Part shown: positions 1 through 35,224 of the stretch, piece by piece
Position numbering within the stretch: position 1 is the first letter of the stretch
Layout of the letters: each line of letters begins with the position of its first letter
Assembly (NCBI GenBank): GCA_018993265.1
Contig: JAGKSW010000050.1
Span: 1 to 35,224, forward strand
Source: Nostoc sp. TH1S01
Lineage (GTDB): Bacteria > Cyanobacteriota > Cyanobacteriia > Cyanobacteriales > Nostocaceae
Length of the DNA: 35,224 bases
Reading direction: 5' to 3'
Position numbers and translations under genes: made by a program
The notes under the pieces: model-generated
Told to the model about the DNA's origin: nothing
What the model saw: the letters and a program-made list of their open reading frames with translations, nothing else
Databases searched by the model: none

Positions 1-165
1 CCTGCCTTAAAAAGGGGAGCCACTGCGTTGCGGTGAACCACTTGCGGTGGACGGGTTTCCCGGCATAAGCAAAGTGGTGTTAGCGCAGCGATAGCGACGC
101 AGGAGCGTCACCCGAAGGGAGGTTCCCTCCGTTGTAGCAAGTGGCGTGGATTTAGGGGGATCTGC
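1..165. repeat. Dispersed intergenic repeat block, Nostoc type
   Basis: A GC-rich block with short inverted and palindromic segments (GAACCACTTGCGGTGGAC, GGGTTTCCCGGCA, GGGAGGTTCCCTCC) very unlike the AT-rich flank after position 180. The composition and the GCGCAGCGATAGCGACGC-like stretch match the dispersed intergenic repeats common in Nostoc genomes. A short leftward open frame runs through it, but only its first residues lie outside the repeat, so I do not call a gene. From about 166 to 379 there is only AT-rich spacer, downstream of cobK, in which I recognise nothing. Confidence 0.6.
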
Positions 166-379
166 AAGTCTCAAATACAACATTAAAAAGTTTTCAGACA
201 TCCTCTAAGATTGCTAAATTTTTCTCAATAGATTAACTTCTCTATTTACGGCTTATGTGAGTTGGGGTAGTAAAAAAGAAGGGGAAACCACAAGATAAAG
301 GTAACGACACCAAAGCTTGAGGTCTCCCTAATGAATATGGTAGACGGTTCGACCCTGTTAACCACAATTTTCGTGCTTT

Positions 380-1147
380 TTAACGGTGTAATTGATTCAG
401 TAACCAAGCCACTGCACCATCAACGTCTGCTACTTGTTCCCCTGCTGGTACTGTGGGACGTTTAACCATAACAACCTCTACACCCAGTTCTCGCGCAGCA
501 AGAATTTTGGCGTAAGTTGCATCACCACCACTATTTTTACTCACGATCGCATCAATGTTGTGCTGAATCAGGATGTTCCGTTCATTTTCTAAGACAAAAG
601 GGCCGCGATCGCACAATATTATTCCTGGTGGTACTAAAGCATCTTTTCCCGGCGGGTCAATCATCCGCATCAAAAACCATATATCCTGAAGATAGGCAAA
701 GGTGCTAAGTTCTTGTCTACCAACGGTCAAGAATACTCTGTTGGCTTGGTTTTTTAAAATATCGGCGGCGGCTGCATTACTGTCTACTTCAATCCAGCGA
801 TCGCCTGTGACTTTCTTCCAAGCCGGACGAATTAACATTAATCTGGGTATCGCAACTTCATTCGCCGCCGCTGCTGCATTATAGGATATTTGATTGGCGA
901 AGGGATGGGTAGCATCGATGAGCAGATCAATTTTCATTTGATGCAGATATTCTACAAGTCCATCCACACCACCAAAACCACCAATCCGCACATTACCAGA
1001 TGGAACCGATGGTGCGCGAGTGCGGCCTGCTAAAGATGCGATCGCTTCAATTCCCTTGATAGTTGCAACTCTCGCACCTAGTTCCGCCGCTTCTCCGGTT
1101 CCACCCAAAATTAAAACACGTTTATTCTCAGCACTCAGCACTTTCAA
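380..1147 (-). CDS. cobK: Precorrin-6A (cobalt-precorrin-6A) reductase
   Basis: This enzyme reduces the macrocycle of (cobalt-)precorrin-6A with NADPH, a step in corrin-ring synthesis for cobalamin, in the cytosol. The N-terminus shows the family's nucleotide-binding start (VLILGGTGEAAELG, residues 11-24), followed by DLLIDATHPFANQISYNA (about 74-91) and a C-terminal half with LTVGRQEL and IVSKNSGGDATYAKILAARELG, typical of CobK/CbiJ. The length of 255 residues is normal. It lies 12 bp after the DUF1636 gene on the same strand and is probably co-transcribed with it from the B12 riboswitch. The start is uncertain: the open frame begins at TTG (1147) or the next GTG (1141), both inside a heptamer repeat (AGTGCTG-like) filling the gene junction, and no clear Shine-Dalgarno sequence is visible. 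The function call is firm; the start is not. Confidence 0.9.
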   Translation of the reverse strand: MKVLSAENKRVLILGGTGEAAELGARVATIKGIEAIASLAGRTRAPSVPSGNVRIGGFGGVDGLVEYLHQMKIDLLIDATHPFANQISYNAAAAANEVAIPRLMLIRPAWKKVTGDRWIEVDSNAAAADILKNQANRVFLTVGRQELSTFAYLQDIWFLMRMIDPPGKDALVPPGIILCDRGPFVLENERNILIQHNIDAIVSKNSGGDATYAKILAARELGVEVVMVKRPTVPAGEQVADVDGAVAWLLNQLHR

Positions 1148-1159
1148 CTCAGCACTTTT

Positions 1160-1579
1160 TTACAAGGGTGGAATTTTGGCTAATATACCGCGTTTCAAGG
1201 GTTCGGGTCGTTCTGACCAAGGCAATACTCCGTCAGTTTTAGCGTAGTATTGACTAGCACATTCCAAGACCGCATCTGCACTACTATCAACATCTAAATC
1301 ACCAAACAGGTAAGTTAACTTACCTTTAGCTGCAAAAGCAACAACACAAGAACGGTTACAAGCACTCATACATTCAACAGCTTGGATAGGAAATTCCTCT
1401 CGCAAATCCCAATCTTTTGCCAATTGCTGAATCTGGTGCAGAAGTTTTTGACCACCACTTTCACCTATACGCTTACCATTTTGCCAAACGCTGGCACAGG
1501 TTTGGCAAACAAATAAAGTATGAGTATGAGCAGGAATAGTGTCAGAATTACTTGTAATAGCAGTATGGGCAGCAGTCAT
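1160..1579 (-). CDS. DUF1636 family predicted metal-binding (2Fe-2S-like) protein
   Basis: A 139-residue protein with two cysteine clusters: C25-x2-C28 (FVCQTCASVW) and C70-x3-C74-x3-C78 (ECMSACNRSC). This is the pattern of the DUF1636 family, predicted metal-binding proteins that resemble small thioredoxin-like [2Fe-2S] proteins. The residues between (about 35-66) read as the helical part of that fold. The C-terminus (SERPEPLKRGILAKIPPL) is typical of the family. The protein has no signal peptide, so it is cytosolic. The ATG at 1579 lies about 40 nt after a cobalamin riboswitch, and cobK follows 12 bp after its stop. This context suggests a redox or metal-handling role in corrin synthesis, which is an inference; no activity is assigned. 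Confidence 0.82.
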   Translation of the reverse strand: MTAAHTAITSNSDTIPAHTHTLFVCQTCASVWQNGKRIGESGGQKLLHQIQQLAKDWDLREEFPIQAVECMSACNRSCVVAFAAKGKLTYLFGDLDVDSSADAVLECASQYYAKTDGVLPWSERPEPLKRGILAKIPPL

Positions 1580-1611
1580 CCGTACCTCGCAGATGTGATG
1601 GACTTAATAGT

Positions 1612-1755
1612 ATACTTCGGCGGGCATCCTGACTTGGAAAGTTAATTTTCAGCTTTTTGTCTTTCCTTCACAGTTGCGGGACAGCGCCGGATTTTCACCG
1701 AACTTTCCCCGTTACCTTTGGTGGCTGTTCCCCACCAAAACCGAATATTCTCTTT
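1612..1755 (-). promoter_or_regulatory. Cobalamin riboswitch
   Basis: Read on the minus strand, the spacer upstream of the DUF1636 gene has the hallmarks of the adenosylcobalamin riboswitch: GGGGAAAGTTCGGTG, then AAAATCCGGC and CTGTCCCGC in the conserved core, and an excellent B12 box AGTCAGGATGCCCGCC at 1634-1619. The upstream P2-like segment (TTTGGTGGGGAACAGCCACC) is also present. The B12 box lies about 40 nt before the ATG, with no clear terminator between, so control is more likely through the ribosome binding site. It should repress the DUF1636-cobK pair when B12 is abundant. The outer limits are approximate. Confidence 0.9.
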
Positions 1756-2013
1756 ATCATAAACTGATACTCACCCAAGTTTTACATTCAGTCCGCAAAG
1801 AAGAACGATTAAATTTTTCTGCATAATTATTTATGAATAACAATATCCCTAACTTCGTTCATCAGCCAGGGATGTGATAGAAAGTTAAATTTCACAATTT
1901 TAATAGGAAGTACTGAGTTAAAAAATACCAGTCTCTAGCCTCTAGCCTCTAGTCCCCTTTTCATACATAGCTGGTGAAATCAGTTTTATTAGGCCTGCCT
2001 TCTGCCATGTAAA
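1756..2013. other. Intergenic spacer with heptamer repeats
   Basis: Between the riboswitch and the next leftward gene. It presumably holds the promoter of the DUF1636-cobK transcript. A short tandem repeat based on CTCTAGC lies at 1931-1953, and just after it, at 1959-1997, is a 39-bp sequence found again in diverged form at 25645-25683. I see no gene here. Confidence 0.6.
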
Positions 2014-2445
2014 TTAACGAGCAAAAGTCTTTTGTAAGGATGTTAGTTGGACATCAACCTCATGGAGATAAGTTTGGTCTTTTAAAAATTGCTGTGGTAT
2101 TTTTTTGGCATTAACGGCAGCCTTCACCAAATCTTCTGCGCTAACATTGCCTGCTTGGTGTTGAAATATCAAAGTGCTACCGCTAGGAATTCCTTGTGAT
2201 TCTAAATTACCTTGATAAGCAAGATAAACAAGATTCAAAGGTTGCATTACACGAGAAGTAACCACATTACTGGGAGACATATAAGAGTTAATAGATGTGG
2301 TTATTACTTGCCCATGTGTTGAAATATGATTAACGTTAGTATTAGGTGATGTGTTTTCACTACCCGTTTGAGCCGAGGCAATTCCTGCGGACAAAATTAC
2401 AGAAGCGACAGTAAGAAATGAAGCGGTTATGGTTGAGAGTTTCAT
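2014..2445 (-). CDS. Small secreted protein of unknown function
   Basis: A 143-residue protein with a clear Sec signal peptide: MKLS, then a hydrophobic stretch to residue 25 ending ASA|QTGSEN. The mature part is low in cysteine, begins with an Asn/Ser/Thr-rich linker (26-45) and ends in a more helical, charged segment (about 105-143, AEDLVKAAVNAKKIPQQF). I recognise no family. The C-terminal half looks foldable and the signal peptide is convincing, so I take it as a real periplasmic or exported protein. It is a single gene, with 304 bp upstream separating it from the metallo-hydrolase gene that is read in the same direction. Confidence 0.75.
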   Translation of the reverse strand: MKLSTITASFLTVASVILSAGIASAQTGSENTSPNTNVNHISTHGQVITTSINSYMSPSNVVTSRVMQPLNLVYLAYQGNLESQGIPSGSTLIFQHQAGNVSAEDLVKAAVNAKKIPQQFLKDQTYLHEVDVQLTSLQKTFAR

Positions 2446-2749
2446 AGGCTCATGCCTCAGTTCGTTGTAATAATTGGGGTAGAAATTTACTAATACTAAT
2501 ATCTTTTTTTTATAACTTAAGACTTATTATGCTGAATTCACCTGACTGGTTGAATTATGGCTTAATTAACTGAGTGGGTATTTGTAAAGGATAACTACAG
2601 TCAGAGTAGTCCGATTCCGGAAAAGACAGATAAAAATTTAGGAACTTTACAGATTTAGATAAACCTCTGTCTGTGAGGTGTGTTTAGATTGGTTGGAGAC
2701 AATCAGCGATCGCTATGTTTGTGATCTCATGCGATCGCCTACTTCAAGT
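2446..2749. other. Intergenic spacer with two HIP1 sites
   Basis: Presumed promoter region of the small secreted protein and 3' region of the metallo-hydrolase gene. Two GCGATCGC octamers about 17 bp apart (around 2707-2738) can pair to form a hairpin just downstream of the metallo-hydrolase stop. Around 2663-2690 there is a second weak hairpin (AACCTC ... GAGGT). No gene seen. Confidence 0.5.
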
Positions 2750-3526
2750 TTAGCAGGTTGCAGCACGCTTTTGTAAGTTTAATTCTAAGCGATCGCCGGG
2801 TTGAGGTTCCAACACCTGAGTTGTCAGATGATTTTTCTGAAATGAAGTACGCAAATCTTCCGCCGTCCCCACAGCCTTTAACAAGCTCGCCATCAACCCC
2901 TCATAGGTGGTATCTGCTTTTGCTGCTGTAGGTAGGATAAATTGAGGTTGCAGCCATTTAGCTACTTCCAAAGCACTGTTTGTCCCGCGAATAATTGCCC
3001 CGACTAACGGCAATGCTAAATCAACTGTTGGCGTAATTAGTACATCAACAGGTGCAAATTGCTTTAGTTGTGGAGAGTGATAGCCATGCGGCTCGTAGTA
3101 GAGCGTGAAATTTGTAGCGAATTCTTTCAGCAAATAACTGTTTTCTATCAGAGTCGGGCCTATGGGAGAACCAGGCAAAGCCCTAATTTCTATTTGATTT
3201 TTAAAAGTAAAAGTTTCACCATGCTCTAAACAAGTGAAAGAAGTGTAACCCAACTCTTGAACCACTTTCGTGGCATTAGGAGAAGCCACAACCGGAATTT
3301 TATGATCAAGTTGCTTTAATGTTGGCAGATGTGCATGGTCTGGCAAACCTTGAGACAACAATATTAAATCAATCTGTTCTGAAATTAATCGCTCTTGTTT
3401 GAGAGAACCTTTAAACAGCCAATCTAAGCCAAAACTTAACTCACCAACCAGCCAAGGATCAACTAGTATCCGTTGACCGCCAATTTCAATTAACCAACTA
3501 TTGTTGTCTAACCAAGTTAAGTACAT
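2750..3526 (-). CDS. Metallo-beta-lactamase-fold (UlaG-like) protein with degenerate metal motif
   Basis: I start this at the ATG at 3526 (MYLTWLDNNSWLIEI); the upstream frame adds 17 unlikely residues. The 258-residue product has the layout of the UlaG-like branch of the metallo-beta-lactamase fold: an opening strand pair LDNNSWLIEIGGQRILVDPW, LILLSQGLPDHAH at the usual first metal-motif position, VVASPNATKVVQELGY, YYEPHGYHSP, and FILPTAAKADTTYEG near the end. The usual HxHxDH motif reads SQGLPDH, so the first two histidines are missing and only Asp-His remains. Similar degenerate proteins occur in cyanobacteria and plants as 'metallo-hydrolase superfamily'. The substrate is unknown. It lies about 120 bp downstream of modA on the same strand, but a hairpin separates them. 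Confidence 0.8.
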   Translation of the reverse strand: MYLTWLDNNSWLIEIGGQRILVDPWLVGELSFGLDWLFKGSLKQERLISEQIDLILLSQGLPDHAHLPTLKQLDHKIPVVASPNATKVVQELGYTSFTCLEHGETFTFKNQIEIRALPGSPIGPTLIENSYLLKEFATNFTLYYEPHGYHSPQLKQFAPVDVLITPTVDLALPLVGAIIRGTNSALEVAKWLQPQFILPTAAKADTTYEGLMASLLKAVGTAEDLRTSFQKNHLTTQVLEPQPGDRLELNLQKRAATC

Positions 3527-3595
3527 AACCAAACCGAAGTAACACCTGCCTTTATTATTACCAGGACTTATGCACAAAGGTTGTCTGTGAAGAAT

Positions 3596-3624
3596 GGGTG
3601 TAAGGGTTTTGAACGCCTACACCC
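3596..3624. terminator. Inverted repeat between modA and the metallo-hydrolase gene
   Basis: GGGTGTAAGG at 3596-3605 pairs with CCTACACCC at 3616-3624, with one bulged base. On the minus strand it lies about 20 nt after the modA stop and could end that transcript, though no strong T-run follows. Related GTGTAAGG-type sequence appears at 18150-18170, so it may simply be a dispersed repeat. Confidence 0.4.
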
Positions 3625-3643
3625 TAATATTCCTACTCCTTTT

Positions 3644-4438
3644 TTAAGGCAGGATGAAGCCGTATTTTTTGAGTACTGCCTTAGCCTGACTGCTCGATAA
3701 AAATTGACTAAACTCCTTAGCGACACTAGCATTCTTGCTGCGTTTGACAACCGCCAGTGGATAAACTATCGGAGAGTGGTATTTCTCGTCAGCCGCGACA
3801 ACTACTTTTACCTTGTCAGAAATTCTGGCATCAGTAGCATAAACTAACCCTGCATCAGCGTTACCACTTTCTACCGCCGCCAAAACTTGACGTACGTTGT
3901 TGGCATAAACCAGTTTAGGAGTTACTTGCGGCCAAATTTTTAGCTTTTGTAAAACTTGCTGTGCGTATTGACCAGCCGGAACGCTTCTTGGTTCACCAAT
4001 AGCGATGCGCTTGACTTTCGATTCTTTCAGATTGTAAAGGCTTGTAATGCCTGTAACATTTTTGGGTACAACTAATATAAGGCGGTTTTTTGCCAAAACC
4101 GAGCGTGTCCCTGGAAGTAATAGCCCTTTTTGTTCTAAAGCATCTACTTGCTTTTTCCCAGCAGAAATAAAAATATCAGCTGGTGCGCCTTGTTCAATTT
4201 GTTGTTGCAATGCCCCAGAAGCCCCAAAGTTATAATTTATATTGACATTGGGTTTATTTTGTTGATAAATCGGTTTAATTTCTTCCAGTGCATCTTTTAA
4301 ACTAGCAGCAGCAGAAACAAGTAAAGTGACGTTCGACTGTGCCGTAACAACAGAAGGTACAATGAATGTTGAACAAACAGCAAGTAACAAACTAGCTAGT
4401 GCTGTGCCAAGAAAGGAAACAATTTGTCTTCTTTTCAT
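3644..4438 (-). CDS. modA: Molybdate ABC transporter, periplasmic substrate-binding protein
   Basis: ModA captures molybdate (or tungstate) in the periplasm for the ModBC permease. I start at the ATG at 4438 (MKRRQIVSFL), which gives 264 residues and a normal Sec signal peptide with cleavage near VVTA|QSN; the frame extends upstream only by reading through the promoter region. Family landmarks: LLVSAAASLKDALEEI at the mature N-terminus, YNFGASGALQQQIEQGAPADIFISA, a hinge segment KRIAIGEPRSVPAGQYA, and VRQVLAAVESGNADAGLVYATDA. The Ser and Asp/Val positions that hold the oxyanion in ModA are plausible here. No modB or modC gene lies in the window. It is divergent from an RHH-Mop regulator, with inverted repeats in the 100-bp gap, suggesting molybdate-controlled expression. 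Confidence 0.93.
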   Translation of the reverse strand: MKRRQIVSFLGTALASLLLAVCSTFIVPSVVTAQSNVTLLVSAAASLKDALEEIKPIYQQNKPNVNINYNFGASGALQQQIEQGAPADIFISAGKKQVDALEQKGLLLPGTRSVLAKNRLILVVPKNVTGITSLYNLKESKVKRIAIGEPRSVPAGQYAQQVLQKLKIWPQVTPKLVYANNVRQVLAAVESGNADAGLVYATDARISDKVKVVVAADEKYHSPIVYPLAVVKRSKNASVAKEFSQFLSSSQAKAVLKKYGFILP

Positions 4439-4481
4439 AGAAAGATGGTGTAGCAATAGATTAATCTGCAATTTAATGGCG

Positions 4482-4534
4482 CTTGGTAGGATCATACCGA
4501 GCGTCATTCCAGTCTTTACCAACTGAATTGGTAA
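4482..4534. promoter_or_regulatory. Candidate operator pair between modA and the RHH-Mop gene
   Basis: Two inverted repeats share the same half-sites. Site 1: CTTGGTA (4482-4488), 6-bp gap, TACCGAG (4495-4501). Site 2: TTACCAA (4516-4522), 5-bp gap, TTGGTAA (4528-4534), perfect. Their centres are about 33 bp apart, close to three DNA turns. On the minus strand a good -10 hexamer, TATGAT (4496-4491), falls inside site 1 and would drive modA. On the plus strand TAGGAT (4487-4492) could be the -10 of the regulator. Site 2 ends 4 bp before the regulator's ATG. Binding is not shown, only the arrangement. Confidence 0.6.
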
Positions 4535-4538
4535 CATT

Positions 4539-4976
4539 ATGCCAAGAAAAGAACAAGGATGGATCACATTTCAAACATCGGAAGAGGAGCGGAAAATTCT
4601 CGAAGAGTTTTGCCAGGACTCTCAACGCACCAAAACCGAGATTCTACGGGAACTAGTGCGTGGTCTTAATAAGCACCAAGGCTCACGAGCGCCAATACCA
4701 ACCAAACAGGTAAATCAAGAAAGTTCGGAAATACCTGAAGTAGAAATTAGTAGTCCCAAGAAGGCTTTAAAAGTTAGCTCCCGTAATATTCTTAAGGGTG
4801 TGGTGAAAAAAGTTGTCACTGGAGCCGTTAATTGTGAGGTGACACTAGAAATTGTTCACAAAGTTGAACTAACTTCAATGATTACTAGAACATCTGCCGA
4901 AGAGTTGGGTCTAGCTGCGGGAGAAGAAGCCTATGCTGTAATTAAATCTAACGATATTGTGATTGCTAGAGAATAG
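4539..4976 (+). CDS. Molybdate-responsive regulator: ribbon-helix-helix plus Mop domain
   Basis: A 145-residue two-domain protein. Residues about 6-45 (ITFQTSEEERKILEEFCQD then TKTEILRELVRGL) look like a CopG-type ribbon-helix-helix DNA-binding domain: a beta strand, then two helices. A Ser/Pro/Lys linker follows, then residues about 79-145 (SSRNILKGVVKKV, TGAVNCEVTLEI, VELTSMITRTSAEELGL, EAYAVIKSNDIVIA) form a canonical Mop (TOBE-type) molybdate/molybdopterin-binding domain. A winged-helix ModE domain is absent, so this is a different design that joins sensing and DNA binding. It is divergent from modA, and paired inverted repeats lie in the shared promoter, one ending 4 bp before its ATG. 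The likely role, repression of modA and itself when molybdate binds, is inferred. Confidence 0.85.
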   Translation: MPRKEQGWITFQTSEEERKILEEFCQDSQRTKTEILRELVRGLNKHQGSRAPIPTKQVNQESSEIPEVEISSPKKALKVSSRNILKGVVKKVVTGAVNCEVTLEIVHKVELTSMITRTSAEELGLAAGEEAYAVIKSNDIVIARE

Positions 4977-5038
4977 AAATGATGAAACTACGTTTAGAAT
5001 TCATATTTGACTTTTGAACAAAACTTAGATATTTGTCA

Positions 5039-5096
5039 GGTGGGCATTGATTACTAAATTCTAGGTTGATTGAGAGTTTTACTAAAAATGCCCACC
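5039..5096. repeat. Inverted repeat GGTGGGCATT / AATGCCCACC
   Basis: Ten-base arms at 5039-5048 and 5087-5096 enclose a 38-base AT-rich loop. It resembles the GTGGGCAT-containing inverted repeat at 15363-15417, so it is probably a member of a dispersed cyanobacterial repeat family rather than a gene-specific signal. Confidence 0.5.
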
Positions 5097-5113
5097 CTAC
5101 TACCGCAAGGCGG

Positions 5114-5151
5114 AAGTCAAAAGTCAAAAGTCAAAAGTCAAAAGTCAAAAA
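5114..5151. repeat. Short tandem repeat, heptamer GTCAAAA
   Basis: Five consecutive copies of the 7-base unit AGTCAAA. This is a classic short tandemly repeated repetitive (STRR) sequence of heterocystous cyanobacteria. It runs straight into the hairpin at 5148-5170. Confidence 0.85.
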
Positions 5152-5170
5152 GCTTATATCATAAGCTTTT
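5148..5170. terminator. Perfect hairpin AAAAGCTTAT / ATAAGCTTTT
   Basis: Ten-base perfect arms with a 3-base loop, flanked by A-runs and T-runs, placed between the convergent RHH-Mop gene and histidine kinase gene. It could be a weak bidirectional terminator; the stem is AT-rich, so this is tentative. Confidence 0.45.
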
Positions 5171-5241
5171 CACTAACTTGAAATGGTATCTTTATTTCCG
5201 CCGCGTTGTACTACGTATATTTATTGATAGCAATTTGATAA

Positions 5242-6981
5242 TTAGTTAAGTTGCTGCACAGGAATTTGGATGATAAACTCGGTTCCCTGTCCCACTGTGG
5301 AGTAACATTCAATTTTGCCACCAAGTTTTTCGGTGACAATCTGATAGCTAATCGATAAACCTAATCCAGTTCCTTTACCAACAGGTTTGGTCGTGAAAAA
5401 AGGATCGAAGAGTTTAGAGCGAATACCTTCTGGAATCCCAACTCCGTTATCAGCGATCGCAATTTGCACCCAGTTAGAATCAATCTGAGAAGTGCGAATT
5501 GTAATTTGGTTAGGGTTTTCCTGAGTTTCAGACAAACATCGCCCAACATGAGATTCTTCTAGCGCATCAATAGCATTTGCCAAAATGTTCATAAACACTT
5601 GATTGAGTTGTCCGACGTAGCACTCAACTTTAGGTACATCGCCATAGTCCTTAATTACCTGAATTGCTGGATTTTTGGCTTGGGGTTTGAAACGATGGCT
5701 CAACAGTACCAAAGTGCTATCAATACCTTCGTGAATGTCCACTTCTTTGATGTCAGCTTCATCGAGACGGGAAAAGCTGCGTAGTGATAGCACAATCTGG
5801 CGAATGCGTTCAGTCCCAATCTGCATCGACTGGAGAATCTTGGTTAAATCTTTGAGCAGAAAAGGTAACTCAGCTGCTTGTAGTTTTGCTTGCAGTCCAG
5901 TCGGAGGATCGGGGTAGTGGGTTTGATAGTCTTGGAGTAAACTGACAAGTTCTTGTGTGTAACTATCAAGGTAACTAAGATTACCATGAATAAAATTCAC
6001 CGGGTTGTTGATTTCGTGAGCAACCCCGGCTACCATTTGCCCCAAAGCCGACATTTTTTCACTTTGAACTATCTGAGCTTGGGTTTTTTGTAGTTGACTG
6101 AGAGCTTGTTGTAAATCGGCGATCGCTTGTTCGAGGCGGTCTGACTGGATGAATGTCACTTGCTCGGAAACATCTAATAACTGTTTCAATGTGGCAATTT
6201 TAGAATTTAATTGCTCAATTTTGCGATCGCGTGCAGTGGTTACTAGTAGAGAATCAACAAAGATTTTGCCATCATCAAATGGTAGCAGTGCTGTTTTTAC
6301 ACTTAATGCTAAGGGGCGAATTAGCTCCAAAGTTGCACGCGAAATCGCCACTTTTAAAAACATCATGACTACAAACATATTTCCAGAAGGCAAAAGTCCG
6401 CCAAAGCCTACCACTGATTTAATTTGGAAGGGAATCACAAATTCGCGTTGTGCAGGAATGTAGGGACTACCTAAAGCATCAGGAATGTGAAATACGTTAT
6501 ACATCTGCTGCTCTATATCAACCATTAAAGACGGATCAGGTTTAATCACTGTGCCTGGATCAAGTCCCAATTGGTGAATCAGTTGCGAAACCATTGGAAT
6601 ACTTGCGATCGCATTTTCATGTGCTAAAGGAATAGCCTTGTGTCCTTGAGATTGATGACGAGAATTCCATTCTGGTTGCTCACCAGCAGTTGCCAATAAA
6701 GTCAAACATTTCAAATCAGGGAAAATTTCACCATCTTTTAATAACTGACGTGCAGACGCTTGTAGTTCTGGAGTTAATTGTCCATAACAATGAGTTTTGA
6801 ATAATCTGATCAAAGCGCAAGATTTATTTTGAGTTTCATCATCAATGAAGTTTTCATATAAATATTGAATAATTTCATTTCCAGCTTCTTCCATTGTTTC
6901 AACATTCTTTCCTAGCTGGCGTAATGCTAAACCACATTCAGACATATTTCTGAGTGTGAATTGATTGAGGTTATACATCAC
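5242..6981 (-). CDS. Cytosolic sensor histidine kinase
   Basis: A 579-residue sensor kinase with no membrane segment, so it should sense something in the cytosol or through a partner. Residues 1-250 are an N-terminal sensory region I cannot name; it has a GAF-like strand pattern near 178-245 ([20 protein letters not shown]). A coiled coil follows at about 252-308. The dimerisation and phosphoacceptor region carries H322 ([20 protein letters not shown]), and the ATP-binding domain shows the N box ([20 protein letters not shown]), G1 (IADNGVGIP) and G2 ([14 protein letters not shown]). It belongs to the HisKA/HATPase class with the NPVNFI motif common in cyanobacteria. No response regulator gene lies beside it, so it is an orphan. 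The 290 bp upstream presumably hold its promoter. Confidence 0.9.
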
Positions 6982-7210
6982 AAAAATTTTCTGCCAAAAC
7001 TACATTCCAGACATTCTTAATGCTTATATTTCACAGTTCTTAGGCTTAAATTGCGAAATTAATGCAATTTTTACTGAAAATTCACAAGTTGAGGTTAAGG
7101 TTAGTTTATGAAAAAGTATTTGTAACAATGGAATTCGTGGCTATACCGAAGTAGACGCGCACTTCGGCTTACCGCAGGATAAGCTATTGGAATCATTCTT
7201 GAAAAACAAT

Positions 7211-7239
7211 ATCCCCGACTTATGGCAAAAGCCGGGGAT
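7211..7239 (-). terminator. Rho-independent terminator of the RTX protein gene
   Basis: On the minus strand, ATCCCCGGCTT and AAGTCGGGGAT form an 11-base stem with a short loop, followed by ATTGTTTTTC. It sits about 33 nt after the stop codon of the 1910-residue gene, the right place for its terminator. A second hairpin, CCGAAG...CTTCGG, lies further downstream at about 7147-7168. Confidence 0.8.
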
Positions 7240-7271
7240 CTGAAAAGCAATAATTCTGACTGCTGATGCAA

Positions 7272-10200
7272 CTATGCAATCACAGTGAAATCGGTATTGC
7301 TTAGGATTGGTCGATTAGATAGTTGAGCTATCTGAACCTTAGCTACACTGCCAATACCATCTTGATCAAAGAACAGTTTACCTGTATTTCTGTCGTAGAT
7401 AAAGCGATCGCTGGCTGTGGTAGCACTTGTACCCAAACGGAATAAGCTAGGGTCAAGTGTACCTAGTGCTTGATTAAGTCCAAAGTCTGACTGAGAAACA
7501 ACGAGACTATCAATCCCAGACACAAAGTCAGTAATGATATCAGAATTGACAGCGCCATTAGTCAGATAAAAGCTATCTCTACTATTTCCACCAGCCAAAG
7601 TATCTCGACCTAAGCCACCGATGAGGATGTCATTACCAGCACTACCAACCAGCATGTCATCACCAGCACCGCCATTTAAGATGTCATTCCCATCTCCACC
7701 ATAAAGAATGTCACTGCCATTTTCACCATAGAGGCTGTCATTACCAGCCCCACCATCTATCATGTCACTGCCATCTCCAGCATAAATGACATCGTTATTG
7801 CCTAAGCCGCTAATAATATCATTACCAGCTAGACCTCGAATGACATCGATTCTGCTAGTTCCCAGCAATATATCACTGCTGTTAGTGCCGTTAATCTGAT
7901 TGCTAGCAAGAGTAACTGTCAGATTGACTGCGGCTGTGGCGGTTAAATTACCATCACTAACGGTGTAGGTAAAACTGTCAGCACCAGAGAAGCCAATTTG
8001 CGGTGTGTAGGTAAAGGTATTGTCGTTATTTTGTACTAGACTACCTCTTGCGGGATTGGTGAAACTGTTGATAGTCAAAAGATTACTATCTGGGTCGCTA
8101 TCATTAGCTAGAACATTAATATTTACTGGTTGAATGTCAGTGGTTGTGGCGCTGTCATTTCTAGCAACGGGGGCTTCGTTAACGTTATTCACGGCTAAAT
8201 AAAAATTAGCTACCGCATCGGGAGTGCTGCCAACTGTGGGGTCATCAACAGCTACTATCACACTGTAGCTAGACTTGGTTTCAAAATCTAAGTTAGTGTT
8301 AGCACGCAAATACAAGACAGAATTATCGATTTCAAAGAAACTCGCATCTGTACCAGTCAGGCTGAGGTTATTTGTCCCTAACGCATCATCAATAATGGCG
8401 ATATCTGCAACTTTGATGCGGTTAGTTGTGTTGGTATTTTCATTAATGTTGGTAACAGTGTTGCGGAAGTTAACGGCTGTTGGTGCTTCATTGACATCAT
8501 TGACAGCTAAGGTGAAATTAGCCACCGCATCGGGAGTATTACCAACTGTGGGGTCATCAACAGCTACTATCACACTGTAGCTAGACTTGGTTTCAAAATC
8601 TAAGTTAGTGTTAGCACGCAAATACAAGACAGAATTATCGATTTCAAAGAAACTCGCATCTGTACCAGTCAGGCTGAGGTTATTTGTCCCTAACGCATCA
8701 TCAATAATGGCGATATCTGCAACTTTGATGCGGTTAGTTGTGTTGGTATTTTCGTTTATGCTAGCGATCGCATTATTGAATGTTACTGCCGTTGGTGCTT
8801 GGTTGGCTGGTAAATTAAACCTCGCTAAAACCGGATCATGGTCACTAACTTGATCAACAAATTCTGAGTTGATGTGAACCACATCATAGCCATCTAATCT
8901 GTTGAGTAAATTATTACTCACTAAAATGTGGTCAAGTACCTGCGCGTTACCTTCAAAATTGTAGGTGTAACGTTCGTTTTCCGGTAGAGTTTCAATTAGA
9001 GCAGTCAGCCCAGCACTTTCAAGCGTGTTAACAGGATTAGAAAACTCGAAATCGTTTAAGTCACCTAGCACCACCACATTCGCATTCGGGTCAATTGCCA
9101 AAATTTCTTGGACAAAATTTCTCACAATTGTTGCTTGTTGCTGGCGCTGCACTTCACTGCTGAGAGTCGGCGGTTGATTGACACCATATAAAGCTTGGTC
9201 GCCACCTTTAGAGTTAAAGTGATTGCCAATGAGATAAACACTCTGACCGTTGAAAACAAACTCACCAACTAAGGGTTTCCGACTGCTGTTAAAAGCAGAA
9301 TTGGTGGGGTCAATCAAACCAGGACTAGTAGAAAGAGTGGGAGTACCATCAACATTGGTAACTGAAATACTGGTAGTCGAACCACCGCCGGGACGGTCAA
9401 CAAAACTGACGCGGTTGGGATTAAACAAAAAGCCTACACGAATATTACCGCCTGGTTCACCTCCATTGGTGTCATCCACTGGGTTAATTTGCCGATATTC
9501 GTAGGTCGGGCCGCCAGCTGCTGCGATCGCATTGATTAATGTTTGATAAGTAACACTGGCATCAACTACACTGTCATTCGTCGCCCCATTGTTATCCTGA
9601 ATTTCTTCTAAAGAAATAATGTCAGGCGATCGCAGGTTATTAACAATGCGGTTAGCGAGGTTATTAAACTGGGTTGCACCGTCACCAGGATCGAGGTTTT
9701 CAACGTTGAATGTGGCTACTGTGAGTTGGCTGGTTGTCGGAGTGAGATTGCTGACTTCTCTGGTGAGAGAACTGGGTGCGGTAACTGTCAACGAAGTTGG
9801 CAAAACTTCAAAGTTATTGAAACTATAATCAACCACACCTGTAATTGTGTCGAAAGTCGCACCTACGCTGACTTGAGGAGTGCTGCCAGTCAACAAAGTA
9901 TCATCAATTTGGATGCGTTCTGGATTAAAGTCTCCAGGACTGATCACAATTCCACCACGGACTGTGCGTCCAGTAGCATTTGCGCCATTATCCGCCAATA
10001 CCCAAATCTCCCCAAAAGAATTTGTCGGGCTAACTGCAACCGGATTATTAATTTGTACCAGCATTCCTTCTACACTTTCGTAGAAATCAATGCCATCATT
10101 AGCTGGGTCAAATACACCATTGGTTTCAACACTACCATTGGCATCATCTTCAATCACAGTGTTGGGGATAGCACGTCCACCATTACCTAGAATCGTCGCC

Positions 10201-13004
10201 GCAGGTAGGGAGTTATTACGTGAAACAATACTAATTGTGGGGCTAGTAATTTCCGTAAGTGTCAAGTTATTTGTGCCACTTGCTCCACCAGCACGAAACT
10301 CTGTCACTCTGCCATTAACTAGTACAGAATCGCCTACTTGCACAGTTGGTGCGGAGGAAGTGAAAACAAAAATACCTTCGGAAGTGCGATCGTCATTGTC
10401 GGGGTTGGGGTCTTGCAAGTAAAATCCATTGGATCTGATAGCAGTCACAATCCCAGGTACATCAGCTACATTTTGTCCGTTTAACGGTGAAATGTGAGCA
10501 GTTCCTTGGATGTCGTGAATTCTTGGTGTGAGAACTACACTCCCAAGGGTAATGCTGTCGGTACGGAACTTTTTGAAGTTATTTTCTGAGAGGTCTTTAG
10601 TAGCCGTACCATCGTTGTAAAGAACGAGGTCGCCATCATCACTAATAAATTGAATTTGCGAAGTACTGGTGAGGTTATCAGGAATGCTGATAATACCTTC
10701 GGGATTGAAGCCAGCCGGAAATGTCGCTGCTCGTAATTGTGGCGCACTATTAGGATTACCATCCCAAGTGTACAAGCGAAAATCGTTGGGGGCTGTACTG
10801 GCGTTTCCGGCTGGGCCAGCAATAATTACATACTGATTCGTGTTATTCTGGCGAATTTCTCGAATTCCCCGACCACCTAAATCTAATTCAATTGGTGCGC
10901 CAAATTGCGCCGAGCCTTGTGTTCCACCATCACTGCTTAGTAAGCTGGTGAAATTTGTGACAGGAACGATGAGCGCGTTAGAACGTCCCCCAGGAGGAAC
11001 TTGTGGAGCGCGGAAAGCAACGTATGCCGTGGTACCATCGGGAGCAATGGTTAAACCTTCAATATTGTAGGCGTTTGTTTGTTGTGAGCCGACACCACTG
11101 GCAGCACTAGCAGCTAAACCGTAGTAGTTAGCACCCCTACCATGAAGGTTATTAACATCCCAGTTGATGATATCTTGGCGTAAAAAGTCGTAGCGACCTG
11201 TATAAGTGAGTGTGGTACTTGCACCTGTACCTGTAATGTCTGTAGCAAATACGCGGTTGCGATTAGGGCGACTACTACCACTCTCATTATTACTTTCTGA
11301 GCCTAACCAGAAAATGCGATCGCCTATCAGTGTTGATGCTTCAATATCTACTTCTCGCAGATTTCCAGAACTGTTAGTTTGTGTTAGTCCTAGAGAACTT
11401 GTAAAGTCAAAACCAGCTACAGGTAATCCTGAACTAGAGTAATCGTAAAGGCGCAAGACTTGATTTTCGTCATCCCCTGCTAAGAAAAATGTCCCACCTA
11501 CAGCAATAGCGGTGGAAGCATCGCTTGTACCTGTTAAAAATTGAGTTGTCGCTGTTCCGTTATTAGCAGAAGCTGCATAGGCAATTGTATAGTTGGCAGT
11601 ACTATTACCATCACTAACTGTCACTACAATATTGCTATTACCAACGCCGACAGGATTAATCCTGAGATTGCGACTGGTTCCAGAACCAGTTAATGTCAGG
11701 TTGGCGTTGGGAACCACAGCTGTGTTGCTGCTGCTAACTGTCACAGTCAAATTCGCTATATCTGTATCAGCATCAGCAATTGTGAAATCCAAACCCAGAG
11801 TTCTCGCGGGGTCATTGGGATTGTTAATTACACCACTAACTGCGCCTAAACCTGCAATTGGCAAAGCACCATTAGCATCTAATAAATCGCTGGTGCTGGT
11901 GGTGTTTAGGATAATCGTCGGTGCTTGTCCTACCTGACCTGCATTAACTGTTGTGGTAATTGCTGCCGCCGTATTATTGTTTTCGTTGCTTTCAGTAATA
12001 GTATTATTAGGATCTACTGTGGCAACACCACTAGTTAGAGTACCTGCGGTACTAGGAATCACCGTCACAGTTAAACTAGCATTGCTACCTGCATTGATAC
12101 TGCCACCTGTAAAGGTAACAATATTTCCTGATTGACTAGCAGTAAAACCATTAGCAACCGATGCACTGTTGAAAGTGACACCATCTGGTAAGGTATACTG
12201 CACCGTGATGCCAGTAGCATTAGCAGTACCACTGTTACTAACTGTCAGAGTATAGGTGAGAGGATTCCCCACAATCACCGGATCAGGAGCATCAGTTAGG
12301 CTAACAGTTAAATCTGGTTGAGAACCTATACCACCAGCGACACTAATATTACCTGTTGGTAAACTAGTGCCAGTGTTATTAAAAGTCCAGTTAGCTGCAT
12401 TGTTAATTGCGGCTAACCACTCAGAACGAGTCCCACTGCTGAGTGTGCTGAGATTAAATGCAGCGTAGGTTGCAGAATTGCTAAACAAAACTGCTGTATT
12501 CGCTGCCTGAGATAACCCCGGTGCTACATTACCCGTATTGGAAGTAGTCGCATCTTCAAATGCGCCAGTGTAATCAATTTGAGTAATAGCTGTAAATCCT
12601 GACAGCAGAGGGTTTGTACCTGTGGATTGTACCGCCGTAATTTGATCACCTGCTGTTGCACCTGTACCTTGAGCAAGTGATAAATCTGCATAACTACCTG
12701 CAATACCAGAAACCACCGATCCTGAGCGCGTCCAGGTGAAATTCGCCGAGGAATCATTAGTGCGAATAACTGTACCAGCAGGAATATCCGCATTAGCTGT
12801 AAATCGAATTAAGTTTTCGTTCCCATCAGCATCAGTAGCAGACACACCACGAAAACCTGTCCCAGTCCAGCCATTGTCTGTAAAGTAAATAACTGTACCA
12901 GAACCAATAGGCACTAAGTTAACGAAAGAAAAGGTATCAGGGCTACCATTATTGATGTAACCTACGATCGCAATATCACCAGGATTCAAATTTGTAGCTG
13001 CCAT
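7272..13004 (-). CDS. Very large RTX-type extracellular nuclease/phosphatase-like protein
   Basis: A 1910-residue multidomain exoprotein. In order: an N-terminal domain (about 1-220, LNPGDIAIVGYINNG ... VIYFTDNGWTGTGF); a DUF11/CARDB-like beta domain (about 225-340); a DUF3616-like beta-propeller-like region (about 495-800); an OB-like segment as in ExeM/NucH nucleases (about 830-920, NGFYLQDPNPDNDDRTSEGI); an endonuclease/exonuclease/phosphatase domain (about 1093-1397) with VATFNVENL, LEEIQDNNG, NHFNSKGGD, LGDLNDFEFS and SDHDPVLARF; two near-identical cadherin-like repeats (about 1405-1610); a tandem-type domain (about 1610-1700); and hemolysin-type calcium repeats (GGxGxDxLxG, about 1725-1815). 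No N-terminal signal peptide is present, as expected for type I secretion with a C-terminal signal. Probably it releases phosphate from extracellular DNA or phosphoesters. The substrate is not shown. Confidence 0.88.
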   Translation of the reverse strand: MAATNLNPGDIAIVGYINNGSPDTFSFVNLVPIGSGTVIYFTDNGWTGTGFRGVSATDADGNENLIRFTANADIPAGTVIRTNDSSANFTWTRSGSVVSGIAGSYADLSLAQGTGATAGDQITAVQSTGTNPLLSGFTAITQIDYTGAFEDATTSNTGNVAPGLSQAANTAVLFSNSATYAAFNLSTLSSGTRSEWLAAINNAANWTFNNTGTSLPTGNISVAGGIGSQPDLTVSLTDAPDPVIVGNPLTYTLTVSNSGTANATGITVQYTLPDGVTFNSASVANGFTASQSGNIVTFTGGSINAGSNASLTVTVIPSTAGTLTSGVATVDPNNTITESNENNNTAAAITTTVNAGQVGQAPTIILNTTSTSDLLDANGALPIAGLGAVSGVINNPNDPARTLGLDFTIADADTDIANLTVTVSSSNTAVVPNANLTLTGSGTSRNLRINPVGVGNSNIVVTVSDGNSTANYTIAYAASANNGTATTQFLTGTSDASTAIAVGGTFFLAGDDENQVLRLYDYSSSGLPVAGFDFTSSLGLTQTNSSGNLREVDIEASTLIGDRIFWLGSESNNESGSSRPNRNRVFATDITGTGASTTLTYTGRYDFLRQDIINWDVNNLHGRGANYYGLAASAASGVGSQQTNAYNIEGLTIAPDGTTAYVAFRAPQVPPGGRSNALIVPVTNFTSLLSSDGGTQGSAQFGAPIELDLGGRGIREIRQNNTNQYVIIAGPAGNASTAPNDFRLYTWDGNPNSAPQLRAATFPAGFNPEGIISIPDNLTSTSQIQFISDDGDLVLYNDGTATKDLSENNFKKFRTDSITLGSVVLTPRIHDIQGTAHISPLNGQNVADVPGIVTAIRSNGFYLQDPNPDNDDRTSEGIFVFTSSAPTVQVGDSVLVNGRVTEFRAGGASGTNNLTLTEITSPTISIVSRNNSLPAATILGNGGRAIPNTVIEDDANGSVETNGVFDPANDGIDFYESVEGMLVQINNPVAVSPTNSFGEIWVLADNGANATGRTVRGGIVISPGDFNPERIQIDDTLLTGSTPQVSVGATFDTITGVVDYSFNNFEVLPTSLTVTAPSSLTREVSNLTPTTSQLTVATFNVENLDPGDGATQFNNLANRIVNNLRSPDIISLEEIQDNNGATNDSVVDASVTYQTLINAIAAAGGPTYEYRQINPVDDTNGGEPGGNIRVGFLFNPNRVSFVDRPGGGSTTSISVTNVDGTPTLSTSPGLIDPTNSAFNSSRKPLVGEFVFNGQSVYLIGNHFNSKGGDQALYGVNQPPTLSSEVQRQQQATIVRNFVQEILAIDPNANVVVLGDLNDFEFSNPVNTLESAGLTALIETLPENERYTYNFEGNAQVLDHILVSNNLLNRLDGYDVVHINSEFVDQVSDHDPVLARFNLPANQAPTAVTFNNAIASINENTNTTNRIKVADIAIIDDALGTNNLSLTGTDASFFEIDNSVLYLRANTNLDFETKSSYSVIVAVDDPTVGNTPDAVANFTLAVNDVNEAPTAVNFRNTVTNINENTNTTNRIKVADIAIIDDALGTNNLSLTGTDASFFEIDNSVLYLRANTNLDFETKSSYSVIVAVDDPTVGSTPDAVANFYLAVNNVNEAPVARNDSATTTDIQPVNINVLANDSDPDSNLLTINSFTNPARGSLVQNNDNTFTYTPQIGFSGADSFTYTVSDGNLTATAAVNLTVTLASNQINGTNSSDILLGTSRIDVIRGLAGNDIISGLGNNDVIYAGDGSDMIDGGAGNDSLYGENGSDILYGGDGNDILNGGAGDDMLVGSAGNDILIGGLGRDTLAGGNSRDSFYLTNGAVNSDIITDFVSGIDSLVVSQSDFGLNQALGTLDPSLFRLGTSATTASDRFIYDRNTGKLFFDQDGIGSVAKVQIAQLSNRPILSNTDFTVIA
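8230..8753 (-). repeat. Exact internal duplication in the RTX protein gene
   Basis: Positions 8230-8441 and 8542-8753 (212 bp) are identical, with a period of 312 bp (104 codons). Each copy encodes a cadherin-like repeat (INENTNTTNRIKVADIAI ... VIVAVDDPTVG). Silent sites are also identical, so the copies arose recently or are kept alike by gene conversion. Confidence 0.92.
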
Positions 13005-13498
13005 AAGTAATCAATAAATAGGCAAAAAGATAAAAATACGGATAGTCAACCCAAAATTTCGACCTATCTTGCAATAGCTCGTGACTATGCTGAGTATTCT
13101 TGTAAATGCTGCTATTGACTGTGCAGGAATTTTTTTGTGTAACTATTCCCCGAAAATCTACTGAATCAAGGTTAAGAAAATACTAGGAACAGGTAAATTT
13201 AGTAAATATTTATCACCAAATCTGGGTAGTGGGTCATCTCTCCACAAGCGATATAACACCACACGGCTTGGCTCTCGTATACCCCTACACCCTGATGACT
13301 GAGCGCAGCGCCGCCCTGAGCCTGTCGAAAGGTCGATGTACACCCTTGCTCAAAACCTTGATTTTTTGTCGCCGGAGTTAGTCCTAATGATATAACTCCA
13401 GCAGATGCGTACCAGCAGTTGATGGAAAATAGCTATAATTCTGATTCCTGACTTCTGTATTCTTAATTCTGTGATTCACACAAAACAAACATTTTTTT
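13005..13498. other. Intergenic region with a dispersed repeat
   Basis: Divergent spacer holding the promoters of the RTX protein gene (leftward) and the permease gene (rightward). Around 13290-13335 it has a GC-rich island, GCGCAGCGCCGCC followed by CCTGAGCCTGTCGAAAGG, a repeat motif found between genes in many bacteria. The open frame across it is an artefact of the repeat. No gene seen. Confidence 0.6.
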
Positions 13499-13870
13499 AT
13501 GTCTAATATTCTTGTACAAATGCTACTCATTGGTTTAGTTGCTGGCGTTGCTGGTGGTATGTTTGGTATTGGTGGTGGTGCAATTATGGTGCCAGCAATG
13601 GTGCTGTTGCTAGGAATGGATCAAAAATTTGCCACGGGTACATCCATAGCCGCTCAAATTTTACCCATTGGAATTTTAGGCGCAGCAGTTTACTACCGTA
13701 GCGGTAATATTAATATTAAATATGCAGTAATGATTGCTATTGGTTTAGTAGTAGGAAACTTCTTTGGGGCATTATTTGCCAATCAGCCATTCATTAGTAG
13801 TGAAACCATGAAGAAATTGTATGGCATCTTTTTATTAATCATAGGTGCAAGATATTTATTCTTTCGTTAA
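13499..13870 (+). CDS. Half-size TauE/SafE family (TSUP) membrane permease
   Basis: A 123-residue integral membrane protein with about four hydrophobic segments (residues 5-40, 45-65, 72-95 and 105-122). The first helix pair carries the TauE/SafE signature GLVAGVAGGMFGIGGGAIMVPAMV, and the N-terminal half-repeat of the family is complete, ending KKLYGIFLLIIGARYLF. Full members have 240-270 residues from two such halves; this one has a single half, with a proper start and stop, so it probably works as a homodimer. The family exports sulfite, sulfonates or other small anions; the substrate here is unknown. There is no second half next to it. A repeat hairpin separates it from the convergent protease gene. 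Confidence 0.83.
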   Translation: MSNILVQMLLIGLVAGVAGGMFGIGGGAIMVPAMVLLLGMDQKFATGTSIAAQILPIGILGAAVYYRSGNINIKYAVMIAIGLVVGNFFGALFANQPFISSETMKKLYGIFLLIIGARYLFFR

Positions 13871-13895
13871 TTATGGGGATTTGTTGAGATTGGGT

Positions 13896-13923
13896 GTAAG
13901 GGCGAACGACCGTTCGCCCCTAC
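13896..13923. terminator. Inverted repeat GGGCGAACG / CGTTCGCCC between convergent genes
   Basis: Perfect 9-base arms (13900-13908, 13911-13919) with a 2-base centre, extended to 28 bp with one mismatch. It sits between the convergent permease and protease genes. The sequence is a common cyanobacterial intergenic repeat and may also serve as a bidirectional terminator. Confidence 0.55.
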
Positions 13924-13929
13924 TACTCA

Positions 13930-15180
13930 TCATTGCACCTGAGAGGGAAAACTACCAGGACGCACAGATAAATTCAGGGTTTGTCCATTACGGCGTAACT
14001 CTAAGCGCAAATCTGCCCCAATTTGGCTGCTATCAACTGCTTTTTGGACACTTTCAGCCTCTGTGACAGTGTTACCTTCAATTTTTTGGATGACATCACC
14101 TGCACGTAAGCCGGCTTTGGCGGCTGGTGAATTAGGCACAACTTTTACAACTAAGACACCTTTATCTTCATCAATACTCAAACCACTATTAGGATCAGAA
14201 TTAATATTTTGTTTTAGTTGTGGTGTTAACCCAACCATTTGAATGCCAAGATAAGGATGCTCAACTTTGCCTGTAGATATTAATTGGTTAGCAATACGTT
14301 GAGCTGTAGCGATAGGAATGGCAAAACCTATACCTTGCGCCCCTTGAATAATTGCGGTATTCATGGCAATTACTTCACCACGGGCGTTGAGTAGCGGCCC
14401 ACCAGAGTTACCAGGATTAATTGCTGCATCAGTTTGAATAAAATCTACACGCTTATCAGAGGCACCAATTTGGTTGCTGCTGCGTCCGGTGGCGCTGATG
14501 ATACCTGTAGTTACTGTATTATCTAATCCTAGAGGATTTCCGATCGCGATCGCCCATTCGCCTGGTTGCAATTGGTCGGAGTTACCCACGGTGACAGTCG
14601 GCAAATTGTTGGCTTGAATTTTAACAACTGCAACATCTGTTAATTCGTCTTTTCCTAATACCTTCCCTTGAAAACTCCGCCCATCCTTGAGAACGACTGT
14701 TACTGTATCCGCTCCATCTACAACGTGAGCATTGGTGAGAATTTGACCATCACCACTAATAATAAACCCAGAACCAGTACCCCGCTCTACTCTTTGTTGG
14801 GTTTCTGGTAGTTGTGAACCAAAAAAGCGGCGGAAAAATGGGTCGTTGAATTCCTCTGGTAATTGACTTCTGACGGTGCGAGAAGAATTAATTCGTACCA
14901 CGGCTGGCCCTACTTTCTGCACTACCTTAGTCACAAAATTAGGATCTGTACCCGCAGCAATTGGGGGTGCAGCATTAACTCGACTCAAAGCCAAATTCGA
15001 TGCACTTTGCGACACCTGCGACTGATGGTTAGCAAGATAACCACCTGCCAAGGTCATACCAGAACCTAGCAACACCAATGATAGAGAAGCCGCCGCCTTT
15101 CTCCAAGGTGCTGGTTTACGGTATTTGGCATTTGAAGTGCTATTTAATGGGTTATTTCCGTCTGGTATTTGATTTTGCAT
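13930..15180 (-). CDS. HtrA/Deg-type serine protease with one PDZ domain (HhoA-like)
   Basis: A 416-residue protease that degrades damaged or misfolded proteins in the periplasm or at the membrane. It has a positively charged N-terminus (residues 20-30, [10 protein letters not shown]) and one hydrophobic segment (31-50), a signal peptide or anchor. The trypsin-like domain (about 80-300) shows the catalytic triad: H152 (LTNAHVV), D182 ([11 protein letters not shown]) and S259 ([12 protein letters not shown]). A single PDZ domain follows (about 310-410, [22 protein letters not shown]). Cyanobacteria usually have three such proteases (HhoA, HhoB, HtrA); the single PDZ and length fit all three, so I do not choose one. 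A long spacer upstream (15181-15559) holds its promoter. Confidence 0.92.
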
Positions 15181-15559
15181 TGCCGTCTGAAAGGTTGTTT
15201 GAATCTATTACTAATGTAGACAGCGTTTATTACACTTTTGTTACAGGGTTATAGCATTAATGTGAAAATGTGACAATTTTCCTACTCAAAAGCCAGACTG
15301 TGTATCAAAACAGGCTTTCTACTAGCTTTGAGTCTGAAATACTGTATTTCACTCAAATAACTCTTGTGGTGTGGGCATCCTGCACGCACTGGACGAGCTA
15401 GAAGCCCATCCCACAAGACAGTTACAATGCGACATTGTGGCTTTGCCGTGCCACTATGTTAATACTCAGCACTTTGCTATAACCTCCGAAAGAAGTTTTT
15501 CTTCTTTATTAAGTCCAGAATAAAAAAGCATTATTTTGGCAAGTATATATCTCAATAAA
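15181..15559. other. Divergent promoter region with inverted repeat
   Basis: Spacer between the leftward protease gene and the rightward GH13 gene. At 15363-15417 an inverted repeat (CTTGTGG...GTGGGC with GCCCATCCCACAAG) matches a family of GTGGGCAT repeats also seen at 5039-5096. The rest is AT-rich; I recognise no gene or conserved operator. Confidence 0.55.
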
Positions 15560-17227
15560 ATGGCAAATTTAGTTGAATTTAAATTGTTTGCGCCTCGGAA
15601 TGAACAGATCAGTTTAATTGGTTCTTTTTCTCAATGGCAGGATATACCATTAGAAAAAACTGAAGATGGTTATTTTCAAACTCAAATACCATTAGAAGAT
15701 GGTATTTACTCATATAAATTTCGCCTCCAAACAAAAAGTCCTCAGTTTGAACTTAATGAATGGATTGATGTAATTGATCCCTACGCTACAGATATTGATG
15801 AAGCTAGAGAATACGGGATTATTCGGATCAAGAATGGTGAACGAATTGTGGACACATATATTTGGCAGCATGATGATCAGCCTCTGCCAGATAATGAAGA
15901 ATTAGTTATCTATGAATTGCATATTGCAGATTTTACTGGATATGAAAATGATCCTGATAAACGTGGTAAATATTTAGGTGCGATCGCTAAACTAGATTAT
16001 CTGCGGGAATTAGGCATTAATGCAATTGAATTAATGCCTGTTAATGAGTATCCTGGCGATTATAGTTGGGGTTATAAAGTTCGCCATTTCTTTGCTACAG
16101 AATCTAGTTATGGCACTACAGAAGATTTAAAATTATTTATTGATGAATGTCATGCTAGAGGCATTCGGGTATTTCTGGATGGCATTTATAATCATACAGA
16201 TGAAGAATGTCCGTTAATGCTGATAGACAGAAATTATTGGTATTACGAGCATAAACACTATCCTGAAGACCCTGATAATTATTGGGGGGCAGAGTTTAAC
16301 TATAATAATTACGATGAAAAGTTAGATATCAAACCCGCCTGGAAATATGTTGGTGATGTTGTGCAGTATTGGATTAATGAATATCATATTGATGGAATTC
16401 GATTTGATGCAGTGCGTCAATTAGCTAACTTTGAATTTTTACAATGGCTGGCGCAAACAGCAAAACAAAGTGCAGCACCAAAGCAGTTTTACAACATTGC
16501 CGAACACATTCCCGATACTAATACTGTAGTCAAACCAGATGGGCCTTTAGATGCTTGTTGGCATGAAAGTTTTCACTACTTTGTTATTCCCTTAATTTGT
16601 GGAGAAAAATTTGAATTAGAACAAGTCATATCAGTATTAGACCCCAGAAAACAAGGTTATGCTACCAGCATTAATGTAATCAATTATTTAGCAACCCATG
16701 ACCGAGAACACCTCTTGAGGGAATTAGGCGATCGCGGTATCTTTGATCAAGACGCATTTACCAGAGCTAAATTAGCAGCCGTCATCCTGATGACAGCAAT
16801 GGGTGTTCCAATGCTATGGATGGGAGATGAATTTGGCGAATACCAACAAAAAAGTGAAAGCGTCACTCAACCCAAAAAAATTAATTGGTCTTTACTAGCA
16901 AATGACCAAAATCGTGAATTATTTCAGCATTATCAAAAACTCATCACTTTACGTCAGCAAACTCCCGCTTTGCAAAGTGACAATATTGAGTTTTTCCACA
17001 CCAATACAGAGGCTAAAGTCTTAGCTTATATTCGTTGGAATGAACAAGGTTCTCAAGTTGCTGCCGTCATTAACTTTTCTGAACAAAATCTCATTGATTA
17101 TGTTATACCCGATTTTCCCATTGCAGAATCTTGGTGTGATTGGTTCGATAATTCGCAAGTCCAAGTTAATGAAGATAATTTAGTAACTAATATCCCAGGC
17201 TATACAGCTAAGATATTCATTTCCTAA
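15560..17227 (+). CDS. GH13 alpha-amylase family enzyme, branching-enzyme-like
   Basis: A 555-residue glycoside hydrolase family 13 enzyme acting on alpha-glucans. The start is taken at ATG 15560 (MANLVEFKLF); a TTG at 15536 gives eight more residues and cannot be excluded. An N-terminal CBM48-like domain (about 1-85, VEFKLFAPRNEQISLIGSFS) is followed by a TIM barrel with the family motifs: DGIYNHT (about 207-213), GIRFDAVRQL with nucleophile D283, NIAEHIPDT with acid/base E315, and ATHDREHL with the third acid. The usual active-site residues are present, so it should be active. It is shorter than GlgB and lacks GlgX features. It could be a branching enzyme-like or trehalohydrolase-like protein. 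No glycogen genes are nearby. Confidence 0.85.
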   Translation: MANLVEFKLFAPRNEQISLIGSFSQWQDIPLEKTEDGYFQTQIPLEDGIYSYKFRLQTKSPQFELNEWIDVIDPYATDIDEAREYGIIRIKNGERIVDTYIWQHDDQPLPDNEELVIYELHIADFTGYENDPDKRGKYLGAIAKLDYLRELGINAIELMPVNEYPGDYSWGYKVRHFFATESSYGTTEDLKLFIDECHARGIRVFLDGIYNHTDEECPLMLIDRNYWYYEHKHYPEDPDNYWGAEFNYNNYDEKLDIKPAWKYVGDVVQYWINEYHIDGIRFDAVRQLANFEFLQWLAQTAKQSAAPKQFYNIAEHIPDTNTVVKPDGPLDACWHESFHYFVIPLICGEKFELEQVISVLDPRKQGYATSINVINYLATHDREHLLRELGDRGIFDQDAFTRAKLAAVILMTAMGVPMLWMGDEFGEYQQKSESVTQPKKINWSLLANDQNRELFQHYQKLITLRQQTPALQSDNIEFFHTNTEAKVLAYIRWNEQGSQVAAVINFSEQNLIDYVIPDFPIAESWCDWFDNSQVQVNEDNLVTNIPGYTAKIFIS

Positions 17228-17263
17228 TACCGTTTCTTGATGAAGATGCAATTTATCGGTTGT

Positions 17264-17293
17264 TGTAGAGACGTTGTATACAACGTCTCTACA
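17264..17293. repeat. 30-bp perfect palindrome TGTAGAGACGTT...
   Basis: A perfect 30-bp palindrome centred at 17278/17279, with arms starting TGTAGAGACGTTGTA. A second member at 22536-22565 has the same outer 12 bases but a different core. It lies 37 nt after the GH13 stop, so it may double as a terminator. Confidence 0.85.
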
Positions 17294-17374
17294 GAATTTA
17301 TCTAGTGGGGAATTGGCGCTAAAAAAATTTTGTGTTATTGTGTCGTCTTTTACAGGGTTCCCTACTAGCAAATC

Positions 17375-18118
17375 ATGATTAAGCGCCGCAAATTCCCCAA
17401 ATTTCTAGCATTTCTATGTTTATTAGCAGCATTCGGAATTGATTTAATCATTCCTCAAGTTATTGCCCAGACTAACACACAATCTGCGATCGCCAAAAGT
17501 GTAGCATTTACCTGCAACGACAGTGAACTAAGCATCAAAGCGAAAAACGGGCCGAAGATATCGATAGGAGGAAAAACTATCTACATTGGTTATCAACAAG
17601 TATCCTCTCTAAACAAAGACCCCCGCATCATTCGCTTTGATAATGGTGTGAAAAAATGGTGTCGCACCGACTACGAAACCACCATTGATGATGGTACAGG
17701 TTACGGACTGTTATGGGATGGAGGAAACGTTTTGTATGGTGTTTTCACTTCAACTGGTAGCCAAATTGGTAACGATTTTCGCCGCTTTGCTAAAAACGGT
17801 TGGCTATCTTCTTATGGTAGTGGTGGCGGTGCAAAAGTTTCAGTTATCGCCCGCATTAATCCCACCAATGGTAGTGTTTTATCTGCTACCTTTGTCTCTG
17901 CTAAAAAGCCAAATGATGGTAAAAGTAACTCTTTAACTGTTACAAATTTGTCATGGAATGGCACAACTTTAAAGATGATAGCCAATTCCGCTTGGACTCC
18001 TCGGCGTGCTGATAAAAATTCTATGACTTGCACTGGTTCATCACCATATATATACACAGTTGTATTTACTGGCGATTTAACCAAAGTAAACTCAGCTTCC
18101 GCAGTTAATTGTAATTAA
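17375..18118 (+). CDS. Secreted protein of unknown function
   Basis: A 247-residue exported protein. Residues 1-31 form a signal peptide: basic MIKRRKFPK, a hydrophobic core, then PQVIAQ|TNTQ. The mature part contains four cysteines (FTCNDSEL, KWCRTDY, SMTCTGSS, AVNCN) that could form two disulfides, and is rich in beta-strand patterns with Gly/Ser/Asn (YGLLWDGGNVLYGVFTSTG, GGGAKVSVIARINPTNGSVL). This looks like an all-beta periplasmic or extracellular domain. I do not recognise the family. It starts 82 bp after the GH13 palindrome and is not obviously in an operon. The 157 bp after it contain repeats of the TGACTTTT type. Confidence 0.75.
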   Translation: MIKRRKFPKFLAFLCLLAAFGIDLIIPQVIAQTNTQSAIAKSVAFTCNDSELSIKAKNGPKISIGGKTIYIGYQQVSSLNKDPRIIRFDNGVKKWCRTDYETTIDDGTGYGLLWDGGNVLYGVFTSTGSQIGNDFRRFAKNGWLSSYGSGGGAKVSVIARINPTNGSVLSATFVSAKKPNDGKSNSLTVTNLSWNGTTLKMIANSAWTPRRADKNSMTCTGSSPYIYTVVFTGDLTKVNSASAVNCN

Positions 18119-18275
18119 GAAGGTTACAGGTTATAGGTGATAAAAAGGGGTGTGAGGGTGTAAGGGTATTGAATACATAAATCCCTACAGATAAGTCAAA
18201 GTAAAAGAATTTTTGAATTTTGACTTTTAACTTTTGACTTATATTTTGCCCCTACACCCTGTTTCTTATTCCTAA

Positions 18276-19667
18276 CTAAAACTCGGCATTTTGTGGTGTG
18301 CGGGGGAATGGAATCACATCACGAATATTTCCCATACCTGTCATAAATTGCACGAGTCTTTCAAAACCCAAACCAAAACCCGCATGAGGTACAGTACCAA
18401 AACGCCGCAAGTCTAAATACCACCATAAATCTTCGGGTTTCATACCTTGCGCTATTACGCGACGTTCTAGAACATCTAAACGTTCTTCTCTTTGAGAACC
18501 GCCGATAATTTCACCTATTTTTGGTGCGAGAATATCCATTGCCCGGACGGTTTTTTCATCGTCATTCAACCGCATATAAAAAGCTTTGATTTGTGCGGGA
18601 TAATCTGTGACAATTACTGGCTTTTTAAATAATTGTTCTGCCAGATAACGTTCATGTTCTGATTGTAAGTCTAAGCCCCAACTTACAGGATATTCAAACT
18701 TAACATCTGCTTTTTCTAATAATTGGATAGCATCCGTATACGTCAGGCGTTCAAATTGATTGTTAACAATATTTTCGGCTGTGGCTAAAACAGTATTATC
18801 AATGCGCTCATTGAAAAACTGCATATCTTCTGGGCATTTTTCTAATACATAATTAAAAATATGTTTGAGAAATGCCTCGGCTAAATCCATATCACCTTCT
18901 AAGTCACAAAATGCCATTTCTGGCTCAACCATCCAAAATTCTGCGAGGTGGCGGGAGGTGTTAGAATTTTCGGCACGGAAGGTAGGGCCAAAGGTGTAGA
19001 CGTTAGAAAACGCCATCGCCATAACTTCTGCTTCTAACTGTCCACTAACTGTTAAATATGTGGGTTTAGCAAAAAAGTCTTGAGTGTAATCTATAGCTTG
19101 GTTGTCAGTGCGGGGAACATTTTTGAGATCGAAACTGGTGACGCTAAATAATTCACCTGCACCTTCGCAATCACTGGCGGTAATAATGGGGGTGTGTACC
19201 CACAAAAAGCCACGTTCTTGAAAAAATTGGTGAATGGCTGTGGAACAAGCATTTCTGACGCGGAACACTGCACCAAAGGAATTTGTACGCGATCGCAAAT
19301 GTCCAATCGTGCGTAAAAATTCAAAAGAGTGGCGTTTCTTTTGCAATGGATATGTTTCGGGATCAGCTTCACCGTAGACTTTCACCGCCTCGGCTTTTAA
19401 TTCAATGCGCTGTCCTTTCCCTTGCGAAGCTACCAGTACGCCATTCACTTCCACTGACGCACCTGTATTCAGTCTTTTCAAAATCGCCTCATAGTCTGGC
19501 AAATCTTGATTGATGACAACTTGCAAATTCGCTAGTGATGAACCATCATTGACTTCAATAAAAGCAAATCCTTTCAAGTCACGCTTTGTTCTTACCCAGC
19601 CTTGAACTACAAAAGACTCATCAGGTTGACCACTTCGCAATATTTCTGCAATTCGTCTATTTACCAT
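18276..19667 (-). CDS. asnS: Asparaginyl-tRNA synthetase
   Basis: Class IIb synthetase that charges tRNA-Asn in the cytosol; 463 residues, the family's normal length. The N-terminal OB-fold anticodon-binding domain (about 17-105, [23 protein letters not shown]) leads into the catalytic domain, with motif 1 near [20 protein letters not shown], motif 2 [21 protein letters not shown] and motif 3 [20 protein letters not shown] near the C-terminus. The FNTSRHL element marks it as AsnRS rather than AspRS. It starts 2 bp after the stop of the coiled-coil membrane protein gene on the same strand, so they form an operon with asnS second. It ends at the repeat-rich spacer before the secreted protein. 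Confidence 0.97.
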
Positions 19668-19669
19668 AT

Positions 19670-20038
19670 TTACCCAGCACAGGATTTTAATATCCAGCCT
19701 ATGATAACGCCCATTCCACCAAAGCGGACTGCTTGCCAGAAAGGTTTTTTCAAGCTACGCCAAGAAAATAACCGACTTTCTAAATTGATTTCTAGCAATT
19801 CCAACTGCTTTTGAATTTGTTGTAACTCAGCTTTGATTTCTGGTGTTTGAGGTTTATTATCTTGTAATTGCTGTTGGCGTTGTTGCCATTCTGCCTTTTG
19901 CTGTTGATCGTGCTTGATTTGAGTGTATCTTTCTTTGATTAAGATAAGCGATCGCTCAACTTCTGCTAATTCTTGCTCAAAATCTAGCTCTTGATTTTCT
20001 TCTGCCGAAGGATTATGTGATTTTTTAGGCGGCTTCAT
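19670..20038 (-). CDS. Coiled-coil protein with C-terminal membrane anchor, unknown function
   Basis: A 122-residue protein. Residues 1-20 are basic and polar, residues about 22-92 are a long Glu/Gln/Lys-rich helix with heptad spacing (coiled coil), and residues about 104-118 ([14 protein letters not shown]) form one hydrophobic segment at the C-terminus, as in a tail-anchored protein. I recognise no named family; such small proteins are typical of cyanobacteria. It is the first gene of a two-gene unit with asnS, 2 bp apart. The link to translation is therefore through position only. It is divergent from a small gene at 20116, 77 bp away. Confidence 0.75.
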
Positions 20039-20115
20039 TGATTGCTAGTAAATTAAGATAAATGTAAGCTTTGCCAATAGTTAAAAGCTACTAGTCAATC
20101 CCCAAATTTATAAAT

Positions 20116-20433
20116 ATGGAATCTCTTAATACTCAGCACTCAGCACTCAGCACTCAGCACTCAGCACTCAAAACTCAGCACCCAGAACTCAGCACTCAAG
20201 AACTAGCACAAGCCCTCATGGAAAGACTCACCATTTCTCCTAACGATTGGCATCGCCTCAAGTCTAACCGCAATTCTCGTGCTAGTGAACAAGCAGCCGC
20301 CGCGCTAGTATATCTCCTCAAAAATCAGCCAGAAGAAGCCCTCGCCCGCTTAGAACAAGCTGTAGGCTGGTTAGATAAATCAATATCTGCACCTCCATGT
20401 CCCACACATGGACATAAGGGACAAGAAAGTTAA
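20116..20433 (+). CDS. Small cyanobacterial protein with repeat-encoded N-terminus
   Basis: A 105-residue protein whose first 30 or so residues (TQHSALSTQHSALKTQ pattern) are written by an in-frame heptamer repeat; because 7 is not a multiple of 3, three repeats give a 7-residue period. The remainder is conserved-looking and helical: ELAQALMERLTISPNDWHRLK, SRASEQAAAALVYLLKNQPEEALARLEQAVGWLD. An alternative ATG at 20218 would exclude the repeat and start at MERLTISPND; I cannot decide between them. It has no signal peptide or membrane segment. I recognise no certain family or function. A perfect 11-base hairpin lies 38 nt after the stop. Confidence 0.7.
   Translation: MESLNTQHSALSTQHSALKTQHPELSTQELAQALMERLTISPNDWHRLKSNRNSRASEQAAAALVYLLKNQPEEALARLEQAVGWLDKSISAPPCPTHGHKGQES
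20131..20198. repeat. Short tandem repeat, heptamer ACTCAGC
   Basis: Seven to eight copies of an ACTCAGC-like heptamer, the first five near-exact and the last ones degenerate. It lies inside the open frame of the small gene at 20116 and is the same STRR family as the degenerate copy between the DUF1636 gene and cobK (about 1130-1155) and that at 25564-25625. Confidence 0.85.
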
Positions 20434-20470
20434 TCAGCTTTGATTTTGCGCCACTAAAATACAAAATTTA

Positions 20471-20510
20471 ATTGCGAGAAGTAACGATATAGATAAAGAC
20501 TTCTCGCAAT
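20471..20510 (+). terminator. Hairpin after the small gene at 20116
   Basis: Perfect 11-base arms, ATTGCGAGAAG (20471-20481) and CTTCTCGCAAT (20500-20510), with an 18-nt loop, 38 nt after the stop. No T-run follows directly, so it may stabilise the 3' end rather than terminate. The rest of the spacer to 20732 is AT-rich and holds the presumed promoter of the next gene. Confidence 0.5.
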
Positions 20511-20732
20511 GGTAGAAAATTATTATATCTTAATCTTGATGGGTGTCAAATTACACCTGTAGCACTTTGATTCAAAAGATGAATATTTATAAATAGCATA
20601 GCAAGTAGCTAATTAAAATATAACTTTCAATCACAAGTAAATAATTTTACTTTTAATTTATATTGAGTCTTTAGAAGATAAGCAATAATCATCTTAAATA
20701 ACGAAATTAAAACGAACTTAGTAAGTACGCTG

Positions 20733-21491
20733 ATGTTATTTTGGAAGCTAAGAGGGCGAACACTTATAGTAAAGGTGGTTTTTGCTCTTTTATCTATAGA
20801 ATTAGGGCTTATTGCCATTCCTGGATATGCTCAATTCACAACAAGACAGTGGGTAATTGTTGGTAGGACAGATGATGGTTTTTACTATGTAGATGTAAAT
20901 AGTATTAAAGGAGAAGGAAACTATAGAACTTTCTGGTATAAAAGAGAAGCCAAAGAATCTAGATATTCTCTTGATAGTTCTTATTCGGGTAAAATATATA
21001 CCAAACAAGTTACTAATTTTTACATAGACTGTGATACTATAAAAATAGGAATAATTCAAGCAGTAGCATATTATTCTTCAGGTGAAATTGAAAAAAGATA
21101 TGAATCTGCTTTAGATTCTTATCCCGAAAAATTAGATTCTGTTATCCCTGAATCAATAGGTGAGCATTTACTAGAGTACGTTTGTTCTTTGAGAAGCAAT
21201 ACTCAACCGCCTCAAACTCCAAATATTCCTAATACTAAACTTCCTACCCAACCAAATAATCAAAATACTAACGTTACTCAACAGGTGTTACCAAAGTTAG
21301 AACTCAACTCTACTGGTAGTGCGGTGGAGTTATTACAACAAAAGCTTAAGAAATTAGGTTTCTTTAAGGATGAGATTACAGGTTACTATGGTGTTGTTAC
21401 CCAAGATGCTGTGATTACTTTTCAAAGAAGTAGAGGTATCAATGCAGATGGAATAGTAGGACAACAAACTTGGACAGAATTACTTAAGTGA
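20733..21491 (+). CDS. Exported protein: surface-adhesin-E-like domain plus peptidoglycan-binding domain
   Basis: A 252-residue exported protein. A signal peptide (about 1-35, TLIVKVVFALLSIELGLIAI ... GYAQ) precedes a domain with WVIVGRTDDGFYYVDVNSI, YRTFWYKRE and two cysteines (FYIDCDTIK, LEYVCSLR); this pattern resembles the surface-adhesin protein E (Adhesin_E) family. A Pro/Asn/Gln/Thr-rich linker (about 155-184) follows. The C-terminal 68 residues are a PG_binding_1 domain: LNSTGSAVELLQQKLKKLGF, YYGVVTQDAVITFQRSRGI, DGIVGQQTWTELL. So it should be tethered to the cell wall in the periplasm. Its ligand or role is unknown. It converges with the 21508 gene, 16 bp away. Confidence 0.82.
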   Translation: MLFWKLRGRTLIVKVVFALLSIELGLIAIPGYAQFTTRQWVIVGRTDDGFYYVDVNSIKGEGNYRTFWYKREAKESRYSLDSSYSGKIYTKQVTNFYIDCDTIKIGIIQAVAYYSSGEIEKRYESALDSYPEKLDSVIPESIGEHLLEYVCSLRSNTQPPQTPNIPNTKLPTQPNNQNTNVTQQVLPKLELNSTGSAVELLQQKLKKLGFFKDEITGYYGVVTQDAVITFQRSRGINADGIVGQQTWTELLK

Positions 21492-21507
21492 AAATTGGTT
21501 TTTATTG

Positions 21508-22395
21508 CTAAATATCAGATTTTCCTTCTGTACTCCAAGTAATACACTTTAATTCTGAGTTATCTACCCAAAATTCACGACCTAACTTAAAGAACGCTTG
21601 AGGTAACTGCCTTGTTGCTAATGGGTTATGAAACAACACAAAATCATCTCCAAATTTGTTTGGACGATTTAGTACATCCATACATGAAAACAATATTGCA
21701 CTGATACCACTGTATTCCGATTTAAGAAAGATATCAGTTGATACTAATGAACCAGATTGTTTACGTGAACTATCTTGATACTGATAAAATCGCTTTATAG
21801 GCATACCAGATTCAGTATCTATATTTATAGATTCATTACCAAAAGGTAAAACACTGCGAATAATTCTTGGAATTTCACGCTCACGTCTAGCAGATGGAAT
21901 CGAACTTCCATTGATAGCAATAATGTAGCAATCTTCAGGTTTTACAATCTTTTTATCTAAATAATTTTTATATTTTTTATTATATTTCTCTTTAATGGCT
22001 GAAAGGTAACGAAGTTTTATTTTCTCATCTGGAACATTTCTAAGCACACCAAATTCCATCTGAGATACAGCATCCACTCCTTGCCCTGGTTTTGGTGCTA
22101 CTGCCTCAATCCAAATCTTTAATTCACCTGTATCTATAAGTATATCTGGCCCTTCATCTTTGGAATCAATAGATAGTCCTTGAAATATTAGTGAACAAGC
22201 TAAATACATTTCCCATATACGCTGATTAAAATCTATCTTTGATTGCTCTAAAAAATTAGTATCAGCATATTGCTCATAGCTTAACCACATTTCTTCAATA
22301 AATTTTTTATCATCCAAATATTTTGGTTGATCCCTAATTATTCTGTAAGCCGGATCTGCATTTTTAGGAAGAAGATCAGAAAAAAAATACGTCAT
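21508..22395 (-). CDS. Uncharacterised protein, possible PD-(D/E)XK-like fold
   Basis: A 295-residue protein with no signal peptide or membrane segment. Residues about 99-117 (DEGPDILIDTGELKIWIEAV) look like the core of the PD-(D/E)XK nuclease fold: Pro-Asp at the end of one strand, then a hairpin, then a strand ending in Glu. The lysine expected two residues after the Glu is missing (IEAVAPKPG), so activity is doubtful or the alignment is off. A preceding helix (about 56-80, RIWEMYLACSLIFQGL) fits that fold. Towards the C-terminus, GISAILFSCMDVLN and DDFVLFHNPLATRQLP are strand-like. I recognise no named family. No methyltransferase gene is next to it, so restriction-modification is not supported. 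Confidence 0.7.
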   Translation of the reverse strand: MTYFFSDLLPKNADPAYRIIRDQPKYLDDKKFIEEMWLSYEQYADTNFLEQSKIDFNQRIWEMYLACSLIFQGLSIDSKDEGPDILIDTGELKIWIEAVAPKPGQGVDAVSQMEFGVLRNVPDEKIKLRYLSAIKEKYNKKYKNYLDKKIVKPEDCYIIAINGSSIPSARREREIPRIIRSVLPFGNESINIDTESGMPIKRFYQYQDSSRKQSGSLVSTDIFLKSEYSGISAILFSCMDVLNRPNKFGDDFVLFHNPLATRQLPQAFFKLGREFWVDNSELKCITWSTEGKSDI

Positions 22396-22535
22396 TTATT
22401 TTTGAAATTTTACTTGCTCACCGTTATCATTAAGTAAGCCAAAACCAATATTTTATTTCGTAGAATACATAGCAGAAAGTAAATAGAACGGATTCAAAAA
22501 AATGAAATACAGCAGTTTAGGTATTCGTAGAATAA

Positions 22536-22565
22536 TGTAGAGACGTTACATGTAACGTCTCTACA
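22536..22565. repeat. 30-bp perfect palindrome, second member
   Basis: Perfect palindrome with arms TGTAGAGACGTTACA, sharing its outer 12 bases with the palindrome at 17264-17293. It lies in the spacer between the start of the 21508-22395 gene and the end of the RsbW-like gene. An STRR of the CATACTT/CACACTT type follows at about 22622-22652. Confidence 0.85.
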
Positions 22566-22655
22566 TATTTTTGGGTTTTATGCTTGTACCTTATGTACCC
22601 AAAACATACTGTATGTTAAATTTCATACTTCATACTTCACACTTCACACCTTTAT

Positions 22656-23105
22656 TCATCGCCTCAAAGACAACCGGGGGCGATTTTCCATTTGTTTACA
22701 CAATCTTAATTCTGTACCTTTGCGACCCCATTCTACTTGATCAAAAATTTGATGGAGTAAGCATAAACCGCGACCACTTTCTGATTCATCAGGTGGTAAA
22801 TAGTCTGTCGGCTCTCTATCAGAATTTGGTTCTGGTGTAAAGCCTTGACCTTGGTCGGAAATCACCCACCAATATTGATTATCTATCAACGAAAAACGGA
22901 CTACGACTCTTTTGCTAGGATCTAGATTATTACCATGTTTGGCGGCATTTACTAAGGCTTCTTGGAGTCCTAGCCGCAATTCTGCTTGTAATTTAGCTGG
23001 AATTTCTGCCAGCAGTAAATCTAATATGGGACAAAGATAGAGAGTAGAGGCAAAACTAAGTGTGCCCCAATAACGTCCAACTGGACGGAGCGAAATACTA
23101 ATCAC
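22656..23105 (-). CDS. RsbW-like anti-sigma factor / serine kinase ATPase
   Basis: A 149-residue protein made of a single histidine-kinase-like ATPase domain (HATPase_c_2), like the anti-sigma factors RsbW and SpoIIAB. The N box is ELRLGLQEALVNAAKHGNNL (about 42-61), G1 is ISDQGQGFTP (about 82-91), and G2 is ESGRGLCLLHQIFDQVEW (about 109-126). There is no phosphoacceptor histidine, so it should be a serine kinase or a binding module in a partner-switching pathway. No antagonist (STAS) or sigma gene lies nearby, so its partner is encoded elsewhere. The ATG at 23105 follows a 430-bp spacer. Confidence 0.87.
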   Translation of the reverse strand: MISISLRPVGRYWGTLSFASTLYLCPILDLLLAEIPAKLQAELRLGLQEALVNAAKHGNNLDPSKRVVVRFSLIDNQYWWVISDQGQGFTPEPNSDREPTDYLPPDESESGRGLCLLHQIFDQVEWGRKGTELRLCKQMENRPRLSLRR

Positions 23106-23537
23106 AAGAGAAACCCCATAGCTTTCAGTTAGCTAGACATCAGTTTGCTTGTACGCGCACCCTGACAAAGTTGGAGGTGGTCATGCTGCCTTCAAACTTG
23201 CGTCTTTTATACTAGTTTTGAAAATGCTAGGGAGCATTTACTCTATTTATGAAATTCGATTGTTGATACATAAAAAGGCTTTTAAAAATCTGCGATCGCA
23301 GCCAGCAAATTAAAATATGCTGAAAATTTTTTGAGAACTATTAGAGTGAGTTTTGTATTGCCGATTTTTATGTCAGACAACCTTGTTCATAATTAATGAG
23401 AGTCTATGCAACTTTAGTTGTTTTAACAAAATCATTTCTATTTTTAGGTTAATACGATTTTAGCATTGTTACTATGCAAGAGACTACAAATTTGCAATTT
23501 AAGATTTTGATAAAGAGCTAGTACTCTCATTTAAAAG
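23106..23537. other. Intergenic spacer
   Basis: Presumed promoter region of the RsbW-like gene and 3' region of rlmD, both leftward. One HIP1 site (about 23292). I see no open frame with coding character, no strong hairpin, and no recognised RNA. Confidence 0.5.
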
Positions 23538-24896
23538 TCATAACACAAGAAAGGCAGCAGCTTCTACATGAGATGTTTGTGGAAAAAAATCAGCCGGTTG
23601 CACCCTTGTAACTTTATATAAGCCTCCTTCACATAACAATCTCAGGTCACGCGCAAGTGTGGCTACTTTACAGCTGACGTAAACAATGCGAGCAGGTTTC
23701 GATCGCAGTAATGAATCGATGACAGTGCGATCGCATCCCTTACGTGGCGGATCAAGTATGACCACATCAGGTATTATTCCCATTTGCGGCAGTAAATTCT
23801 CTACCGCACCGACTTGAAATGTTACGTTATGTATACTGTTGCGGTTAGCGTTTAGAATAGCTTGCTCAACTGCTTCGGCTTGTAATTCCAGCCCTATTGC
23901 TTGACGCACCTGCTTGGCCAGAGGCAGAGTTAACGTACCAATCCCACAATAAGCATCAACTAGCACCTCATTTCCTTGAAGGTTAAGTTCTGCCTGAATG
24001 ACTTCTAACAGTGCTTCGGCTGTTTCCGTAGAAACTTGGAAAAATGTATCGGGGCGGACTTGAAATTCTAAATTGGCAAATTGTTCTCTCAGATAAGGAA
24101 CACCTGCAATAGTGCGAGTTTCGCAACCAAAAATGGCATTTGTTCGTTCTGGGTTGCGATTTAAAGAAACTCCTACCAATTGCGGATATCGCTGCAACCA
24201 TGCCTCGGCTTGTTCAGTAATTCCCGCTAACTGCCAATCTGTCACCACCAAAGTCAACAGCATTTCTCCCGTCCGTCGGCCGATGCGTAAACCTAAATGG
24301 CGAATTTGCCCTTGGTGGCGTTGTTCGTTGTAAATTTTCCAGCCACGCTTTTGTACGTCTTGCTTCACGTCCGCAAGCAGAGGATTTAAGCGAGAATCTT
24401 GGACAGGGCATTGATTTAAGTTCACTAAATGGTGACTACCCTTTTGGTAATATCCCGCCTGTACTTGCCCGGTAGTAGAAACACTGACAGGATAAGTAGA
24501 TTTATTGCGGTATCCCAGAGGTGACACAGCCGCCAATACAGGATCTACTGATGGTGCAGTAAAACCACCGATACGCTGCAAAGCTTGCACAACTTGATTG
24601 CGTTTAGCTTCTAGCTGATATTCATAATCAATATGCTGCCACTGACAACCACCACACTTATCGGCCACAATGCAGCTTGGCCGGATGCGGTGCGGCGATG
24701 GCTGCAATAGCTGGATGACTTTGCCATGAGCATATTTTGGCTTGACGTGCAATAAACGTACCATGACGCGATCGCCTGGGACTGTATCTGGTACAAATAC
24801 CACCCGCTCATCATAGCGACCGACCCCATCACCAGTATCAGTGAGATCAGCGATCGCAACTTCAATTAATTCACCCTGTTTCCAAATATTAGTCAT
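23538..24896 (-). CDS. rlmD: 23S rRNA (uracil-5-)-methyltransferase, RlmD/RumA family
   Basis: SAM-dependent enzyme that makes 5-methyluridine in 23S rRNA (U1939 in E. coli numbering), with 452 residues. An N-terminal TRAM RNA-binding domain (about 7-60) is followed by the iron-sulfur cysteines CIVADKCGGC and the later LNQCPVQ, which match the family's four-Cys pattern. The Rossmann domain has VDAYCGIGTLTLPLA (SAM binding), VVILDPPRKGCD, and YVSCKVATLARDLRLL, whose Cys is the catalytic nucleophile. RlmD and its paralogue RlmC/TrmFO-type enzymes differ in target; the TRAM domain and Fe-S cluster favour this family, but the target base is inferred. It is divergent from apcD. Confidence 0.9.
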   Translation of the reverse strand: MTNIWKQGELIEVAIADLTDTGDGVGRYDERVVFVPDTVPGDRVMVRLLHVKPKYAHGKVIQLLQPSPHRIRPSCIVADKCGGCQWQHIDYEYQLEAKRNQVVQALQRIGGFTAPSVDPVLAAVSPLGYRNKSTYPVSVSTTGQVQAGYYQKGSHHLVNLNQCPVQDSRLNPLLADVKQDVQKRGWKIYNEQRHQGQIRHLGLRIGRRTGEMLLTLVVTDWQLAGITEQAEAWLQRYPQLVGVSLNRNPERTNAIFGCETRTIAGVPYLREQFANLEFQVRPDTFFQVSTETAEALLEVIQAELNLQGNEVLVDAYCGIGTLTLPLAKQVRQAIGLELQAEAVEQAILNANRNSIHNVTFQVGAVENLLPQMGIIPDVVILDPPRKGCDRTVIDSLLRSKPARIVYVSCKVATLARDLRLLCEGGLYKVTRVQPADFFPQTSHVEAAAFLVL

Positions 24897-25041
24897 TGGT
24901 CAATAGTCAATAGTCATTTGTCAAGAGGTCGAAGTTTAATTTCACACTTCATACTTCACACTTCATACTTTTATTTCCCTTCCCCTCTGTACCTCCAACT
25001 CGTTAAACTAGCAAATAATATTTCTCGTGATTACAATAATC
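24897..25041. other. Divergent rlmD-apcD spacer with STRR
   Basis: Short spacer containing tandem heptamers (CAATAGT at 24899-24920, then CACTTCATACTT-type at about 24940-24972). It must also contain the apcD promoter and leader. No clear operator recognised. Confidence 0.5.
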
Positions 25042-25527
25042 ATGACTGTAATTAGCCAAGTTATTCTCAAAGCCGACGACGAACTGCGTTATCCCAGCAG
25101 TGGCGAACTCAAAAGTATCAAAGAATTTTTGCAAACAGGTGAGCAACGGACTCGTATTGCTGCCACCCTGTCCGAAAATGAAAAAAAGATAGTTCAGGAA
25201 GCCACCAAGCAACTTTGGCAGAAGCGTCCTGATTTTATCGCACCTGGTGGCAATGCCTATGGTGAACGCCAACGTGCATTGTGTATCCGCGACTTTGGCT
25301 GGTATTTACGCCTGATTACCTATGGTGTACTTGCTGGTGACAAAGAGCCAATTGAAAAAATCGGTTTAATTGGTGTGCGGGAAATGTACAACTCCCTTGG
25401 TGTTCCCGTTCCTGGAATGGTAGAAGCCATCAATTGTCTGAAAAAAGCCTCCCTTGACCTCCTAAGTGCAGACGACGCAGCAGCAGCAGCACCATACTTT
25501 GATTACATCATTCAAGCGATGTCATAA
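25042..25527 (+). CDS. apcD: Allophycocyanin-B alpha subunit (ApcD), phycobilisome terminal emitter
   Basis: A 161-residue phycobiliprotein in the phycobilisome core, where it carries excitation energy to the photosystems as a terminal emitter. I start at ATG 25042 ([17 protein letters not shown]), which gives the exact family length; the ORF from 25027 adds five residues. The chromophore cysteine is C81 ([20 protein letters not shown]), and the sequence differs from ApcA in the way ApcD does ([35 protein letters not shown]). The C-terminus [13 protein letters not shown] is standard. It stands alone, away from apcABC, as usual. A hairpin with CCCCACA/TGTGGGG arms at 25747-25805 may be its terminator. 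Confidence 0.95.
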
Positions 25528-25644
25528 TCTAAAGTCTGTTTTGCTTCTTTAGATATGTCTTCCTGAGTTGAAAGTGCTGTTAGCGGTAGCGGGGCGTTTA
25601 GCCCGTGCTGAGTTGAAAGTGCTGAGTAAACATACTAGTCGCCC

Positions 25645-25683
25645 TTTCATACTTGGCTCGTGAAATCAGTTTCATCAGGACTG
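25645..25683. repeat. 39-bp diverged repeat shared with 1959-1997
   Basis: 33 of 39 positions match the copy at 1959-1997; the core GTGAAATCAGTTT is identical. In both places it directly follows a short tandem repeat, so it appears to be part of a dispersed repeat unit. Confidence 0.6.
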
Positions 25684-25746
25684 TCTCTTCAAGTGAGTGC
25701 CGAGTGTTAGCACTCAAACATAACAACTCTAATTTGATCATACTCT

Positions 25747-25805
25747 CCCCACATTTGGTAGTGGCTTTGGCCATCTCTGTGTCAAGCTATCAACCAACTG
25801 TGGGG
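25747..25805 (+). terminator. Long hairpin downstream of apcD
   Basis: CCCCACA (25747-25753) pairs with TGTGGGG (25799-25805), extended by TTTGGT with ACCAAC with one wobble. An AAATTTTATTT tail follows. This is 220 nt after the apcD stop, a possible terminator for its transcript or for a small RNA in between. Confidence 0.5.
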
Positions 25806-25886
25806 AAATTTTATTTGGTCAATGGTCATTAGTCATTTTTCCCCCTACTCCCAATTCCCAACTCCCCACTCCCCCAAATACAAAAA

Positions 25887-25915
25887 GCCGACAGTCTTTC
25901 ATTAAAGCTGTCGGC
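25887..25915 (-). terminator. Strong hairpin with T-tail on the minus strand
   Basis: GCCGACAG pairs with CTGTCGGC over 8 bases, with an inner CTTT/AAAG stem, and on the minus strand it is followed directly by TTTTTG. It is oriented to end a leftward transcript, but no leftward coding gene starts in the spacer to its right. Confidence 0.75.
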
Positions 25916-26100
25916 GATTAGTGTGTTCCCTATTAATGACTCGGCTAGAGTTCAGTTGTATGTAATTATGCCAATTTGGCAAAGGGCGAGAGACGATCTC
26001 AATCATGTTTCTATGTGATTGTCGTCACTTGAGTGTTACTATCGAGCGGTATCTACTTAAGTGTGTAATAACGGATAAGGTCAGAGCTAAAATGGCAGTT
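25916..26100 (-). ncRNA. Candidate structured RNA, antisense to the purL leader
   Basis: The spacer right of the terminator hairpin is rich in stems: TGCCAA/TTGGCA at 25969-25981, GACGA..CAATCA/TGATTG..TCGTC at 25993-26027, and CACTTGAG/CTTAAGTG at about 26026-26067. Together with the leftward terminator this looks like a small RNA of roughly 150-200 nt. No known family is recognised and no strong promoter is evident, so confidence is low. It may instead be the structured leader of purL. Confidence 0.3.
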
Positions 26101-26189
26101 CCAGATGGGGAAAAACAAAGCACAAATGACCAATGACTATTGACCATTAACTATAAAATAGTTTTCTGTCCCATTGGTGCATTATTCCC

Positions 26190-29100
26190 ATGACCACCAC
26201 CCCCAAAGATCCGTTTTCACCCCAAGAAATTGCCGCCGAAGGTATTAAGCCAGAAGAATATGCAGAAATTGTGCGACGTTTAGGCCGCCATCCTAACAAA
26301 GCAGAACTGGGAATGTTTGGGGTGATGTGGTCAGAACATTGCTGTTACAAAAATTCTCGACCTCTACTCAAACAGTTTCCCACTACAGGCCCCCGCATTC
26401 TCGTCGGCCCTGGTGAAAATGCTGGTGTGGTTGACCTGGGTGAAGGACTACGCCTCGCTTTTAAAATTGAATCTCATAACCACCCTTCCGCCGTTGAACC
26501 CTTCCAAGGAGCTGCCACAGGTGTCGGTGGTATTCTGCGAGATATTTTTACAATGGGTGCGCGTCCCATTGCTTTGTTAAACTCATTGCGCTTTGGTTCT
26601 CTAGATGACCCTAAAACCCAAAGGCTATTTACTGGGGTAGTATCAGGAATCAGCCATTATGGTAACTGTCTCGTCAGTGATGAAACTTTTATTTGGCAAA
26701 ATCAAGACGGGATACATTTTGATACCATTGGCAACTTTGTGGAATCTCGCCTCACAACCAACGTCACGACTTTAGAACTCAATGATAGTGATGCGGTTCA
26801 AACTTTATCTTTAGATCCCGACAGCCAAACTGTTTGCTGGCAACCTGTACGGCGAATATTTAAACGACGTAGCCAACATTTGATCACCATCCGTACAGCC
26901 TTGGGACGTGCTTTGGTGGTTACGCCAGACCATCCGATGTTAATTCGCGCCAATGGTGAATGGGATATTGCAGTGGCGCAGTCTTTAAAAGTCGGCGATG
27001 AAATCCCGTTAATAACTGCATGGCCACAATTAACAGCAGAAAAAGACACAGCCTTAGATTTGCTGACTGGTTTAAATCCAGAAACTGCCATTGGGAAAGA
27101 TGTATACGTGCAGCTACCCGAAAATTGGCAAGTCACAGAGTCGGTGCGTACTGCACTGAGATTACTTGAACCTGCTGTTTACAAACGCCATCAATACTTA
27201 TCTACAGGTAGATTTCCTCTATCTTACTTTTTGGCTTTGGAACTGCTGCTAAATGTATCTCGTAGCGATATCCGCTTATTCCGGCGCGGTAAAGCAAATT
27301 ATATGAATGCAGTTATTCAGCCAAATAAATTGTTTGCTCGGTTAATTGGCTATTTTCTCTCAGAAGGCTGTGCTGCCAAAAACGGAAATACGTACAAAAT
27401 TGTTTTCACCTTCGCACATCATGAAACAGAGTATGTTGATGATGCGATCGCTGGTCTAAAATACTTGGGGTTACGCCCTTGTGTAGAAAAACGCGCTTCT
27501 ACCATTGCTGTTTACGCGACTTCTTGGCTATTCGGGCATTTCTTGAAGAATGTTTGGCAATGCGGCACAGAAGCCAGCAACAAAGCATTCCCTAACTTTG
27601 TCTTCCAGTGGTCACAAGAATTGCAGTATGAAGTCCTCAAAGGCTTATTCCGGGGTGATGGCTCAATAACCACCAAAACTCACGGTAATCACGCCAAAAT
27701 TAGTTTTGCTACCACTAGCCGCAAGTTATTTGAGCAAACAGTCCTATTACTGCAAACTCAAGGAATCATCCCATATATTTATTGCCAACCAGTAGGCGAA
27801 GCAGAAATTGAGGGACGCAAGCACATCCGTAAACCCTTATGGCAATTGGAAGTTAGTAATTTTGCGGCATTAAAAGCCTTAGCCACAGTTTTTAGTCAAG
27901 AGCGAAATCAGGAATTAGCCGTAGCTTTAAATCGTTACAGTGGTGCAAAACATTCATTTCCTCGGTTTACCCAGTCGGTAGCAGATGTAGCTACTGTCAA
28001 GATTCAGAGTATTGCACACCAAACCGTTGCCGAATGTGATGTTTATGATGTGGAAGTAGATAATACACATCTTTTTGTGACTTCATCGGGGATCGTGACA
28101 CATAATTGCGTCGGCGTTCCGACTGTTGGTGGCGAAGTCTACTTTGACCCTGCTTATGCCGGAAATCCCTTAGTTAACGTTATGGCACTGGGATTGATGG
28201 AAACGCCGGAAATTGTCAAATCTGGGGCATCGGGTATCGGTAATCCTGTATTGTATGTGGGTTCTACCACCGGACGCGACGGGATGGGTGGCGCAAGTTT
28301 CGCCAGTGCCGAATTAACTGATGCGTCGATGGATGACCGTCCGGCGGTGCAAGTCGGCGACCCATTTTTAGAAAAGTCGTTAATTGAAGCTTGTCTAGAA
28401 GCATTTAAAACTGGCGCAGTGGTCGCCGCCCAGGACATGGGTGCAGCCGGAATTACCTGTTCTACCTCAGAAATGGCCGCTAAAGGCGGTGTCGGCATTG
28501 AATTAGATTTAAATAAGATTCCGGTGCGGGAAACGGGGATGGTTCCCTATGAATATTTGTTGTCGGAATCTCAAGAAAGAATGCTGTTTGTTGCCCACAA
28601 AGGCAGAGAACAAGAGCTAATTGATATTTTCCATCGTTGGGGACTTCATGCGGTTGTTGCTGGGACAGTGATTGCGGAACCCATCGTCAGAATTTTATTC
28701 CGGGGTAAAATTGCGGCGGAAATTCCGGCTGATGCTTTGGCAGAAAATACACCACTTTACGAACGTGAGTTATTAGCAGAACCACCAGAATACGCCCGTC
28801 AAGCTTGGGCATGGACAGCCGATAGTTTACCTGCTTGCACAACTGCGGGGATCGGCAGCCACAGTTGGAACGATATCTTATTAACTTTACTCAATACACC
28901 CACGATCGCCTCGAAAAATTGGGTATATCGTCAATACGACCATCAAGTACAAAACAATACTGTCGTCCTTCCCGGAGGTGCAGATGCGGCTGTTGTTCGT
29001 TTAAGACCATTAGAAGCTATCCCCAATTTCACATCGCCAAATCTTAAATCTGCCGTTGCCGCTACAGTAGATTGCAATCCCCGCTATGTTTACCTTGATC

Positions 29101-29978
29101 CCTATGAGGGGGCTAAGGCTGTAGTTGCCGAAGCCGCCCGCAATCTTAGCTGTGTGGGTGCAGAACCATTAGCTGTTACCGATAACCTGAATTTTGGCAG
29201 TCCCGAAAAACCCATTGGTTATTGGCAATTAGCCGAAGCTTGTCGCGGTTTAGCAGAAGGTTGTCGAGAACTAGCCACACCAGTCACAGGCGGAAATGTC
29301 TCTCTCTATAATGAAACAGTCGATTCTCAAGGCAACCCCCAACCAATTTATCCGACTCCTGTGGTGGGTATGGTTGGTTTGATTCCTGATTTCACCAAAA
29401 TTTGTGGTCAAGCTTGGCAAGCAAGTGGCGATGTCATTTATTTATTAGGGTTAACTGTACAGTCCAAAGTGGAATTAGGCGCATCAGAATATCTGGCTAC
29501 CATCCACAATACTGTAGCTGGTAGACCACCACGGGTAAATTATGAATTGGAACGCCGTGTACAGCAGGTTTGCCGCGATGGTATTCGTTCTGGTTGGGTG
29601 CGTTCAGCCCATGATTGCGCTGAGGGCGGATTAGTTATAGCCTTGGCAGAATCTTCAATTGCTGGCAATTTGGGTGCAGAAGCGAAATTAGACATCTTGC
29701 CAAATCAGTTACAGCGCTTGGATGAAGTGCTGTTTGGTGAAGCTGGCGCAAGAATTATCGTTTCCGTAGCATCAGAACAACAAGAAATCTGGGAATCATA
29801 CTTACAGGAACATCTAGGTCAAGATTGGCAAAAACTAGGCATGGTTAGTAATCTCGATGCTGGTTTGACGGTTTTAACTACCGATAACCAGACCTTAATC
29901 ACAGTTAGTATGGAAGATATGAAGGATCGTTACAATAATGCGATCGCCAAACGTCTAGCTGCACACACTCAGGCCTAA
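26190..29978 (+). CDS. purL: Phosphoribosylformylglycinamidine synthase subunit PurL containing an intein
   Basis: PurL makes formylglycinamidine ribonucleotide from FGAR, ATP and glutamine-derived ammonia, step 4 of purine synthesis. The precursor is 1262 residues. Residues 1-159 and 640-1262 together form a 782-residue PurL, the usual cyanobacterial size. Marks: [48 protein letters not shown] and, after the intein, [36 protein letters not shown]-type [12 protein letters not shown], and [10 protein letters not shown]. The intein sits between N159 and C640 ([17 protein letters not shown]), a highly conserved region near the active site. The reading frame is open throughout, so PurL needs splicing to work. 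PurF follows 263 bp downstream in the same direction; PurQ and PurS are not in the window. Confidence 0.96.
26667..28106 (+). other. Intein within PurL, with LAGLIDADG homing endonuclease
   Basis: 480 in-frame codons (PurL precursor residues 160-639). It begins with Cys ([10 protein letters not shown], block A) and ends HN ([10 protein letters not shown], block G) before Cys+1, the residues needed for class 1 splicing. Block B is TPDHPMLI with T245 and H248, and block F is [14 protein letters not shown]. Between them is a two-motif dodecapeptide endonuclease: LIGYFLSEG (385-393, acid E392) and [10 protein letters not shown] (483-492, acid D490), so the endonuclease may still cut DNA. Its codon use looks like its host, and it contains a HIP1 site (about 27445), suggesting long residence. 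Removing it restores a normal HYGNCVGVPT stretch. Confidence 0.96.
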
Positions 29979-30241
29979 AAAAGTATCTAGTCTGAAGTCA
30001 AAAATTTCACACTTCAGACTTCATACTTCAGACTTATTAGGGTACTGTTTTAATAAGTGGTTAAAGATTTGTTAAGAATAGATAATACCAATTTGAGAAG
30101 CGATTGCGGAGAAGGATTCTTTCAAAGCTGATCAACTAATTGCTTTACCATCCAAAATCTAAAATCCAAAATCCAAAATGGTATAGCCATCTAAAGCCAT
30201 TATCCCAGTGACTTGACACCCCAACCAGGAGCAAAGCCAGC
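29979..30241. other. purL-purF spacer with STRRs
   Basis: Contains two tandem heptamer stretches: CACTTCAGACTT-type at about 30005-30035 and CCAAAAT-type at 30150-30180. No terminator with a T-run is seen, so read-through from purL to purF is possible. No gene. Confidence 0.5.
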
Positions 30242-31732
30242 ATGATTCCCATTGATTCCGTCACTTCGGATGAATACCCCGAATCCAATTTCAACTCAAA
30301 TAATGACCGTCCTGACAAGCCTGAAGAAGCTTGCGGTGTTTTTGGACTCTACGCGCCAGGAGAAGATGTTGCTAAACTAACTTACTTTGGATTGTATGCC
30401 CTCCAACACAGGGGTCAAGAATCTGCTGGGATTGCTACTTTTGAGGGTACAAAAGTCCATCTGCATAAAGATATGGGCTTGGTGTCTCAAGTATTCAACG
30501 AATCTATTTTAGAAGAATTGCCGGGAAATCTTGCTGTTGGTCATACCCGCTATTCCACCACCGGTTCTAGTCGCAAAGTTAACGCCCAGCCGGCTGTGGT
30601 TGAGACTCGCTTAGGCAATCTTGCTCTTGCACATAACGGTAATCTTGTCAATACAACACAATTGCGTGATGAATTGCTTAAGAGCAATTTTAACTTAGTC
30701 ACGACAACTGACTCAGAAATGATTGCCTTTGCGATCGCTGAAGCAGTCAACGCTGGTGCAGATTGGTTAGACGGCGCAATTCAAGCATTTCACCGTTGCC
30801 AAGGAGCTTTTAGTTTAGTTATTGGTACACCAGTTGGGGTGATGGGAACCCGCGATCCCAATGGTATTCGTCCTTTAGTAATTGGGACTGTAGGTACTAA
30901 TCCCGTACGTTATGTATTATCTTCCGAAACTTGCGGTTTAGACATTATTGGCGCTGAATATCTGCGGGATGTCGAACCAGGAGAATTAGTTTGGATTACC
31001 GAAGAAGGTTTGGCTTCTTACCACTGGAGCCAGCAGCCGCAACGTAAATTGTGCATTTTTGAAATGATTTACTTTGCCCGTCCTGATAGTGTGATGCACA
31101 ACGAAAGTTTATACAGCTATCGGATGCGCTTAGGAAGACAACTCGCGGCTGAATCTAATGTCGAAGCCGATATTGTTTTTGGTGTACCTGATTCTGGTAT
31201 CCCGGCGGCGATTGGATTTTCCCAAGCTTCTGGTGTTGCTTACGGTGAGGGCTTGATTAAAAATCGCTACGTTGGGCGTACCTTTATTCAACCAACCCAA
31301 ACTATGCGCGAATCTGGTATTAAGATGAAACTCAACCCCCTCAAAGACGTGCTGGCGGGTAAACGAGTTGTAATTGTGGATGATTCAATTGTGCGGGGTA
31401 CAACCAGCCGCAAATTAGTCAAAGCCTTACGTGATGCAGGTGCAGCAGAAGTACACATGCGAATTTCTTCACCACCCGTCACTCATCCTTGCTTTTATGG
31501 CATTGATACCGATACTCAGGATCAATTAATTGCGGCTACCAAATCTGTTGAGGAAATTGCCCAACAATTAGAAGTAGATACTCTCGCCTACCTCAGTTGG
31601 GAAGGAATGCTTAAAGCCACAGGAGAAGACACCAATAGTTTTTGTTCTGCCTGCTTTACAGGAGATTACCCAGTTGCTATTCCTGAACAAGTTAAGCGTT
31701 CTAAGTTGATTTTAGAGAAGGTAGTAGTTTAG
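30242..31732 (+). CDS. purF: Amidophosphoribosyltransferase (glutamine PRPP amidotransferase)
   Basis: First committed enzyme of purine synthesis, transferring ammonia from glutamine to PRPP. It has 496 residues. Residues 1-30 are a propeptide removed to expose C31 (PEEA|CGVFGLYAPG), the N-terminal nucleophile of the glutaminase domain (about 31-260, with QHRGQESAGIA and GHTRYST). The PRPP site is VVIVDDSIVRGTTSRK in the type I phosphoribosyltransferase domain. Four cysteines match the [4Fe-4S] ligands of the Bacillus-type enzyme (KLCIFEM, HPCFYGID, FCSACFTGDYP). It should be regulated by purine nucleotides. It follows purL, a conserved cyanobacterial order. A long hairpin lies 30 nt downstream. 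Confidence 0.97.
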   Translation: MIPIDSVTSDEYPESNFNSNNDRPDKPEEACGVFGLYAPGEDVAKLTYFGLYALQHRGQESAGIATFEGTKVHLHKDMGLVSQVFNESILEELPGNLAVGHTRYSTTGSSRKVNAQPAVVETRLGNLALAHNGNLVNTTQLRDELLKSNFNLVTTTDSEMIAFAIAEAVNAGADWLDGAIQAFHRCQGAFSLVIGTPVGVMGTRDPNGIRPLVIGTVGTNPVRYVLSSETCGLDIIGAEYLRDVEPGELVWITEEGLASYHWSQQPQRKLCIFEMIYFARPDSVMHNESLYSYRMRLGRQLAAESNVEADIVFGVPDSGIPAAIGFSQASGVAYGEGLIKNRYVGRTFIQPTQTMRESGIKMKLNPLKDVLAGKRVVIVDDSIVRGTTSRKLVKALRDAGAAEVHMRISSPPVTHPCFYGIDTDTQDQLIAATKSVEEIAQQLEVDTLAYLSWEGMLKATGEDTNSFCSACFTGDYPVAIPEQVKRSKLILEKVVV

Positions 31733-31760
31733 TAGGCTAATGAAATAATTCGCTAATCAA

Positions 31761-31812
31761 TAGAATATCCGGCTATTAAACCGCTAGATTGGTTTGATAG
31801 CCGGATATTCTA
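31761..31812 (+). terminator. Long hairpin after purF
   Basis: Perfect outer arms of 16 bases, TAGAATATCCGGCTAT (31761-31776) and its complement (31797-31812), enclose a second stem AAACC/GGTTT. This is 29 nt after the purF stop, a probable transcript end, although the following sequence is A-rich rather than T-rich. Confidence 0.65.
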
Positions 31813-32128
31813 ATATAAAAAACTTAGATTTTTTAACATAAAGTCTTATATAAATTTTTTGCTTACTACAATTAGCAGCATAATAAATATTATCTAAGAA
31901 TGATAACAAAAATCATCTTTTGGAGGATTGCTTTAAATAAAGCGATCGCCTTTACCAAAGCTGTAACTATTGGTTGAATCAATTTTTAATTTTCTACAAT
32001 TAAAGTAAAATTGTTAACTGTGCCACTTTACATGGCGGAATGTCAGCTAAAAAACAGATAACCAAAAAGTGGTAGCAATATAGCAGTTTCGCTGAAAAAC
32101 TCAAATCTACCCGAAACTTTACTCACAC
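31813..32128. other. Upstream region of the hybrid kinase gene
   Basis: AT-rich spacer, one HIP1 site near 31942, and the presumed promoter of the hybrid kinase. I recognise no conserved regulatory motif and no gene. Confidence 0.45.
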
Positions 32129-33274
32129 ATGAGTTCACTATCGCCTCGCCCTGACAAAATTTTGGTTGTTGATGATTCGCCGGACAATGTTTTTTTAATT
32201 AAAACCATACTAGAAGAAGAAGGTTATATAGTTAGCACAGCAGAAAATGGAATTGTAGCATTAGCCCAACTAGAAACATCTCCCTGTGACTTGGTATTGC
32301 TAGATTTAATGATGCCAGGAATAGATGGCTATGAAGTTACCAGGCGCATCCGTGGGCAGATGAACTTGCCGCAATATATTCCAATTTTGTTAATCACGGC
32401 GCATGATGCACCCAACGTCGCACATGGATTAGATTTAGGTGCTGATGATTTTATTCGTAAACCTGTAACTGTAGATGAATTACTCGCCAGAGTGCGATCG
32501 CTCCTGCGACTCAAGCATAGTATGGATGAGCGTGATGAAATTGCCCGTCAACGAGAAGATTTTGTTTCCCGACTCACCCATGACTTACGTACACCCTTAG
32601 TCGCCGCCGATCGGATGTTAATGTTGTTTGAGCAAGGTGCTTTAGGTGAATTATCCCCGCAAATGCGAGAAGCACTCACGATTATGGCGCGTAGCAATGC
32701 CAACTTGCTCTCGATGGTGAATACCTTACTAGAAGTTTATCGGTTTGAAGCCGGACGCAAAACCCTAGCGTTTCAACCAGTTAATTTAAAGCAGTTGATT
32801 GCCGAAGTAGTTGGGGAACTCACACCTTTAGCAGCAGCTAAAGCACTCACTATCAAACAAGAATATTCCGAGGAACTAACTAACAGTAATATCATGGGCG
32901 ATCGCTTAGAACTGCACCGCCTGTTAACTAACCTCATAGGTAATGCTATTAAATTTACTGAATCTGGCTATATAGCAGTTCGCCTCTCTCCTATGCAGGA
33001 AAATCAAAAGATTTCCTCCTCTGGAAGCACGTCATCTATCTCTAGTAGTGACTATATTAATATAGTGGTAGCCGATACAGGTGCGGGTATTTCTCCTGAA
33101 GAACAAACAACATTGTTTCAAAGATTTCGCCAAGGCAGCCACAAAAGTTCCGGCAGTGGCTTAGGACTGTACTTATCTCGCCGAATTGTCGAGGCACATC
33201 AAGGGCAGATTTTTGTTAATTCTGTATTAGGTAAGGGTAGTGAATTTCTTGTGCGTTTACCACTTAAACCTTGA
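32129..33274 (+). CDS. Response regulator-histidine kinase hybrid
   Basis: A 381-residue soluble protein with a receiver domain at the N-terminus and a kinase at the C-terminus. Receiver residues (about 9-126): acidic pair in ILVVDDS, phosphoacceptor D59 (DLVLLDLMMPGIDGYEV), T90 in LLIT, K111 in FIRKPVT. The HisKA helix carries H151 (FVSRLTHDLRTPLVAA), followed by the N box LLTNLIGNAIKFTESG, G1 IVVADTGAGISPEE, and G2 SGSGLGLYLSRRIVEAHQGQ. This order (REC-HisKA-HATPase) with no other sensor suits the middle of a phosphorelay, with the receiver tuning the kinase. A Ser-rich insert (about 290-308) interrupts the ATPase domain. No partner is adjacent. A hairpin at 33318-33350 may end its transcript. 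Confidence 0.92.
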   Translation: MSSLSPRPDKILVVDDSPDNVFLIKTILEEEGYIVSTAENGIVALAQLETSPCDLVLLDLMMPGIDGYEVTRRIRGQMNLPQYIPILLITAHDAPNVAHGLDLGADDFIRKPVTVDELLARVRSLLRLKHSMDERDEIARQREDFVSRLTHDLRTPLVAADRMLMLFEQGALGELSPQMREALTIMARSNANLLSMVNTLLEVYRFEAGRKTLAFQPVNLKQLIAEVVGELTPLAAAKALTIKQEYSEELTNSNIMGDRLELHRLLTNLIGNAIKFTESGYIAVRLSPMQENQKISSSGSTSSISSSDYINIVVADTGAGISPEEQTTLFQRFRQGSHKSSGSGLGLYLSRRIVEAHQGQIFVNSVLGKGSEFLVRLPLKP

Positions 33275-33317
33275 AGAATTATGATCCATAGCAGTCCTAA
33301 ATCATTTGTGAACAGCA

Positions 33318-33350
33318 AGATCCCCGAATTTTTTTAGAAGTCGAGGATCT
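33318..33350 (+). terminator. Hairpin AGATCCCCGA / TCGAGGATCT
   Basis: Ten-base arms with one mismatch, 13-base T-rich loop, 43 nt after the hybrid kinase stop. The stem resembles that of the terminator at 7211-7239 (ATCCCCGA). It is only about 30 nt before the next start codon, so it probably separates the two transcripts. Confidence 0.5.
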
Positions 33351-33383
33351 GAGCCTCTTTATAAAATATTAGAGGATAAGATC

Positions 33384-34766
33384 ATGATTACTGCTGAATT
33401 ATCTAGTATTGCTGAACTTATTCAAAAGCAACGTGAATTTTTTCAAACAGGGAAAACAAAAGATATAGCTTTTCGGCTAGAAAAACTCAGAACTCTTAAA
33501 CAAGCAATAATTGAAAACGAAACAGCTATTTTACAAGCTTTACAAGCAGATTTACATAAACCAGAATTTGAGTCTTACATAACAGAAATAGTTGTAATTA
33601 AAGATATTGATTATGCTATAAAAAATCTTTATTCATGGACTAAACCTAAAAAATCAGAAGTTTCCCTAGAACTTTTTAACTACTCAGCTAAAATTTATCC
33701 TGAACCAGTAGGATTAGTTTTAATTATTGGAGCTTGGAATTACCCGTTTAATTTAATTATTGCTCCCTTAGTAGGTGCGATCGCCGCAGGTAATTGTTCC
33801 ATTCTCAAGCCTTCCGAAATTGCTCCTGCTACCTCTAGTTTATTAGCCAAAATGATGGCTAAATATTTTGATCCAGAGTTCATTACTGTAGTTGAAGGTG
33901 GCGTAGAAGCCAGCCAAAAGCTACTTGCAGAAAAGTTTGACCATATCTTGTTTACGGGTGGTACGGCTGTTGGCAAAATTGTCATGGAAGCAGCAGCCAA
34001 ACATCTTACACCAGTTACTTTAGAATTAGGTGGCAAAAGTCCTTGTATTGTTGATTCTGAAATTAATTTAGAACATACTATTAGACGCATTACTTGGGGT
34101 AAATTTATTAATGCGGGGCAAACTTGTATTGCACCTGACTATCTTTTAGTTGACAAAAAAATCAAACCAGATTTAATCAATGGTTTGAAAAAAACTATCA
34201 CAGAATTTTATGGTGAAACCCCATACAATAGTGCTGATTATGCCAGAATTATCAGTAAAAAACACTGTGAAAGATTAATTAAACTTCTCGATAAAGGTGA
34301 AATAGTTGTCGGTGGCGAAAACAAAGTAGAAGAACGCTACATTGCTCCGACAATTATTGATCAAGTCTCCTTAACAGACCCTGTAATGCAGGAAGAAATT
34401 TTTGGGCCAATTTTACCTGTAATTGAATATACAGATATTACAGAAGCGATCGCCTTAATTAATTCCCGACCAAAACCCTTAGCTTTATATCTATTCTCAC
34501 AAAACAAAAGCCTGCAACAGCGAGTTTTACAAAAAACTTCCTCTGGTGGTGTCTGTCTTAACGATACAATGATGCACTTTGGTGTTTCATCTTTACCTTT
34601 TGGTGGAGTTGGTGATAGTGGGATGGGTAACTATCATGGTAAAGCGGGTTTTGATACCTTTTCCCACGACAAAAGCGTGCTGCGTAACTCCTTCTGGCTA
34701 GATTTAAAATGGCGCTACGCTCCATATAAAGACAAATTGGCCTTCTTGAAGCGATTGATTAAGTAG
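33384..34766 (+). CDS. Aldehyde dehydrogenase, ALDH3-like
   Basis: A 460-residue NAD(P)-dependent aldehyde dehydrogenase of the ALDH3-like branch. Active-site residues: N119 (IIGAWNYPFNLIIAPLVG), the nucleotide-binding FTGGTAVGKIV (189-199), general base E214 (VTLELGGKSPCIV), catalytic C248 (FINAGQTCIAPDYLLV) and EEIFGPILPV. A cyanobacterial homologue is reported to oxidise fatty aldehydes and apocarotenals; that makes long-chain aldehydes, for example from membrane damage, likely substrates, by inference. It lacks the C-terminal membrane tail of eukaryotic fatty aldehyde dehydrogenases. The TAG stop is half made of the left end of a MITE-like insertion; without it the stop would be TAA and the protein identical. 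Confidence 0.94.
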   Translation: MITAELSSIAELIQKQREFFQTGKTKDIAFRLEKLRTLKQAIIENETAILQALQADLHKPEFESYITEIVVIKDIDYAIKNLYSWTKPKKSEVSLELFNYSAKIYPEPVGLVLIIGAWNYPFNLIIAPLVGAIAAGNCSILKPSEIAPATSSLLAKMMAKYFDPEFITVVEGGVEASQKLLAEKFDHILFTGGTAVGKIVMEAAAKHLTPVTLELGGKSPCIVDSEINLEHTIRRITWGKFINAGQTCIAPDYLLVDKKIKPDLINGLKKTITEFYGETPYNSADYARIISKKHCERLIKLLDKGEIVVGGENKVEERYIAPTIIDQVSLTDPVMQEEIFGPILPVIEYTDITEAIALINSRPKPLALYLFSQNKSLQQRVLQKTSSGGVCLNDTMMHFGVSSLPFGGVGDSGMGNYHGKAGFDTFSHDKSVLRNSFWLDLKWRYAPYKDKLAFLKRLIK

Positions 34767-34978
34767 GGTCTGCTGAATAACTTGAAAACTCTTATCTTGT
34801 AAGCAATTCGCGGCTATTGTGGGAGAAAAAAGTGCAAGAGAATCGGGAAAGAAGGCTCTTAAGCCTTGCATTTCCAATTGTTGGGATTCCAAAAAATTGG
34901 AAACAATATGAGTGAAACTGTTTCCTGTTAAGCGTTCCCTGTTCCCTATCCCTACCACAGAACTTTTTCAGCAAGCCC
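34766..34978. mobile_element. MITE-like element with terminal inverted repeats, inserted at the ALDH stop codon
   Basis: A 213-bp element. Left end GGGTCTGCTGAATAACTT and right end (minus strand) GGGCTTGCTGAAAAAGTT match at 14 of 18 positions. TA flanks both ends (34764-34765 and 34979-34980), a possible TA target-site duplication. It has no open frame that resembles a transposase; the small frames across it are not convincing. Two internal hairpins (GCAAG/CTTGC, and CCAATT/AATTGG) are visible. It is most like a non-autonomous element mobilised by a transposase elsewhere in the genome. Confidence 0.75.
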
Positions 34979-34990
34979 TAAGTAAAAAAT

Positions 34991-35019
34991 TGAGAGACGC
35001 TGGATTGCACCGTCTCTCA
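34991..35019. terminator. Hairpin TGAGAGACG / CGTCTCTCA
   Basis: Perfect 9-base arms with an 11-base loop. On the minus strand it is followed by AATTTTTTAC, a good terminator for a leftward gene. If the MITE is removed it is 10 nt after the ALDH stop, so it may have served ALDH too, in the other direction. Confidence 0.65.
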
Positions 35020-35074
35020 TTTAGGAATTGAAATAAATTATTCATCTTGTGGGATGAGTTATTTACCATTAGTG

Positions 35075-35224
35075 TCAAGTTAAAGCCTCAGCCCAAATGT
35101 CAAGCGACCTGGCGGCGTTGCGTCGGTGTCGTTGACGAATAGCTTTCACCAAGCCCATAGAACGCTGATGTTCGACTAACCAAGGAAGAAGTTGTAGTCG
35201 TGGGTTTTGCGTAGGCGAAGCCCG
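35075..35224 (-). CDS. Possible C-terminal part of a leftward gene, cut by the window edge
   Basis: On the minus strand a frame enters from the right edge and ends at TGA (35077-35075), with a terminator-like hairpin and T-run 56 nt later. The readable end (LLPWLVEHQRSMGLVKAIRQ, then an Arg-rich run ending DIWAEALT) looks like protein, rich in Arg and Leu, but I recognise no family. The first few codons fall in a Nostoc-type repeat (GCGTAGGCGAAGCCCG), so the gene may start just inside the window instead. Low confidence. Confidence 0.3.
   Translation of the reverse strand, partial: RASPTQNPRLQLLPWLVEHQRSMGLVKAIRQRHRRNAARSLDIWAEALT

Follow-up and report, generated by a model that had tools for sequence, protein, structure and literature searches.

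Among described inteins, the archaeal PI-PkoII (2cw7), TliVMA and PhoVMA (7qss, 7qst) come closest to the element analysed here, with the same Hint domain, accessory region and two-motif endonuclease, but they sit in other host proteins and share 12–18% identity with it in Foldseek alignments. Passages of PMC1508164 state that dead endonucleases are expected to drift and give, for inactive VMA endonucleases, dS/dN below 4 in 70 of the 74 comparisons made; the fungal PRP8 and yeast VMA series, as these passages describe them, likewise include empty, full-length, decayed and mini alleles, with dS/dN as a gauge of the state of the endonuclease. Passages of PMC8966425 report that splicing of PhoVMA, whose endonuclease is dead, continues after the domain is removed and that TliVMA without its endonuclease suffers a strong loss of splicing, and propose a Hint-endonuclease mutualism from deletion experiments in archaeal inteins. 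This proposal runs counter to the homing cycle, in which a dead endonuclease is expected to decay.

For cyanobacteria, passages of PMC5987646 describe five genes with inteins in Nostoc sp. N6, tabulated in its supplement, and those of PMC3610870 mention that Nodularia spumigena has two inteins, whose hosts they leave unnamed. Our search of the open-access literature, which did not extend to the intein tables of PMC5987646, where PurL may be listed, found no paper describing a PurL intein among those listed, in keeping with the suspicion of an initial sequence-only reading that PurL is not a commonly listed host. The best NCBIfam model for the PurL intein is the rSAM Tes intein-containing model NF045703 (3.9e-28), whose host differs, being a radical-SAM lipid synthase; among the matches listed there were intein-bearing models for other hosts and none for PurL. 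The element looks like a mechanistically ordinary class 1 homing intein in a host that looks unreported in the literature searched. With a mobile allele in an enzyme of purine synthesis, the prior picture of inteins widens, and about 50 natural variants at one site, mini-inteins included, are available for comparison.

The intein in purL of Nostoc sp. TH1S01

The window, by which we mean the whole 35,224-nucleotide stretch analysed, carries purL on the forward strand as a single frame of 1262 codons without an internal stop (26190-29978), and NCBIfam PurL models match the whole frame with E = 0 (NF002290) and 1.1e-267. The sequence-only reading had placed a 480-residue intein in this frame at 26667..28106, and its coordinates, junctions and frame proved exact to the base. 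The N-extein (26190..26666, PurL residues 1-159, ending in HYGN) is followed by the intein, which runs from Cys1 to His479-Asn480, or in precursor numbering from C160, starting at base 26667, to N639, ending at 28106; the C-extein (28107..29975) opens with C640, the +1 residue. Joining the exteins gives a PurL of 782 residues, as that reading had said, with calculated masses of 138.0 kDa for the precursor, 54.1 kDa for the intein and 84.0 kDa for PurL, close to the roughly 54 and 85 kDa it had given for the last two. The residue at -1 of the intein is Asn (N159), and Asn at this position is unfavourable in some inteins. A query with the spliced site at E ≤ 1e-20 found no second, intein-free purL in the organism's own genome, returning only the two halves of purL. 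Downstream on the same strand lies a frame (30242-31732) that we take to be PurF-like, which would make it a second purine-synthesis gene adjoining the intein host.

Intein and endonuclease profiles match the insert: Pfam Intein_splicing (E = 1.7e-15, residues 33-480) and LAGLIDADG_3 (E = 2e-13, in two stretches), and NCBIfam intein_Nterm (3.1e-9, residues 3-93) and intein_Cterm (1.1e-6, residues 458-480), the latter two past their curated cut-offs. Chance is excluded as an explanation. All of its parts lie on the forward strand. The N-terminal splicing region (26667..27014; residues 1-116, boundary approximate) holds Cys1 and the block B TPDH (26922..26933; T86 and H89). An accessory region (27015..27332; residues 117-222, boundaries approximate) leads from splicing to endonuclease sequence and is partly or mostly deleted in mini-inteins. 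The LAGLIDADG homing endonuclease domain (27333..27890; residues 223-408, boundaries approximate) has a first motif at 27333..27371, containing LIGYFLSEG and the putative catalytic acid E233 (27363-27365), and a second at 27636..27665, containing LFRGDGS and the putative catalytic acid D331. The C-terminal splicing region (27891..28106; residues 409-480) carries the block F D461 and the terminal VTHN.

To compare these residues across relatives, we used 51 complete PurL inteins left after removal of identical sequences; a 52nd, L142, stands outside the counts. Cys1, T86, H89, D461, H468, H479 and N480 are invariant in 51/51, and Cys+1 is present in the window and in the junctions inspected in relatives, which bears out the claim that every splicing block is in place. 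The window intein has the position-1 nucleophile (Cys1), block B TxxH, penultimate His and terminal Asn of class 1 inteins and is followed by a +1 nucleophile. It is inserted in frame, its host needs no such insert to be complete, as unbroken homologues demonstrate, and its endonuclease has two acid-ending motifs (E233 and D331). From these residues and established intein chemistry, we infer that Cys1 would attack the bond after N159, that the N-extein would pass to Cys+1, and that Asn480 would cyclise, with His479 assisting, to leave the PurL halves joined.

An AlphaFold2 model built with the window protein and 15 relatives reached a mean pLDDT of 70.9, with the second LAGLIDADG half poorly predicted (331-344 and 394-438 below pLDDT 50). 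Its best PDB match in Foldseek was PI-PkoII (2cw7, 6e-23), followed by archaeal VMA inteins (7qss, 5.5e-18) and PI-PfuI, and parts of the model matched Hint-only mini-inteins and, in the endonuclease domain, I-DmoI entries. A profile of 20 PurL inteins likewise found 2cw7 as its best PDB sequence match (4.9e-16). Taken with the distribution described below, we put the probability at about 0.94 that this is a class 1 intein with a LAGLIDADG endonuclease acting as a selfish mobile element at a repeatedly used site in cyanobacterial purL.

Occupancy of the site and alleles at different stages

Within the genus of the window, the intein is present in 5 of 11 genomes and purL is unbroken in the other six, whose flanks are 95–99% identical, so that the empty sites anticipated in relatives do exist. 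In the family, 214 of 217 genomes had a purL match and 21 of the 214 carry the intein at the same site. Two purL matches were seen in 22 genomes, namely those 21 and one more (G437), whose purL is unbroken and in which the intein had no match; in the remaining 192, with a single purL match each, the site was spanned among the matches listed. Across the order, 45 of 388 sampled genomes matched, and inspection of the junctions assigned 39 to PurL inteins, two of them on contigs that contain just the C-terminal junction, and six to other matches. Across the phylum, the 20-intein profile matched 9 of 386 genomes at 1e-8, all nine at purL, and a single-sequence search recovered the same nine plus three weak matches without a PurL flank. 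A scan of genome contigs with the window intein, which reaches close relatives only and has other phyla outside its range, gave 15 loci in named cyanobacteria, all in purL at the same codon; the hosts include Nostoc sp. FACHB-110 and FACHB-280, Nodularia, Dolichospermum, Calothrix PCC 7716 and Oscillatoria princeps. The PurL codon was identical in the first 24 intein-bearing loci examined. On an extein tree of 82 rows, made by a quick method with the best-scoring empty alleles instead of a random draw, there were at least 10 changes between occupied and empty, six of them forced by well-supported branches.

This distribution bears on whether the 480 residues could be a permanent, unexcised extra domain of a PurL subfamily. 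In favour of such a domain are the open frame and genus g202, where the insert is present at all eight purL loci found. Other cyanobacterial PurL proteins do carry the insert, but occupancy is polymorphic, and unbroken purL genes with 95–99% identical flanks occur in the same genus. The invariant splicing residues, the mini-inteins that lack the middle and retain the splice blocks, and the differing histories of intein and extein also speak against a permanent domain, to which we give next to no credence.

The same patchiness weighs on a second alternative, which follows the proposal of the sequence-only reading and in which the host has also taken over the splicing of a working intein to switch purine synthesis in response to redox state or stress. 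Of the seven cysteines in the window intein, C299 (in 46 of the 46 inteins with that region) and C457 (46/51) are well conserved and provide a lead, though C57 and C373 are variable among relatives. Cys1 is common to class 1 inteins. Redox-controlled splicing has a precedent in the mycobacterial DnaB intein, described in passages of PMC6195587. With 21 of 214 genomes in the family occupied, most relatives make purines without an intein, and we regard such a switch as very unlikely.

Sorted by their LAGLIDADG motifs, the 51 PurL inteins comprise 35 that look intact, 11 that are full-length with an acid or motif lost, and five mini-inteins of 200-261 residues with four different deletions among them. 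The decayed inteins vary, with the second acid kept in L019 and the first in L143. Empty, full-length, endonuclease-decayed and mini alleles coexist at one purL site. The PurL intein is very probably a splicing, homing element, and population patterns suggest that its nested LAGLIDADG endonuclease would cut empty purL and that repair would copy the intein in. The life cycle that would run from an empty site to an invaded one, then to a decayed endonuclease and finally to a mini-intein appears to be visible across cyanobacteria.

Four empty alleles (L047, L065, L067 and L029) have Ser at +1 (NSVGVPT) or Ala in place of Pro (CVGVATVGGE) and are possibly homing-resistant sites. The flanks of occupied purL alleles are themselves variable at many synonymous positions, and resistant and merely uninvaded empty alleles are for this reason inseparable.

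We compared synonymous divergence (dS) of intein and extein in pairs with extein dS below 1, which are not independent of one another. Where both endonucleases look intact, 31 of the 32 pairs had the lower dS in the intein, with a median ratio of 0.54; the two highest ratios were 0.99 (L007/L015) and 1.86 (L016/L079, the sole exception). Any stronger codon bias of the extein would raise the ratios past 1, the reverse of what the intact set displays. Pairs from genus g202 had the intein higher in 16/16 (median ratio 1.54), and the six other pairs, each with a mini-intein, were divided, with two ratios below 1 and four above. The clearest case is L006/L007, in which only 3 of 1446 bases distinguish the two inteins even though extein dS is 0.228; the first extein difference is 6 bases away from the insertion point on the downstream side and 106 on the upstream side.

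The endonuclease of the window intein might nevertheless be inactive already, the intein being inherited only with its host gene. Related lineages have lost the endonuclease (the 51 include 11 full-length inteins in decay and five mini-inteins), and the first acid is Glu instead of Asp. That Glu, however, is common to all 35 intact-looking inteins, the near-identical L006 and L007 included, and both acids are present in the window intein. In the window genus, omega was 0.100 for the endonuclease (186 codons), with omega = 1 rejected (2dlnL 81.7), while the splicing region gave 0.177 and the extein 0.034; the aligned extein of a Dolichospermum-like set gave 0.060. In addition, the intein had the lower dS in 10/10 pairs from the genus, with ratios of 0.40-0.91, though two of the intervals include 1. 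We consider an inactive endonuclease unlikely; the two-motif domain looks intact, as the sequence-only reading had described it, and is under purifying selection.

No vector emerged from the searches made. The whole purL gene had no plasmid match by megablast, a search that covers near relatives; three phage records, representing two phages, matched at 21–24% identity; and 36 pattern matches in viral contigs, from two short patterns, included no relative. A phage origin of the PurL intein is not supported.

An endonuclease without its acids in genus g202

The part most likely to surprise a specialist is a constrained dead endonuclease in a related genus. In genus g202 (family f57), purL was found in eight of nine genomes, the ninth being 82% complete, and all eight loci (L148, L149, L109, L130-L133 and L125) carry the intein, with no empty site. 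E233 is replaced by A or T and D331 by N in all seven complete copies, and also in the eighth, which is cut by a contig end, leaving the g202 inteins without the acids of a two-motif LAGLIDADG enzyme. Because all eight share this loss, it is most simply older than their common ancestor.

Omega for the g202 endonuclease was nonetheless 0.092 with seven sequences and 0.059 with the four closest, with omega = 1 rejected in both (2dlnL 493 and 247), and the splicing region gave higher values (0.124 and 0.131). These endonuclease values of 0.06-0.09 correspond to dS/dN of about 11–17 against the values below 4 for inactive VMA endonucleases given in passages of PMC1508164, a rough comparison since method and stretch differ. 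With the tree held fixed, the stem branch leading to g202 measured 1.28 for the endonuclease versus 0.80 for the splicing region, and the crown 0.92 versus 1.14. Among the seven, 111 of 194 endonuclease columns are invariant; 62 of these agree with the consensus of the intact inteins, and at 21 a residue that 85% or more of the intact inteins retain has been replaced. An open frame is needed for PurL, which bars stops and frameshifts but does not explain the scarcity of amino-acid changes.

Other decayed inteins served as a comparison. The ratio of endonuclease to splicing-region tip lengths was 0.68 for the 35 intact inteins, 0.85 for the seven from g202 and 1.16 for four other decayed ones, of which L143 alone lay below 1 (0.192 vs 0.265). 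Omega for the endonuclease versus the splicing region was 0.193 versus 0.099 in L019+L081+L079 and 0.143 versus 0.113 in L147+L139+L095, and 0.128 versus 0.120 in the intact trio L008+L077+L079. The contrast between decayed and intact is modest, partly because the trees mix branches from before and after decay. The main point about g202 rests on a crown omega far below 1 after both acids were lost and not on this contrast.

The likeliest account is that the dead g202 domain still functions, in support of splicing or in binding DNA. Mean charge gives a mixed picture: on chosen endonuclease strands, picked from a middling model, it is +5.1 in g202 versus +3.6 in intact inteins, and over the whole endonuclease region +2.1 versus +4.5. 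We hypothesize that the g202 intein has been domesticated, being present at every purL locus found, its acids having been lost once the stem had gone through a burst of change and the dead domain since constrained either for splicing, as in the proposed Hint-endonuclease mutualism, or for DNA binding; we hold the odds for this to be even. If true, nature has set up an experiment in the PurL allele family, with endonucleases that are active, dead-but-constrained, decaying or deleted at one site. The family also allows a test of whether a nuclease-dead endonuclease can be kept because splicing needs the domain.

Other inteins and a further protein of the window

Elsewhere in the window, on the reverse strand (7272-13004), is a 1910-residue protein with RTX repeats and cadherin-like, CARDB and Exo_endo_phos domains, perhaps a large secreted nuclease or phosphatase.

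The best non-PurL match among the 388 order genomes (E = 2.6e-42) is an intein in what we take to be a cyanobacterial UDP-sugar dehydrogenase (L110:747-3512, forward strand; L111:1198-3963, reverse). It starts with CLVGTE, as do some PurL inteins, and likewise lies directly before a Cys (GGH-CIPLDP), but it differs in host gene and site, and its link to the PurL clade is a very long branch. A second match in the organism's own genome (G000:C67) was considered as a further copy of the PurL intein and rejected, as it is a different intein, in DnaE. This DnaE frame (L113:1746-5642, forward strand) carries an apparently full-length LAGLIDADG intein (GPGRG-C...HN-SAAGS) upstream of the apparent N-half of the split DnaE intein.

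Three further hosts were met. A presumed UDP-glucuronate decarboxylase-like epimerase (L011:1-3165, forward strand) apparently has two separate inteins in one protein, and what is presumably a phosphoenolpyruvate synthase-like protein (L129:1119-4913, forward strand) has one at TNSGGRT-C...N-CHSAII. The third, which we assume to be GyrB (L112:1792-5373, reverse strand), contains an intein with an intact-looking LAGLIDADG domain.
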